Part shown: piece after piece, positions 1 to 64,000 of the stretch
How positions within the stretch are numbered: the stretch's first letter is position 1
How the letters are laid out: every line of letters begins with the position of its first letter
From: Pantoea sp. AS-PWVM4
GTDB taxonomy: Bacteria; Pseudomonadota; Gammaproteobacteria; Enterobacterales; Enterobacteriaceae
Length of the DNA stretch: 64,000 nt
Reading direction: 5' to 3'
Assembly: GCF_000468095.1 (NCBI RefSeq)
Contig: NZ_ASZC01000023.1
Coordinates: forward strand, 1-64,000
Program-made: the position numbers and the translations under genes
The notes under the pieces: model-generated
Database searches by the model: none
What the model was told of the DNA's origin: nothing
The model's input: only the letters and a program-made list of their open reading frames with translations

Positions 1-70
1 CTTAAGCGGCGCGACAAGCTGCCTCCGTTTCGTGTAACGGGTAGCTAACCAGTTACAACTTCAAGATACA

Positions 71-138
71 AGCGGCGCGATTTATCGCGCGGGTTTTTCC
101 TGCACAGCGCACGAAATTGCGCGATAAATCGCGCCGCT
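71..138. repeat. REPIN-like inverted pair of a short palindromic repeat
   Basis: Two 20-base copies of AGCGGCGCGATTTATCGCGC lie in opposite orientation at 71-90 and 119-138, separated by 28 bases. They are exact reverse complements, so the pair can fold into a long hairpin, and each copy is itself partly palindromic. The same 20-mer recurs at 59666-59685 and a variant at 50347-50368, which marks it as a dispersed genomic repeat. The rest of 1-145 shows no gene. Confidence 0.8.
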
Positions 139-145
139 ACGCCCA

Positions 146-1072
146 TTAAATATCCTGCACTGACCAGATCGCCGGGTTGCCAATTCGGGCGCGCAAGGCA
201 TCAAGAAACAGGGTGACGCGGGCCGGGGGATGACGTAACGCGCGTAGCGCGTAGATCCCGGTTGCCGCCTGCGGCTGTGCCGACCACTCAGGAAAAATCT
301 GCTGCAAAACCCCGGCCTTGATATCCTCCCCCACCACCCAGTCGGGGAGATAAGCGATCCCTAGTCCCTCCACCGCCGCCAGCCGCATCCCTTCAAAATC
401 ATCACAGCCAAAAACCGGTGCGGTGTTGGATGCCCGTGTCGGATGCCCCAGCACCGCAGACCAACACAACAGATCGGAGCCATGCAATTTGTCGATCAGC
501 CGATGCGTGTTCAGATCGGCCAGTGAGGCAGGCATGCCCTGCTGCGCCAGATACGCCGGACTGGCGCACAGCACGCGGGTCTGGACAGCAATGCGGCTGC
601 CAATCAGGGTACTGTCCGCCATATCCCCGATGCGGATCACCAGATCCAGACGTTCCGCTACCGGGTCGGCCAGACGTTCGGTCAGATCCAGCTCCAGCCG
701 TAAATCCGGGTGCTGACGGGCCAGTTCCCCCATCACCGGCAGCACGTAGCGCTTGCCAAAGGTCGGGTAGCAGGCCACGCGCAAAATCCCGGTGACTTCC
801 CCTTTCATCGACGCCAGCTCCTGCTGCGCATCCACCAGCGAATCCAGAATCTGTCTGGCACGGATCAACAAGGCTTCACCGGCATCCGTCAGGGTGAGAT
901 GGCGGGTGGAGCGCAGAAACAACGGCGTATCAAGATGCGCTTCCAGTGCATCAATCTGACGACCAATCGACGAGGGGGTGCGGCCACGCCGCCGACCAGC
1001 AGCGGAAAAACTACTCTCGCGTGCGACGTCAACGAAGACGCCAAGGAACTCGGCAAATTTCTCTGATTGCAT
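146..1072 (-). CDS. LysR-family transcriptional regulator
   Basis: A 308-residue protein with the usual LysR layout: an N-terminal winged HTH (FAEFLGVFVDVARESSFSAA, then SSIGRQIDALEAHLDTPLF) followed by a periplasmic-binding-like effector domain starting near residue 90. The frame is open to 1150, but the start at 1072 (MQSEKF) puts the HTH at the normal distance from the N-terminus; the extra 26 residues look untranslated. It is divergent from the aldehyde dehydrogenase operon at 1189, the classic arrangement for a LysR activator and its target, with 116 bases between them. The effector is not deducible from sequence. Family certain, target inferred. Confidence 0.85.
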   Translation of the reverse strand: MQSEKFAEFLGVFVDVARESSFSAAGRRRGRTPSSIGRQIDALEAHLDTPLFLRSTRHLTLTDAGEALLIRARQILDSLVDAQQELASMKGEVTGILRVACYPTFGKRYVLPVMGELARQHPDLRLELDLTERLADPVAERLDLVIRIGDMADSTLIGSRIAVQTRVLCASPAYLAQQGMPASLADLNTHRLIDKLHGSDLLCWSAVLGHPTRASNTAPVFGCDDFEGMRLAAVEGLGIAYLPDWVVGEDIKAGVLQQIFPEWSAQPQAATGIYALRALRHPPARVTLFLDALRARIGNPAIWSVQDI

Positions 1073-1188
1073 CTGTGCATTTCTTGCATAGCTGTTGTGG
1101 GGAAAGGCCATCTTATCAGCGAAGCTCGCCGGGCTTAACCTTCTTCTCAACGCAAATCAACAACATCATCCATCTGAGGAAGAAGACC

Positions 1189-2628
1189 ATGCAAAACCCA
1201 ACTTATGATTCACTTTACCTGTTCATCAATGGCAAGTGGCTGAACGCCGACGACCGCGATACCGCCGCCGTGGTAAACCCGGCGACTGGCAACGTACTTG
1301 GCCGCCTGCCGCTGGCGACCGAAGCTGACCTGGCGCTGGCGCTGGATGTTGCGCGTGACAGCTTTGACGTCTGGCGTCACACCGTCCCCGCTGAACGGGC
1401 GCGCATTATGAAGCGTGCAGCGGAACTGATGCGTGAACGCGCTGAGCATATCGCCACGCAGATGACCCTCGAAGAGGGCAAGCCGCTGACCGAGAGCCGT
1501 GATGAAGTGCTGCGCGCCGCCGAATACTTCGAATGGTTCGCCGAAGAAGCCCGCCGTATTCATGGCCGCGTGGTGCCCGCCAATCGTCCCGGCGTGCAGC
1601 AACTGGTGAAACGTCAGGCCATTGGCCCGGTCGCCGCCTTCACCCCGTGGAACTTCCCGGCTATCACCCCGGCACGCAAGTTGTCTGCCGCGCTGGCTGC
1701 GGGATGCAGCGTGATTCTGAAACCCGGTGAGGAAAGCCCGGCAACGGCACTGGCGCTGGCGCGCTGTCTCGACGAGGCCGGCCTGCCAAAAGGGGTGCTG
1801 CAAATTGTCTTTGGCGTACCGGATAAAGTCTCTTCTCAGCTCATCGCCTCACCGATCATTCGTAAGGTGGCCTTCACCGGTTCGGTTCCGGTCGGTCGTC
1901 TGCTGTCAGAACGTGCTGCCGCCGGGGTAAAACCCATCACGCTGGAGCTGGGGGGACACGGTCCGGTGTTGGTGTTTGCCGATGCCGATATCGATGCCGC
2001 CGCAACCGGGGGCGCCGCTAACCGCTTCCGTGGCACCGGCCAAATCTGTATCTCTTCCACCCGCTTTCTGATCCAGCGTCCGGTATATGAACGCTTTGTC
2101 GCGGCCTTTGTCGCCGCAACCGAGAAGCTGGTAATTGGTGACGGTATGGCGGCAGGAACGCAGGTTGGCCCGCTGGCGAATCAACGTCAGCTGGAGAAGA
2201 TGGAATTGCTGGTGGCGGATGCCGTCGCCCAGGGGGCAAAAGTACTGATCGGCGGCAAACGTATTGCGGGTCCCGGTTATTTCTTCCAACCCACCGTGCT
2301 GGCGGATGTGCCGATGAGCGCCCGCATCATGCATGAAGAACCGTTTGGCCCGATTGCCGTGATGCGCCCCTTCGACGCGCTGGAAGACGGCCTGGCAGAA
2401 GCCAATCGCCTGCCCTACGCACTGTCTGCCTATGCCTTTACCCGTGATGCCCGTACCGCCATTGATGTCGGCGATGGCCTCGAAGCCGGGATGATCGGCA
2501 TCAATCAGTACCGCATCATTGCGACCGAGTTGCCGTTCGGCGGAATGAAGGAGAGCGGCCACGGCTCTGAAGGCGGTACCGAAGGCATTGAACATTACCT
2601 GACCAATAAATTTATCAGCCAGATTTAA
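1189..2628 (+). CDS. NAD(P)-dependent aldehyde dehydrogenase, succinate-semialdehyde dehydrogenase-like
   Basis: A 479-residue class I aldehyde dehydrogenase that would oxidise an aldehyde to its acid with NAD(P)+. The Rossmann region carries FTPWNFP (151-157) and the FTGSVPVG loop (229-236). The general base is Glu253 in ELGGHGP and the nucleophile is Cys287 in GQICIS. Closest recalled families are GabD/YneI-type succinate-semialdehyde dehydrogenases, but the true aldehyde is unknown. The reading frame extends upstream, yet the ATG at 1189 follows a GAGGAAGA ribosome site and matches the family N-terminus. First gene of a three-gene operon facing away from the LysR gene. Confidence 0.85.
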   Translation: MQNPTYDSLYLFINGKWLNADDRDTAAVVNPATGNVLGRLPLATEADLALALDVARDSFDVWRHTVPAERARIMKRAAELMRERAEHIATQMTLEEGKPLTESRDEVLRAAEYFEWFAEEARRIHGRVVPANRPGVQQLVKRQAIGPVAAFTPWNFPAITPARKLSAALAAGCSVILKPGEESPATALALARCLDEAGLPKGVLQIVFGVPDKVSSQLIASPIIRKVAFTGSVPVGRLLSERAAAGVKPITLELGGHGPVLVFADADIDAAATGGAANRFRGTGQICISSTRFLIQRPVYERFVAAFVAATEKLVIGDGMAAGTQVGPLANQRQLEKMELLVADAVAQGAKVLIGGKRIAGPGYFFQPTVLADVPMSARIMHEEPFGPIAVMRPFDALEDGLAEANRLPYALSAYAFTRDARTAIDVGDGLEAGMIGINQYRIIATELPFGGMKESGHGSEGGTEGIEHYLTNKFISQI

Positions 2629-2638
2629 GGAGATGACC

Positions 2639-2971
2639 ATGAAACCGATTGATTTCACCAGCCCGCGCGCTGCCGCTCGTCCGTTTACCCCGAAACTGGC
2701 GGACTTTGTTGAACAGCCGCTGTATTCAGACGTCTGGAAAGATGCGGATCTGGCCCCGCGCGACCGCAGCCTGATCACCATCGCCTGTCTGATTGCACTG
2801 AACCACGCCAATGAGCTGCCCGCGCATTTACGCCGTGGTATCGAAAATGGCCTGACCCAAACCGAGTTAAGTGCCGTGATTACCCATATGGCGTTTTATG
2901 CCGGTTTCCCGGCCGCCATTACCGCGTCAGCCTATGCCAACGCCACCTTTGCCGATGACCAGAGCAATTGA
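2639..2971 (+). CDS. Carboxymuconolactone decarboxylase-family protein
   Basis: A 110-residue all-helical protein of the CMD/AhpD fold: the central segment DLAPRDRSLITIACLIALNH and the later ITHMAFYAGFPAA are typical of the family. It lacks the CxxC pair of AhpD peroxidases, so a decarboxylase or other enzymatic role is more likely than peroxide reduction. The second of two in-frame ATGs (2639) is chosen because the AAGGAG site at 2627-2632 sits six bases before it; the first (2633) abuts that site. It begins ten bases after the dehydrogenase stop and is surely co-transcribed. Substrate unknown. Confidence 0.8.
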   Translation: MKPIDFTSPRAAARPFTPKLADFVEQPLYSDVWKDADLAPRDRSLITIACLIALNHANELPAHLRRGIENGLTQTELSAVITHMAFYAGFPAAITASAYANATFADDQSN

Positions 2972-2988
2972 TAATTAAGGAAAAGACC

Positions 2989-3969
2989 ATGAAAGCCATT
3001 ACATTTGATCAGTTTGGACCGGCCGAGGTGTTAACCCTGACCGAGGTTGCAGAACCGGTTCTGCGCCCACAGGATTTACTGGTGCGCACCCGCGCCGCCG
3101 GGGTTAACCGGGCCGATCTCACCCATCGTCGTGGCGGCTATGGCCGCCCTGACTTCGGGGATTCCACCCTGATGGGGCTGGAAATCGCCGGTGATGTGAT
3201 TGCCGTCGGTGCCGAAGTTTCCGGTTACAAGGTCGGTGACCGCGTAATGGGTATCGTTGGCGGTGGGGCTTACGCCGAAGTGGCGCGCATTGATTACCGC
3301 ATGGCGATGCCGATCCCTGACAGCCTGAACTACGTCCAGGCGGCAGCCATCACCGAAGTGTTTGTCACCGCCAATGAAGCGCTGGTGAATCTCGGTAAAT
3401 TGCAGGCAGGCGAGACGGTGTTAATCCATGCAGGGGCGGGTGGCGTAGGCGGTGCGGCGGTACAACTGGCGCATGCCATCGGGGCAACGGTGATCACCAC
3501 CGCCCAGGCCAGCGCTCATCAGTTGGTACGTCGTATGGGGGCAGATTATGTTATCGATTATGTGCATGAGGATTTCGCCACGGTGGTCGACAGCCTGACG
3601 GAGAAACGCGGCGTCGATTTGATCCTCGACTTTATCGGTGCGCCCTACTTCGAACGTAACGTTAATGCGCTCAACTTCGGCGGTCGCCTGGTGCAGATCG
3701 GTATTATGGGCGGCATCGAAAATGCCAAAATTCCACTGGATCGGCTGCTGTATCGCCACCTGCAAATTTTCGGCACGGTGATGAAATCGCGCAGTCAGGA
3801 GGTAAAACACGCGATGTCACAACGCTTCCGTGAACGCTGGTTATCCGAATTTGGCAAGGAGGGACTGGCACCGATTATCGACAGTGTCTATCCCCTTGCT
3901 GAAGCAGCGGCGGCCCATCAGCGCATGGAAGAGGGCCTTAACGTCGGGAAAATCGTGTTGACGGCATAG
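2989..3969 (+). CDS. Zinc-independent MDR-family NAD(P)H:quinone oxidoreductase
   Basis: A 326-residue medium-chain reductase of the quinone oxidoreductase/PIG3 type, expected to reduce quinones or conjugated enones with NADPH. The N-terminal GroES-like domain begins MKAITFDQFGPAEVL and lacks the structural-zinc cysteines of alcohol dehydrogenases. The Rossmann fingerprint is AGAGGVGGAAVQLA. The ATG at 2989 follows AAGGAAA; an earlier TTG in frame at 2968 has no ribosome site. Third gene of the operon, 17 bases after the CMD gene. All three operon starts share an AAGACCATG or GACCATG context, suggesting a common translational design. Confidence 0.85.
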   Translation: MKAITFDQFGPAEVLTLTEVAEPVLRPQDLLVRTRAAGVNRADLTHRRGGYGRPDFGDSTLMGLEIAGDVIAVGAEVSGYKVGDRVMGIVGGGAYAEVARIDYRMAMPIPDSLNYVQAAAITEVFVTANEALVNLGKLQAGETVLIHAGAGGVGGAAVQLAHAIGATVITTAQASAHQLVRRMGADYVIDYVHEDFATVVDSLTEKRGVDLILDFIGAPYFERNVNALNFGGRLVQIGIMGGIENAKIPLDRLLYRHLQIFGTVMKSRSQEVKHAMSQRFRERWLSEFGKEGLAPIIDSVYPLAEAAAAHQRMEEGLNVGKIVLTA

Positions 3970-3977
3970 AAGGTTAA

Positions 3978-4751
3978 TTATCCATTGATGCGCGACTGCA
4001 CCCCTGGCAGGCGCATCAGTCTTTGCCAGCCCGCTTCGACCGCATCCGGGACATCAACATGACCGAAGAACCCTTTGCCGCGCGGGCCATAGCCGTTTTC
4101 ATCATCACGCAGACGCTGCACTTCCCCCATCAGCAACGACAGAAAACGTTCCATTGACCATAATCCCTGCGGTGGCGCGCCGATAATACGCAGCATACCG
4201 GCATCCATCATCACCTGCGGGGTAAACACCGGCCAGCTGATAAACTCAGGCGCATCGTCACGATCGCGCCACTGCCAGCGGAAGGTTTCCCAGGTACGAC
4301 GCTGCATCAGCGGATCCTGCACCAGAATCACCCGCTGCGGCTGCCACGCCAGTTTGTCCAATAACTGCTGGCTGAAGGCCGCATTTTCGCCACAGTTGCG
4401 CGATTTCTCTTCCAGCAACAGTTGGTCGTCCGGCAACGCGGCAAACAGACGCGCCATATCGCCCAGCATCTCTGCTTCGCTTTTACCCTGAGTCGCGATT
4501 TGCCGGTACAACGGATGCGCCGCCATCATTTGCGCCAGCAGTGGCGTGGAGTGACCGATACCCCCGCTGATGAGCAAAGGGAGCTGATATTTTTTGGCCA
4601 GTGCGACCACACCTTCAATATTCGGCAGCACCGCATGTCCGGCCAGGATGGCTAAATCGGCCTCCAGCGTCCCCTCCTGCGGAATATGATCCAGCGCCAG
4701 CCATGCCGCCAGCGTATTGATATCCTGAATATGTTCACCATTAAGCTTCAT
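3978..4751 (-). CDS. ydcF: YdcF-like DUF218 protein
   Basis: A 257-residue soluble protein closely resembling E. coli YdcF by recall: the ADLAILAGHAVLPN, LLISGGIGHSTPLL and NCGENAAFS segments and the conserved VQDPLMQRRTWETFRW and GYGPRGKGFF blocks are all present. The DUF218 fold has been reported to bind S-adenosylmethionine in E. coli YdcF, but no reaction is established. It is convergent with the quinone reductase (eight-base gap) and divergent from lacI with about 90 bases between them. Start at 4751 has AAGGAGAACAGC upstream. Confidence 0.85.
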   Translation of the reverse strand: MKLNGEHIQDINTLAAWLALDHIPQEGTLEADLAILAGHAVLPNIEGVVALAKKYQLPLLISGGIGHSTPLLAQMMAAHPLYRQIATQGKSEAEMLGDMARLFAALPDDQLLLEEKSRNCGENAAFSQQLLDKLAWQPQRVILVQDPLMQRRTWETFRWQWRDRDDAPEFISWPVFTPQVMMDAGMLRIIGAPPQGLWSMERFLSLLMGEVQRLRDDENGYGPRGKGFFGHVDVPDAVEAGWQRLMRLPGVQSRING

Positions 4752-4841
4752 GCTGTTCTCCTTAGGTTTTCATCCTGGCTTAAGACCTCGCCGAAGGGAA
4801 AAAATTTGCTACACTCGCAGCTTCATCTTCAGGAGAGATCA

Positions 4842-5900
4842 ATGACTTCGCGCTCCGTAACCCTCGATGACGTTGCCCAACTGGCGGGGGTTTCTTACCA
4901 GACTGTCTCCCGCGTGCTTAACCGCGCCGCACAGGTTTCTCCCCGCACCCGCGCCAAAGTGGAAGCGGCGATGCAGCAACTCAACTATGTGCCGAACCGG
5001 GTGGCGCAGCAACTGGCAGGTAAAGCTACGCGCACGCTGGGGCTGGCAACCAGCGATCTGGCGCTGATGGCGCCGGCGCAGATTGCCTCCGCCATCCAGC
5101 AACGCGCGACGGCGCTCGGTTACCATCTGGTGATTGCAATGACCGCAGGCAATGCGCAGGACACGGTTAATGAGCTGCTGGCCCAGCGGGTCGATGCGCT
5201 GCTGATCAACCTGCCGCTGGATGCGGCTGAAGCGGAGCAAATCCAGCAGCAGTGTGGCACAAAACCCGCGCTGTTTCTTGATGTGGAACGCCATGCCGGG
5301 GTAGCGCAATGTCAGTTCCTGAGCGAGTCCGGTGCGCGCCAGGCGGTGGATCATCTGGTGGCGCTCGGCCATCGCCAGATTGGCGTATTGAATGGCCCGA
5401 CGAGTTCCGCCTCGGCACGCAGCCGCTTTCTGGCCTGGCAACAGGCGCTGGCATCGCATCAACTGGAAGCCTGTTGCGTGCTGGAGGGGGACTGGAGCGC
5501 GGCATCGGGTTATCAGGCCTTACTCAGTTTGTTGCCTCACACGCTGCCGCAGGCGCTGTTGGTGGCGAACGACCAGATGGCGCTGGGCGCGATGCGCGCG
5601 CTGCACCAACATGGCGTACGGATTCCCGGCGAAATATCGTTGATTGGCTATGATGACACCGCAGAGAGCGCCTGGTACCAGCCGCCCCTCACCACGGTGC
5701 GTCAGGATTTACAGCAGTTGGGCGCGGAAAGTGTGGATCACCTGCTGGCACGGCTCAATGACGTCAGCGCTGAAATGCCATCGCTGGAAACCCAATTGGT
5801 GATCCGGGAAACCACCGCTGCACCGCAGCAAAACGGGTTGGATGCGGCAGAGGTGGCGCAGCAGTTGCAGGCGCTGGCCCGGCGGCTAATGCGCAACTAA
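4842..5900 (+). CDS. lacI: LacI-type repressor, full length with tetramerisation tail
   Basis: A 352-residue repressor much closer to E. coli LacI than to generic GalR/LacI members. The HTH VTLDDVAQLAGVSYQTVSRV keeps the YQTVSR recognition helix of LacI, and the hinge NRVAQQLAGK is almost identical. Sugar-pocket landmarks of LacI persist: FLDV, SSxSAR, GDWSA, VANDQMALGAMRA and GYDDT. A C-terminal leucine-rich segment (AAEVAQQLQALARRL) matches the tetramerisation helix. The ATG at 4842 follows AGGAGAGATCA; the frame extends upstream without a better start. No lacZ, lacY or lacO-like operator is seen nearby, so its regulated genes must lie elsewhere. Confidence 0.85.
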   Translation: MTSRSVTLDDVAQLAGVSYQTVSRVLNRAAQVSPRTRAKVEAAMQQLNYVPNRVAQQLAGKATRTLGLATSDLALMAPAQIASAIQQRATALGYHLVIAMTAGNAQDTVNELLAQRVDALLINLPLDAAEAEQIQQQCGTKPALFLDVERHAGVAQCQFLSESGARQAVDHLVALGHRQIGVLNGPTSSASARSRFLAWQQALASHQLEACCVLEGDWSAASGYQALLSLLPHTLPQALLVANDQMALGAMRALHQHGVRIPGEISLIGYDDTAESAWYQPPLTTVRQDLQQLGAESVDHLLARLNDVSAEMPSLETQLVIRETTAAPQQNGLDAAEVAQQLQALARRLMRN

Positions 5901-5912
5901 CCCTCACCCCGG

Positions 5913-5937
5913 CCCTCTCCCGCAAGACGGGAGAGGG
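5913..5937. terminator. GC-rich hairpin after lacI
   Basis: A perfect ten-base stem CCCTCTCCCG (5913-5922) and CGGGAGAGGG (5928-5937) with loop CAAGA, starting 12 bases after the lacI stop. No clear T-run follows. CCCTCTCCC/GGGAGAGGG hairpins are also a common dispersed enterobacterial intergenic repeat, so it may be a repeat serving as a terminator. Confidence 0.6.
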
Positions 5938-5971
5938 AGATGTGCAATATGTTAGTGAGTGCAGTATCGGC

Positions 5972-6001
5972 AAAAAATTCAGGGGCCAAATGGCCCCTGA
6001 A
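5972..6001 (-). terminator. Terminator of yeeX
   Basis: TTCAGGGGCCA (5978-5988) pairs with TGGCCCCTGAA (5991-6001) just past the yeeX stop. On the minus strand the stem is followed by TTTTTT (5972-5977), a standard intrinsic terminator. Confidence 0.85.
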
Positions 6002-6003
6002 TC

Positions 6004-6324
6004 TTATTGCGGTTTGGGTTCGCCCATCGCTTTGAGCTTTTTCGACAGCTCGCGACGCTCTTTAGAGAGGTCGGCATTTTTGATGATGTATTCGTCAACG
6101 CGATCTTCATAATCCACGCGCATGCTGGCGATAATTTCCTGAATCGCCTCAACGCTCATGCCCGGTTTGATGTATTCGCTCAGGTTGTCCAGCAGCAACA
6201 CACGTTTCTGGTTATCACGGATTTTCTTTTCGTTATCCGTAATTTCGCGCTGTAGTTTGTTTTTACGACGAAACATACGCACAAACTCCAGAACGTCCTG
6301 AAATGATTGCTTGGCATTTTCCAT
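6004..6324 (-). CDS. yeeX: DUF496 family protein YeeX
   Basis: A 106-residue, highly charged helical protein nearly identical in plan to E. coli Yee[41 protein letters not shown] and [16 protein letters not shown] are hallmark segments. Predicted coiled coil; function unknown. The start at 6324 is preceded by AAAGGTG at normal spacing; the open frame continues 15 codons upstream but without support. It sits next to yeeA as in E. coli. Confidence 0.9.
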
Positions 6325-6485
6325 GTTGGCACCTTTCTTAGGGCCTGCTTGAGCAGGCGAGATAGTCATAACCTTTAGCTTAGCGGCTTGCCAGCCCTGT
6401 AAGCAATTCTCACATCTAAAATCGGACTGGCACTTATCTTAGCGCAAAGAAAGGGCGATTCACATTAAGTCATTGCCCCGGAAAA

Positions 6486-7544
6486 CTATTTACGTAACGC
6501 CAGCCTCACCAGGTCGGTCATACGCTCCAGTTGGCGCGCCTGTTCCAGACTCAGCCAGACGTAGCCATAGATCGAGGTGGTTTCCAGTTGCTTGCTGCCA
6601 GTGGCAATCAACTGCTCCAGCTCCTGCATGATGCTGCCCAGCTCGTGGCTGTTGGCCGTCACCTGCTCCGTCTCCCCTTTCACCATTAACGCCGCCAGCG
6701 CGTTCAGGGTGTTTTCCGTCATTTGCTGCGTGCGGCGCAGGGTCGGTGCGTTGAGCAGCAAATAGTGGCTTTCGCGTGACGCCCACCACGCATCAATTTG
6801 CATCTGCATGGTGTTAACCATATTACGGTTAATGGTCTGAATGGCTTCAAACACCGATTTGGGAATGCGTGTCTCTTTACTGGCGGGTTCCAACAAGGCA
6901 CGCATCTTGATCACATTGGTGAGTAGCTTCTGGAACGGTTTGTTCAGGCGCGGCTTATCCACCAGGTTAGCTGAGAAGCCGGTATGATGAATTTTCGCCA
7001 TGCTGATAAAGGCGTCCGACAACTGGATGCGCCAGTGGGTATAAGCGCGCTGCGCCCAGATAGCAGTAAACAGCAGCGCCATCAGCGATCCGAGAATCAC
7101 ATCGCCACCACGCCATAACGCGACGGTGAAATCCCCTGCCGGTGCGCCCACCACGACGCTGAGGGTGATACCAATTAACAGCGCCATATACGGATGTTTG
7201 CCGAGGGTGAGATAACCACAAATCACCATCACCGCAAAACACCACACCAGCATCACGGGCAAGGATATCAACTCCAGCTTCAGCGCGATCAATCCGGAGA
7301 TCGCCCCGGCAAAGGTGCCAATGATGCGCTGTACTACGCGCGGAAAGACATTACCCCAGGTCGAGATTGGCCCCATCACCACCACCAGCGTAATCAGTGG
7401 CCAGGTGCCTTCCGGAATGTCAGTCAGACGGACAAACAAAAAGCTCAGGACAAAAGCGATAGCGATACGCACGCCGTGTACGGCGCGATAGTGGCGGTAG
7501 AACCAGAACTCAATCGACGAAATGGGCTTGTCAGCGCGTAACAT
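6486..7544 (-). CDS. yeeA: FUSC-family inner membrane protein YeeA
   Basis: A 352-residue protein, the same length as E. coli YeeA. About six hydrophobic helices occupy residues 25-170 (for example ITLVVVMGPISTWGN and HPYMALLIGITLSVVVGAP), followed by a cytoplasmic helical domain containing KETRIPKSVFEAIQTINRN. It belongs to the fusaric-acid-resistance (FUSC/AaeB) superfamily; transport substrate is not established for YeeA. Gene order yeeX-yeeA-sbmC-dacD is conserved with E. coli. Confidence 0.88.
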   Translation of the reverse strand: MLRADKPISSIEFWFYRHYRAVHGVRIAIAFVLSFLFVRLTDIPEGTWPLITLVVVMGPISTWGNVFPRVVQRIIGTFAGAISGLIALKLELISLPVMLVWCFAVMVICGYLTLGKHPYMALLIGITLSVVVGAPAGDFTVALWRGGDVILGSLMALLFTAIWAQRAYTHWRIQLSDAFISMAKIHHTGFSANLVDKPRLNKPFQKLLTNVIKMRALLEPASKETRIPKSVFEAIQTINRNMVNTMQMQIDAWWASRESHYLLLNAPTLRRTQQMTENTLNALAALMVKGETEQVTANSHELGSIMQELEQLIATGSKQLETTSIYGYVWLSLEQARQLERMTDLVRLALRK

Positions 7545-7715
7545 GATTATCCGGGTGCGGGAAAATTTTGCGCGCTATGTTAACCTGGCGAAACCAGATC
7601 CCTTAACACCTGACACGCGTTTTTCCTGACTTTTTGACCACTGCTTACAAAAATCAACATCAACGCAACATCAAATTTCCCCAATAGAAACATAGATGTA
7701 ACGCCAGCCCCTTTT

Positions 7716-8177
7716 TTAGCGGGGCCGAACCGGGATGTACATGTTCAGTAGCCAGTTACCACTTTGCGATCCATCCGAAAGATAGTGTTCATAACAGGGA
7801 CGATTATCCACCTGCCAGTCACTGCGCGCCTGCAATTGTGCAAAAAATTCATTCCAGGCAGCGAAGAAATCGTTGTTCAGCACTTCCGTGCAGGTGTGGA
7901 AATAATGGCCGCCGGCCAGAGTGCCATGCTGAATATCGCCACCCGCTGCCAGCGCATAATCGGCCGGGACGGTCAGCACCGTTTCTACCCTGAGTTCTTC
8001 CGGGGGCAGCTCCTGCGGATTGCCATAATAAATGGCCATCCACTCGCCTGACAGGCCGTGACGCGCGGCCCAGACTTTAAGCTGAGCAAAGCCCTGTGGC
8101 ACCGTCTCCTGCCACGGACCTTGCAGATGATAACCGACCCAGTGTTGCGCCGGACGTTCAACGACAGATGTTTTCAT
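7716..8177 (-). CDS. sbmC: DNA gyrase inhibitor SbmC (GyrI)
   Basis: A 153-residue GyrI-like protein of the SOUL/GyrI small-molecule-binding fold. In E. coli SbmC inhibits gyrase supercoiling and protects against microcin B17. Seen here: an N-terminal VVERPAQHWVGYHLQGPW strand, the central EWMAIYYGNPQELPPEELR and the C-terminal WLLNMYIPVRP. The start at 8177 (MKTSVVER) fits the family; eight more upstream codons are open but unlikely. Located between yeeA and dacD as in E. coli. Confidence 0.87.
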   Translation of the reverse strand: MKTSVVERPAQHWVGYHLQGPWQETVPQGFAQLKVWAARHGLSGEWMAIYYGNPQELPPEELRVETVLTVPADYALAAGGDIQHGTLAGGHYFHTCTEVLNNDFFAAWNEFFAQLQARSDWQVDNRPCYEHYLSDGSQSGNWLLNMYIPVRPR

Positions 8178-8233
8178 GATTGACCTCGATATCAGCGACA
8201 CTCTACGGCACTGATACCGAAGTTAGTTCATGC

Positions 8234-9403
8234 TTACAGTTTTTGCTTCAGGTAATCTTCAATGCGCGTCACGATACCCGCTTTATTGACCGCGTTGAGC
8301 GCGTAAAGCGGATAGCTCGCCAGCTGTTTATCTTTGTCCATCACCTGAATCTCGCCGATCTGTTCATTGGCCTTTAACGGCGCTTCCAGATCCTTACGAT
8401 CGATAACGTATTTGGCTTTAACGTTTTGCACTTCGCCGCGCGGCAGTGACAGGTAGATATCCTGGGTGGTACCTACATCAACCTGATGCGGATTGCCGTA
8501 CCAGACGTTTTCCGTGCCGATTTTCTTCCCGGCATGGAACAACTGGACGGTGTCGAAGTTATTTTGTCCCCAGACCAGCAGCTTACGCGCCTGTTCTTCA
8601 CGCCCTTTGGAGCTTTTGCCGCCCATGATCACCGCAATCAGCCGATGCTGACCAACGATGTTTGACGCGATGATGTTAAAACCGGCGGTTTCGGTGTGGC
8701 CGGTTTTCAGGCCATCGACGTGCAGGCTGTTATCCCACAGTAATCCGTTGCGGTTGTTCTGCGTAATACCGTTCCAGGTGAGGGTTTTCTCGCTGTACAT
8801 GGCATAGAAATCGGGTTCGCCACTGATGATGGCGCGTGACAGTACCGCCAGGTCGCGCGCGGTGGTGTGCTGACCGGGTGCATCCAGACCGTGGACGGTT
8901 TCAAAATGGGTATGGGTCAGGCCGAGCTTTTGCACGTAGCTGTTCATCATGGTGACGAAGTTTTGTTGGCTGCCCGCGACGTAGTCGGCCAGCGCCACAC
9001 AGGCATCGTTACCGGAATCGATGATCACGCCACGGCTCAGATCACGTACCGTGACCTTATCGCCGGGTTTGAGAAACATCAGCGAGGAACCTTTAAATAC
9101 CGGGTTGCCGGCCGCCCAGGCATCTTTACCCACCGTCACCACATCGTCACGGCTGATTTTGTGTTGGTCGATGGCACGATCCACCACATAGCCAGTCATT
9201 AGCTTGGTGAGGCTGGCCGGATTACGCTCCTCATCGGGATTCCCGGCGGTGAGAATCTGTCCGGTTGTGGCGTCCATCAGTACCCAGGAAGCCGCATCAA
9301 TCGCCGGAGGCGTCAGGGGGAACGGCATGCTGTCGTCAGCCTGCGCCAGCGATGCCCAAACAATCATTCCAGAAACAGTAACCAGCAGACGCCTTTTCAA
9401 CAC
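8234..9403 (-). CDS. dacD: D-alanyl-D-alanine carboxypeptidase DacD (PBP6b)
   Basis: A 389-residue low-molecular-weight penicillin-binding protein that trims the terminal D-Ala of peptidoglycan pentapeptides in the periplasm. A signal peptide ends near residue 22 (VWASLAQA-DD). All three active-site motifs are present: SLTK at 64-67, SGN at 130-132 and KTG at 233-235. The C-terminal beta domain and a final amphipathic helix (AGIVTRIEDYLKQKL) for membrane anchoring follow. Position next to sbmC and sbcB identifies it as dacD rather than dacA or dacC. Confidence 0.92.
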   Translation of the reverse strand: MLKRRLLVTVSGMIVWASLAQADDSMPFPLTPPAIDAASWVLMDATTGQILTAGNPDEERNPASLTKLMTGYVVDRAIDQHKISRDDVVTVGKDAWAAGNPVFKGSSLMFLKPGDKVTVRDLSRGVIIDSGNDACVALADYVAGSQQNFVTMMNSYVQKLGLTHTHFETVHGLDAPGQHTTARDLAVLSRAIISGEPDFYAMYSEKTLTWNGITQNNRNGLLWDNSLHVDGLKTGHTETAGFNIIASNIVGQHRLIAVIMGGKSSKGREEQARKLLVWGQNNFDTVQLFHAGKKIGTENVWYGNPHQVDVGTTQDIYLSLPRGEVQNVKAKYVIDRKDLEAPLKANEQIGEIQVMDKDKQLASYPLYALNAVNKAGIVTRIEDYLKQKL

Positions 9404-9596
9404 TTCTTCCTCAAAAAATGAATTTACCGCCGCACGTTTTACGGCAAATGGCTTTAAGAGGTTTGAATAAATTGAAAAAAAGTATGAACTGAGGACAAAT
9501 TCTGCGCGCTGGCACGCAGACCCCGGGAGGAAGGTTGTACTGTGTCAGCCGGGCGACTATCCTGTGCGTTGATTTTTCCATTGCCAGGATAACGCC

Positions 9597-11018
9597 GTGC
9601 CCGCCTCCGACTTCACCTTTTTGTTTCACGATTACGAGACTTTCGGCAAAAGCCCGTCACTCGACCGACCGGCGCAGTTTGCCGGGCTGCGTACTGATAA
9701 AGATTTCAATGCCACAGGTGAACCGCAGGTGTTTTATTGCCAGCCAGCGGATGATTATTTGCCGCAACCGGAGGCGGTGATGATCACCGGCATTACGCCG
9801 CAAACCGCGCAGGCGCGTGGCGTCACGGAAGCGGCCTTTGCCGAACGTATCCACAGCCTGTTTAGCGAGCCACAGACCTGCGTGGTGGGTTACAACAACG
9901 TGCGTTTTGATGACGAAGTCACCCGCAACATTTTCTATCGTAATTTCTTCGATCCTTATGGCTGGAGCTGGCAGAACGGCAATTCTCGCTGGGATCTGCT
10001 TGATGTGATGCGTGCCTGCTATGCATTGCGCCCGGAAGGCATTGTCTGGCCGGAAAATGATGACGGCTTCCCCAGCTTTAAGCTGGAACATCTGACCAAA
10101 GCCAATGGCGTGGCACACGAGCAGGCGCATGATGCGATGTCTGACGTTTACGCCACATTAGCGATGGCGAAGCTGGTCAAAGAGAAACAACCGAAATTGT
10201 TTGAGTTCCTGTTTACTCATCGTAATAAACAGAAACTGATGACGCTGATCGATATTCCGCAAATGAAGCCGCTGGTGCACGTTTCGGGAATGTTTGGTGC
10301 GGCACGCGGCAATACCAGTTGGGTCGTGCCGCTGGCGTGGCATCCGGATAACCGTAACGCGCTGATTGTGGCCGATTTGGCGGGGGACATGAGCCCGCTG
10401 TTGACGTTGTCGCCAGATGAATTACGTGAGCGGCTGTATACCCGCCACACCGAGCTGGGCGACCTCGCGGCGGTGCCCATCAAACTGGTGCATATCAACA
10501 AATGCCCGGTGCTGGCCCCGGCGAATACCCTGCGCCCGGAAGATGCGGAACGCCTGAATATCGATCGTCAGCACTGCCTCGCCAACCTCGCCCTGCTGCG
10601 CCAGCATGCGGAAGTGCGCGAAAAAGTGGTGACGTTGTTTGCCGAAGCCGAGCCTTTTACCCCCTCGGATGATGTGGATGCACAGCTCTACAACGGATTC
10701 TTCAGCGATGCCGATCGTGCAGCGATGAATATCGTGCGCCAGACACCGCCGCAGAATTTACCCGCGCTGGACTTAACCTTTGATGACAAGCGTATCGCGA
10801 AGTTGTTGTTTCGCTATCGGGCGCGCAATTTCCCCGGCACGCTGGATGACGCCGAGCAGCAACGCTGGTTACAGCATCGTCGCGAAGCGCTGAATGCTGA
10901 ACGCGTGCAGGCGTTTCTGCTGGAGCTGGAGTCGTTGGCGAGTTTGCATGAAGGGAATGCGGAGAAGCTGGGTTTGTTGAAAGCGCTGTATTTGTACGCG
11001 CAGGAGCTGGTTTCTTAA
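9597..11018 (+). CDS. sbcB: Exodeoxyribonuclease I (SbcB)
   Basis: A 473-residue single-strand 3'-to-5' exonuclease used in recombination and mismatch repair. The DEDDh nuclease site is visible: Asp12 and Glu14 in FHDYETFG, then HEQAHDAMSDVYAT with the general-base histidine and last aspartate. The SH3-like and helical C-terminal domains complete the normal length. The gene starts with GTG at 9597 after an AGGA site; no ATG fits the family N-terminus. Confidence 0.93.
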   Translation: MPASDFTFLFHDYETFGKSPSLDRPAQFAGLRTDKDFNATGEPQVFYCQPADDYLPQPEAVMITGITPQTAQARGVTEAAFAERIHSLFSEPQTCVVGYNNVRFDDEVTRNIFYRNFFDPYGWSWQNGNSRWDLLDVMRACYALRPEGIVWPENDDGFPSFKLEHLTKANGVAHEQAHDAMSDVYATLAMAKLVKEKQPKLFEFLFTHRNKQKLMTLIDIPQMKPLVHVSGMFGAARGNTSWVVPLAWHPDNRNALIVADLAGDMSPLLTLSPDELRERLYTRHTELGDLAAVPIKLVHINKCPVLAPANTLRPEDAERLNIDRQHCLANLALLRQHAEVREKVVTLFAEAEPFTPSDDVDAQLYNGFFSDADRAAMNIVRQTPPQNLPALDLTFDDKRIAKLLFRYRARNFPGTLDDAEQQRWLQHRREALNAERVQAFLLELESLASLHEGNAEKLGLLKALYLYAQELVS

Positions 11019-11021
11019 TCA

Positions 11022-11043
11022 AGAGCGGGCGGATGCCCGCTCT
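11022..11043. terminator. Shared hairpin between sbcB and gntP-type gene
   Basis: AGAGCGGGC (11022-11030), loop GGAT, GCCCGCTCT (11035-11043) lies between the convergent stops of sbcB and the permease gene. T-runs are weak, so it is a probable bidirectional terminator. Confidence 0.6.
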
Positions 11044-11051
11044 CACCTCAG

Positions 11052-12404
11052 TTAGATCAACGCCCACACCAGCCAGGTCAGTGCAAAACCGCTCAGCCCC
11101 ATCAATGTGGTCAGGACTGTCCAGGTCTTCAGGCCATCGGCGACTGACAGCCCCAGATAACGGGTCACTACCCAGAATCCGGCATCATTCACATGTGACA
11201 AGCCGAGGCCACCAAAACAGGCTGCCAGCGTCACCAGCACACGCTGCATATCGGTGACATCACCGACCGCCTGACTCAGCAGACCGCTGGTGGTGAGAAT
11301 TGCCACGGTGGCAGAACCCTGCGACGCACGCAGCGCCAGCGACAGAATGAATGCGGCCGGAACCAATGGCAGGTGGAGTGTCTCCAGCGTTACCGCCAGC
11401 GCTTTGCCCACGCCTGACTCGACCAGCACTTTACCAAAAGCGCCACCCGCGCCGGCGACCAGAATGACACTGGCGGAACTGGGGATCGCGCGGCCGGTCA
11501 AATCTTCCAGTTTGTCCTTGCTCCAGCCACGACGCACGCCGAGCAACCATGCTGCCAACGCCAGGGCAATCAACAGCGCAATCGGTGGAGTGCCGATGAC
11601 AGTCATAATTGACCGTAAAACACTGCCCTCAGCCAGCATGGAGTGTGACAGGGTACCCAGTACAATTAATACAATCGGCACCACGATCAAACCAGCAATG
11701 GTCAACGCGCCCGGAGGGGTTTCCTGGGTGCTGGTCGTCCCTTCTGGTTTTGCCAGTTGCAATTGTTCCAGTACATCAACGGACAGATGGTACTGACGGC
11801 GATTCATCATTTTCGCCACGTAGTAACCAACAATGCCGACCGGGATGGAGATCAGAATGCCGAGCATCATCAGCCAGCCCATATCGGTATGCAGTATGCC
11901 CGCCGCTGCCGCCGCCCCTGGATGGGTTGGCAATGCCACATGCACCGTCAACATCACACCGGCCATCGGCAGACCAAACTTCACGGGCGAGACGCGTGCC
12001 ACTTTGGTGAAACCGTAAATAAGCGGGATAACGATGATAAAGCCCACTTCGAAAAATACCGGAATACCGAGGATAAATGCCGCCATTGTCAACGCAGCGA
12101 CGGTACGTTTCATACCCAGCGTTTTACTGAAACGCTGGGCCAGCGACTCCGCGCCGCCAGAGGCTTCAATCACTGCGCCGAGCATCGCCCCCAGCACGAT
12201 AATAATGGTGATATGTCCCAGCAGGCTGCCCATGCCGCTATAAATGGTCTCCATGATTTTTTCCGCCGGGATTCCGGTAGCAATCGCCACCAGCAGGCTG
12301 ACAATCAACAGAGCGACAAACGGATGAACTCTGGCTTTAATCACCAGCAGCAGCAGGATCACAATGCTGGCGACAGCGATGGTTAACAACAACGCGGTTG
12401 ACAT
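11052..12404 (-). CDS. ygbN: GntP-family sugar-acid permease of the threonate/erythronate cluster
   Basis: A 450-residue inner-membrane symporter with about 12-14 hydrophobic segments and GntP-family blocks such as ILGIPVFFEVGFIIVIPLIY and ALPTHPGAAAAAGILHTDMG. Family members import gluconate and related sugar acids. It is the last gene of the ltnD-otnK-otnC-otnI operon, separated from otnI by about 120 bases, matching the E. coli ygbN position, so threonate or erythronate is the likely substrate. Family certain; substrate from context. Confidence 0.88.
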   Translation of the reverse strand: MSTALLLTIAVASIVILLLLVIKARVHPFVALLIVSLLVAIATGIPAEKIMETIYSGMGSLLGHITIIIVLGAMLGAVIEASGGAESLAQRFSKTLGMKRTVAALTMAAFILGIPVFFEVGFIIVIPLIYGFTKVARVSPVKFGLPMAGVMLTVHVALPTHPGAAAAAGILHTDMGWLMMLGILISIPVGIVGYYVAKMMNRRQYHLSVDVLEQLQLAKPEGTTSTQETPPGALTIAGLIVVPIVLIVLGTLSHSMLAEGSVLRSIMTVIGTPPIALLIALALAAWLLGVRRGWSKDKLEDLTGRAIPSSASVILVAGAGGAFGKVLVESGVGKALAVTLETLHLPLVPAAFILSLALRASQGSATVAILTTSGLLSQAVGDVTDMQRVLVTLAACFGGLGLSHVNDAGFWVVTRYLGLSVADGLKTWTVLTTLMGLSGFALTWLVWALI

Positions 12405-12523
12405 GATAGTCCTCTGATTTAATTAGTATATTCGGGTACAGATTTCTCTGGTTCAGGCAAAACAAAGGTTACAAAAGCCCCACGGGGCAACGTGTGTCCT
12501 GTGTGGGGCGGTAAAACTCAGGG

Positions 12524-13303
12524 TTATTGTGCGTAAGGTGCGAACCAGCCCAGACCCGCTTCCGTGGTGGTGCGAGGAAAATATTCACAGCCAACCCAAC
12601 CGTCGTAACCCACCTCATCCAGCAGGTTGAACAGCCACGGATAGTTGATTTCACCTTCATCCGGCTCATGGCGATGCGGTGCAGAAGCAATCTGGATATG
12701 ACGATAGCGACCCGCATAGGTCTTAATCAGGTGACTGAGATTGCCATCCACCAACTGCGCGTGGAACAGATCCAATTGGGTGAAAACATTCGATCTGTCG
12801 ATGCGCTCCATCATCGCCAGCGTCTGGTACTGACTGGCGTAGAGGTAATGCGGTTTGGTTACCGGATTCAGCGCTTCCAACAGCAGGCGAATCCCATGCG
12901 GGGCAAAACGTTCAGCTGCGTAGTGCATGTTGCTGACAAACGTTGCTTCATACGCCGTACGGTCAGCCCCTGGCGCGACGGTCGCCGCCATCACATGTAC
13001 CTGCGGGCAGTTGAGCGCCAGTGCATACTCCAGCGCACGATCGATATCCGCGTGCGCCTCCGCTTCGCGGCCCGGAATGGCTGAAACACCCCACTCCCCT
13101 GCGGCAACATTGCCTGCGGCGGTATTGAACAGCACCAGTTCCAGTTGATATTTCTCCAGTTCGGCTTTCAGCACCTCTGCCGGGTAGTCATAAGGAAACA
13201 GGAATTCAACGGCGCGAAACCCCGCGTTGGCTGCCGCAGCGAAACGTTCCAGAAACGGCACTTCATTGAATTGTGTAGATAAATTAGCAGCAAACTTTGG
13301 CAT
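12524..13303 (-). CDS. otnI: 2-oxo-tetronate isomerase OtnI (hydroxypyruvate-isomerase family)
   Basis: A 259-residue TIM barrel of the xylose-isomerase-like/Hyi family, similar to E. coli YgbM. OtnI interconverts 2-oxo- and 3-oxo-tetronate so that both erythronate- and threonate-derived ketoacids feed the kinase OtnK. Metal-site segments are visible: [23 protein letters not shown] and the following [11 protein letters not shown], plus GCEYFPR near the C-terminus. Its start overlaps the otnC stop (TGATG), so the two are translationally coupled. Confidence 0.88.
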
Positions 13304-13929
13304 CAGTAATTCCTCAACTCTGCCACTTCGTCATCACTCAGATAACGAATGGCACGATCGCCCAGCGTGAACATCAGGCGTGCCGTTTCTTCCAACTCTT
13401 CGGTGTTATCCGCCGCTTCGCGTAACGTTTTCCCGACCACCACCGGCCCGTGGTTTGCCAGTAAAAAAGCGCGATAACGTGACGCCAGTTGTGCCAGGTC
13501 TTCCGCCAGGCGCTGATCGCCTGGCTTGTAATACGGCACCACCGGCACATCCCCCACGCGCATCACCACATAAGGCGTAAATGGACGGATGCAGTTTTCT
13601 GTGTCCAGCCCCTGCAAGCAGGAGAGCGCCGTCAGGTAATGACTGTGCAGATGAACCACCGCTTTGCATTGTGGGTTGTTCAGATAGAGTGCGCGGTGAA
13701 AAGCGATCTCTTTTGACGGCTTATCACCGGAAATCCATTCACCCTGCATCGTCACTTTCGACAGACGGTCGGCCTGTAACTCGCCAAGGCAGGAACCGGT
13801 TGGCGTCGCCAACAGGTTGCCATCTTCCAGTAACAGCGACAGGTTTCCTGCCGAGCCGGTCGCGTAACCACGCTGAAAAAACGAGGCGCCGAGTTGCACC
13901 ATCTCCAGGCGGGCTTGTTGTTCGGTCAT
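13303..13929 (-). CDS. otnC: 3-oxo-tetronate 4-phosphate decarboxylase OtnC
   Basis: A 208-residue class II aldolase-family protein similar to E. coli YgbL. It decarboxylates 3-oxo-tetronate 4-phosphate to dihydroxyacetone phosphate. Zinc ligands are in [12 protein letters not shown] and the later [11 protein letters not shown]; the phosphate-binding ATGSAGNLS and ATPTGSCLG loops precede them. It overlaps otnK upstream by four bases (ATGA) and otnI downstream by one, a tightly coupled operon. Confidence 0.9.
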
Positions 13930-15188
13930 GCAGAGAACTCCGTTTGTGCGCGGGCGAAAAATTGCTCATCGCCAAAGTTGCCTGATTTCAGGGCCAGCGA
14001 CAGCGGTTGATGAATATCACGCACCCAGGGTACGCCGGGTGAAATCGTCGGACCAATGTGGAAGGCGGTCACACCGAGGGTTTGTGCCACCACTCCCGAG
14101 GTCTCACCACCGGCCACAATAAACCGCTGCCAGCCGCGTGCCTTCAACTCACGGGTAACAGCGGCAAACAGCTGCTCAACCGCTTCACTGCTGCGTGCGG
14201 CACCGTACTGCTGCTGAATCGCCTGCAACTGCTGTGCGTCGGCAGTGGCGTAAAGCAGCGGAGCCAGAGCCTGCTGGCTGTTCGCCGCCACCCAGTCGCA
14301 CAATTCATCGGCATAGCTGGCCGCATCTTCGAGACAGCGCTCAACCTGCACCTCGAATGAGGGCGCGATTTGGCGATAGGCGTTGACCTGGCGGTTGGTC
14401 ATTTGTGAGCAGGAACCTGAGATGACAATCGCACGCTGGCCCTGTGGCCGCCCGGCCCACTCCGCTTCGGCCGCATTCTGTTGCGCCGTTGACCAGGCGC
14501 GAGCAATACCGATTGCCAGCCCGGAACCGCCGGTCACCAGGCGCATCTCTTTTAAGGCCTCACCCTGGGTCAGCAGATGTTGCTCATGCAGCGCATCCAG
14601 CACCACATAGTTGATACCCTGGGTTTTCAATGTTGCCAGTTGGTCACGCACCGCATCTGCGCCTTTATCCAGTTGGCTGGCATTGATCACGGCAGCCTTA
14701 CCCTGCGCCTGACGCGTCATCAGACGTACCAGGTTGCTATCCGTCATCGGTGTCACCGGATGATGGCGCATGCCGGATTCCGACAGCAGTTGATCAGCGA
14801 CGAACAGGTAACCCTGATAGACGGTACGGCCATTGACGGGTAAAGAAGGTGAAATCACCGTCTGGCTTTCACCTAATTCAGCCAGCAGTGCATCCGTCAC
14901 CGGACCGATATTGCCCTGTGCGGTGCTGTCAAAGGTGGAGCAATATTTAAAGTAGAAACGATCGCAGCCCTGCTGCTGCAACCAGCGCAGCGCCGCCAGC
15001 GACTGATCAATCGCCAGCTGGGGTGGGCACGAGCGTGACTTCAGGCTGATAACTATCGCCCGTGCACTCAGGCTATCCACACTCTCCGGCACGCCGTTGT
15101 ACTGAATTGTCGGCAGGCCGTTTTGCACCAGAAAACTGGCGATATCAGTCGCGCCGGTAAAGTCGTCAGCAATGACACCTAAACGCAT
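13926..15188 (-). CDS. otnK: 3-oxo-tetronate kinase OtnK (DUF1537 family)
   Basis: A 420-residue four-carbon acid sugar kinase similar to E. coli YgbK. The N-terminal substrate domain opens with MRLGVIADDFTGATD and the C-terminal nucleotide-binding domain has VAGGETSGVVAQTLG. It phosphorylates 3-oxo-tetronate at C4 before OtnC decarboxylates it. The start is two bases after the ltnD stop and the end overlaps otnC. Confidence 0.92.
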   Translation of the reverse strand: MRLGVIADDFTGATDIASFLVQNGLPTIQYNGVPESVDSLSARAIVISLKSRSCPPQLAIDQSLAALRWLQQQGCDRFYFKYCSTFDSTAQGNIGPVTDALLAELGESQTVISPSLPVNGRTVYQGYLFVADQLLSESGMRHHPVTPMTDSNLVRLMTRQAQGKAAVINASQLDKGADAVRDQLATLKTQGINYVVLDALHEQHLLTQGEALKEMRLVTGGSGLAIGIARAWSTAQQNAAEAEWAGRPQGQRAIVISGSCSQMTNRQVNAYRQIAPSFEVQVERCLEDAASYADELCDWVAANSQQALAPLLYATADAQQLQAIQQQYGAARSSEAVEQLFAAVTRELKARGWQRFIVAGGETSGVVAQTLGVTAFHIGPTISPGVPWVRDIHQPLSLALKSGNFGDEQFFARAQTEFSA

Positions 15189-15190
15189 GG

Positions 15191-16099
15191 TTACTTCCCC
15201 TTCGGCTGGGGCAGCGTGATGCCACTGAAGATTTTGATCACCGCACTGTCGTCTTCACGCCCGTAACCCGCGTTGCTGGCTTCGGTAAACATGTTGAGTG
15301 CAGTCGAGGCCAGTGGTAGCGGGAAATGCAGGGATTTGGCGGTGTCGGCCACCAGGTTGAGGTCTTTGACGAAGATATCGACCGCGGATTTCGGTGAATA
15401 GTCGCCATCCACCACATGACGCATGCGGTTTTCAAACATCCAGGAGTTTCCTGCCGCATTGGTCACAACGTCATACATGGTTTCCAGCGGGATGCCTGCT
15501 CGCGCAGCCAGTGCCATCGCTTCTGCGCCAACGGCGATATGCACGCCTGCCAGTAACTGATGAACGATTTTCACTGTCGAGCCAAGACCGATTTCGCTAC
15601 CCACGCGGTAGACTTTCGCGGCAACCGCGTCCAGTACCGGTTGCAGGCGAGCAAAGGCTTCCTCGCTACCGGACGCCATCACCGTCATGTCGCCGGTTGC
15701 TGCTTTCGCTGCGCCGCCGGATACCGGCGCATCCAACATCACCAGTTGATGCTGCGCCAGTTGTTGTTCAATGGACTGCGCGTCCTGGGCTGAGATGGTG
15801 GAGGACACCATGACCAGGGTACCGGGTTTGAGTTGTGCCGCCAGACTGTTGTCGCCGAACAGAATCGCTTTAACCTGCGCGGCATTGACCACCAGCAGTA
15901 ACACCGCATCCAGTTCCTGAGCGAACGCAGCAGCGGAGGTCTGTGCGTCACGCGCGCCGGCCTGACGCAGGGTTTCCAGCGCCTGGGGATTGAGATCAAC
16001 CCCCCAGGTGTTTAAACCGGCACGAATACAGGACTGCGCCGCGCCCATACCCATCGAACCCAAACCTACTACACAGATATTATTGACGGTTGCTGACAC
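15191..16099 (-). CDS. ltnD: L-threonate dehydrogenase LtnD
   Basis: A 302-residue beta-hydroxyacid dehydrogenase similar to E. coli YgbJ, oxidising L-threonate to 2-oxo-tetronate with NAD+. The Rossmann motif ICVVGLGSMGMGAA is at the N-terminus; the substrate loop DAPVSGGAAKA and the catalytic-lysine helix GSTVKIVHQLLAG follow. It starts with GTG at 16099, six bases after a strong GGAGG site. First gene of the five-gene catabolic operon, divergent from ygbI. Confidence 0.9.
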   Translation of the reverse strand: MSATVNNICVVGLGSMGMGAAQSCIRAGLNTWGVDLNPQALETLRQAGARDAQTSAAAFAQELDAVLLLVVNAAQVKAILFGDNSLAAQLKPGTLVMVSSTISAQDAQSIEQQLAQHQLVMLDAPVSGGAAKAATGDMTVMASGSEEAFARLQPVLDAVAAKVYRVGSEIGLGSTVKIVHQLLAGVHIAVGAEAMALAARAGIPLETMYDVVTNAAGNSWMFENRMRHVVDGDYSPKSAVDIFVKDLNLVADTAKSLHFPLPLASTALNMFTEASNAGYGREDDSAVIKIFSGITLPQPKGK

Positions 16100-16174
16100 A
16101 GCGAACCTCCATTGTTAATTTAAGTGATTATTTGTTCATTGCTGTTAATTCTGCCGCAGACACTGGCGGATAAA

Positions 16175-16190
16175 TGTGCGGAGAATCACA
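16175..16190. promoter_or_regulatory. CRP-like site upstream of ltnD
   Basis: TGTGCGGAGAATCACA fits the CRP consensus TGTGA-N6-TCACA with one mismatch. It lies 76 bases upstream of the ltnD GTG in the ltnD-ygbI divergent region (16100-16358), a reasonable place for catabolite control of a sugar-acid operon. Binding is inferred from sequence only. Confidence 0.5.
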
Positions 16191-16358
16191 AAAATTAACT
16201 TCGACGCATCTCTCATAACAACATTTCACACAGCCACGACGTGGCTTATCCGCAGACTTTTGGCGATTTTTGCTTACATTCCACAGGGATAATATCTACT
16301 GCATGTAAAGAGGCGATGCTCTACAATGTGAAAAAATGATAATTTCATGGAGGCGATT

Positions 16359-17120
16359 GTGATTCCGGTTGAACGTCATCAACAGATTTTAGCGCTGGTT
16401 GCCGAGCGTGGCGTGGTCAGTATCGCCGAGCTAACCGAGCGGCTGGGGGTATCCCATATGACCATCCGCCGTGATGTGCAGAAGCTGGAGGAACAAGGCG
16501 CGGTGCTCTCGGTATCAGGCGGCGTGCGGTCGGCAGACAGACTGGCGGCAGAACCGTCTCATCTGGCAAAAACCAGCATGTACAGCAACGAGAAGATGGC
16601 GATTGGCCAGTTGGCGGCGCGTCATATTCCGCGTAACAGTTGCATATACCTTGATGCCGGCACCACCACGCTGGCCCTCGCGCGGGAACTGCTCGACCGG
16701 GAGGATTTACTGGTGGTCACCAATGATTTTGTCATCGCGCGTCTGTTGATGGAAAGCAGCAACTGTAAGCTGATCCATACCGGGGGAACCGTTTGTCGGG
16801 AAAACCGTTCCAGCATTGGTGCCGCTGCGGCGCGCAGTTTGCGCCAACTGGCGATTGATATCGCGTTCATATCCGCCTCGTGCTGGGGACCGCGCGGATT
16901 ATTTACCCCTGATGAAGAGAAAGTGCCGGTAAAACAGGCAGCGAGCGATGTCAGTAGCAAGCGGATATTGTTAAGCGACAGTTCCAAGTACAACAAGATT
17001 GCCACGCATCTGGCATTGCCGCTGGAACGGATTGATACGCTGATTACGGATAACGAATTGAGTAAAGCGGCGCGCGAGACGTTAAGTTTGGGGAGTTGGG
17101 AATTACAGATTGCCGGTTAA
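16359..17120 (+). CDS. ygbI: DeoR-family regulator of the threonate/erythronate cluster
   Basis: A 253-residue DeoR repressor. The N-terminal HTH contains RGVVSIAELTERLGVSHMTI and RRDVQKLEEQG; the C-terminal DeoRC sugar-phosphate sensor domain has the DAGTTTLALARE and VVTNDFVIA blocks. The GTG at 16359 is taken as start because GGAGG sits five bases before it; an in-frame ATG at 16347 overlaps that site and lacks its own. It is divergent from ltnD, like ygbI in E. coli, and probably represses that operon. Confidence 0.88.
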   Translation: MIPVERHQQILALVAERGVVSIAELTERLGVSHMTIRRDVQKLEEQGAVLSVSGGVRSADRLAAEPSHLAKTSMYSNEKMAIGQLAARHIPRNSCIYLDAGTTTLALARELLDREDLLVVTNDFVIARLLMESSNCKLIHTGGTVCRENRSSIGAAAARSLRQLAIDIAFISASCWGPRGLFTPDEEKVPVKQAASDVSSKRILLSDSSKYNKIATHLALPLERIDTLITDNELSKAARETLSLGSWELQIAG

Positions 17121-17143
17121 CGGATGAACGCGATGTCGATGAC

Positions 17144-17167
17144 AAAGGCGCGGTGACCCGCGCCTTT
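17144..17167. terminator. Terminator between ygbI and plaP (first hairpin)
   Basis: AAAGGCGCGG (17144-17153) and CCGCGCCTTT (17158-17167) form a perfect ten-base stem with loop TGAC between the convergent ygbI and plaP stops. Confidence 0.75.
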
Positions 17168-17171
17168 ACGG

Positions 17172-17195
17172 AAGGTGCGCATTAGCGCGCACCTT
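17172..17195. terminator. Second hairpin between ygbI and plaP
   Basis: AAGGTGCGC (17172-17180), loop ATTAGC, GCGCACCTT (17187-17195) lies immediately after the plaP stop side and probably terminates plaP transcription. It follows a first hairpin at 17144 in tandem. Confidence 0.65.
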
Positions 17196-17201
17196 GCCGA
17201 C

Positions 17202-18560
17202 TTACACTTCTTCGCTGTACTGCGGCACCGGGTTACGGAAGGTGCGCGTAACCACTGCGAGGTAAATAATCCCCACTGCAGCCCAGACCAGACCCAATAC
17301 CATTGAAGTCTCTTCCAGGTTAATCCACAGCGCGCCAACAGTCATCGCACCCAACACCGGCAGCACCAGATAGTGAATGTGATCTTTCAGCGTTTTGTTG
17401 CGCTTCTCACGCACCCAGAACTGGGCAATCACCGACAGGTTCACAAAGGTAAACGCCACCAGCGCACCGAAGTTGATCAGCGCGGTTGCAGTAACCAGGT
17501 CAAAGTTGATCGCCAGCAGCGCAATGGCACCGACCAGCAGCACGTTCAATGACGGGGTACGCCATTTCGGATGGATATAACCGAAGAAACGCTCCGGGAA
17601 TACACCATCACGGCCCATCACATACATCAGACGGGAAACACCGGCGTGCGCCGCCATGCCAGATGCCAGCACCGTGACCACCGAGAAGATCAGGATACCA
17701 ACCTGCAAGGCTTTACCCGCCACAAACAGCATGATTTCCGGCTGTGATGAGTCCGGATTCTGGAAGCGTGAGATATCCGGGAAGTAGAGTTGCAGGAAGT
17801 AAGACACCGCAATAAAGATCACGCCACCAATCAACGCGGTGAGGAAAATCGCGCGCGGAATGGTACGTTCAGCGTCTTTGGTCTCTTCCGACAGCGAACT
17901 GATGCCGTCAAAGCCGAGGAACGAGAAACACAAAATGGTCGCACCGGTGATCATCGGTACCACATGGGCATCCTGTGACCAGAACGGTTTGCTGCTGGTC
18001 AACGTACCTGCGCCAACACCGTGGACAACACCGTAAATCACCATGCCGGTAATCACGATCATCACCAACACCTGCAACACCACAATCACGCTGTTGAAGT
18101 TGGCTACGGTTTTGATGCCGCGCAGGTTGGAGAGCGTCATAAAGCCCACCAGCAGCACGACAAAAATCCACGACGGGATCCCCGGCACCAGCGTTTCAAA
18201 ATAGCTTTTCGCCAGCAGGATGTTGATCATCGGCATGAACAGATAGTCCAGCAGAGATGACCAGCCCACCATAAAGCCGACGTGTGGGCTAATGGCCTTC
18301 TGTGCATAGGTATAAGCGGAGCCCGCAGATGGGAAGCGGCGTACCAGCTTACCGTAGCTAATAGCAGTGAACAGAATGGCGATCAGCGCGAACGCATACG
18401 CAGTGGCGACGTGGCCGTCGGTCAGACCCGATACGATGCCGAAAGTATCAAACAGGGTCATTGGCTGCATATAGGCCAGGCCCATCATGACCACCGGGAT
18501 CAGAGTCAGGGATTTTTTCAGATGTGCACGCTGTGGTGCGCTAGAGGTATTAAGCGACAT
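17202..18560 (-). CDS. plaP: Putrescine importer PlaP
   Basis: A 452-residue APC-superfamily permease with about 12 membrane helices, the same length as E. coli PlaP (YeeF), the low-affinity putrescine:proton symporter. Diagnostic stretches include [34 protein letters not shown] and the C-terminal FRNPVPQY, which fit PlaP better than PuuP. Gene position between sbcB and yeeZ/his is also that of plaP. The start codon overlaps the stop of a 57-codon upstream ORF, and puuA follows upstream in the same orientation, so uptake and degradation genes are adjacent. Confidence 0.9.
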
Positions 18561-18723
18561 CGTTCAGCCCCCCTACAGCAACAACCTGACTGGGTTGTAC
18601 CACAGGGAAACTGCGCAAATTGCGACAGGAGGTGGGTTGATAAGCAAGAGTGCTCATCACAGCGCCGTAGTCATCACGAAAGCGAGAACCAGCCAGCGCT
18701 GGTGCAGTTGAAAACATCCCCAT
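18550..18723 (-). CDS. Small ORF overlapping the plaP start (leader-peptide candidate)
   Basis: A 57-codon frame begins ATGGGGATGTTT at 18723 after a good GAGG ribosome site and ends in TAA at 18550-18552, ten bases inside plaP. Its last codons read GAT-GTC-GCT-TAA while plaP reads ATG-TCG-CTT-AAT, so ribosomes finishing the small ORF arrive at the plaP start. The peptide begins [12 protein letters not shown], is not strongly hydrophobic and matches no family I know. E. coli has a shorter ORF, yoeI, just upstream of plaP; from memory it also begins with MG and ends in VA over the plaP start, which suggests a related but longer version. Coding status is inferred. Confidence 0.5.
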
Positions 18724-18827
18724 CTTTTTTCCTCAAAATCTCACGCACAACGCGTGTTTGTAGTGTCTATCTATCCGGATGCGTGTCCGGCCTCGGTTGA
18801 AGTAGAGTGAAATCACTATGCAAAAAA

Positions 18828-18852
18828 TAACCGACGCGATAAGCGTCGGTTA
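18828..18852 (-). terminator. Terminator of puuA
   Basis: TAACCGACGC (18828-18837), loop GATAA, GCGTCGGTTA (18843-18852), followed on the minus strand by a run of six T (18822-18827). It separates puuA from the plaP leader region, so plaP needs its own promoter between about 18724 and 18820. Confidence 0.8.
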
Positions 18853-18929
18853 TGTTGGTATTTTGCAGGGCGCATATTTTGCCTTAATTACTGGCATCAA
18901 TACAAGATGTTGCGCTAAATCTCCCTGCT

Positions 18930-20345
18930 TCAGGCGTTCTTCAGCATCCAGTCAATCTCGGTGGCGGTGATAAGTCGCTCAAACTGCATCAGTTCATACT
19001 GTTTGCAGCTGTGCCACACCGCGCTGAAACGCTCGCCCAGCAGCTTCTGTAGCGGATAGCTGTTCTCAAATTCGTACAGCGCATCGCTCTGACGAATCGG
19101 TAGCGCCAGTCCTTCCGCTTCATGGCCGTTGCCTTTCACCGGATGCGGCAACGGCAATTGATTGTCCAGTCCGTGTACAATACCGGCAAGAATGGTTGAC
19201 ACCACCAGGTAAGGATTCGCATCGGCCCCCGCCACACGGTATTCCACGCGATGATTATCGACATCGCCACAGGGAATGCGCAGCGCCACGGTACGGTTGT
19301 TGTGCCCCCATGAGGCCTGAAGGGGAACAAAAGCATCCGGCAGAAAACGACGATAGGCGTTCACGTTGGGAGCCAGCAGTGCCATTGATGCCGGCATTAA
19401 ATCGATCATGCCTGCCAGCGCACGTTTCAGCAGCGGCGAATCGCTACCGTCATCAAGGGAAAAGGCGTTGTGGTCGGCGGCATCCAGCATACTGATATGC
19501 ACATGCATGCCGCTACCGGCGTACTCTTCATAGGGTTTCGCCATGAAAGTCGCCGTCATGCCGTGATTTTCTGCGACCTGACGAACCAGACGCTTGAGTT
19601 GAATTGCGTGATCGCAGGCTTTCAATACATCGCGCGTATGGTGCAGATTGATCTCGAACTGTCCCGGTGAGGCCTCCGCCAGGGCACCATCGGCCGGTAT
19701 CCCCTGCTGCTTCGCCAGGGAATCAATATCCCGTAACACATCGGCAAAGTGATCAAGGTTATCCACCGAATAGACCTGGCTTTGCATGTTGCGCTCATCG
19801 CTACCGGGTGCACACGGCGGTTGGATATAGCCTTCCGCATCGCGTTTTTTATCGACCAGATAGAACTCCAGCTCTACCGCTACCACCGGAAATAATCCCC
19901 GATTGCGCAGTTGTTGCCACAATTGATTGAGGACATTACGGGGTTCAACGTCAAAGGGAGTGCCATCTTGGTTGCACATGGTCAGCATCAGTTGCGCGAC
20001 ACGTTGCGGGTCGGCGGCGGAAGGCATTAAAGAACCGGGAACAGGAAAGCAGATATTGTCAGGTTCGCCGAGTGCCTGTCCCAGTCCAGCTTCTTCGACG
20101 GTATTACCCAAAATATCCATAGCGAAAACCGAAGCCGGGAAGTAACACCCTTTTTCCAGTTTTGCCAGCGCTGAGACGGGAATGCGCTTACCGCGAAATA
20201 CCCCATTCAGATCGTTCAGAAGAATATCGACATATTGCGTTTCAGGATGGCGTTCCAGCCAGGTTTTCACCTCCAGCTGGAACGCGCTGGTTCGCTTCTC
20301 TTCACTATGTCGCGTGAAGTCTTCTACTTCTACGAGGTTCGTCAT
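18930..20345 (-). CDS. puuA: Gamma-glutamylputrescine synthetase PuuA
   Basis: A 471-residue member of the glutamine-synthetase superfamily that joins glutamate to putrescine with ATP, the first step of the Puu pathway. Recognisable blocks are YVDILLNDLNGVFRGKRIPV, VVAVELEFYLVDKKRDAEGY, EASPGQFEINLHHT, GSGMHVHIS and HNNRTVALRIPCGD; the C-terminus ITATEIDWMLKNA is that of E. coli PuuA. It is divergent from puuD with about 210 bases between, the E. coli arrangement. Confidence 0.93.
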   Translation of the reverse strand: MTNLVEVEDFTRHSEEKRTSAFQLEVKTWLERHPETQYVDILLNDLNGVFRGKRIPVSALAKLEKGCYFPASVFAMDILGNTVEEAGLGQALGEPDNICFPVPGSLMPSAADPQRVAQLMLTMCNQDGTPFDVEPRNVLNQLWQQLRNRGLFPVVAVELEFYLVDKKRDAEGYIQPPCAPGSDERNMQSQVYSVDNLDHFADVLRDIDSLAKQQGIPADGALAEASPGQFEINLHHTRDVLKACDHAIQLKRLVRQVAENHGMTATFMAKPYEEYAGSGMHVHISMLDAADHNAFSLDDGSDSPLLKRALAGMIDLMPASMALLAPNVNAYRRFLPDAFVPLQASWGHNNRTVALRIPCGDVDNHRVEYRVAGADANPYLVVSTILAGIVHGLDNQLPLPHPVKGNGHEAEGLALPIRQSDALYEFENSYPLQKLLGERFSAVWHSCKQYELMQFERLITATEIDWMLKNA

Positions 20346-20480
20346 GATCCCACCCGCCCTTTACCGTTTGTCAGGTTTGCGCAATGCTCAAAATAACAGC
20401 CACAAATCTAAGATAGCTCCTGGAGAAAAAGTGTGCAAATGTAACAAATCTGTTTGAAGATTAGCCAGACGGTTGCTAGA

Positions 20481-20495
20481 TTGACATTATATTGC
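20481..20495. promoter_or_regulatory. PuuR operator-like site
   Basis: TTGACATTATATTGC lies in the puuA-puuD divergent region and shares CATTATATT with the reverse complement of the E. coli PuuR operator (AAAATATAATGAACA, recalled). A TTGACA -35-like hexamer coincides with it. Only one clear copy is seen. Inference from a recalled consensus. Confidence 0.4.
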
Positions 20496-20555
20496 ACACT
20501 TTTACGTCAGGTGCGCTTTATCGGCGAAAATATTGAACAGCGACGCGGAGACGTA

Positions 20556-21320
20556 ATGGGCATTATTTTTGACAAACCCTTGATTGGCGTAGTGATGTGT
20601 CAGAACAACATCGGTAGCCATCCTGGGCAGACCGTCCATAACAAGTATCTTGATGCCATCGTGCTCGCCGGTGGCCTGCCCCTCCCTTTGCCGCATCAAC
20701 TGATGCAAGCCCCTCATCTATTAGAAAACAGTATGACGTTGCTGGATGGCATTTTGCTGACAGGCAGCCCGAGCAACATCGAACCCTGGCATTATGGCGA
20801 GGAAGGTGTGGAGCCTCATGCCGATCCGGCCCGCGACCGTCTCGCATTCGGCCTGATTACCCATGCGGTGGGAAAAAAGATGCCGATATTGGGTATTTGT
20901 CGGGGATTGCAGGAGATGGTGGTGGCAAATGGAGGGTCGTTGCATCGCTATCTTCACCTCACTCATCAATTCCAGGAGCATCGTGAGGATGACACGCTGC
21001 CGCTGGAACAACAGTATGCCCCTGTGCATGAGGTAAAACCGGAAGCCGATGGTCTGCTCAGCCACATACTTGGTAGCGATGCCGCTTTTAGAGTGAATTC
21101 GCTCCATCAACAGGGGGTCCGTGAACCCGGCCCCCAACTGCGCATCGAGGCGCGCGCGGCCGATGGCCTGCCAGAAGCGGTCAGTTTACGTCAGCACCCG
21201 TTTGCTCTGGCGGTACAGTGGCATCCGGAGTGGCATTCAACCGACGATCCGGTTTCGCGCCAGTTGTTCGAGGCATTTATTCACGCCGCTGTTCGTTATC
21301 ACAAGGAAAAACGACCATGA
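20556..21320 (+). CDS. puuD: Gamma-glutamyl-gamma-aminobutyrate hydrolase PuuD
   Basis: A 254-residue class I glutamine-amidotransferase-like hydrolase (peptidase C26), the same length as E. coli PuuD, releasing GABA from gamma-glutamyl-GABA. The nucleophile cysteine is in LGICRGLQEMVV and the histidine-glutamate pair in VQWHPEW. An open frame runs back to 20454, but the ATG at 20556 is preceded by GGAG and matches the family N-terminus. It overlaps puuR by four bases. Confidence 0.9.
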   Translation: MGIIFDKPLIGVVMCQNNIGSHPGQTVHNKYLDAIVLAGGLPLPLPHQLMQAPHLLENSMTLLDGILLTGSPSNIEPWHYGEEGVEPHADPARDRLAFGLITHAVGKKMPILGICRGLQEMVVANGGSLHRYLHLTHQFQEHREDDTLPLEQQYAPVHEVKPEADGLLSHILGSDAAFRVNSLHQQGVREPGPQLRIEARAADGLPEAVSLRQHPFALAVQWHPEWHSTDDPVSRQLFEAFIHAAVRYHKEKRP

Positions 21321-21874
21321 ACGACGCCACTCTGGCGCCCGGACGACGTTTATCGCAAATCCGGCAGGAGTTGGGATTGTCTCAGCGTCGCGTCGCTGAG
21401 TTGTCAGGTTTGACCCATAGCGCCATCAGCACCATCGAGCAGGATAAAGTCAGCCCGGCGGTGAGTACCCTACAAAAACTGCTGAAGGTGTACGGGCTAT
21501 CGCTATCAGAATTTTTTTCCGAGCCGAAGCAGGACTACACACCACGCGTGATTGTTCGCCCCGATGATCGGGTGGAGATTGGCAGCCTGGGGGTGTCGTT
21601 ACAGCTGATTGATAATGGGGCATCGCAGCGAGCGCTGGCGATGCTGTTGGAGCATTACGCGCCAGGTTCCAGTACCGGTGAAAAACTCCGCCATCCCGGC
21701 GAAGAGACTGGCACCGTACTGGAGGGCGAAATTACGCTGGTAGTGAATGGTCAGAGCTATCACCTGTACGCCGGAGAAAGCTACGTCATCGATACCGGTT
21801 TACCGCATAGCTTTACCAATATGTCCGATCAGCCGTGCCGAATTGTGAGCGCCCATTCGCCGGCAAATTTCTGA
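21317..21874 (+). CDS. puuR: Putrescine-responsive repressor PuuR
   Basis: A 185-residue regulator with an N-terminal XRE HTH (LSQIRQELGLSQRRVAELSG, then THSAISTIEQDKVSPAVSTLQ) and a C-terminal cupin (HPGEETGTVLEGEITLVVNG). Same length as E. coli PuuR, which represses puuA and puuD when putrescine is absent. The ATG overlaps the puuD stop as ATGA, which fixes the start although the frame is open upstream. Confidence 0.92.
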   Translation: MNDATLAPGRRLSQIRQELGLSQRRVAELSGLTHSAISTIEQDKVSPAVSTLQKLLKVYGLSLSEFFSEPKQDYTPRVIVRPDDRVEIGSLGVSLQLIDNGASQRALAMLLEHYAPGSSTGEKLRHPGEETGTVLEGEITLVVNGQSYHLYAGESYVIDTGLPHSFTNMSDQPCRIVSAHSPANF

Positions 21875-21898
21875 GGCCACGCGCAGAAGGAGGTTGTG

Positions 21899-23176
21899 AT
21901 GCAACATGTGGAGAGTTATTACGCCGCAACAGCGAATGCGCATGAACCCTGGCCAGAATTGCAGGAGAGCATTCGATGTGACGTCTGCATTATCGGTGGC
22001 GGCTTTACCGGCCTGTCATCGGCGCTGTATCTCACTGAAGCGGGTTACGATGTGGTGCTGTTGGAGGCGGCGAAAATCGGCTTTGGTGCCAGTGGACGTA
22101 ATGGCGGCCAGGTGGTCAATTCTTACAGCCGCGACGTTGATGTGATTGAACAACGTTATGGCAAAGACACCGCTAAGATGCTTGGCAGCATGATGTTCGA
22201 AGGTGCGGACATTATTCGCGACCGTATCGATCGCTATGCCATCGCCTGTGACTATCGCCCCGGTGGAATTTTTGCCGCGTTAAATAATCGCCAGATGGGC
22301 CATCTGCGCAACCAGAAAGCCAGTTGGGCGCGCTATGGCAACCATGAGCTGGAATTGCTGGATGAGCGTGGTATCCGCCGTGAAGTGGCAACCGACCGTT
22401 ACGTTGGGGGATTGCTGGACAAACGCGGCGGGCATCTGCACCCATTGAATCTGGCGCTGGGCGAAGCCGAGGCCATCCGGCGGCATGGCGGGCGTATCTA
22501 TGAACAATCTGCCGCGTTGAAAGTGGAGTATGGCACACCGCATCGGGTAAAAACGGCACGCGGCGATGTTAGCGCCACCTTTGTCATTTTCGCTGGCAAC
22601 GCCTATCTCCCGACGCAACTGGAACCACGTCTGGGCCGTAAAAGCATGCCTTGCGGCTCACAAATCGTTACCACCGAACCGCTGAGTCGCGATTTGGCGC
22701 TCAGTCTGCTGCCGAATAATCATTGCGTAGAAGACTGTAATTATCTGCTCGACTATTTCCGCCTCACCGCAGACAACCGCCTGTTATACGGCGGCGGTGT
22801 GGTGTATGGCGCACGCGAGCCGGAGGATATTGATGCATTGATTCGCCCCAAGCTGCTGCGCACCTTCCCGCAGTTGCGCGATGTGAAGCTCAGCTATCGC
22901 TGGAGCGGAAATTTCCTGCTGACGCTGTCACGGATGCCGCAGTTTGGCCAACTGGAGAAGAATGTTTACTTTATGCAGGGTGACAGTGGGCATGGCGTGA
23001 CCTGTACCCACTTATCCGGCAAGCTGATCGCGGAAGTCCTGCGCGGCCAGGCGGAACGGTTTGATGCCTTTGCCCGATTGCCACATCTGCCCTTCCCTGG
23101 CGGAAGGCGCTTTAAAGTGCCGCTCACGGCAATGGGTGCGGTGTGGTATGCGCTGCGGGATCGATTGGGGGTGTAA
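21899..23176 (+). CDS. puuB: Gamma-glutamylputrescine oxidoreductase PuuB
   Basis: A 425-residue FAD-dependent oxidase that converts gamma-glutamylputrescine to the aldehyde with hydrogen peroxide release. The dinucleotide fold CDVCIIGGGFTGLSSALYL is near residue 30 and the DAO-family GFGASGRNGGQV motif follows. The C-terminal FAD block MQGDSGHGVTCTHLSGKL is conserved. The ATG at 21899 is placed five bases after AAGGAGG; a GTG three bases earlier is too close. In E. coli puuC lies between puuR and puuB; here it is absent. Confidence 0.92.
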   Translation: MQHVESYYAATANAHEPWPELQESIRCDVCIIGGGFTGLSSALYLTEAGYDVVLLEAAKIGFGASGRNGGQVVNSYSRDVDVIEQRYGKDTAKMLGSMMFEGADIIRDRIDRYAIACDYRPGGIFAALNNRQMGHLRNQKASWARYGNHELELLDERGIRREVATDRYVGGLLDKRGGHLHPLNLALGEAEAIRRHGGRIYEQSAALKVEYGTPHRVKTARGDVSATFVIFAGNAYLPTQLEPRLGRKSMPCGSQIVTTEPLSRDLALSLLPNNHCVEDCNYLLDYFRLTADNRLLYGGGVVYGAREPEDIDALIRPKLLRTFPQLRDVKLSYRWSGNFLLTLSRMPQFGQLEKNVYFMQGDSGHGVTCTHLSGKLIAEVLRGQAERFDAFARLPHLPFPGGRRFKVPLTAMGAVWYALRDRLGV

Positions 23177-23308
23177 AAAGACGCAGGACTGCTTGTTTTT
23201 GATCAATGCCAGACTGCCTTACGATTAAATAACGTCAACCTTACCAAAACTTGCCATATCCCTGATCTGGTGACAAGATCGGGTTCGTTTTTGATAATGG
23301 GTGACAAA
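23177..23308. promoter_or_regulatory. gtr promoter region with clustered GATC sites
   Basis: The 132 bases between puuB and gtrA hold GATC at 23201, 23264 and 23277, and a fourth at 23159 just inside puuB. Four Dam sites in about 120 bases is dense. In Salmonella, phage-type gtr operons are phase-variable through Dam methylation and OxyR at such clustered GATCs. Function here is inferred; no OxyR site was confirmed. Confidence 0.35.
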
Positions 23309-23668
23309 ATGTTCAAACGCTTCACCAGATATGCCTCGATTGGCGTCGTGAACACCATGATTCATTGGGTGATTTTTGGCGCAATGTACAATCTTGGTTT
23401 TAAGCAGTCGGTATCTAACTTCATTGCATTTTGCGCTGCTGTCACCTTTTCATTTTTTGCCAATGCGCGTTGGACCTTCAACGCCCAGGCGACAACTTCA
23501 CGTTATCTCTTCTACACCGTTTTTATGGGGGCGATGGCGCTTGCCGTAGGATGGGCAGCCGACCATGCCCATATCAATCCCTTCTTCACCTTGATTCTGT
23601 TCTCAGTTGTCAGCCTTGTTTGTGGGTTCGCTTATTCAAAATTATTTGTCTTCAGGGAGAGTAAATGA
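23309..23668 (+). CDS. gtrA: GtrA-family bactoprenol-linked glucose flippase
   Basis: A 119-residue protein with four membrane helices of the GtrA type: [56 protein letters not shown] and [20 protein letters not shown]. It would flip undecaprenyl-phosphate-glucose to the periplasm for O-antigen side-branch addition. The ATG at 23309 gives the family N-terminus; an alternative ATG at 23297 is possible. It overlaps gtrB by four bases. Confidence 0.88.
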
Positions 23669-24585
23669 AGATCTCATTGATAGTACCTGTTCTTAACGAA
23701 GAGGAGGCACTGCCGGTCTTTTATAATGCTGTTCGCGATTACAATGGATTTGGCGATGACGACGTTGAAATTGTCTTTATAAACGATGGCAGCAGTGATG
23801 GCACCGAGCAGATCCTGCAAGATATTGAACTCAGGGATCCGCTGGTTAAACATGTCTGCTTTACCCGCAACTTTGGTAAAGAACCCGCTCTGTTTGCCGG
23901 ACTTGAAGCCGCCACGGGAGATGTAGTCATCCCGATTGATGTTGATTTGCAGGACCCTATCAACATCATCCCACAACTTATCGAGAAATGGCGTAACGGT
24001 GCGGATGTGGTACTTGCTAAACGTATCGACAGATCATCGGACAGTCATCTGAAGCGCAAAAGTGCTGAATGGTTCTACCATTTGCACAATAAAATAAGCA
24101 AACCGCAGATTGAAGAAAATGTCGGTGATTTCCGCCTGATGTCGCGTGAGATTGTCGAGAACATCAAACTAATGCCGGAAAGAAACCTGTTTATGAAAGG
24201 GGTTCTTAGCTGGGTGGGCGGTAACACCGAAGTCATTGAATATACCCGAGCTGAACGAGTTGCTGGCTCAACCAAGTTCAACGGTTGGAAACTCTGGAAC
24301 CTGGCACTGGAAGGTATCACCTCCTTTTCCACCTTTCCTCTACGTATGTGGACCTATATTGGCCTGTTTGTTGCCGGGTTATCCTTTATTTATGGCACCT
24401 ATATGGTGATGAACACCCTTATTTTCGGTAACCCGGTACGTGGTTATCCTTCTATATTGGTTTCAATCCTTTTCCTCGGTGGCATTCAGCTTATCGGGAT
24501 TGGTGTGCTTGGAGAGTATATTGGAAGAATTTATATTGAGACTAAAAAAAGACCACGCTATATAGTAAAAAAACAATGTAGATAA
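23665..24585 (+). CDS. gtrB: Bactoprenol glucosyl transferase GtrB
   Basis: A 306-residue GT2 enzyme with two C-terminal membrane helices, the same length as E. coli/phage GtrB. It transfers glucose from UDP-glucose to undecaprenyl phosphate. Seen: [15 protein letters not shown], the donor-site [34 protein letters not shown] and the acidic [10 protein letters not shown]. Start codon overlaps the gtrA stop. Confidence 0.92.
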
Positions 24586-24703
24586 CGACCTGGTTTAGGG
24601 TAGTCCACATGCAGTTCATTCATAAGCGCCATCATGCATGGGGTATATAGGGACACCCCTCTACACGCCACACTACAATTAAAAAATTCATGGAACAGAG
24701 AGA

Positions 24704-26182
24704 ATGCAGCTATCAAAAATTAGTTTAAACGATCCAAAGGTACATATACTCATCCTTGCTTTTTTTTCTGCCTTCACCTCATATCTTGTTGTATATGGCT
24801 TTGAGCTTACACATTTTACTTTATCGATTGATGAGGAGCCATTTGATAATTTCTTCCAGACATTGTCAGCGGGCAGGTGGGGGCATGCGCTACTGCGTCA
24901 TTACATTTTGCCTGAGCCTTACCTCCCTTTCTTCACGCTGCTTTTGAGTCTTATCTTTCTTTCGTGCTCAGCTGCATTGGCTTCAATTTATCTCAAATTA
25001 AACAAAATACATGCTGTAGCGTTTACTGTCATGCTGGCAGCTCTGCCACAAATGGCTTATCAATTTGAGTTTAGCAATCAGTCCGATACTATCAGCTTGT
25101 CGATACTTCTCTCTACGGCCTCTCTTTTTATGTTGGAGAAGGTGAGTGCATGGCGTCTGTTAATTTTTGTCATTCTGACCATTGTATCTTTATCTGTTTA
25201 TCAATCAGTCTTTCTTTATTCCGCATCATTGCTTTGTATTTCATTAACATTGAAGTCAATTAATGAGAAATTAACTTACACTGATGCTGCTAAAAAAATA
25301 GTGCTATTTGGTGTAATGGCTGGCATTGCACTTATTATAAACTCCATCCTGTCTAAGATGGTTGCCGGTCATTACGGAGTTCAAATCTCGGGTTATCTCT
25401 CAGCCATGATTGGCTGGGGAAAGCATGGGACGTATGACGTAATAAAATCCGTGGCTCATTTTATCAGAGACTATATTCGATTCCGTGCAGCTTACGGTAT
25501 GAATAGCTTTGCTTTTTGCTTAATCTGGATTGTAACGATCTGCGTTGCAGTTGTCAGAAAAAAGAGTAATGTCTCCTTAACCATAATTCTGAGCGTAGCA
25601 ACATTCCTCTCCATGTTCCTTCTGAATATAGCCATTGGTTCAGGTATGCCTCCACGGGCCATGACGCAGGCGTCTGTTGTTTTTGCTGGCCTTTTTATCT
25701 GTGCGATATCTATTACTCAGCTTAAAACATCCTCAGTTTTGATTGCTCTGGTGTTCCTTGGTGTTGGCGCATCATCTTCCACACGATTATTTTACAGTGA
25801 TTATATGGCACGAGAGGCAGACAGAAACCTTTCGGAGCAAATCATTAACACTATATACAATAAATATCCTCAATTTGATGCCACTAAAACTCCCATTTTC
25901 TTTTACGGGAGTTACAGCCCCTTAAATTCATGGAGAGTTCCAGGCGCAGACGTTTTTGGCGCATCCTTTTATGAGTGGGATGGCGGCAACAATCAGAGGA
26001 TGTATAAATATCTTTATACCAGCAACATGCTGAATGTAAAAATACCTGATGCTGACCAGGTGGAAAGATCCAGAGTTAATGGAAAATCGATGCCATCATG
26101 GCCAGATAGAAACGCAGTCAGAATGATGGATGGTGTTGTCATTGTGAAACTTTCTGACCAGTTAAGCGATTACAACAGATAA
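24704..26182 (+). CDS. GtrII-like O-antigen glucosyltransferase (gtrC position)
   Basis: A 492-residue polytopic protein with about ten hydrophobic segments and a C-terminal periplasmic domain. The first loop contains SIDEEPFDNF and SAGRWGHALL, the pattern of the GtrII-type serotype-specific glucosyltransferases, which move glucose from undecaprenyl-phosphate to the O-antigen in the periplasm. It follows gtrA-gtrB by 118 bases and is clearly AT-rich compared with the flanking puu and his genes, pointing to acquisition by transfer. Acceptor sugar and linkage cannot be read from sequence. Confidence 0.78.
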   Translation: MQLSKISLNDPKVHILILAFFSAFTSYLVVYGFELTHFTLSIDEEPFDNFFQTLSAGRWGHALLRHYILPEPYLPFFTLLLSLIFLSCSAALASIYLKLNKIHAVAFTVMLAALPQMAYQFEFSNQSDTISLSILLSTASLFMLEKVSAWRLLIFVILTIVSLSVYQSVFLYSASLLCISLTLKSINEKLTYTDAAKKIVLFGVMAGIALIINSILSKMVAGHYGVQISGYLSAMIGWGKHGTYDVIKSVAHFIRDYIRFRAAYGMNSFAFCLIWIVTICVAVVRKKSNVSLTIILSVATFLSMFLLNIAIGSGMPPRAMTQASVVFAGLFICAISITQLKTSSVLIALVFLGVGASSSTRLFYSDYMAREADRNLSEQIINTIYNKYPQFDATKTPIFFYGSYSPLNSWRVPGADVFGASFYEWDGGNNQRMYKYLYTSNMLNVKIPDADQVERSRVNGKSMPSWPDRNAVRMMDGVVIVKLSDQLSDYNR

Positions 26183-26185
26183 ATG

Positions 26186-26214
26186 CAATAGCCCACCCGT
26201 CAGGTGGGCTATTG
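26186..26214. terminator. Bidirectional terminator between gtrC-like gene and yeeZ
   Basis: CAATAGCCCACC (26186-26197), loop CGTCA, GGTGGGCTATTG (26203-26214): a perfect 12-base stem between convergent genes. Confidence 0.8.
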
Positions 26215-26247
26215 TTATACTGCTAAAATGCAGCCTTAAAAATTACG

Positions 26248-27075
26248 TTATTCCAACGGCATCTTTATCGGGTCATCATAACTGTACTCAAACCCCAGTT
26301 CATTACATATTTTTCCACCATCAATAACCTTGCCTGCATCACGCAAGCTTTCCGCGATAAATTGAGGGGGTGTTAAACCTAATTGTTTGGTCACGCCAGG
26401 ATAGAAAGTGTCACGCGTCGGATGTTTCGGCGCACACAGGTTATATATATGCCCACCTTTCGGCGTCTGCAACAACAGCACAATTGCATCCACCACATCA
26501 TCCAGATGCACCAGATTCACCACATGTGCGCCATCGCGTAAATCCGTTTTCCCGGCAAGGAAACGTCCGGGATGACGATTGGGTCCCACCAGCCCGGCGA
26601 GACGAACAATATCCACTGAGGTTCCCGGCAAATCGTGCAACCAGTTCTCCAGCGCCACCAGCGTTTTACCCGCCACGGTTTCAGGTTGCAACGGACTGTG
26701 CTCCTTCATCACTCCCGGACCAGGACCATACACTGAAGTGGAACTGGTGAAGATAATCCGCGGGACCTTAAAGGCTAATGCGGTATCCACCACATTTTGT
26801 ACCGCCTGCATATAATCTTCACCGCCCTGCACCGTACGACTGGCGGGTAAGGTCACCACCAGCGCATCCACCGAGATCAGCGCTTCCAGATCTTCTGCCT
26901 CACACTCCAGCTCAGGTGTCAGCACCAGTTGAAACGCCTCAATGCCACAACGACGAGCCGCATCTACCCCATCTGGCGAGGTTTTGCTGCCCGTCACCTG
27001 CCAGCCGCGTGTCGCCAGCGCCATCGCCAGCGGCATGCCCAGCCATCCCAGCCCCACAATCGCGACCTTTTTCAT
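26248..27075 (-). CDS. yeeZ: NAD(P)-binding epimerase-like protein YeeZ
   Basis: A 275-residue short-chain-dehydrogenase/epimerase-fold protein close to E. coli YeeZ (274 residues). The Rossmann motif VAIVGLGWLGMPLA opens the protein and the IIFTSSTSVYGP block follows; the usual YxxxK catalytic pair of sugar epimerases is not apparent after it, so activity is uncertain. It lies immediately upstream of, and divergent from, the his operon, as in E. coli. Confidence 0.87.
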   Translation of the reverse strand: MKKVAIVGLGWLGMPLAMALATRGWQVTGSKTSPDGVDAARRCGIEAFQLVLTPELECEAEDLEALISVDALVVTLPASRTVQGGEDYMQAVQNVVDTALAFKVPRIIFTSSTSVYGPGPGVMKEHSPLQPETVAGKTLVALENWLHDLPGTSVDIVRLAGLVGPNRHPGRFLAGKTDLRDGAHVVNLVHLDDVVDAIVLLLQTPKGGHIYNLCAPKHPTRDTFYPGVTKQLGLTPPQFIAESLRDAGKVIDGGKICNELGFEYSYDDPIKMPLE

Positions 27076-27184
27076 ATCGACTCCCGGCTTCGCTGCTCAA
27101 AGACACTTCATCTTAGTGCTGTCGTGGGTGTCAAACCAGCGCTAACTGTTGCGGGAGATTCCAGAAATTGACGTTAAAAAAGGC

Positions 27185-27213
27185 TTGCCACACGGCGCTA
27201 TCTTCGCTAGGTT
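27185..27213 (+). promoter_or_regulatory. his operon promoter
   Basis: TTGCCA (27185-27190), 17-base spacer, TAGGTT (27208-27213). The TAGGTT -10 is the same as recalled for E. coli/Salmonella hisp1, and transcription would start about 35 bases before hisL. Confidence 0.65.
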
Positions 27214-27256
27214 AATCAGCACGCAAATGAATACCCATTCAGCAACGGAATTTTTT

Positions 27257-27304
27257 ATGACACGCGTTCAGTTCAACCACCATCATCACCATCATCCTGA
27301 CTAG
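27257..27304 (+). CDS. hisL: his operon leader peptide HisL
   Basis: A 15-codon ORF, MTRVQFNHHHHHHPD, with six consecutive histidine codons (E. coli has seven). Stalling at these codons when His-tRNA is scarce lets the leader RNA avoid the downstream terminator. Too short for ordinary gene finders but unmistakable in composition and position. Confidence 0.95.
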   Translation: MTRVQFNHHHHHHPD

Positions 27305-27319
27305 TCTTTCAGGCGATGT

Positions 27320-27399
27320 GTGCTGGAAGACGTTTAGGATCTTCCAGTGGTGTGAGCGCAAAGAGAGCCCCCGGAAGATCATCTTCCGGGGGTTTTTTT
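27320..27399 (+). terminator. his attenuator
   Basis: The terminator stem CCCCCGGAAG (27368-27377) and CTTCCGGGGG (27383-27392) is followed by seven T (27393-27399). Upstream, CTGGAAGA and TCTTCCAG near 27322-27347 form the pause/alternative hairpin whose arms can also pair with the terminator arms, the standard his attenuation design coupled to hisL. Confidence 0.88.
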
Positions 27400-27455
27400 A
27401 TGGGCTGACGCAACCCAACTGAGTTCAGACAGGAATGAATAAGAGGACAGGAACC

Positions 27456-28355
27456 ATGTTAGATAACACCCGTTTACGCATAGCTATGCAGAAATCTGGC
27501 CGTTTAAGTGATGAATCACGCGAACTGCTGGCACGCTGTGGCATTAAAATTAACCTTCAGCAGCAGCGTCTGATTGCGTTTGCGGAAAACATGCCAATCG
27601 ACATCCTGCGCGTGCGCGATGACGATATTCCCGGACTGGTGATGGATGGCGTGGTGGATCTTGGCATCGTGGGCGAAAACGTGCTGGAAGAGGAGCTGTT
27701 AACGCGCCGCGCCCAGGGTGAGGATCCGCGTTACTTTACTCTGCGTCGTCTCGATTTTGGCGGTTGCCGCCTGTCGCTGGCAATGCCGGTTGACGCGGAG
27801 TACACCGGTCCGCAATGCCTTGATAAATCCCGCATTGCCACCTCTTACCCTCACCTGCTGAAAAAGTATCTCGATAAACAAGGCGTTGCTTTTAAATCCT
27901 GTCTGCTGAATGGTTCAGTTGAAGTGGCACCCCGTGCCGGTCTGGCCGACGCGATTTGCGACCTGGTGTCCACCGGCGCCACGCTGGAGGCCAATGGCCT
28001 GCGCGAAGTTGAAGTCATTTATCGCTCCAAAGCGGTATTGATCCAACGTGACGGTGAGCTGTCCGGGGCCAAACAAGAGCTGGTCGACAAACTGATGACG
28101 CGTATTCAGGGTGTCATCAAAGCGCGTGAGTCCAAATACATCATGCTGCACGCGCCGAGCGAGCGTCTGGAAGAAGTGATTGCCCTGCTGCCGGGTGCGG
28201 AGCGTCCTACCGTCCTGCCGCTGGCCGGTGAAGTCAGCCGTGTGGCGATGCACATGGTGAGCAGCGAAACGCTGTTCTGGGAAACCATGGAAAAACTGAA
28301 AGCCCTTGGTGCCAGCTCAATTCTGGTGCTGCCAATTGAAAAAATGCTGGAGTGA
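27456..28355 (+). CDS. hisG: ATP phosphoribosyltransferase HisG
   Basis: A 299-residue long-form enzyme, the committed and feedback-inhibited step of histidine synthesis, condensing ATP with PRPP. The catalytic domains contain the family stretch [20 protein letters not shown] and the PRPP loop [14 protein letters not shown]; the C-terminal ACT-like regulatory domain begins near residue 225. The ATG at 27456 matches the E. coli start; the frame extends seven codons back. Confidence 0.95.
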
Positions 28356-28359
28356 CCGA

Positions 28360-33882
<5,523 letters not shown>

Positions 33883-33889
<7 letters not shown>

Positions 33890-34494
33890 CTGCAGAACAA
33901 CTGACCCGTCTGGATTGGGTCAAAACCGCGGGCATGATGCCCGTTATCGTCCAGCACAGCGTCTCTGGCGAAGTGCTGATGCACGGGTATATGAACGAGG
34001 AAGCGTTGCAGAAAACCCTCGCGGAGGGCAACGTCACCTTCTTCTCGCGCACCAAAAATCGTCTGTGGACCAAAGGCGAAACCTCGGGTCATTTCCTGCA
34101 AGTGGTCAGCATTACACCAGATTGCGACAACGATACGCTGCTGGTGCTGGCAAACCCGATAGGCCCTACCTGTCATCTCGGTACTTCCAGCTGTTTCTCT
34201 CCGGCAGCACCGGACTGGACTTTCCTGTATCAACTGGAGCAACTGCTGGCAGAGCGCAAACATGCTGACCCGGCCAGCTCCTATACCGCGAAGCTGTACG
34301 CCAGCGGTACCAAGCGCATTGCACAGAAGGTAGGTGAAGAAGGCGTAGAAACCGCGCTGGCTGCAACGGTCAATGATCGTCACGAGCTGACCAATGAAGC
34401 GTCCGATTTAATCTACCATCTGTTGGTGTTGTTGCAGGATCAGGAGCTTGATCTGAGCACCATTATCAACAATCTGCGTGCGCGTCATAAGTAA
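33883..34494 (+). CDS. hisI: Bifunctional HisI: PR-AMP cyclohydrolase / PR-ATP pyrophosphatase
   Basis: A 203-residue fusion performing steps two and three of the pathway. The N-terminal cyclohydrolase has [20 protein letters not shown] and the zinc-region DCDNDTLL and [12 protein letters not shown]; the C-terminal pyrophosphatase has [12 protein letters not shown] and [13 protein letters not shown]. Last gene of the his operon; no convincing T-run terminator follows. Confidence 0.95.
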
Positions 34495-34498
34495 GCGA

Positions 34499-34600
34499 TT
34501 GTGCACGATACTGCTCAAAATCGACGAGTCTGGATAATTTTGAGCAGTATACTTCTCATAAATAACAAAGTTGGCTAAAATTGAGCAATATACTGCTCAA
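34499..34600. promoter_or_regulatory. Three 20-bp palindromes at 41-bp intervals upstream of the HipA-like gene
   Basis: Sites at 34499-34518 (TTGTGCACGATACTGCTCAA), 34540-34559 (TTGAGCAGTATACTTCTCAT) and 34581-34600 (TTGAGCAATATACTGCTCAA) start exactly 41 bases apart, about four helical turns, on one DNA face. The third is nearly perfect; the outer halves of the first two also form a perfect 14-base inverted repeat (34508-34521 with 34537-34550). TATACT in the site centres resembles a -10 hexamer. Likely operators for the HTH protein at 35926; binding is inferred. Confidence 0.7.
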
Positions 34601-34612
34601 CCAAGGCGCAGC

Positions 34613-35929
34613 ATGTTAACCCTTCAATTGCATGTCGATGGACGCTGGCAAGATGCCGCACTACTGGACGTGAAAGAGTCACGTAAAGGACGTCAAAGCG
34701 CAGCGTTGCTCGCATACGAGTTCGACTATGCCAGTCAATATCTTGATCGTGATGACCATGCCAGTTGCAGTATCAACTATTCCGTGATGCTTATTGGCAG
34801 CCATTTTTCCCAACCCTGGTTTAGCTTTCTCGACGATATCATGCCTGCTGGTGCCAGCCGACGCTATTGGGTTGCACTGCTTGGCTTACAAACCAAATCG
34901 CCTGCTGAGCAGGATTATGCTTTATTGCAAGCGGGTACTATCGCGCCTGTCGGCAATCTGCGGGTTAAAGAGTCCTTACCACGCCTGCCTGCGGAAAGTC
35001 AGCTGAAGACCAGGCGCTTTCCTGCGGAATGGGCCGTTGAACGTGATACCGATTTTCTGGAATACGCCCAACAAATGGGTGCAGCCAGCGGCGGGGCTAC
35101 GGGAGCCGGTGGCGAGGCACCAAAACTGCTATTGAGACGTAATAATAACTGTGAGGTGTGGATTGATACCTGGCAGGATGATATGCAGAACCAGGATGCA
35201 CATTATCTGGTGAAATATCCACGCGGCGCGCGCAGTGCGATAGATTGCGACATTTTGCGTGCTGAGTACCATTTCTATCATGAATTACATGCTCTCGGCA
35301 TCGATACGATAAGTACCGATAATATGTTGTTATGTGAAGGTGAACGCTATCCATCATTGTGGCTGCCTCGTTTTGATGTAGATTTTGTCGGCGAGAGCAA
35401 AGTGCTATATGGTTTGGAATCCGTCTATTCCATTATGAAAAAGCCACCAGGTAGTTACCTTAACCACTTCGATGTCATCAATGCACTGGTTGAAAAGCTA
35501 AGTCTGACGGATACCGGGCGTAAGCAGCTGGTTATTGAATGGGTGAAACGCGATATGCTTAATATCGCCTTCGGCAATTCTGATAATCATGGCCGTAATA
35601 GTGCCGTACTGAAAAAACCAGAGGGTATGTGGCTGGCGCCAATTTACGACTTTGCCCCAATGAAAGCCGATCCGGAAGGTATCATTCGCACTACGCAATG
35701 GGGGGCTCCCTATGAAGAAGGTGGGCTGTTCCAGTGGCATTTGATAGCAACACGACTGGACGAATTTGTCCCCCAATCTGAACTGCTCAATGCGTTGAAA
35801 AAATTGGCAGAGAGTCTACTCGGCTTAAAATCTCGTCTGGCAGCACGCGGTGTTCCCTCTTCTATTCTGGAAATGCCTGGGATGGGTTTTAACTTTCTCG
35901 ATCAACGTATCGCGGGATGGAAACTATGA
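34613..35929 (+). CDS. HipA-family serine/threonine kinase
   Basis: A 438-residue HipA-like kinase, a toxin or stress-kinase family whose best-known member phosphorylates glutamyl-tRNA synthetase. An N-terminal domain is followed by a glycine-rich GGATGAGGEAPK loop (160-171), a probable ATP lysine in YLVKYPRGA (about 201), the catalytic loop GNSDNHGRN (Asp about 324) and the DFG-like YDFAPM (Asp about 346); all look intact. The ATG at 34613 follows AAGG and the third palindrome by 12 bases; a TTG at 34571 is less likely. The HTH partner gene follows with ATGA overlap, the reverse of the E. coli hipB-hipA order. Target unknown. Confidence 0.82.
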   Translation: MLTLQLHVDGRWQDAALLDVKESRKGRQSAALLAYEFDYASQYLDRDDHASCSINYSVMLIGSHFSQPWFSFLDDIMPAGASRRYWVALLGLQTKSPAEQDYALLQAGTIAPVGNLRVKESLPRLPAESQLKTRRFPAEWAVERDTDFLEYAQQMGAASGGATGAGGEAPKLLLRRNNNCEVWIDTWQDDMQNQDAHYLVKYPRGARSAIDCDILRAEYHFYHELHALGIDTISTDNMLLCEGERYPSLWLPRFDVDFVGESKVLYGLESVYSIMKKPPGSYLNHFDVINALVEKLSLTDTGRKQLVIEWVKRDMLNIAFGNSDNHGRNSAVLKKPEGMWLAPIYDFAPMKADPEGIIRTTQWGAPYEEGGLFQWHLIATRLDEFVPQSELLNALKKLAESLLGLKSRLAARGVPSSILEMPGMGFNFLDQRIAGWKL

Positions 35930-36261
35930 CAAAGAAGCTCTCGCCATTTGAACGTGAAGCGATGCTTCTTGAGCTGTTGCAACAATTTATGAAAGAACAG
36001 TTAACTCAGGGAGAATTGCTGATGCAACTACGCAAAAAAGTTCTGGGCTTCTCGCAGGAGCGCTACGCCACACTGGCAGGTATCAGCAGACGCACACTTT
36101 CTGACATTGAACTCGATAAAGAGAGCATCACACTCACCACGTTGAACCGTGCATTAAAGCCATTAGGGTTGAAGACAGGCGTTTTACCACGCCAGCCACA
36201 TATGATGCAGACACTGTTAACGCAACTCGCGCAATCCGGAGACCACCATGACCACCCATGA
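35926..36261 (+). CDS. XRE-type HTH protein, HipB-like antitoxin candidate
   Basis: A 111-residue protein with a central XRE helix-turn-helix (RKKVLGFSQERYATLAGISR, then RTLSDIELDKESITLTTLN) and an N-terminal helical extension of about 35 residues not found in E. coli HipB. It overlaps the kinase stop by four bases, so the two are coupled and probably interact. It is the likely reader of the palindromes at 34499-34600. Its stop overlaps the start of the next gene by 14 bases. Confidence 0.78.
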   Translation: MTKKLSPFEREAMLLELLQQFMKEQLTQGELLMQLRKKVLGFSQERYATLAGISRRTLSDIELDKESITLTTLNRALKPLGLKTGVLPRQPHMMQTLLTQLAQSGDHHDHP

Positions 36262-36724
36262 AAAACTGCTTACCCTGCTTGATCAACATCAGGCGCGTTA
36301 TCGTCTGATGTCGCATGAAGCAACAGGTAAGTGTGAAGCGGTGGCCGCTATTCGTGGCACCGAAGTTGGTCAGGGGGCAAAAGCGCTGGTGTGTCATGTC
36401 AAGGGCAACGGTATCAAGCAACATGTGCTGGCGGTGCTACCTGCCGATCAGCAGGCAGATTTAAGCAAAGTCGCGGAAGCCGTGGGGGGGCGTCGCGCTT
36501 CACTCGCCAGCCCGGCAGAAGTTGATGTGCTCACCGGTTGTGTGTTTGGCGCTATTCCGCCCTTCAGTTTTCATGCCGACTTAATGCTGGTGGTAGACCC
36601 CTTACTGTTTGAACGCTACGACGAAATTGCCTTTAATGCCGGGGTGTTGGAGAAGTCAGTGGTGTTGAATACCGAGGATTACAAAGCGATACACAATGGT
36701 AACGTGATGAAAATAATCCAGTAA
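36248..36724 (+). CDS. yeaK: YeaK-like mischarged aminoacyl-tRNA deacylase
   Basis: A 158-residue YbaK/ProX-family protein very like E. coli YeaK: HEATGKCEAVAAIRGTEVGQ, GAKALVCHVKGNG, RRASLASPAEVDVLTGCVFG and IPPFSFH are shared. Family members hydrolyse wrongly charged tRNAs in trans. GGAGA precedes the ATG. In E. coli the gene is elsewhere; here it is attached to a HipA-type kinase operon, an interesting pairing because HipA acts on tRNA charging. Confidence 0.82.
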   Translation: MTTHEKLLTLLDQHQARYRLMSHEATGKCEAVAAIRGTEVGQGAKALVCHVKGNGIKQHVLAVLPADQQADLSKVAEAVGGRRASLASPAEVDVLTGCVFGAIPPFSFHADLMLVVDPLLFERYDEIAFNAGVLEKSVVLNTEDYKAIHNGNVMKIIQ

Positions 36725-36789
36725 TTGCTATAACTTTCTCTGGACGGTACTCTGCGTGATTCCACATCACGATAAAAGAAGACCGCTTT

Positions 36790-37587
36790 ATGGCAAGTTC
36801 ACGTTTTACCGCCCGTCTGCGTCAGACGCTGACAATGGCTGTGCTGGCAAGCTGCGCGTTCGGCGCACAGGCAAAAATTGACCAGGTTCGTTTCGCCGTT
36901 GATCCCACCTACCCTCCTTTTGAATCCAAAACGCCGCAGGGTAAATTGGTCGGTTTTGACATCGATCTTGGCAATGCGCTTTGCGAACAGATGAAAACCA
37001 AATGCGTGTGGGTAGAAAGTCAGTTTGACGGCATGATCCCGGCCCTGAAAGCACGCAAATTTGATGCAATTCTTTCTGATATGGGCGTGACTGAAGAACG
37101 TCTGAAACAGATCGATTTCACCGTGCCGCTTTACGACACCAAAACTCAGCTGATCGCACGTAAAGGTTCCGGCCTGTTACCCACTGCTGAATCGCTGAAA
37201 GGCAAAACTGTCGGTGTTGAGCAAGGCACGGTACAGGAACGCTATGCGCGTGCGAAATGGCAACCTTATGGTGTTAACGTTGTCCCTTATGGCGACCAGG
37301 CTCAGGTAGAGAGCGATCTGGTTTCTGGCCGTCTTGATGCGGTGTTTACCGATGCTGCGCAAGCCGCTATCGGCTTCCTGAAGCAGCCACAAGGCAAAGA
37401 TTTTGAACTGGCAGGACCGACGGTCCAAGACCCGATTATCGGTCCGGGAACGGCGATTGGTCTGCGCAAAGGTGATACCGAGCTGAAAACTGCACTGGAT
37501 GATGCCTTTGCTGAAATCAAAAAGAACGGCACCTTCGACAAGATCCAGAAAAAATACTTCGCGACAGATATCTCCATTCAGCAGTAA
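36790..37587 (+). CDS. Periplasmic basic/polar amino-acid binding protein (ArgT/HisJ family)
   Basis: A 265-residue ABC-transporter substrate-binding protein. A signal peptide ends at about residue 28 (CAFGAQA-KID). The family blocks FAVDPTYPPFESKTPQGKLV, GFDIDLGNALCEQM and ILSDMGVTEERLKQIDFTVP are present, and the cysteine pair LCEQMKTKC corresponds to the HisJ/ArgT disulfide. No permease or ATPase genes adjoin, so it is an orphan receptor that must share a transporter encoded elsewhere. Confidence 0.85.
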   Translation: MASSRFTARLRQTLTMAVLASCAFGAQAKIDQVRFAVDPTYPPFESKTPQGKLVGFDIDLGNALCEQMKTKCVWVESQFDGMIPALKARKFDAILSDMGVTEERLKQIDFTVPLYDTKTQLIARKGSGLLPTAESLKGKTVGVEQGTVQERYARAKWQPYGVNVVPYGDQAQVESDLVSGRLDAVFTDAAQAAIGFLKQPQGKDFELAGPTVQDPIIGPGTAIGLRKGDTELKTALDDAFAEIKKNGTFDKIQKKYFATDISIQQ

Positions 37588-37592
37588 ATCTG

Positions 37593-37617
37593 GGGCGGCA
37601 TTAGCCGCCCTTCTTTT
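37593..37617 (+). terminator. Terminator after the binding-protein gene
   Basis: GGGCGGC (37593-37599), loop ATTA, GCCGCCC (37604-37610), then TTCTTTT. Confidence 0.8.
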
Positions 37618-37702
37618 CAGTCGCACTATAATAATTGCCATTCGAAACACCAATGTCTGCGTGTAGCTCGCGCGCGGCAGCAAACAGGACATCATTAACG
37701 CC

Positions 37703-38821
37703 ATGCAACAACAACATCACCCTCTTTTAAGCGCTTCGCTGGGTACGCAGCGTGAAATCTATAGTTTTCACTTCAGCGGCGGCGACACACACAAACGTGT
37801 CTATATTCAGGCTGCTTTACATGGTGATGAATTGCCAGGCATGGCGGTGGCCTGGTATCTGAAACAAAAATTGCTGGAGCTGGAGTCCACCGGGCAGCTA
37901 AAAGCTTCATTTACGTTGGTGCCGGTAGCCAATCCGCTGGCTTTGGGGCAGCACTGGCATGGTACTCATCTGGGGCGGTTTCATACCCTCTCCGGGCAGG
38001 ACTTTAACCGTCGCTTTCCGGCATTGGGTGAGACATTAGTTGCGGAGCTGGCCGGTTCACTGACACAAAGTGAGTACGAAAACAAGCGGCTGATTCGGGA
38101 TGCTATTGACCGCCACTACCGTGACACCATCGCCAAAACCGAGCTGGACGCACAACGTTTCACACTGATGCGGATGGCCAGTCAGGCCGATTTAATGATT
38201 GACCTGCATTGCGACTGGGATGCGGTCCCTCATCTTTACACCACCCCTCATGCGTGGCCGGATATAGAGCCACTGGCTCGCTGGTTGGGCAGTGAAGTTC
38301 AGTTGCTGGCGCAAGTGTCCGGTGGAGAACCCTTTGATGAAGCCTGTTGCGAACCGTGGCTGACACTGGCGAAACGTTATGGTGACGAGTATCCAATGCC
38401 GCGTGGATTACTGCCCGTGACGCTCGAACTACGAGGTGTGGCTGATGTTTCACCTGAGCAGGCAGAGAAAGATGCAGATGCGATTATTAATGCGTTGATT
38501 GAAGGTGGCTATATTGCGGGTGAGGTAGGTGAGTCCCCTGCCCTGATTAATCCTGCGACAGAGCTGGCGGGCTGTGAGTATATCTTTGCACCCCATTCGG
38601 GCTTGATACTTAATCGTCGTAAGATTGGGGAGAGGATTGCAGCCGGTGAGGTTGTAGCGGAGATAATTGATCCCATTACCGATCAGGTGACACCACTGCT
38701 GGCTGAATATGGCGGCATCTTGTACGCACGCAATCTGATGAAATTTGCGACCGCAGGGATGTTGATGGTGCGGCTGGCCGGGGAAAATGCCGGACGTGAG
38801 GGCGATTTATTGGTGGGGTAA
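37703..38821 (+). CDS. Succinylglutamate desuccinylase/aspartoacylase-family zinc hydrolase
   Basis: A 372-residue M14-like amidohydrolase. Zinc ligands His40 and Glu43 are in AALHGDELPG and His169 in LMIDLHCDWD; the family FNRRFP segment is at 101-106. A C-terminal beta-rich domain (residues 280-372) ends ARNLMKFATAGMLMVRLAG. It would remove an acyl group from an N-acyl amino acid. It is not part of an ast operon, and following an amino-acid binding protein suggests use of an imported amino-acid derivative, but no substrate can be named. Confidence 0.8.
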   Translation: MQQQHHPLLSASLGTQREIYSFHFSGGDTHKRVYIQAALHGDELPGMAVAWYLKQKLLELESTGQLKASFTLVPVANPLALGQHWHGTHLGRFHTLSGQDFNRRFPALGETLVAELAGSLTQSEYENKRLIRDAIDRHYRDTIAKTELDAQRFTLMRMASQADLMIDLHCDWDAVPHLYTTPHAWPDIEPLARWLGSEVQLLAQVSGGEPFDEACCEPWLTLAKRYGDEYPMPRGLLPVTLELRGVADVSPEQAEKDADAIINALIEGGYIAGEVGESPALINPATELAGCEYIFAPHSGLILNRRKIGERIAAGEVVAEIIDPITDQVTPLLAEYGGILYARNLMKFATAGMLMVRLAGENAGREGDLLVG

Positions 38822-38846
38822 AAAAAGGCTTCCCGTAGGAAGCCTT
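38821..38846 (-). terminator. Terminator of gnd (bidirectional)
   Basis: AAGGCTTCC (38825-38833), loop CGTA, GGAAGCCTT (38838-38846). The minus strand continues into a T-run, complement of AAAAAA at 38821-38826. It also closes the preceding plus-strand gene. Confidence 0.82.
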
Positions 38847-38853
38847 ATTATTA

Positions 38854-40263
38854 TCAGTCCAGCCACTCGGTGTGGAACACACCGTCTTTATCGGTACGCT
38901 TATAAGTATGCGCACCGAAGTAGTCACGCTGAGCCTGAATCAGGTTAGCCGGCAGCACTTCTGAACGGTAGCTGTCGTAGTATGCAATAGCCGCTGAGAA
39001 GGTCGGAGTTGGGATACCGTTCTGTACAGCGTAAGCAACGACATCACGCAGCGCCTGCTGATATTCATCAGCGATATTTTTGAAGTATGGAGCCAGCAGC
39101 AGGTTAGCGATGTTCGCGTTTTCTGCGTAAGCATCAGTGATTTTCTGCAAGAACTGAGCACGGATGATACAGCCCGCACGGAAGATCTTCGCAATCTCAC
39201 CATAATGCAGATCCCAGTTGTACTGCTCAGAAGCAGCACGCAGCTGAGAGAAGCCCTGCGCGTAAGAGACGATTTTACCCAGGTACAGTGCGCGACGGAC
39301 TTTCTCAACGAATTCCGCTTTATCACCGGTGAAGGCTTTCGCCTGCGGGCCGCTCAGTACTTTAGACGCGGCAACACGCTGCGTTTTCAGAGAAGAGAGG
39401 TAACGCGCAAACACGGACTCAGTGATCAGTGACAGCGGTTCGCCCAGGTCGAGCGAGCTTTGGCTGGTCCACTTACCAGTACCTTTGTTCGCGGCTTCGT
39501 CCAGAATCACATCAACCAGGTATTTACCGTCTTCATCTTTCTTGGTGAAGATATCTTTGGTGATGTCGATCAGGTAGCTGCTCAGTTCACCATTGTTCCA
39601 GTCGGTGAAAGTTTTTGCTAACTCTTCGTTGGTCAAGCCCAGTGCGCCTTTCAGCAGTGCATAGGCTTCTGCAATCAGCTGCATATCACCGTATTCAATG
39701 CCGTTGTGCACCATTTTAACGTAATGACCAGCGCCATCCGGACCAATGTAAGTCACGCAAGCTTCACCATCTTCGGCACGCGCAGCAATTTTATCCAGGA
39801 TTGGTGCAACCAGTTCGTACGCTTCTTTCTGGCCGCCAGGCATGATTGATGGGCCTTTCAATGCGCCCTCTTCACCACCTGAAACACCGGTGCCGATGAA
39901 GTTAAAGCCCTGATCAGACAGTTCTTTATTACGACGGATGGTGTCTTTATAGAAGGTGTTACCGCCATCGATAAGAATGTCCCCCTTGTCCAGGTGAGGA
40001 GTCAGAGAAGCGATGGTCTTATCTGTCGCTTCACCAGCCTGTACCATCAGCAGGATGCGGCGAGGTTTTTCCAGTGATTCAACGAACTCTTCGATGGTGT
40101 AATAAGGCGCGAGTTTCTTGCCCGGGTTCTCAGCGACGACTTCATCAGTCTTTTCACGAGAACGGTTGAAGATAGATACAGTGTAGCCGCGGCTCTCAAT
40201 ATTGAGGGCCAGATTACGCCCCATCACTGCCATACCTACAACGCCGATTTGTTGCTTGGACAT
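38854..40263 (-). CDS. gnd: 6-phosphogluconate dehydrogenase, decarboxylating
   Basis: A 469-residue NADP+ enzyme of the pentose phosphate pathway making ribulose 5-phosphate. The N-terminal [20 protein letters not shown], active-site [20 protein letters not shown] and [14 protein letters not shown] blocks are those of E. coli Gnd. The second of two adjacent ATGs (40263) is preferred, six bases after AGGAG. gnd is a classic flank of enterobacterial O-antigen loci, and its alleles recombine with them. Confidence 0.95.
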
Positions 40264-40394
40264 CATCTACTCCTGTCTGAAGTTACCATCACAAAGCCAG
40301 GTTTGTGAGCAAAGTGGCAAATATGTTAACTCATCTGATACCCGATGAGGTAGTGAATGGTGCGATAACATAACGCCATAAAATGCATGGCTAA

Positions 40395-41168
40395 TTATGT
40401 ATTGGTTAGCAAATCACCTGTCTTAATATTCGATTTGAAGTACAGCGGAAGAATATCTTCAGGTTTGCCATCCATTTTTACCGTACCGTGCTCAAGCCAC
40501 AAAATGCGTGTGCACGTTTTGCGCAATAAATCATTGCTGTGGCTAGCCAGGATCAAAATCTTTGTAGCATTAATGATCTTGGTTAATCGAGCTTCAGCTT
40601 TTTCTTTGAAGCCTTCGTCTCCGACCGATAACCATTCATCCATTAATAGAATCTCAGGTGAAAATATTGTACTGACACTGAAACCTAATCGCATTTGCAT
40701 CCCCGAAGAATATGTGCGAACAGGCATGTCAATAAAATCACCGAGATCGGTAAAATCAATAATCTCTTCAATTTTGGCATCAATCTCTTTTTTCTTCAGA
40801 CCGAGTAATGCACCTCGGATATAGATATTCTCTCTACCCGTAAATTCTGCATTAATACCCAGGGAAATTGAGATCAGAGAACCGATATCACCTTCAATAA
40901 TTGCCGAACCGCTTGTTGGGTGGTAAACCTTGCTGAACATCCGCAATAGTGTGGTTTTACCTGCACCGTTGTGTCCGATTAATCCAACTTTTTCACCATC
41001 GTTGATTTCAAAGTTAAGATTATTAAGTGCAGAGATTACAACCTTGCCATCATGCTGACCCACTTTGCCACCGGTGGCAAAGTTGATAAAGTTCTTTTTA
41101 ATCGATCTTGCTTGGGCATTGAATATAGGAAAATCAATACCAACATTTTCAAATTTGATTAGTGCCAT
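40395..41168 (-). CDS. wzt: O-polysaccharide ABC transporter ATP-binding protein Wzt (short form)
   Basis: A 257-residue ATPase that powers export of undecaprenyl-linked O-chain. Walker A GLIGHNGAGKTTL, signature TYSSGMQMRLGFS and Walker B EILLMDEWLSVGD are intact. It ends soon after the nucleotide domain, so it lacks the C-terminal carbohydrate-binding domain of E. coli O8/O9a Wzt (over 400 residues); export may therefore not need a capped chain end. Start at 41168 (MALIKF), five bases after wzm; gnd lies downstream. Confidence 0.9.
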   Translation of the reverse strand: MALIKFENVGIDFPIFNAQARSIKKNFINFATGGKVGQHDGKVVISALNNLNFEINDGEKVGLIGHNGAGKTTLLRMFSKVYHPTSGSAIIEGDIGSLISISLGINAEFTGRENIYIRGALLGLKKKEIDAKIEEIIDFTDLGDFIDMPVRTYSSGMQMRLGFSVSTIFSPEILLMDEWLSVGDEGFKEKAEARLTKIINATKILILASHSNDLLRKTCTRILWLEHGTVKMDGKPEDILPLYFKSNIKTGDLLTNT

Positions 41169-41173
41169 TTTTC

Positions 41174-41974
41174 CTACACCCAATAAGGAACTCGGTATTT
41201 ATACTTGCTAGTCATGAAAATCGAGAATGCCAGGCCCACTACCGCCATAACAGCTGCAATGATATAGCTACTCGTCATTGGCACAGTTCCCAACAGGGGG
41301 CTGCGGACAAGATCAATCAGGTGATAAAGCGGATTAAGATTCAGCAACATCAATGCTGCGCTATGCGATAGTAATTTCGGCATCCAGATTACTGGTGTGA
41401 GATAAAAAATCACCTGCATGATGCTCAATACGATTTGTGTCATATCGCGAAAACGAGCACAAATCATCGACAGGACCATCAAAAGCCATGTCAGGTTAAG
41501 CATAAGTAACAGGAAACCGGGGATGGCAAGTAACACTGTCCAGCTGATCCCTTTTTGCACAGCCAACAGCACCAAAGGAAAAATAACAATATTATGTAAG
41601 AAAATAATGAAATTTTTCCAAATAACTCGCATGACATGAACATGCAATGGCACTGGCAACTGTTTAATAATCCCTTCGGAAGAGATCAGTGCATCACAGC
41701 CTTCCGATACTGAGCTGAGAATAAAGCTCCAGGTGATCAGTCCCAACGTAAGATAAGGCAGAAACTCTTTAACATTGGTCTTGAAAAGATTACCGAACAC
41801 CAAGCCCATGGTGGTAATCATAACGGCCATACTGATGGTGATCCAAAAAGGCCCCATCTTCGACCGCTTGTATCTCATGCGGATATCTTGCCCGCCCATC
41901 ACTTTGACTATATGAAAGTTTTTGATGGCGGATGTGAAATCATCCCACCCTACCGACTTAACTTTATTTGACAT
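41174..41974 (-). CDS. wzm: O-polysaccharide ABC transporter permease Wzm
   Basis: A 266-residue ABC-2-type permease with six membrane helices (for example ITISMAVMITTMGLVFGNLF and MQVIFYLTPVIWMP). It carries the polymer across the inner membrane with Wzt. The DIRMRYKRSKMGPFW coupling segment near residue 30 is characteristic of polysaccharide exporters. Its start overlaps the preceding stop by one base. Confidence 0.9.
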   Translation of the reverse strand: MSNKVKSVGWDDFTSAIKNFHIVKVMGGQDIRMRYKRSKMGPFWITISMAVMITTMGLVFGNLFKTNVKEFLPYLTLGLITWSFILSSVSEGCDALISSEGIIKQLPVPLHVHVMRVIWKNFIIFLHNIVIFPLVLLAVQKGISWTVLLAIPGFLLLMLNLTWLLMVLSMICARFRDMTQIVLSIMQVIFYLTPVIWMPKLLSHSAALMLLNLNPLYHLIDLVRSPLLGTVPMTSSYIIAAVMAVVGLAFSIFMTSKYKYRVPYWV

Positions 41975-43269
41975 TACAAAATTCCAAACTGATATGCGAG
42001 ACGGTTCAATCCTACGAGGAATTTATCACCGCACAGGCGCGCCAGTATCAGCGTCATAAATTCTTCTCTTTGTGACTCATCAAGTTGATCTCTGAGCTTG
42101 ATAATATCATTCATGCTGCAAACGCACCTGAACATGAGATCAAGTTTTATGATCGGTAAACCACATTTATGCAGTGCAAGGCAGTTGATATGAATCTGGG
42201 AACCAAGCGTAAATTCATCAAGGTAGAGAGAAATCAGCCTTTGCTTAAAATGATCATTTAACAAAGGTTTCTCGTTATGGTAGCTCTCGAAGAAGTTAAC
42301 TACATCCAGATAGTCGACTTGATTCTTTTCAACCTGCGACTCACGATTTTTGCTTTTTGAGGCTTTCGCCGCTTCACTTCTGACAATCGTGGCTTCTTCA
42401 GGTTTTCCATGTTCAAGCAGGTACTGATAATAATAAGACGAAATGATCTCATCATTGGCCAGTAGTTGCGTAATGGATTTGTTCGCCCAGGAACGCTCAC
42501 CTTCGCGGCGATAATAGTAATAACTTTTATAGAACTCCTCATCCGTACTGAGTTTTCTTTCCATAAAAGAGACGTTAAACAATGATTTGAAATGTTGCTC
42601 TGAACTTACCAGTGATTTGAGTAATTTACTCAGACCAAACTCACCTCTTTTGATCACTAACGGACGGACATTCGAGGATTTGTAGTCATACCAAAAATCT
42701 TTGAATCTTTTGTTTCGGGTAATTTTTCCAGCAATCGAAATACAAAATGATCCCAAGTGATGCGAGTGTTGACTGTTTTCAGTGGCACCGAGAACTTCGA
42801 TATTAGTCTCAAATAAGTTACGTACAAATTCTGGAAGTGTATTTTTAGAGAAAAATACGCTGTCGTTGATGATCAACAGTCTTTCACACTTCTCCTGAAA
42901 GTTAGACTCAAAAAAGTATTTCATGCCAGCTTTATAGCTACCGAAATCGCGTCCGTAATTATCACGCTCAATATAAACATCAATTAAGTCCCGTGGATAA
43001 TTATCTTCTTCCAGTCTTAATGTATTTACACCGATGATAAAAATATTGTTACGTCTGGCTTCTTTGAGTAACTCAAGCGTATCGCTCCTGAGAGCATGCT
43101 TTTCATACAAAGCCAGGAGCATTACCTTGCCTCCGATAAACTCCTTTTTTACTTTAACATCTGTATATTTTTTTGTTTTGATATCATCGCGTATAGACAA
43201 AACGCCATAGTACATATAAATAACGATTTTCAGAAAAAACCTGATCGTCATCAAAACAATTCTTTTCAT
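41974..43269 (-). CDS. RgpF-like rhamnan synthesis protein
   Basis: A 431-residue protein of the RgpF (rhamnan synthesis F) family. The core has YIERDNYGRDFGSYKAGMKY and LLIINDSVFF, the signature NxGrDfgsyk and NDS motifs of these putative glycosyltransferases. An N-terminal hydrophobic segment (IRFFLKIVIYMYYGVL) may attach it to the membrane. A lysine/glutamate-rich linker (KASKSKNRESQVEKNQ) precedes a C-terminal helical region. With dTDP-rhamnose genes and wzm/wzt in the same operon it probably extends a rhamnose chain. Family assignment firm, linkage unknown. Confidence 0.8.
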   Translation of the reverse strand: MKRIVLMTIRFFLKIVIYMYYGVLSIRDDIKTKKYTDVKVKKEFIGGKVMLLALYEKHALRSDTLELLKEARRNNIFIIGVNTLRLEEDNYPRDLIDVYIERDNYGRDFGSYKAGMKYFFESNFQEKCERLLIINDSVFFSKNTLPEFVRNLFETNIEVLGATENSQHSHHLGSFCISIAGKITRNKRFKDFWYDYKSSNVRPLVIKRGEFGLSKLLKSLVSSEQHFKSLFNVSFMERKLSTDEEFYKSYYYYRREGERSWANKSITQLLANDEIISSYYYQYLLEHGKPEEATIVRSEAAKASKSKNRESQVEKNQVDYLDVVNFFESYHNEKPLLNDHFKQRLISLYLDEFTLGSQIHINCLALHKCGLPIIKLDLMFRCVCSMNDIIKLRDQLDESQREEFMTLILARLCGDKFLVGLNRLAYQFGIL

Positions 43270-43286
43270 ATTTACACCATCGATGG

Positions 43287-44228
43287 TTAGACCAACTTCC
43301 TAAATAAATTCATCACAAAAAAAGCACATGTTTCCAGAAAGCTTTGTCGATAAAAACTTCCCTGAAAAAAACTTCTTATGCGTTTTAAAAAGTCATCATT
43401 TAAATTAAGGTAATGAGTATAACTTATCTTATTATCACCGGGCATCCTCTCCTTAATTAAATCAAGAGCGAGACAATTAATTGCACTCCATGCTTTAAAT
43501 TCCCCAGCGAAGAGTCGGCGAAAACGTGTTACTTTTGATAAGAAACCGATATTACTCCCTACCAAATTCTGATCATGTTGGCGGTAGAGGATCCTGGGGT
43601 TTTTATCATAGATCACCACACCATTCAGTGCGCTACAAATGATATAAAGAATCCAGTCATGGGATACGATAGTTAAATCAGGAGGGAAGTCTTCAAAAAC
43701 TTCTTTAAGAGCACGATTGAAAACCATCGTGTTGCCACCAGCATAACTTTGCAGAAGTGCGTTCTGAAATTTAAAAGTTTTTTCGAAGCATGGTGACATA
43801 CCTATCACATCACCCTCTGAATTTATCAGAGTAGTACGTGAACCATAGAGTTGCGGTTCATTTTGTGTTTGTGGATGAGAAGATAATTTTCCTATAGCAA
43901 CTTCAAGTTTATCATCACACCAAATATCATCCTGATCACAAAAAGCATAATAATCTGAAATGATATTGGAATTTCTAAGTAAGTATAGAAAATTAGCGGC
44001 AAATCCTTGAGCCGGTCCTTTCAATAATATAACTTTATTATCAGTACATTGCTGAGAAAAGGCTTCAACTATATCACATGTACGGTCTGTTGAACCATCA
44101 TCTGAAACAATTAACGTCCAGTTTTTATAGGTCTGAGAAGCAATAGATTGCAATTGGCTCTCTAAAAATTTCTCGCCATTATAAGTACCCATTAAGATAC
44201 TTATATTTCCTTTATCGCTCATCGTCAT
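43287..44228 (-). CDS. GT2 glycosyltransferase, rhamnosyltransferase-like
   Basis: A 313-residue GT-A enzyme with ISILMGTYNGEKFLESQLQS at the N-terminus, VSDDGSTDRTCDI and the CDQDDIW acidic motif of rhamnosyltransferases of the RfbF/RgpB type, and the SHDWILYIICSALNGVV acceptor-side block. Start at 44228; an ATG two codons in is equally possible since neither has a strong ribosome site. AT-rich like the next three genes. Confidence 0.82.
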   Translation of the reverse strand: MTMSDKGNISILMGTYNGEKFLESQLQSIASQTYKNWTLIVSDDGSTDRTCDIVEAFSQQCTDNKVILLKGPAQGFAANFLYLLRNSNIISDYYAFCDQDDIWCDDKLEVAIGKLSSHPQTQNEPQLYGSRTTLINSEGDVIGMSPCFEKTFKFQNALLQSYAGGNTMVFNRALKEVFEDFPPDLTIVSHDWILYIICSALNGVVIYDKNPRILYRQHDQNLVGSNIGFLSKVTRFRRLFAGEFKAWSAINCLALDLIKERMPGDNKISYTHYLNLNDDFLKRIRSFFQGSFYRQSFLETCAFFVMNLFRKLV

Positions 44229-44278
44229 TAGCTATACACAGAAAAGGATGAGAAAATTCTCACCCTTAATTTATCGGA

Positions 44279-44827
44279 TTAATCAAATTTTACAGCTTCA
44301 GAGAAAGGCGTCCCCATCGCGTCTTTGGCAGACAGAGAGGGTGGATTGTCTGAATTGTTGGGCCAGTTGATATTTAATTCACTGTCATTCCACAGCAAAG
44401 AATGCTCGTGCTGCGGATTGTAATAATCCGTGCATTTATAAACAAATTCAGCACTGTCTGAAGTGACATAGAAACCGTGAGCAAAACCTTCTGGCACCCA
44501 CAGCTGGCGTTTATTTTCGGCCGAGAGATAAACGCCAACCCATTTGCCAAACGTTGGTGATGATTTGCGCATATCAACTGCCACATCAAAAACCTCACCG
44601 GCTACGACGCGTACCAGTTTTCCCTGCGTATTGACGGTCTGATAATGCAAACCGCGCAGAATACCCTTTGAAGATTTAGAATGGTTATCCTGAACGAACG
44701 TGCGTGGACAGACTAACTCTTCAAATTTCTTCTGTTGCCAGGTTTCCATAAAAAAACCGCGCTCATCACCAAAGACCGCTGGCTCGATGATCTTTACATC
44801 TGGGATTTCAGTCTCAATAATTTTCAT
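44279..44827 (-). CDS. rfbC: dTDP-4-dehydrorhamnose 3,5-epimerase
   Basis: A 182-residue cupin epimerase, third step of dTDP-L-rhamnose synthesis. Seen: EPAVFGDERGFFMETW, VQDNHSKSSKGILRGLHYQ with the catalytic histidine, WVPEGFAHGFYV. Overlaps rfbA by one base. Confidence 0.94.
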   Translation of the reverse strand: MKIIETEIPDVKIIEPAVFGDERGFFMETWQQKKFEELVCPRTFVQDNHSKSSKGILRGLHYQTVNTQGKLVRVVAGEVFDVAVDMRKSSPTFGKWVGVYLSAENKRQLWVPEGFAHGFYVTSDSAEFVYKCTDYYNPQHEHSLLWNDSELNINWPNNSDNPPSLSAKDAMGTPFSEAVKFD

Positions 44828-45708
44828 TAGAGCTTCCCTTCATATAAAGCCATCAGATATTTTCCATAATCATTTTTCATCATGGGCTGAGCTAATTCTT
44901 TTAATTTCTCAGCACCAATGAAACCCATACGATAGGCAATCTCTTCCGGGCAAGCGACCTTCAATCCCTGACGAGTTTCAATGGTCTGGATGAAGTTATT
45001 GGCTTCAATCAAGCTTTGATGCGTCCCGGTATCCAGCCAGGCATGCCCGCGTCCCATGATTGAAACCTGAAGTTCACCTTTTTCAAGATAGAGATTGTTG
45101 ATATCCGTAATCTCCAGTTCACCACGCGGTGATGGTTTGAGATTTTTGGCCATTTCAACAACACTATTGTCATAGAAATACAGACCGGTTACAGCATAAT
45201 TGCTTTTTGGCTCTTTAGGCTTCTCAACTAATGAGATTGCTTTGCCACTTTTATCAAACTCAACAACACCGTAACGCTCTGGATCATGGACATGGTAAGC
45301 AAATACGGTCGCGCCTTTCTCTTTATTCGAAGCTTCTTCAAGCTGCTTATAAAGGTCATGTCCATAAAAAATATTGTCGCCCAGAATCAATGCGCAATTA
45401 TCTTCACCCACAAAATCCTCGCCAAGGATAAAGGCTTGAGCAAGGCCATCCGGACTTTCCTGAACTTTGTATTGCAGGTTCAGACCCCATTGGGAACCAT
45501 CGCCAAGAAGACTTTCGAAACGAGGAGTATCTTGCGGAGTACTGATAATTAAAATATCGCGAATGCCCGCTAGCATCAGAGTACTTAGCGGATAATAGAT
45601 CATCGGCTTATCATAAATTGGCAGCAGCTGTTTACTTACAGCCATTGTCACAGGATAAAGGCGTGTTCCTGATCCACCAGCAAGAATTATTCCTTTTTTA
45701 CTTTTCAC
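44827..45708 (-). CDS. rfbA: Glucose-1-phosphate thymidylyltransferase
   Basis: A 293-residue nucleotidyltransferase making dTDP-glucose. The [20 protein letters not shown] signature, [23 protein letters not shown] and the [20 protein letters not shown] block are complete. Third gene of rfbBDAC. Confidence 0.95.
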
Positions 45709-45746
45709 AACGTTTACCCTTCATTTGTTATCTGACTTCACTCGTC

Positions 45747-46634
45747 TCAATTGTAGAGCTCATCAAGCATACGTTTAACACCAAGTTTCCAATCCGGCAG
45801 ATTAAGCTTAAAGGCGGAGGTGAACTTTTCAGTGTTGAGTCTTGAGTTTAATGGTCGTTTAGCGGGGGTCGGGAAGGCTGAGGTTTCAACCTTGTTCACG
45901 ACTTCAACTTTTAACGGCAGACCCTTTTGCTTCACATAGTCAATCACTGTTTCAGCATAGGCGTGCCAGGTTGTGATACCCGAAGCAATAAGGTTATAAA
46001 TTCCCGACTTTTCAGGATCTGTTAACGTGAGTCGAATGGCATGAGCTGTGCAATCCGCAATTAACTCAGCACCCGTTGGGGCACCATATTGATCATCAAT
46101 AACAGATAATGCTTCTCTCTCCTGAGCGAGCCGAATCATGGTTTTCGCGAAGTTGTTGCCTTTCGCTGCATATACCCAGCTGGTGCGGAAGATAAGATAT
46201 TTGGCAGCAGCAGCAATAATCGCCTCTTCACCTTCGCGCTTGGTCAATCCATATGCATTCAAAGGTGCGGTGCTATCCGTTTCCTTCCAGGGGGTCGTGC
46301 CACCACCATCAAAGACATAATCGGTTGAGTAGTGAACCACTAAGGCATCAATTTTATTAGCCGCTTCTGCCATTGCTTTCACGCTGGTCGCATTAACCAG
46401 ACGCGCTTTTTCAACTTCACTCTCTGCTTTATCTACAGCGGTATAGGCTGTCGCATTGACGATCACATCAGGCTTAATTTTCAGAATACTTTCTGCAATA
46501 CCTGTTGGATTCTCAAAATCGCCGCAATAATCAACAGAATGACGGTCAAGTACCATGACATTACCCAGGGGCGATAACGCACGTTGCAGTTCCCAGCCAA
46601 CCTGGCCATTTCTACCAAATAGCAAAATATTCAT
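45747..46634 (-). CDS. rfbD: dTDP-4-dehydrorhamnose reductase
   Basis: A 295-residue SDR enzyme completing dTDP-L-rhamnose. ILLFGRNGQVGWEL is the NAD(P) motif, HYSTDYVFDG carries the catalytic threonine region and PLNAYGLTKREGE the YxxxK pair. Overlaps rfbB by one base. Confidence 0.94.
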   Translation of the reverse strand: MNILLFGRNGQVGWELQRALSPLGNVMVLDRHSVDYCGDFENPTGIAESILKIKPDVIVNATAYTAVDKAESEVEKARLVNATSVKAMAEAANKIDALVVHYSTDYVFDGGGTTPWKETDSTAPLNAYGLTKREGEEAIIAAAAKYLIFRTSWVYAAKGNNFAKTMIRLAQEREALSVIDDQYGAPTGAELIADCTAHAIRLTLTDPEKSGIYNLIASGITTWHAYAETVIDYVKQKGLPLKVEVVNKVETSAFPTPAKRPLNSRLNTEKFTSAFKLNLPDWKLGVKRMLDELYN

Positions 46635-47713
46635 TATTTGCGATTCTCATAGTTTTCTTTTAACCAGTTCTGGTAAGAACCGCTTTTGACATGCTCTACC
46701 CAGGTTTGATTGTTCAGATACCACTCAACCGTTTTTCTCAAACCACTCTCAAAAGTTTCCTGAGGCGACCATCCCAGCTCTTTCTTGATCTTATCGGCAT
46801 CGATCGCATAACGACGATCATGGCCCGGGCGATCCTGAACATAGACAATCTGTTCCGCATAGGCCGTATCTTTTGGACGCAACTCATCAAGCAGCTCACA
46901 CACCTTCAATACCACATCGAGATTTTTCTTTTCGTTATGTCCACCGATGTTGTAGGTAGTGCCTGTCGCCGCTTTGGTCACTACGGTATAGAGCGCGCGG
47001 GCGTGGTCTTCAACATACAGCCAGTCGCGAATCTGGTCACCCTTGCCATAAATCGGCAACGGTTTGCCTTCCAGCGCATTGCTGATAATCAGGGGAATCA
47101 ATTTTTCCGGGAAATGATAAGGACCATAGTTGTTTGAGCAGTTGGTGACGACTACCGGCAAACCATAAGTACGGCCCCAGGCACGCACTAAATGATCGCT
47201 GGCGGCTTTGGTCGATGAGTATGGGCTGCTTGGTGCATAAGGGGTGGTTTCGGTGAAGAGCGGCAGTTCACCCGCCATTTCATCCGGGTGCGGCAGGTCG
47301 CCATAAACTTCGTCAGTCGAAATATGATGGAAGCGGAAGGCGGCTTTCTTTTCGGCAGGTAAAGCAGACCAGTATTGACGGCTGGCTTCCAGTAACGCAT
47401 ATGTCCCGACGACATTGGTCTGGACGAATTCCGCCGGTCCGGTAATTGAGCGGTCGACATGACTCTCGGCCGCCAGATGCATCACCGCATCCGGTGCAAA
47501 TTCGTTAAATACCGCCTGTAGCGCAACGCCATCACATATATCAACTTTTCTAAAGTTATAGCGCTCGCTCTGGCTGACTGCATCAAGAGATTCGAGATTG
47601 CCGGCATAGGTTAATTTATCAACGTTAATCACTTCATCATTCGTATTGTCGATAATGTGGCGAACCACAGCTGAACCGATAAACCCTGCACCACCTGTAA
47701 TTAAGATTTTCAT
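46634..47713 (-). CDS. rfbB: dTDP-glucose 4,6-dehydratase
   Basis: A 359-residue extended SDR converting dTDP-glucose to the 4-keto-6-deoxy sugar. [38 protein letters not shown] and [17 protein letters not shown] are all present. First gene of the O-polysaccharide operon, 71 bases downstream of the JUMPstart element. Confidence 0.95.
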
Positions 47714-48139
47714 AATGTCTCGTTTATCCCGACTTACTCAGTAAGACTAACACCAATTGAAATGGAAAATACCTGTGCAACAGGCACGCTACCGCCCCTG
47801 GGTTTACAGCTCCCACGTAGCTGAGACAGAGTCAAAATGTCGAGACGGCGCTTCAAACTTATTCAAAGCTATCTTTCTGAATAATCGCTCATTTATCAAT
47901 GAAATTAATAAAGGAGGATTATCATTAAACCGTTATGAATTCTACCACCCACGCAGATCAATGACGAATGAATTGCAATTTTCAACGGGTAGTTAGTGTA
48001 AATATTGACCGTCGCACAGGGAGCAAGATGGTTACTGAGTCACAAAACCAACTCAATCAGATTTTGATGAAAGAGGGATGAAGACACGGCGGGGAAAATG
48101 GGAAATGGGCGGGCTAAACAGCCCGCCAACAGATGAAAA
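47714..48139. other. Intergenic region between rfbB and galE
   Basis: 426 bases without a convincing gene, AT-rich in the part near 47870-47950. It contains the JUMPstart element at 47785-47823 and must carry the minus-strand promoter of the O-polysaccharide operon, most likely between 47825 and 48050, and the end of the galE transcript. Confidence 0.6.
47785..47823 (-). promoter_or_regulatory. JUMPstart element with ops site
   Basis: The minus strand reads CAGGGGCGGTAGCGTG at its 3' end, preceded by GAGCTGTAAACC, matching the enterobacterial JUMPstart consensus; the ops core GGCGGTAGCGTG is the complement of 47785-47796. RfaH is recruited at ops to paused polymerase and suppresses termination across long polysaccharide operons. 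Here it precedes rfbBDAC-GT2-rgpF-wzm-wzt. Confidence 0.9.
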
Positions 48140-49153
48140 TTACTTAAACCCATTCGGGTTCTTTGACTGCCAGTTCCAGGTATCGCGCATCATCTCATCG
48201 ATACCCCGAGTCACGCGCCAGTCCAGCTCGCTATTCGCCAGCGAAGCATCCGCCCAGAATGCAGGCAGATCGCCGTCGCGACGCGGCTTAAACTCAAACG
48301 GAATCTGCTTACCGGAAGCCTTTTCAAACGCGTTGATCATCTCCAGCACCGAGAAACCTTTTCCGCCGCCGAGATTGTAGGCTTTATAGCCGGTCACTTT
48401 TGGCAGATGGTCGAGCGCTTTCAGATGGCCTTCGGCCAAATCCACAACATGGATGTAATCACGCAGGCAGGTGCCGTCAGGCGTATCGTAGTCATCGCCA
48501 AACACGCCCAGTTTGTCGAGACGACCGATGGCGACCTGAGCAATGTACGGTAACAAATTATTCGGAATGCCGGTTGGATCTTCACCAATCTCACCCGATT
48601 CGTGCGCACCTACCGGGTTGAAATAACGCAGCGCAATCGCATTGAAGCGGTTATCCGCTTTGGCGAAGTCGCGCATCACCAGTTCAATCATCAGCTTTGA
48701 TGTGCCATAGGGGCTGGTGGTGCCGCCAATCGGGGTGGTTTCCACATAAGGAACCGGTGCATCAGCGCCATAGACCGTCGCTGAAGAGCTGAAGATAAAG
48801 TTCCATACACCCGCGCTGCGCATCTCTTCCAGCAACACGACGGTGCCTGCCACGTTATTCTCATAGTATTCCAGCGGCATGCGGGTCGACTCCCCCACCG
48901 CCTTTAACGCAGCAAAGTGGATGACAGCCGTAATTTCATTGGCGGCGAACAGATCGCGCAAGCACGCACGATCGCGAATATCACCTTCAACAAACACCGC
49001 CTTTTTGCCCGCCAGCTTTTCTACGCGGTTAATCGCTTCGCGCGAGGCATTGCAAAGGTTATCAAGGACTACAACGTCGTCACCGCGCTGCAACAGCGCC
49101 AGCACCGTGTGAGAGCCAATGTACCCCGCCCCACCCGTTACCAAAATAGCCAT
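48140..49153 (-). CDS. galE: UDP-glucose 4-epimerase
   Basis: A 337-residue extended SDR interconverting UDP-glucose and UDP-galactose. ILVTGGAGYIGSHTVLALLQ, VIHFAALKAVGES and the SPYGTSKLMIELV YxxxK motif are intact. Start at 49153; the frame extends 12 codons upstream without support. It follows galF on the minus strand, an arrangement shared with amylovoran/stewartan loci, where galactose is a main sugar. Confidence 0.93.
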   Translation of the reverse strand: MAILVTGGAGYIGSHTVLALLQRGDDVVVLDNLCNASREAINRVEKLAGKKAVFVEGDIRDRACLRDLFAANEITAVIHFAALKAVGESTRMPLEYYENNVAGTVVLLEEMRSAGVWNFIFSSSATVYGADAPVPYVETTPIGGTTSPYGTSKLMIELVMRDFAKADNRFNAIALRYFNPVGAHESGEIGEDPTGIPNNLLPYIAQVAIGRLDKLGVFGDDYDTPDGTCLRDYIHVVDLAEGHLKALDHLPKVTGYKAYNLGGGKGFSVLEMINAFEKASGKQIPFEFKPRRDGDLPAFWADASLANSELDWRVTRGIDEMMRDTWNWQSKNPNGFK

Positions 49154-49200
49154 GCGTACTCCTTTAAGCCGCGCAACCGCGCGGCACATGATGAAAAGGG

Positions 49201-50097
49201 TTATTTCGCCAGGATTTTCTGAATAGCAGCGCGGAAGTCACGGCCCTGGCTGTTGTTACGCAGGCCGTAAGAGACGAATGCCTGCATGTAGCCTAGTTTA
49301 CGGCCACAGTCGAAGCTGGTGCCAGTGAGCAGCGTCGCATCTACCGGTTTTTTCTTGCCGAGGGCGGCAATGGCGTCAGTCAGCTGGATACGTCCCCAGG
49401 CACCCGGTTCGGTGCGCTCCAGTTCAGTCCAGATATCGGCAGAGAGGACATAGCGACCTACCGCTGCGAGGTCAGAATCCAGTGTGTTAGCCTCTTCCGG
49501 CTTCTCAACAAAATTGGTGATAGTGCTGACGTCACCTGGGTTATCCAGCGGCTGTTCAGTGGTGATCACGGAGTATTCAGAAAGATCGGCACCCGGCATA
49601 TGTTTTGCCAGTACCTGGCTGCGACCGGTTTCCTCAAAGCGTGCCACCATTGCGGCAAGGTTATAACGCAGGTGATCGGCGGTGGAGTCGTCCAGCAGAA
49701 CATCCGGCAATACCACTACAAACGGGTTGTCGCCAATCATCGGGCGAGCACACAGAACCGAGTGGCCTAACCCCAGTGGGTTTGCCTGACGCACGTTCAT
49801 GATGGTTACGCCCGGAGGACAAATCGATTGCACTTCGCTCAGCAGCTGACGTTTAACACGCGCTTCAAGTAACGCTTCCAGCTCATAAGTGGTGTCAAAG
49901 TGGTTTTCCACTGCATTTTTGGAAGCATGAGTGACCAGCACAATCTCCTTGATGCCTGCAGCCACGCACTCATCAACGATATATTGGATCATCGGTTTGT
50001 CGACGACAGGCAGCATCTCTTTCGGAATGGCTTTCGTCGCAGGGAGCATATGCATACCGAGACCCGCAACCGGGATTACAGCTTTAAGCTTGGTCAT
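49201..50097 (-). CDS. galF: GalF, UTP-glucose-1-phosphate uridylyltransferase homologue
   Basis: A 298-residue GalU-like protein. At residues 12-18 it reads GLGMHML, where active GalU has GLGTRML; loss of that Thr-Arg pair is the mark of GalF, which has little activity alone and modulates GalU. Other blocks ([43 protein letters not shown]) are conserved. galF normally borders polysaccharide loci; here it lies between two. Confidence 0.92.
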
Positions 50098-50346
50098 ATT
50101 TATTCCATTTCATGAAGTGAATACGTGGGGTCGATTATGCAGGATCGGCCGGAACAGCAAGTATAATCTTTATCTGAAAAACCGGCACTAACTCTCTGTC
50201 ACAGCATAAAAAATCGCTTTTTTCGGCACCCACCGATGCGCCAGTTGGCAGGAAAATTAAATCGCTAAACCACTGTAAAACAGCAGAAGGGATCAGAGAA
50301 AGTCAGATTTAATAAGACCAGTCATTTTCAGACAGATCGTGAGGTC

Positions 50347-50368
50347 GCGGCGCGAAAAATCGCGCCGC
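50347..50368. repeat. Palindromic repeat variant after wzx
   Basis: GCGGCGCGA (50347-50355), loop AAAA, TCGCGCCGC (50360-50368): a perfect nine-base hairpin five bases past the wzx stop, related to the repeat at 71-138. It may end transcription of the exopolysaccharide operon. The rest of the 275-base galF-wzx gap shows only the presumed galF promoter region. Confidence 0.65.
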
Positions 50369-50372
50369 CAGA

Positions 50373-51713
50373 TTACAGCCAGCCCGCAAACCATTCCGGC
50401 ATCACGAACAGGTTGAAATGGTTAACCAGCAACATCAGGCCGACAAATACCACCGAGACAGAGACCCACTGACGGGCATAAGGCATAAAGCGGATGCCAA
50501 TCACCGGCTTGATGAAGAACGGATGGGCAAAAGCCGAGATCAACACCTGAGAAATCGATAACGTCAGCGCCACATAGATGACGTTCGGCCAGATCAAGGT
50601 GGTCGCCAGCACGGCCACCACCACCAGGCTGGCAACGATATTCCAGTAGAACTCGACGTTGGTCCGTCCATTGGCCTGAGAAATTGCGCCGGTCAGGCCG
50701 CCCATCGGACGTAGCATGCCAAACAGCAACATCAGCGGGATCAGATGGTAAACCTGCTCATGGGAAGAGCCGTACAACACCCGGACAATCACCGGTGACA
50801 GAATGCCAATCGCCAGGTACATCACACTGCTGAACAGCATGATGACGAAGGTGCCTTTCAGGAACAGTTTTTTCAACTGCTCAGGATCGTGCTGCTTCTC
50901 GGCAAAGCGCGGCAACGCCAGACGGTTGATTACCGGTGAAACCAGCTTCAGCGGTTGCAGAATCAGCTCTTTAGCCAGCGAGTAAATCCCCAGCATATCG
51001 GCCCCCATCACCTTACCCACAATCAGCGCATCTGCCTGAGTACGCAGTTGGTTGATGGTTTGCGATCCCAGTTGATAGATACCGTAGCGCACCGCCGCAA
51101 TGAAGGTTGCCCGGTCGAATTCCCAGGTTGGCCGCCAGGATTTTTCACCGAAGTAAATCATGCAGAGAATACGCGTGAAGGCGGCGATGAACAGACCGAG
51201 GATCGCCGCGGCCACCGTCAGCGTGGTGAAATACAACATCGCCACGGTACACAGGAAGGCAAACAACTTGGTGACCATCTCAATCTTCGCCAGCGTCACC
51301 ATGCGTTTGGTTTTGACAAAATGCGCCTGATATTGCGACAGATGCCCCAACACGAGGAAGTTCAGGCTGGTGAGCATAATCAGCCCGGTCAACTCCGGCA
51401 GATGGTAGAACCAGGAAACCGGCCAGGCAATCATCAACATAATCAAACCGGTACATAAACTGAGCGAGACGTTAACCCAGTAGATGGTGCTCTGCTCACG
51501 GCGTGTAATGTCCTGACGGTGCACGAGGTAACTGCTCATGCCCATGTCCTGCAACACCGAGGCAACCGCCAGAATGGCGTTAATGATCGCCAGTAATCCC
51601 AGCTCATGCGCCTCCAGCTTACGCGCCAGGACGCTGAGTTGTAACACCTGCAACACCGCAGCAAAACCGGTGCTGCCGAGTAACCAAATAGCTTGCGACT
51701 TTAATCCGCTCAC
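50373..51713 (-). CDS. wzx: Exopolysaccharide repeat-unit flippase Wzx (AmsL/WzxC type)
   Basis: A 446-residue MOP-superfamily flippase with about 12-14 membrane helices. The N-terminal SQAIWLLGSTGFAAVLQVLQ and the central AVRYGIYQLGSQTINQLRTQ resemble AmsL and WzxC. It moves undecaprenyl-linked repeat units to the periplasm. Last gene of the exopolysaccharide operon; its start overlaps the preceding stop by four bases. Confidence 0.88.
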   Translation of the reverse strand: MSGLKSQAIWLLGSTGFAAVLQVLQLSVLARKLEAHELGLLAIINAILAVASVLQDMGMSSYLVHRQDITRREQSTIYWVNVSLSLCTGLIMLMIAWPVSWFYHLPELTGLIMLTSLNFLVLGHLSQYQAHFVKTKRMVTLAKIEMVTKLFAFLCTVAMLYFTTLTVAAAILGLFIAAFTRILCMIYFGEKSWRPTWEFDRATFIAAVRYGIYQLGSQTINQLRTQADALIVGKVMGADMLGIYSLAKELILQPLKLVSPVINRLALPRFAEKQHDPEQLKKLFLKGTFVIMLFSSVMYLAIGILSPVIVRVLYGSSHEQVYHLIPLMLLFGMLRPMGGLTGAISQANGRTNVEFYWNIVASLVVVAVLATTLIWPNVIYVALTLSISQVLISAFAHPFFIKPVIGIRFMPYARQWVSVSVVFVGLMLLVNHFNLFVMPEWFAGWL

Positions 51714-52936
51714 ACTATGCGCTCCAGAATCTTGGCCAGCTCGCCATAGGCGATATGTTGATTAAACTCGGTTTCCACTTTATGGCGCGCAGCGGCAATT
51801 ACCGGTGCAACGTCCACATCCCCGCGCGACAGGCGTAATAACGTTTGCGCCAGCTCATCGGGATTGTTCTCAGAAACCAGCCAGCCGCTTACGTTGTTCT
51901 GTATCAGCTCTGGGATACCACTATGGAAGGTGGAGACAACCGGCAAACCTACCGCCATCGCCTCCATCAGCGCCACCGGAATTCCCTCCATATCGCCATC
52001 CGCCGCCGTTTTAGACGGCAGCAAAAAGATGTCTGCTTCGTTCAGCGCCTGGCGAATCTCGTCCTGTGGTTTAAAGCCCGGCATGCTGACGCAATCTTCC
52101 AGGCCTGCGCGCGCAATATGCTCACGCATCATGCCGTCCTGCTCACCGTTACCGATAATGGTGAACTGGAACTGACCGCCCTGATCACGCAGGATTTCAC
52201 TGGCTTTCACCGCCACATCCAGCCCTTTTTTCTCGGTCAGACGTGCCACGGAGACAATGCGCAACGGCGAATGAAAAGCGGCACGCGGGCGGAAATTAAA
52301 CTTTTCTGGCTCAATGCCCATGCGCGTAACATGAATTTTCTCCGCCGGGCAGCCCATCTCAATTAGCTTGTTCTCCCACAGATGGCTGATAGGTAGCATC
52401 AGTTCGCTCTGGCGGAACAGATTGACGTAATCCAGCTTGTGTTCCTCGAGGATATGACGACGTGAGATGTCGGCACCGTGGAACACCGTAGCCTGCTTGC
52501 CTTTCAGTACGCCAAGTTCACGCAATTTATTCGCCAGCGCCCCGGCATAGCCGAAATGCACCAGGAAGACATCGGCGACAAAGGGTTCTTTGGTATTGGC
52601 GACAATCGCCGGCAGCAGCAGTTTGCTGGACTGTGCGCCATAGCGGCGCACATTGAGGGATTTGATCAGCGAGGGCTTGGCAATTTTCGGCAGCATCAAT
52701 CCGATACGCTGCGTAAGCTTATCGAGATTCGATACTTTCTCCTCCGGCAACAGATAATGTGTTTTCGCCGCCAGATTGTAATCATCGAACGCGGCATGAC
52801 GGTTAATCATGTCGCCCGGAAACACGGAGATCACCTCCACGTCATAACCGGCATCAATAAAATGCGTCACCTGATTGAGGACAAACGTCTCAGAGGCAAC
52901 CGGGAAACGCATGGTGAAAAAGGTCAGCTTCATCAC
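51710..52936 (-). CDS. GT4 glycosyltransferase (AmsK/WceK/WcaL-like)
   Basis: A 408-residue GT-B enzyme. N-terminal LTFFTMRFPVASETFVLNQV, the CHARLTEKKGLD-type donor start (SVARLTEKKGLDVAVKA) and the C-terminal GIPVALMEAMAVGLPVVSTF with the EX7E motif are characteristic of the colanic-acid WcaL group. Its place between a pyruvyl transferase and wzx matches amsK. Donor and linkage not readable. Confidence 0.86.
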   Translation of the reverse strand: MMKLTFFTMRFPVASETFVLNQVTHFIDAGYDVEVISVFPGDMINRHAAFDDYNLAAKTHYLLPEEKVSNLDKLTQRIGLMLPKIAKPSLIKSLNVRRYGAQSSKLLLPAIVANTKEPFVADVFLVHFGYAGALANKLRELGVLKGKQATVFHGADISRRHILEEHKLDYVNLFRQSELMLPISHLWENKLIEMGCPAEKIHVTRMGIEPEKFNFRPRAAFHSPLRIVSVARLTEKKGLDVAVKASEILRDQGGQFQFTIIGNGEQDGMMREHIARAGLEDCVSMPGFKPQDEIRQALNEADIFLLPSKTAADGDMEGIPVALMEAMAVGLPVVSTFHSGIPELIQNNVSGWLVSENNPDELAQTLLRLSRGDVDVAPVIAAARHKVETEFNQHIAYGELAKILERIV

Positions 52937-52937
52937 T

Positions 52938-54200
52938 TCACCCTAAGACGTTAAGAATTTCTTCAGTGATTCGGTTACCAATCTCACGTTCCTGTGCCAC
53001 TGCTGCGTCAACTTTCTGTTTCACGTTGTCGTAATCCGCCAGTACGGTATGTACCTTATCGATGAGTGAGCCATCCATCAGGCTTTTCACATCGGTCGCC
53101 ATTTGCGGCAGGCCAAGCTGGTTCATCACACCCAGCGACTTGTGCTCATAATTGATGGCGACGGCAGGGGTACCGAAATTCATCGAGATAATGGCGGAAT
53201 GCAGGCGAGTGCCGATCGTCAGATGGCAATGACTTAATAATATGCCGAGTTCGAGGTCGTTAAATTCGTCCATAATCACATGATAATGCTCAGGATGATC
53301 GACGCGATCGCGCAACTGTAGCGCCACCATGCGGTCATCTTTGGCATAACTGTCGATGCCGGTACAGGTCGAGAAAGCCACCACCTGATAACCCTCGGCG
53401 ATCATCGCGTTAATCACCCGACCAAACGCGGCTTCATACTCTTTCTGCGTCACGCCAAGACGTTTGTCGAACGGTGCCAACTCACGCACGGTGATGGCTA
53501 TCGTTTTGCGCGCGCTGATAATCTCTTTCCAGTGCAACAGGTTATGACTGGGGTTCGCCACTGCGCGGGCCTTAACCAGAAAGGCGGTGTCGACGCCCTT
53601 TTTCACCCTGCTAGTGGTCACGCCATCTTGCTTCAGGCGATCGAGGCTCACCTCTTCACGCAGCACAAGGCTATCGACACGGTCAAATACGAAGTTCGCC
53701 AACGCATTCACACGCGGATTTTCAAACGGCCCGACCGAATGGCCGATCATATGTAGCGGTTTTTTTGCCATCAGCGCACACAGCGCATGATCGAACTGCG
53801 TCACCCCATACAGATCGACAAAGAAAGAACCACCAACCTGAATAACGGCGTCATAAGAGGCAAGACTTTTGGTGAATTCAGCCAGATGCGGCGGCACGGA
53901 GAACGATTTATACAGCCCACCTTTGCCGAGGTGCGCCATCATAATCTCCGGCATCAGTCGGTTTGCGACTTTACGCTTGACGCTGCCCACCAATCCTTTT
54001 GCTGATTGGCTGTTGTGCAGAAACAGGGAATCCTGCTGAATCTCATGCTGCAACAAATATCCGGAGCTGGTTGGATAACGACTGATAACGTCAATATCCA
54101 GATCACTACGCGCAGACTGAAGCGAATCGATCAGTCCACGTAAAATCGCGCCATCCCCACGATTTCCACAGGTATGGTTACCCACCAATAAAATCTTCAT
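52938..54200 (-). CDS. Polysaccharide pyruvyl transferase (AmsJ/WceJ/WcaK-like)
   Basis: A 420-residue member of the polysaccharide pyruvyl transferase family (GT-B-like), which puts a pyruvate ketal on a terminal sugar using phosphoenolpyruvate. Seen: ILLVGNHTCGNRGDGAILRG, VIQVGGSFFVDLYG, MIGHSVGPFENP and the C-terminal CHLTIGTRLHSAIISMNFGT. Separated from the next gene by one base. Pyruvylation is a known feature of amylovoran and stewartan side chains. Confidence 0.88.
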   Translation of the reverse strand: MKILLVGNHTCGNRGDGAILRGLIDSLQSARSDLDIDVISRYPTSSGYLLQHEIQQDSLFLHNSQSAKGLVGSVKRKVANRLMPEIMMAHLGKGGLYKSFSVPPHLAEFTKSLASYDAVIQVGGSFFVDLYGVTQFDHALCALMAKKPLHMIGHSVGPFENPRVNALANFVFDRVDSLVLREEVSLDRLKQDGVTTSRVKKGVDTAFLVKARAVANPSHNLLHWKEIISARKTIAITVRELAPFDKRLGVTQKEYEAAFGRVINAMIAEGYQVVAFSTCTGIDSYAKDDRMVALQLRDRVDHPEHYHVIMDEFNDLELGILLSHCHLTIGTRLHSAIISMNFGTPAVAINYEHKSLGVMNQLGLPQMATDVKSLMDGSLIDKVHTVLADYDNVKQKVDAAVAQEREIGNRITEEILNVLG

Positions 54201-54353
54201 AAAAACTCCAGATAAATTTTTGTAATTCTACAAACCGCCATTTCCTGAACTGGCAAAGTGAACTCTGTAAAAAAGACTGCAATAGAGGCGAAACGCCCGG
54301 AAAAGACCTGCTGCTGGCATGTCGGCCGCATCCCGGTGCGGCCGGTTTAATCA

Positions 54354-56564
54354 TCATGACTTGATAGCGAAATACGGCAGTGCGCACGGCTCCCCATTAA
54401 TCACCACGGAGACATACCCCTTTGGCTCGCGCGTATCGACCTGCTCGGGTTTGAGCGGGCGTGACGCCATCAATAAATCGCCCTGTTCATTGCCGCCAAT
54501 TCCGGCTTTACCGTTATGCAGACTGAAACGCTGCGGAGCTGGTTTGCTGCCGCTGGACGGTTTGCCCTGCGTCATGCTGGCATCCACCCTGGCGCAACGA
54601 CCGGCGAGGAAGCGATCCTTGCCGGTGCTTTTGATCAGCACGGCGGTGGTCGGCGTCCAGCCCGCCAGTTTGACGAACACTTTGGTGTCGGTGTCGGTGC
54701 GTGGTTCAAAGCGCACCTCTACCACGGGTGAACTGCCTTCAGCCGACCAACTGGCTTCAGCCTTATTGGTCTTGCGTTGCAGATGGATCACCGCCCTGCC
54801 GCCGGTCCCTTTACCGTCGATTGGGTTCATCAGCGGCTGATTGTCGGTGCCATTGCTAAACTGCGACTGACCAAAGACTTCAATTTCCCAACTGTCGCCC
54901 ACCGTCGGCGAGTAGAAGTTGCCCAGCTCAAACCAGGTTTCCTGATTGGTGTTGTTGGTCAGTCGAAAGCGTGAGGTGATGTAGTTGTATTTCAGGCTGC
55001 CGTCGATGGCGACGCCGTAAGACTCAACCCGCGTGGAACCCATCTCCCAGATATTCAGCCAGCGTTCGCCTTCGAGCGAGTTGTCGATCCAGCTTCCGGC
55101 CTGCAAATTGGTCTGACGCATATTCAGCCGCGAGTTATGGGCGATCAGCGGGTTCTTACAATCCTCAAGACTCAACGCATCAATGATCCATTGCCCGTTG
55201 GAAATATCACCCGGATGTTCGGTGTGCTCGATCCAGCCGTTGTGAATAATCGACTGGCTGCAACGCGGCAGATTCAACACCATGCCACCTTTACAGTGCT
55301 GAGCATTAAAGTTGGAAAGCTCAATGGCAGTGCTGTGATCCCAGTTACCGGCTTTCTGCCCGGACCAGCTGGCTTTGATCACATCGCCGGTACAGGCGTT
55401 GGCATACCACTGGTCAATTTTGCAATCCAGTGTATCGAGCAGACTCAGCGAGACGCCACCCACCTGGTTAAAGCGCAGACAGGCACCACGGAAGAACTGC
55501 CCCCCCGGACAGGTGTTGCGGAAAAGTCCCTGCTTGTTCGGGCGTTTGTCAGTGTTGCCGTTAAAAATCAGGTTAGAGATTTCGGTCCAGCGCGCATTCA
55601 CCTGGAACAGGAAATCGGAATGTCCGTCAGATACCAGCGTGGTGGCCGGGAAGTAGCCAAAGTTGACCATCGCACCGGAGATGCGGAAGAAACGCTGCTG
55701 CTGGTCGCCGAAATCACAGCCAGAAACAAAGAACGTGCCCGCCGGGAACTGCACGCATATCGGTTGATTCGCATCCTGCGACCATTGATACATCGCTTTG
55801 ATGGCGGGCGCAGTATCGGTTTTGCCGTCGGCTATCGCGCCGAAATCAAACAGCGTCAGGCGATTAAAATCGTCCACCACACGACGCCAGGTAAAACCCT
55901 CACCGGCAAATATCACGCCGCTATCGTCTTTACCCGCGCCAAACGCACCAACAAACTCACCGCCACCCACTTCCAGCCCTTCATGCCAGCTTTTCAGCTT
56001 GATTTTGGCACCGGCAAACAGTGGGCGGGTTTTGCGCAGCTCCTCCACCGACGGGATTTCGCCAATCAGCTGATAACCGTTCGGCTGCGCCAGACGCTGG
56101 CTGAAATTGCTTTGGTTCGGGCGGCTAACGTCATCAATGGAGAACAACGTATTGCCATTGCTGTCCTCCACCGCCATTGAATGCGCAGGATCGGCAATCA
56201 ATGCGGCATTATCGTGAATAAATTGCGCAAATTTGCCCTTATTCAACGCAATCGGCTGACTAATTTGGGACACTTTTCCGCTGGCGTCGCGCAGATAAAC
56301 CGGGATTTGATTCCCCGCTTTACTGGCATCGCTGCCCGCTTTACCAATCCACAATTTGCCCTCGAAGTTCTGCCAGAACTGCGGCGGCATGGTGTAAACA
56401 TTTTCCGGGGTGAGAATCGGTACATCCCCCTGCGGTACGCTGGAGGGATCCACCGTTTTCAGCGCCGGCTGGCCACTTTTTGCTGCGTAGCTGGAAAACG
56501 CACTCACCGAGAGTGCGGCAACAATGGAGGAGGCTGCGGTTTGCAAGACTTCTCTTCTTTTCAT
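54354..56564 (-). CDS. WceF/AmsF-like tailspike-fold exopolysaccharide-processing protein
   Basis: A 736-residue exported protein. The N-terminus MKRREVLQTAASSIVAALSV is a Tat-type signal (twin Arg in KRREVL), with cleavage near residue 28 (SSYAA-KSG). The middle, about residues 235-560, has the DFGAIADGKTDTAPAIKAMY entry typical of pectate-lyase/tailspike beta-helices and many short beta repeats. WceF of Pantoea stewartii has a phage-tailspike-like beta-helix and acts on its own glycan; length and locus position match. An endo-acting role on the polymer made by this locus is inferred. Confidence 0.82.
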   Translation of the reverse strand: MKRREVLQTAASSIVAALSVSAFSSYAAKSGQPALKTVDPSSVPQGDVPILTPENVYTMPPQFWQNFEGKLWIGKAGSDASKAGNQIPVYLRDASGKVSQISQPIALNKGKFAQFIHDNAALIADPAHSMAVEDSNGNTLFSIDDVSRPNQSNFSQRLAQPNGYQLIGEIPSVEELRKTRPLFAGAKIKLKSWHEGLEVGGGEFVGAFGAGKDDSGVIFAGEGFTWRRVVDDFNRLTLFDFGAIADGKTDTAPAIKAMYQWSQDANQPICVQFPAGTFFVSGCDFGDQQQRFFRISGAMVNFGYFPATTLVSDGHSDFLFQVNARWTEISNLIFNGNTDKRPNKQGLFRNTCPGGQFFRGACLRFNQVGGVSLSLLDTLDCKIDQWYANACTGDVIKASWSGQKAGNWDHSTAIELSNFNAQHCKGGMVLNLPRCSQSIIHNGWIEHTEHPGDISNGQWIIDALSLEDCKNPLIAHNSRLNMRQTNLQAGSWIDNSLEGERWLNIWEMGSTRVESYGVAIDGSLKYNYITSRFRLTNNTNQETWFELGNFYSPTVGDSWEIEVFGQSQFSNGTDNQPLMNPIDGKGTGGRAVIHLQRKTNKAEASWSAEGSSPVVEVRFEPRTDTDTKVFVKLAGWTPTTAVLIKSTGKDRFLAGRCARVDASMTQGKPSSGSKPAPQRFSLHNGKAGIGGNEQGDLLMASRPLKPEQVDTREPKGYVSVVINGEPCALPYFAIKS

Positions 56565-56629
56565 GCGTCAAATTCCGTGGTCAATGGGCGGTGAAAGTAT
56601 CCCCGAGGCACGACAATCGTTACGGCTTG

Positions 56630-57664
56630 CTAAACAAGCGCCAGCCAGCTTTGTTTGATCTGTTTACCGTCAAACTTCAGCGCAGTGTCTTTGGTTTTTT
56701 CGCTCATGGCGTAGAACAGGGCATCGTTGCTGGCGAGCTGATCCATGCGTGCCAGGAAGGTGGCTTTATCGTCCATCGGCACCAGGAAACCATCTTCGCC
56801 CTGATTGATGATCTCCTGCGGTCCGGTCGGGCAGTCATACGCCACCACCGGTAACGACCAGGATTTGGCTTCCAGCAGCACCAGCGGCAGCCCTTCATAG
56901 CGCGAGGTCATCAACGCCATGTCACTGTCACGGTAGTAATCGTTGATGTTGCTGACTCGGCCGACAAAATTGACGCTATCGTTAAGACCCAGCTGTGTCG
57001 CCTGCTCCTGTAACGACTGGCGCAGTTCACCGTCGCCAGCAATCACCAGCTTCCACTCCGGGTGGGTTTTGCTGAAATCGGCCCAGATATCCAGCAGCAA
57101 ATCGAAGCCTTTCTGGTGTTCAAGACGGCCAATGGCCAGCGCCTGCCGACTGCGTGCATTACGCTGGAATGATTTGTACACCACCGGATTCGGGATCTGC
57201 TGGCTGGGAATGTTCCAGCGGCTGAACACCTGATGATCTTTGTCGGTCAACACAATCACCTGGTCATAGAAGCGCAACAGCAGCCATTTCAGCAGTTTGA
57301 TCGGTTTACTGAATGAGTTGATGGCGATGTGTTCACAGGCATAGGCCTTGAAGCGTTTTTTCTTCATCGACATCAGATTCCAGAAGGCAAACATCACGCT
57401 GAGACGCCCCATGCTGATCAGGAAAACGCTGTCGAATCCCTCCTGCTGGATACGCGCCACCGCACTTTTAATCGGGTTTTTATGCCCGGCGAAACTGACG
57501 ATCTCTTTCGCATGGGTGAATGGATAGAACGGCTTACCACTGCCCTCCAGCGAATACACGGTGACATCATGCTGCTCGCCGAGACACTCGGACATAAAGT
57601 TGCAGATGTTTTCCGTCCCCGCGTACGAATAGGCATCCTTAATCACCAGAACAATCTTTTTCAT
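56630..57664 (-). CDS. GT4 glycosyltransferase (AmsD-like)
   Basis: A 344-residue GT-B enzyme. The N-terminal KIVLVIKDAYSYAGTENICN, donor-site start RQALAIGRLEHQKGFDLLLD and the C-terminal MTSRYEGLPLVLLEAKSWSLPVV with an EX7E-like pair are seen. In amylovoran the corresponding AmsD is a galactosyltransferase; the exact sugar here is inference. Confidence 0.86.
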   Translation of the reverse strand: MKKIVLVIKDAYSYAGTENICNFMSECLGEQHDVTVYSLEGSGKPFYPFTHAKEIVSFAGHKNPIKSAVARIQQEGFDSVFLISMGRLSVMFAFWNLMSMKKKRFKAYACEHIAINSFSKPIKLLKWLLLRFYDQVIVLTDKDHQVFSRWNIPSQQIPNPVVYKSFQRNARSRQALAIGRLEHQKGFDLLLDIWADFSKTHPEWKLVIAGDGELRQSLQEQATQLGLNDSVNFVGRVSNINDYYRDSDMALMTSRYEGLPLVLLEAKSWSLPVVAYDCPTGPQEIINQGEDGFLVPMDDKATFLARMDQLASNDALFYAMSEKTKDTALKFDGKQIKQSWLALV

Positions 57665-57702
57665 GAAACGCTTTCCACCTCAAACGTAAATGATGCCAGC
57701 TA

Positions 57703-58455
57703 TTAACGATGCTTCAGGGTGAAAAGCACACCATTCACCATATACCAGCCGTAATAGTAATAAATTTTTAAGGGATTGTTTTTATAGATAATTCTTAATA
57801 ATTCCAGATGCCATTTCGCTGCTTTGTTTTTATTACGAGACAGCGAATCGCCCAGTTCGTAATAGTTCACCAGCGTTTTCTGGATCACCCTGGCTTGCCT
57901 GTAGCGGAGAAACAGTTCGTAGAGGAACAGGAAATCTTCATGGCCTTTACGCTGGAAGAAGATGCCCTGCGGGGGACGGCGGAAACAGACGGATGAGAAG
58001 CAGACGCGATACTGCTTCTTCACGAAGTTTTCCTGTTGCAGATAGGGTTTGCTGTAGTTGATGTCGTGATCAGCGCTTTGGGTTTTGTAGTGATAATGGG
58101 TAATGACGAAATCGTCACCTGCCGCCAGCGCGGCGGCCTGCTCCGCCAGTTTTTCCGGGTGCCACTCATCATCACTGTCGAGAAACGCAATGATCTCTTC
58201 CTGCGCGGCGCGCAACCCGACATTACGGGTTTCTGCGGCCCCGAGGTTCATCTCATTGTCCAACACAGTGATGCGCGCATCCTGGCAGTGCTCACGCACC
58301 AGCGCCAGTGAGTCATCGGTCGACTTATCGTTGATGAGGTAGATGTGCCAGTCGCTATAGCTTTGATTCATTACCGACTGCACGGCACGCAAAATGGTCT
58401 GACGTGCGTTATACATCGGCATGACAATGCCAATGGTGCCAACATGATTTTTCAT
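57703..58455 (-). CDS. GT2 glycosyltransferase (AmsE-like)
   Basis: A 250-residue GT-A enzyme: IGIVMPMYNARQTILRAVQS, YLINDKSTDDSLAL and the DXD-type AFLDSDDEWHPEKL, then the GHEDFLFLYELF acceptor-base motif. Terminal KNNPLKIYYYYGWYMVNGVL could touch the membrane. Size and order fit AmsE, although in ams the order is B-C-D-E while here this gene directly follows the B-like one. Confidence 0.84.
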   Translation of the reverse strand: MKNHVGTIGIVMPMYNARQTILRAVQSVMNQSYSDWHIYLINDKSTDDSLALVREHCQDARITVLDNEMNLGAAETRNVGLRAAQEEIIAFLDSDDEWHPEKLAEQAAALAAGDDFVITHYHYKTQSADHDINYSKPYLQQENFVKKQYRVCFSSVCFRRPPQGIFFQRKGHEDFLFLYELFLRYRQARVIQKTLVNYYELGDSLSRNKNKAAKWHLELLRIIYKNNPLKIYYYYGWYMVNGVLFTLKHR

Positions 58456-58525
58456 CTGAATACCCGTGAGAGGAGATGACAGGAACCAAAAAATGCTCCA
58501 GAGATCGGAGCCAATAAATACGCAA

Positions 58526-59443
58526 TCAAGAAACGGCTCTGCTGCCGAAAAACCGGGCTTTCACCTTATCCATCAGGCGGCTGAGAAAGTAGGCCTGGTT
58601 GTCCTTGTTGGTCAGGAAGAAGTAGCGTGCAAAACTGAGGCTCGCCTGCAATGAATTGCCATCCATTTTGTAGCGCAGTGGCAACTTGAACGCTTTGTAG
58701 GTGTGGATATCACGCGCAGTCAGGTAGGGTTTCATGGTGTCGAGCCAGAAGAAGGAGTATTTCACCGACTCCCCTTTATGTTTCGAACCGAATTTGGTCA
58801 CCAGATGGTAGGTCGCCAGCGGCTTATCGATCATCACAAAGGCATAGCCCATGCGATCGGCGCGGATGCAAAAGTCGTAATCCTGATGGCGGATATAACG
58901 GGCATCAAACTTGATCTTTTCAGCATCACCACGTCTCAGCACGATGGTACTGGTCTGAATAAAGCCATAGCAACCAAACAGATATTCAGCCACCGTCTCT
59001 TTTTTGCCCGGCGGCTGCATCGGCATGACTTTCAGGAAGCTGCCATCCTGATGGATGTTTACCTGGCTAAAGATGACATAGCGGGATTTGCCCTGCGCCT
59101 CAAGGCTGGCGATGGTGCGGCTGACTTCCAATAGCTTGTCCGGATGCCACTCGTCATCCGCATCAAGGAAGCTGATAAAATCACCCGTGGCAAGTTCAAT
59201 GCCCTTATTACGCGCACCCGCACCGTTCAGTTTGACGTCCGACAGTTCCAGCCGGATATCCAGGTCCTGATAACGATCGCTATGTACCACCTGCGCCAGT
59301 TCAGTCGCATCGGCCGATTTGTCATCCACGATGATGACCTCAAAATTGCGATAGCTTTGCGCATTGACGCAATCCAGCGTGGTCACAATCGACTTCGACG
59401 CGTTATAGGCGGGAATTACAATTGAGAAACGGATGTCCTGCAT
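58526..59443 (-). CDS. GT2 glycosyltransferase (AmsB/WceB-like)
   Basis: A 305-residue GT-A enzyme with FSIVIPAYNASKSIVTTLDC, IIVDDKSADATELAQ, SFLDADDEWHPDKLLE and the IRHQDYDFCIRADRMGY motif. The ATG at 59443 follows AGAGG; a GTG three codons earlier is less likely. It is the first gene after wzc. In stewartan and amylovoran loci a Wzy polymerase gene is found in this stretch; none is present. Confidence 0.85.
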   Translation of the reverse strand: MQDIRFSIVIPAYNASKSIVTTLDCVNAQSYRNFEVIIVDDKSADATELAQVVHSDRYQDLDIRLELSDVKLNGAGARNKGIELATGDFISFLDADDEWHPDKLLEVSRTIASLEAQGKSRYVIFSQVNIHQDGSFLKVMPMQPPGKKETVAEYLFGCYGFIQTSTIVLRRGDAEKIKFDARYIRHQDYDFCIRADRMGYAFVMIDKPLATYHLVTKFGSKHKGESVKYSFFWLDTMKPYLTARDIHTYKAFKLPLRYKMDGNSLQASLSFARYFFLTNKDNQAYFLSRLMDKVKARFFGSRAVS

Positions 59444-59665
59444 TGCCAGCACCTCTTAAACAGCTGTTCCAGGGTTAACGGTAACCTCTGCGGGCTGAAG
59501 AGAGGAATTGGCTTTATTCCTAAAAATCATAGCGTTAGTTCCATTCTTCATTTGCAGATACGTACCATTACGGAATTACTTAAGCGTGTGCTGTGTGTAA
59601 CGTCATGCCAGACGGCATGAAAAAAATGAACGGCATCAATTCATCGCGCATTTAAAAACCAGGGC

Positions 59666-59685
59666 GCGCGATAAATCGCGCCGCT
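59666..59685. repeat. Dispersed palindromic repeat copy
   Basis: GCGCGATAAATCGCGCCGCT is identical to positions 119-138 and is followed by the same AC. It sits at the wzc-glycosyltransferase junction. Confidence 0.8.
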
Positions 59686-59690
59686 ACATA

Positions 59691-59714
59691 AAAATGGGGC
59701 GGATAAACCGCCCC
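59691..59714 (-). terminator. Terminator after wzc
   Basis: GGGGCGG (59696-59702), loop ATAAA, CCGCCCC (59708-59714); on the minus strand the stem is followed by ATTTTTA. It would limit read-through from wza-wzb-wzc into the glycosyltransferase genes unless antitermination acts. Confidence 0.8.
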
Positions 59715-59731
59715 GGAACTTTGCGTTTTAA

Positions 59732-61909
59732 TTAGCTTTTCGTTTCTTTGCCGTATTCGTAGTTGTAGTAGTCGTAGCCATAACCGTAGGCATTCGACGC
59801 TTTACGTACCACGGCGTTGAGGATAACGCCTTTAATTTCGATACCGTTCTGTGCGAAACGACGGTAGCTGACATCCAGTTCCTTGGTGGTGTTGGTCTCG
59901 AAGCGCGCCACCATCAGTGAGGTTCCCGCCAGCTTACCGATAATGGAGGCATCGGTGACGGCCAGAATCGGCGGTGTATCGATCAACACCAGGTCATAGT
60001 TCTTACCGGCCCACTCCAGCAGCTCACTCATGCGGCGGTGCATCAGTAACTCTGACGGGTTCGGTGGCACCTGACCACGCGGCAGGAAATCAAACCCATA
60101 AACACCTTTCTGAATCATGGCTGGCGAGAATTCAGTCTTACCCGACAGCACATTAGACAGACCAACCTTATTCTCCGCACCAAGCAGTTCGTGGGTATAA
60201 CCACGACGCATATCACCATCGATGAACAACACGCGCTGACCGGCTTTTGACACCAGCGTCGCCAGGTTGGCGCAGATAAAGGTTTTACCAATACCCGGGC
60301 TGGCACCGGTGATCATCAGGATGTTGTTCTTCGCTTCCATCATGGCGAAATGCAGGCTGGTACGCAGGCTACGAATCGCTTCGATGGAGAGGTCAGTCGG
60401 GTTACCCAGCGCCAGCAACGTATTGTGCGGGTCGCTTTTCTCCTTGTGACCACGACGCGCCAGCGCTTCGGTATCCTTCTTACGCTGCCAGTCCGACAAG
60501 GGAACACTGGCGTAGACATTCATGCCCAGCTCTTCCAGCTGTTCCGGGTTCTCGATACCGTGGTGGAACAGCGCTTTCAGCAGCACCAGACCGACTGACA
60601 ACATCAGACCAACAATCAGGCTGGCGGCGATAATCAGCAGTTTCTTCGGTGCCACAGGTGACGCGGCCGTCTCTGCCTGGTCGATAATACGCACATCGCC
60701 AACGGTACTGGCTTTACTGATACCCAGCTCTTGCTGACGGTTCAGTAACTGCATGTAGATTTCCTGCCCTGCCTGCACATCACGGGTCAGACGCAGAATC
60801 TCCTGCTGGGTTTGCGGCATCTGGGCAATTTTCTTGTTCAGATTGGCCTGCTCATTTTCCAGCGTTTTGCGTTTTTCCAGCAGCGCGCGGTACGTCGGGT
60901 GATCTTTGGTATACAGCTGTGACACTTCCGCTTCACGGAAGGTCAGCTCGTTAAGCTGGCTCTGGACGCTGACAGACGAGTCCAACGCTGATTTCGCTTC
61001 CAGCGACATATCCACCGATTCGTTTTCACGGCGGTAAGCGTTCAACTTGTCTTCTGCCACATTCAGACTTTCACGTACTTCGGGCAGCTGATTTTTCAGG
61101 AAGTCGAGGCTCTTCGCCGCCTGCTCCGATTTGCGATCAACGTTCTGCAACAGATAGTTGTTCACAATCTGGTTCAGGACACGACTGGCCTGATCCTGGT
61201 CTTCGTCCTGGTATTCCAGACCCAGTACGCCGGTATCTTTCCCTTTATCAGCCACGGTCAGGTTAGCCAGCACCGCTTTGATCGCCTGCAGATCGCTCAG
61301 CTTGGTGACATCAAAGCTGGTGCCGGTATCAGCCTCAATACCGCTTACCAACATGGTCACTTCGCCGTGCTGCTCCAGCTGGCCCACGCGGCCTTTGAAC
61401 AACTCATCGCCGTCGCTGGTGACGGTGTAGGTCTGCGGACCAGTCACTTCCAGCTGTACGGTGCGTTTCTCAATTGAGCGCGGGATTTCCAGACGGGTAA
61501 TGGCGATTTGCGCGGGTTTGTTGCCCATCAGGCGCGACAAACCTTTACCAATAATCGGGAAATAGTTTTGTTGCACCACGGTATCCAGACCGAGGTCATT
61601 TACCGTCTTACCCAACACCATGCGAGATTCAAGAATCTGAATTTCGGTATCTGAAGCCGGGGTTGAAGGAATAATGTCCTGTAAGTCATTCAATACCGAG
61701 TTGGTATTTTTTTGCTCGACCTGCACCATGGCATCGGCGCTGTAGATCGGTGTCGCGAACAGTGTGTAAAGGGTGCCCGCTAGCATGAAGAAGGCGGTAA
61801 CAGCGACAATGATCCAGCGATGGTCAATGAGCTGTCCCACAAGATGCGCCAGATCCCATCCATTCGAATCCTCTTTCGGCGCTGTCATAACCTTGTTTTT
61901 TATATTCAT
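59732..61909 (-). CDS. wzc: Tyrosine autokinase and polysaccharide co-polymerase Wzc (AmsA)
   Basis: A 725-residue inner-membrane BY-kinase controlling polymer length and assembly with Wza. Membrane helices flank the periplasmic Wzz-like domain (HRWIIVAVTAFFMLAGTLYT near 30 and LLIIAASLIVGLMLSVGLVL near 435). Walker A GASPGIGKTFICANLA, Walker A' VLFIDGDMRRG and Walker B LVLIDTPP are complete, and the tail AYGYGYDYYNYEYGKE has seven tyrosines for autophosphorylation. Start at 61909 chosen by family N-terminus; a later ATG at 61888 has an AAGG close by. Confidence 0.92.
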   Translation of the reverse strand: MNIKNKVMTAPKEDSNGWDLAHLVGQLIDHRWIIVAVTAFFMLAGTLYTLFATPIYSADAMVQVEQKNTNSVLNDLQDIIPSTPASDTEIQILESRMVLGKTVNDLGLDTVVQQNYFPIIGKGLSRLMGNKPAQIAITRLEIPRSIEKRTVQLEVTGPQTYTVTSDGDELFKGRVGQLEQHGEVTMLVSGIEADTGTSFDVTKLSDLQAIKAVLANLTVADKGKDTGVLGLEYQDEDQDQASRVLNQIVNNYLLQNVDRKSEQAAKSLDFLKNQLPEVRESLNVAEDKLNAYRRENESVDMSLEAKSALDSSVSVQSQLNELTFREAEVSQLYTKDHPTYRALLEKRKTLENEQANLNKKIAQMPQTQQEILRLTRDVQAGQEIYMQLLNRQQELGISKASTVGDVRIIDQAETAASPVAPKKLLIIAASLIVGLMLSVGLVLLKALFHHGIENPEQLEELGMNVYASVPLSDWQRKKDTEALARRGHKEKSDPHNTLLALGNPTDLSIEAIRSLRTSLHFAMMEAKNNILMITGASPGIGKTFICANLATLVSKAGQRVLFIDGDMRRGYTHELLGAENKVGLSNVLSGKTEFSPAMIQKGVYGFDFLPRGQVPPNPSELLMHRRMSELLEWAGKNYDLVLIDTPPILAVTDASIIGKLAGTSLMVARFETNTTKELDVSYRRFAQNGIEIKGVILNAVVRKASNAYGYGYDYYNYEYGKETKS

Positions 61910-61921
61910 GGATAATCCCAA

Positions 61922-62356
61922 CTATCGGCTTAGTACGTTGACCCATTTCTGGGTAGCGTTTTCCAGTAACCCGTAAACCTCTTCAAAGGCCTCACGGCTT
62001 TTTTTGTACGGGTCCGCTATTTCCTGTTGGTTGAGCCAGTGCCCAAGCAGCATGGTTTTCCCGCGCGCGGCTGGATCGATGCGATTTACCTGTTCAACAT
62101 GACGCTTTTCCATCACCAGGATCAGGTCATAGTCACGACACATATCTGCCGTTAACTGTTGAGCATGATGTCCCGCCAGCGAGAGGCCATGTCTGGCGGC
62201 CACATCACTGGCGGTCTGGTCTGCCGGGGAGCCACGCAAGGCACCCAACCCGGCAGACGCTACCCGGGTTTCAGGTAAAGCGCGTTTGAACAGACGCTCC
62301 CCGGTAGGGGAGCGGCAAATGTTGCCGACACAGACGACTAACACGGACGTAATCAT
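61922..62356 (-). CDS. wzb: Low-molecular-weight protein tyrosine phosphatase Wzb (AmsI)
   Basis: A 144-residue phosphatase that dephosphorylates Wzc. The P-loop is Cys9 to Ser16 (CVGNICRS) and the general acid Asp115 lies in IADPYKKS. Located between wza and wzc as in all Wzy-dependent group 1-like loci. Confidence 0.94.
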   Translation of the reverse strand: MITSVLVVCVGNICRSPTGERLFKRALPETRVASAGLGALRGSPADQTASDVAARHGLSLAGHHAQQLTADMCRDYDLILVMEKRHVEQVNRIDPAARGKTMLLGHWLNQQEIADPYKKSREAFEEVYGLLENATQKWVNVLSR

Positions 62357-62365
62357 GGTTAAACC

Positions 62366-63505
62366 TTAGTCTGACCAGTTGCGGAAACGCAGTGCTGCGG
62401 AGCTTGCATCATCAATACCCACAATGGTCGGTAACAGCGCGGAAATCACACGGTTCCAGCGGGTGAGCGGAGTGGAGGTGACATAAACAATGTCATACGG
62501 CTCCAGTTGGAATTCGGTGCCCATCACCATCGACGCCGCATCTTTGGTATTCAACTGATAGATGTTGGCAATCTTGGTGCGGTTGCTGCCACGAATAGGA
62601 CGAATAACAAATACGCCGGTGGCATCGGCTGTGGTCTGATCCATACCCTGCGCATTGCCCAGTGCTTCGGCTAGCGTCATACCGCTGCGGTCCATCTTCA
62701 GCGTGGTCTGCTGCTTCACTTCGCCCATCACGAAAATCTTCAGATCATCGTTACGTGGCACGTAGAGAATATCGCCCGGATACAGCAGATGGTTCTGGCT
62801 CAGGTCACCGTTTTGCATCAACGCCTGCAACGAAATACGCTGCTCGCGGCCATTGTGCGTCAGCACCACATTGCGCCAGTCGGCATCGGCGGTCAGGCCA
62901 CCGGCGGCGTTGACGGCATCCAGCACGGTAAGGGGTACGTTGGTGATCGCCTGCTGGCCGGAGGTGGTCACTGAACCACTGATGTAGGTTTTTTGTGAGC
63001 GGAAAGCCGCGACATTCACATCCACCTGTGGGCTTTCGATGTACTGCGCCAGACGACGTGCGATTTCCGCACGGATTTCGGTCACCGTTCGACCTGCGAC
63101 GCGCACTTTACCGATATACGGATAGAAGATGGTACCGTCTGCCTGCACCCAGTTACCGGTGTCGCTGGCACTACGATACTGACCTGCCGGGGTGGTTAAT
63201 TCCGGGTGATCCCAGACCGTTACGTTAAGCACGTCGCCAATGCCAACACGATATTCGTAGTTCTGAATTTCGTTCTGCAACATTGGGTTGGCTTGCGCAA
63301 CCAGCGGTTTCGGGCGCATCTGCTCAACCAGACGCGGCGTTAAAGGAAAGACGTTAACGTATTTGTCGATGTCAAAATTGCTATCCTGTTGTTCAATGAC
63401 ATCTTTTCCGCTAGTGGAAAGGCGCTGACCTGGTTCGATCGTGCACCCGGATAGAATAGTGGCGGATACCAGTAACGGTATCATTTTAATTTTCATTGTA
63501 ATCAT
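62366..63505 (-). CDS. wza: Outer-membrane polysaccharide export lipoprotein Wza (AmsH)
   Basis: A 379-residue lipoprotein forming the octameric export channel. The lipobox LSGC places the lipidated cysteine at residue 21. [20 protein letters not shown] and [20 protein letters not shown] are the export (PES) domain; two SLBB domains follow. The C-terminal [17 protein letters not shown] forms the amphipathic outer-membrane helix. Start at 63505 or nine bases later; neither has a strong ribosome site. Confidence 0.93.
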
Positions 63506-63658
63506 CTGGATCTTCGCTATCAGTTAATGATTGATAGAGGCGAAAACGCCGCTGTGTAAGCGTCTTACAAAACAAAGACTGACGGGTTAAACACCGAAAC
63601 TGTGGGTCATTATCATTTGCTCCCTATGCTTTCTGTTGTCACCCTGCCCTCGCGTCTA

Positions 63659-64000
63659 TCAATAGGCGCCATCGCGCTTGAGCACTACGCCAACGGTCTT
63701 AAACAGAATCGCGATGTCATTCCATAGCGACCAGTTTTTGACGTACCACGAATCGAAATAGACACGCGTTTCATAGTCAACGTCGTTACGACCGCTGACC
63801 TGCCACAATCCCGTCATGCCTGGTTTCGCCATCAGGTAATAATCGACATCACCGGCATAACGGCAGAGTTCATCTTCGATAACCGGACGCGGTCCCACGA
63901 GGCTCATATCGCCACGGACCACGTTCCACAGCTGCGGCAGCTCATCCAGGCTGGTTTTACGAATAAAGTGACCAACCTTTGTGATGCGCGGGTCATTTTT
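63659..64000 (-). CDS. Polyprenyl-phosphate sugar-1-phosphate transferase, C-terminal part (WbaP/AmsG/WceG type)
   Basis: The last 113 residues of a bacterial sugar transferase, cut by the window end. The catalytic-domain blocks [42 protein letters not shown] and the C-terminal [21 protein letters not shown] are diagnostic. It starts repeat-unit synthesis by moving hexose-1-phosphate to undecaprenyl phosphate; in amylovoran and stewartan the first sugar is galactose. Upstream gene of the wza-wzb-wzc block; its promoter and any JUMPstart lie beyond the window. Confidence 0.9.

Follow-up and report, generated by a model that had tools for sequence, protein, structure and literature searches.

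In Escherichia coli K-12 hipBA the gene for the HTH protein precedes that of the kinase, HipB binds several palindromes and HipA acts as co-repressor (PMC3920265, in the text available from it). Three conserved, evenly spaced operators lie upstream of the Hip kinase operon in the HipBST system of Legionella, there with 53-bp gaps, hipB first and a separate HipS (PMC10653801, available text). Multiple, even evenly spaced, operators are therefore not new for Hip systems. A reversed gene order has also been published, for HipE (hipEB, clade IX) and for subclades of hipAB, deeply branching pairs in which the kinase gene comes first and the HTH gene second; the operator and palindrome passages available from that source concern hipBA, none of them hipEB (PMC8262856). 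In Shewanella putrefaciens CN-32 HipAB, likewise reversed and with an HTH protein whose HTH domain is C-terminal, the kinase is inhibitory to growth of E. coli, an effect that the HTH protein neutralises. The CN-32 pair is autorepressing: activity of its promoter was 2.1-fold lower with HipB overexpression and 2.9-fold lower with both proteins, and the available text mentions no operator, palindrome or inverted repeat (PMC8978831).

The locus described here occupies part of the window, as we call the whole 64,000-nucleotide stretch of Pantoea DNA that was analysed. Its gene order is the reverse of that in K-12 hipBA and the same as in hipEB and the reversed hipAB pairs, the kinase gene leading, the HTH gene following and the pair falling in a deep clade of its own. 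In our view it belongs to a known family, and what is newly noticed is its regulatory layout. The features are as follows.

33883..34494, + strand: upstream neighbour, presumably hisI (a name taken from the earlier note and from his-operon order), with its stop codon at 34492-34494
34499..34518, no strand: operator-like site 1 (O1), three mismatches to the consensus
34508..34550, + strand: hairpin with a 14-bp stem and a loop of 15, its arms (34508-34521 and 34537-34550) 100% complementary
34540..34559, no strand: operator-like site 2 (O2), two mismatches, right half overlapping the predicted -35
34553..34581, + strand: predicted sigma-70 promoter TTCTCA-17-TAAAAT, the one found in a promoter scan where 0.5 was expected in shuffles of the region
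34581..34600, no strand: operator-like site 3 (O3), no mismatches, abutting the predicted -10
34613..35929, + strand: HipA-fold Ser/Thr kinase, predicted toxin, 438 amino acids, with a Pfam HipA_C match, a HipA-like model and conserved catalytic residues
35926..36261, + strand: HipB-like Xre/HTH protein, predicted antitoxin and repressor, 111 amino acids, with HTH_3, couple_hipB and HipB(Lp) matches
36248..36724, + strand: YbaK-like aminoacyl-tRNA editing gene, overlapping the HTH gene by 14 bp, a neighbour and not a module gene

The original prediction of a kinase gene followed by an XRE-type HTH gene, joined by an ATGA overlap, is borne out (34613-35929, then 35926-36261). So are the limits that it set for the sites, the first of which begins at the fifth base beyond the hisI stop and the last of which is separated by 12 bases from the kinase ATG at 34613. 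The kinase is recognised by the Pfam HipA_C profile above its cut-off (3e-18), and the top Foldseek matches of its moderately confident model (pLDDT 68.8) are HipA structures (E 3.7e-11, TM about 0.6). Its match to the profile of the HipA N-terminal domain (Couple_hipA) falls below the cut-off at E 0.035, whereas HipE retains the N-terminal subdomain according to the available text of PMC8262856. Among the ten named loci with kinase matches, seven are from Pantoea (71-76% identity).

The catalytic residues of the kinase appear to be intact, as had been proposed, since the Gly-rich loop and the catalytic and Mg-binding motifs are present on alignment with HipA. D324, N329 and K201 are invariant in the 44 family kinases, of which 43 also have D346; L104, which has a stop in the kinase, was omitted from these residue counts, and some counts omit L031, L032, L016, L094 and L102. 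D324 and D346 fall opposite the equivalent motifs when aligned with a solved HipA. The sole deviant is L013, with D346A: in this P. eucrina locus (L013, also listed as L024) the Mg-binding Asp is replaced by Ala and one loop glycine by Ser. Taken with a -10 hexamer that starts with C, these changes indicate that the P. eucrina copy is probably decaying.

The HTH protein matches HTH_3 (2.3e-8) and HipB(Lp) (3.2e-5), along with couple_hipB at 6.4e-11, a value below the cut-off. Its AlphaFold model (mean pLDDT 79.5) finds its best structural matches, weakly (E 0.05), among HipB proteins, so that both models, with HipA and HipB proteins as their nearest structures, recall K-12 hipBA. The model places a predicted helix at residues 7-22, ahead of the HTH domain, in agreement with the extra N-terminal helical region suggested earlier. 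Across the family, HTH proteins have 25-131 residues before the HTH domain, counted from the furthest upstream start.

At its end the HTH gene runs into the YbaK-like gene: over 36248-36261 the final residues of the HTH protein are encoded by the first YbaK-like codons, read in a different frame, and the two genes may for this reason be translationally coupled. HipA kinases target aminoacyl-tRNA synthetases, which made the YbaK-like gene attractive as a third member of the module. That idea was rejected, as hisI and ybaK are also adjacent in Pantoea without the module and no ybaK was found in the available flanks of 64 non-Pantoea loci. A close copy of the gene (at least 78% identity) is present in 54 of 61 Pantoea genomes, some with the module and some lacking it. 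A phage origin of the module was also rejected, there being no match among 50,697 phage records, and Rfam gave no match across 34000-36800. Elsewhere, the source genome (G000) encodes two further HipA-domain kinases, L145 (G000:C21) and L146 (G000:C18), one of them solo and HipH/YjjJ-like and the other with an HTH gene upstream.

Within Enterobacterales, 40 of 394 genomes gave a match, two of these being fragments. A relative of the kinase is also encoded in 123 PLSDB plasmid records, Acinetobacter and Agrobacterium accounting for 67. The HTH gene is directly 3' of the kinase gene in every one of 48 rows, which represent 46 distinct loci because L031 duplicates L103 and L032 duplicates L102, and in all 12 plasmid loci examined. 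Among 46 other gammaproteobacterial HipA_C loci (16 hand-picked plus the 30 best HipA_C scorers, a sample that for that reason favours canonical hipBA), the HTH gene lies upstream in 39, was not found in six and is equivocal in one (L149). A tree that omits ten Pantoea rows (L016 included), L148, L149, L151 and L104 gathers the 35 family rows into a single clade (100/100), which adjoins four solo HipH/YjjJ-like kinases (92/79, with a long-branch warning).

CN-32 HipAB appears to belong to this family, judged by primer matches. Its gene primers match family locus L206 at 19, 17, 16 and 18 of 20 positions and at the right places; its upstream primers match at 14/21 and 12/20, no better than background. 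The HTH protein has 152 residues in both, and the kinase has 448 in CN-32 against 445 in L206, the CN-32 figures being those of the available text. Compared with the window, L206 shows 52% identity in the kinase (446 columns) and 44% in the HTH protein (84 columns). The genus of L206 also has a record shared with Shewanella abyssi (L211 and L033). Toxin-antitoxin function is thus established for an apparent relative and not for the window pair.

Upstream of the kinase gene, the three 20-bp palindromes predicted at 34499, 34540 and 34581 are indeed present, with start-to-start distances of 41 and 41 bp. At up to three mismatches the consensus occurs at these three places only, both in the window and in the whole 5.0-Mb genome, and not once in 100 shuffles, on which grounds chance repeats were rejected. 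Internal pairing of O1 extends to 7 of 10 positions. The proposal that the sites share one helical face is nearly but not exactly right: 41 bp corresponds to about 3.9 turns at 10.5 bp per turn. The sites read TTGAGCARTATACTGCTCAA and variants of it and, as anticipated, are unrelated to the operators of K-12 HipB, four TATCC-N8-GGATA sites at 28, 39 and 28 bp.

The original prediction hinged on whether homologous pairs elsewhere carry similarly phased repeats; a periodicity of 41-42 bp mostly recurs and in some of them is absent. All 17 intact Pantoea loci have an array of three sites at 41/41. Autocorrelation, calculated free of any motif, peaks at 41 bp in the 17 Pantoea upstream regions (z 16.5), while in 29 non-Pantoea Enterobacterales loci it gives z 10.6 at 41 bp and z 3.7 at 42 bp, the best shift being 41 in 13 loci and 42 in eight (21/29 together). 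For comparison, the 41-bp signal is absent from 44 other HipA-family loci (z -0.8). Of 22 loci in the genus Shewanella, one of which (L090) is shared with the earlier set of 29, 14 have their best shift at 41 or 42. The plasmid loci have a best shift of 41-42 in 3 of 12, two of them at p 0.05 or better. Of the remotest plasmid homologues (about 30% identity), L195 has its peak at 43 bp (p 0.010), L194 has no such peak and the others are without a 41-42 signal. Some family loci (L083, L090, L205 and L206) have only two good sites, and in the nearest Shewanella loci two good sites lie 41 bp apart as against three in the window. The array is thus not universal across the family.

The operator sequence drifts where the spacing is constant, with TGAGCA in some loci, TGAGTA in others and a different repeat in L101. 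The core TGAGYA-N6-TRCTCA, picked post hoc with the sequences already inspected, reaches p 0.01 or better (floor 0.005) in 22 of 29 non-Pantoea loci and misses in seven. A presumed recognition helix with SRR accompanies C at operator position 5 in 107 of 136 half-sites, and one with SRK accompanies T in 29 of 32, a figure that becomes 36/42 on adding L095, L097 and L098, in which K was assigned by eye; L033, with helix TRK, carries C and is an exception. Helix residue and operator base seem, then, to change in step, in what is essentially one event on the tree. This joint change, single event as it is, speaks for the HTH protein and against a different cellular regulator binding the palindromes, as does the confinement of the sites to this one place in the source genome. 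Such a regulator would find some support in genomes that keep both sites without the module, and we consider it highly improbable.

The predicted -35 lies within the right half of O2 and the predicted -10 next to O3. O2 is asymmetric at the -35 (column 56) in 37 of 38 sequences, and all 16 Pantoea loci examined share the 17-bp spacer and the same promoter layout. Hexamers of the form TA...T occur before O3 in 15 of these 16 loci, before O2 in three and before O1 in none; the exception at O3 is L013 (P. eucrina), whose hexamer starts with C. Outside Pantoea a clear -10 is seen in only 6 of 22 loci. In the broken loci L056, L069 and L072 (genomes G014, G025 and G002) the distance from O2 to O3 is down to 36-37 bp, with the consequence that the 17-bp promoter spacing is shortened too.

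We favour, with a probability of about 80%, a reversed-order HipA/HipB-type toxin-antitoxin module with a promoter inside its operator array, repression through O1-O3 and, in Pantoea, an O1/O2 hairpin after hisI. The kinase would be the toxin and the overlapping HTH protein both antitoxin and repressor. The two genes would be transcribed from the predicted promoter within the array, HTH dimers would occupy O1-O3, the promoter being covered when O2 and O3 are filled, and the kinase would strengthen repression as co-repressor. A spacing of about four turns would align the three complexes along almost the same face, permitting mutual contact. In Pantoea, the halves of O1 and O2 that face each other would also be retained as a hairpin just after hisI.

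Within Pantoea, a full-length kinase was found in 17 of 61 genomes, and in all 17 intact loci the module lies between hisI and ybaK. Genome G031, of the same species, has neither module gene and only 69 bp from the hisI stop to ybaK. In four genomes (G002, G009, G017 and G032) the HTH frame persists although the kinase is broken or missing, and every intact Pantoea kinase (17 of 17) has an HTH gene; survival of the HTH gene alone, with no kinase-only loci, is consistent with a toxin dependent on its antitoxin, albeit in small numbers. The same history of a chromosomal pair at a fixed locus, often lost, could suit a regulatory kinase that does not inhibit growth, the HTH protein being merely its repressor. 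We think this unlikely, both from that imbalance and because the apparent Shewanella relative inhibits growth in E. coli, an effect cancelled by its HTH protein, as the available text of PMC8978831 reports. In the 74%-complete assembly of G051 there are two hisI copies on different contigs, with the module beside one only, perhaps through a mixture of strains.

To return to the toxin-antitoxin reading and its hairpin, the arms are the right-hand half of O1 and the left-hand half of O2, each extended by three bases. The region 34495-34612 folds better than its shuffles (z -3.42). In 38 distinct Pantoea sequences whose sites are exactly 41 bp apart, pairing in the stem reaches 94.2% and there are 23 double-changed cells, neither value being equalled in 500 shuffles, though related sequences may beat shuffles without structure; two of the five measures, the counts of covarying pairs and pair types, are unexceptional (50/500 and 45/500 shuffles as high). 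Sliding the stem partners gives at most 44.2% pairing, and the dyads within sites are 74.2% paired with little covariation (shuffles as high: 45/500 for paired cells, 60/500 for double-changed cells and 38/500 for the score). A G-C pair replaces A-T at columns 20/42 in intact loci L016, L017 and L019, the letters of O3 being unchanged. The 22 sequences without an intact module retain 93.2% pairing and 13 double-changed cells.

The hairpin core is kept in 31 of 41 Pantoea spacers in which the module is broken or absent; the other ten have different predicted hairpins, some with a T run (G003, G047 and G052). The spacer tables leave out 4 of the 61 genomes (G035, G041, G043 and G045) and list the second G051 contig as G051b. 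Pairwise differences, with the module intact and otherwise, are 0.10 vs 0.24 for the O2 outer half, 0.18 vs 0.28 for the O1 outer half, 0.14 vs 0.15 for the 3' arm and 0.104 vs 0.184 for the 5' arm. Without the module, therefore, the 3' arm is stable, the outer halves drift and the 5' arm also loosens. A terminator scan limited to loops of 3-8 found nothing here, where the loop is 15, and no T run was found after the stem. In 21 genomes of other Erwiniaceae the best operator-like site 3' of hisI has 13/20 matches, and several of them carry U-tailed hairpins after hisI instead.

Covariation and retention after loss of the module argue for an RNA-level role at the end of the his operon, and the hairpin is possibly a his-operon 3'-end or terminator-like element in Pantoea. 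Carried to its limit, the same evidence would make the repeats a his-operon RNA or terminator element alone and not operators. Against this, which we hold to be very unlikely, this spacing is found again ahead of homologous pairs without an adjacent hisI (absent from the available flanks of all 64 non-Pantoea loci), O3 lies outside the hairpin and the outer half of O2 varies less when the module is intact. The toxin-antitoxin reading also accommodates an RNA element. We suggest tentatively, as a distinct possibility somewhat short of an even chance, that O1-O2 in Pantoea serves both as DNA operators of the module and as an RNA hairpin ending his, having displaced the host terminator and outlasting the module, and that expression of the module may be tied to his.

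The window locus was not found in the titles and abstract openings of literature on Pantoea HipA toxin-antitoxin systems. Operators of reversed pairs were not found described in the available text of PMC8262856 and PMC8978831, and to that extent both the 41-bp arrangement and the shared hairpin count as new details. With them, the little-studied reversed-order Hip modules gain a testable regulatory layout, one in which the spacing is kept as the operator sequence drifts. The Pantoea arrangement further suggests that the control region of a toxin-antitoxin module can become part of an adjoining housekeeping operon.
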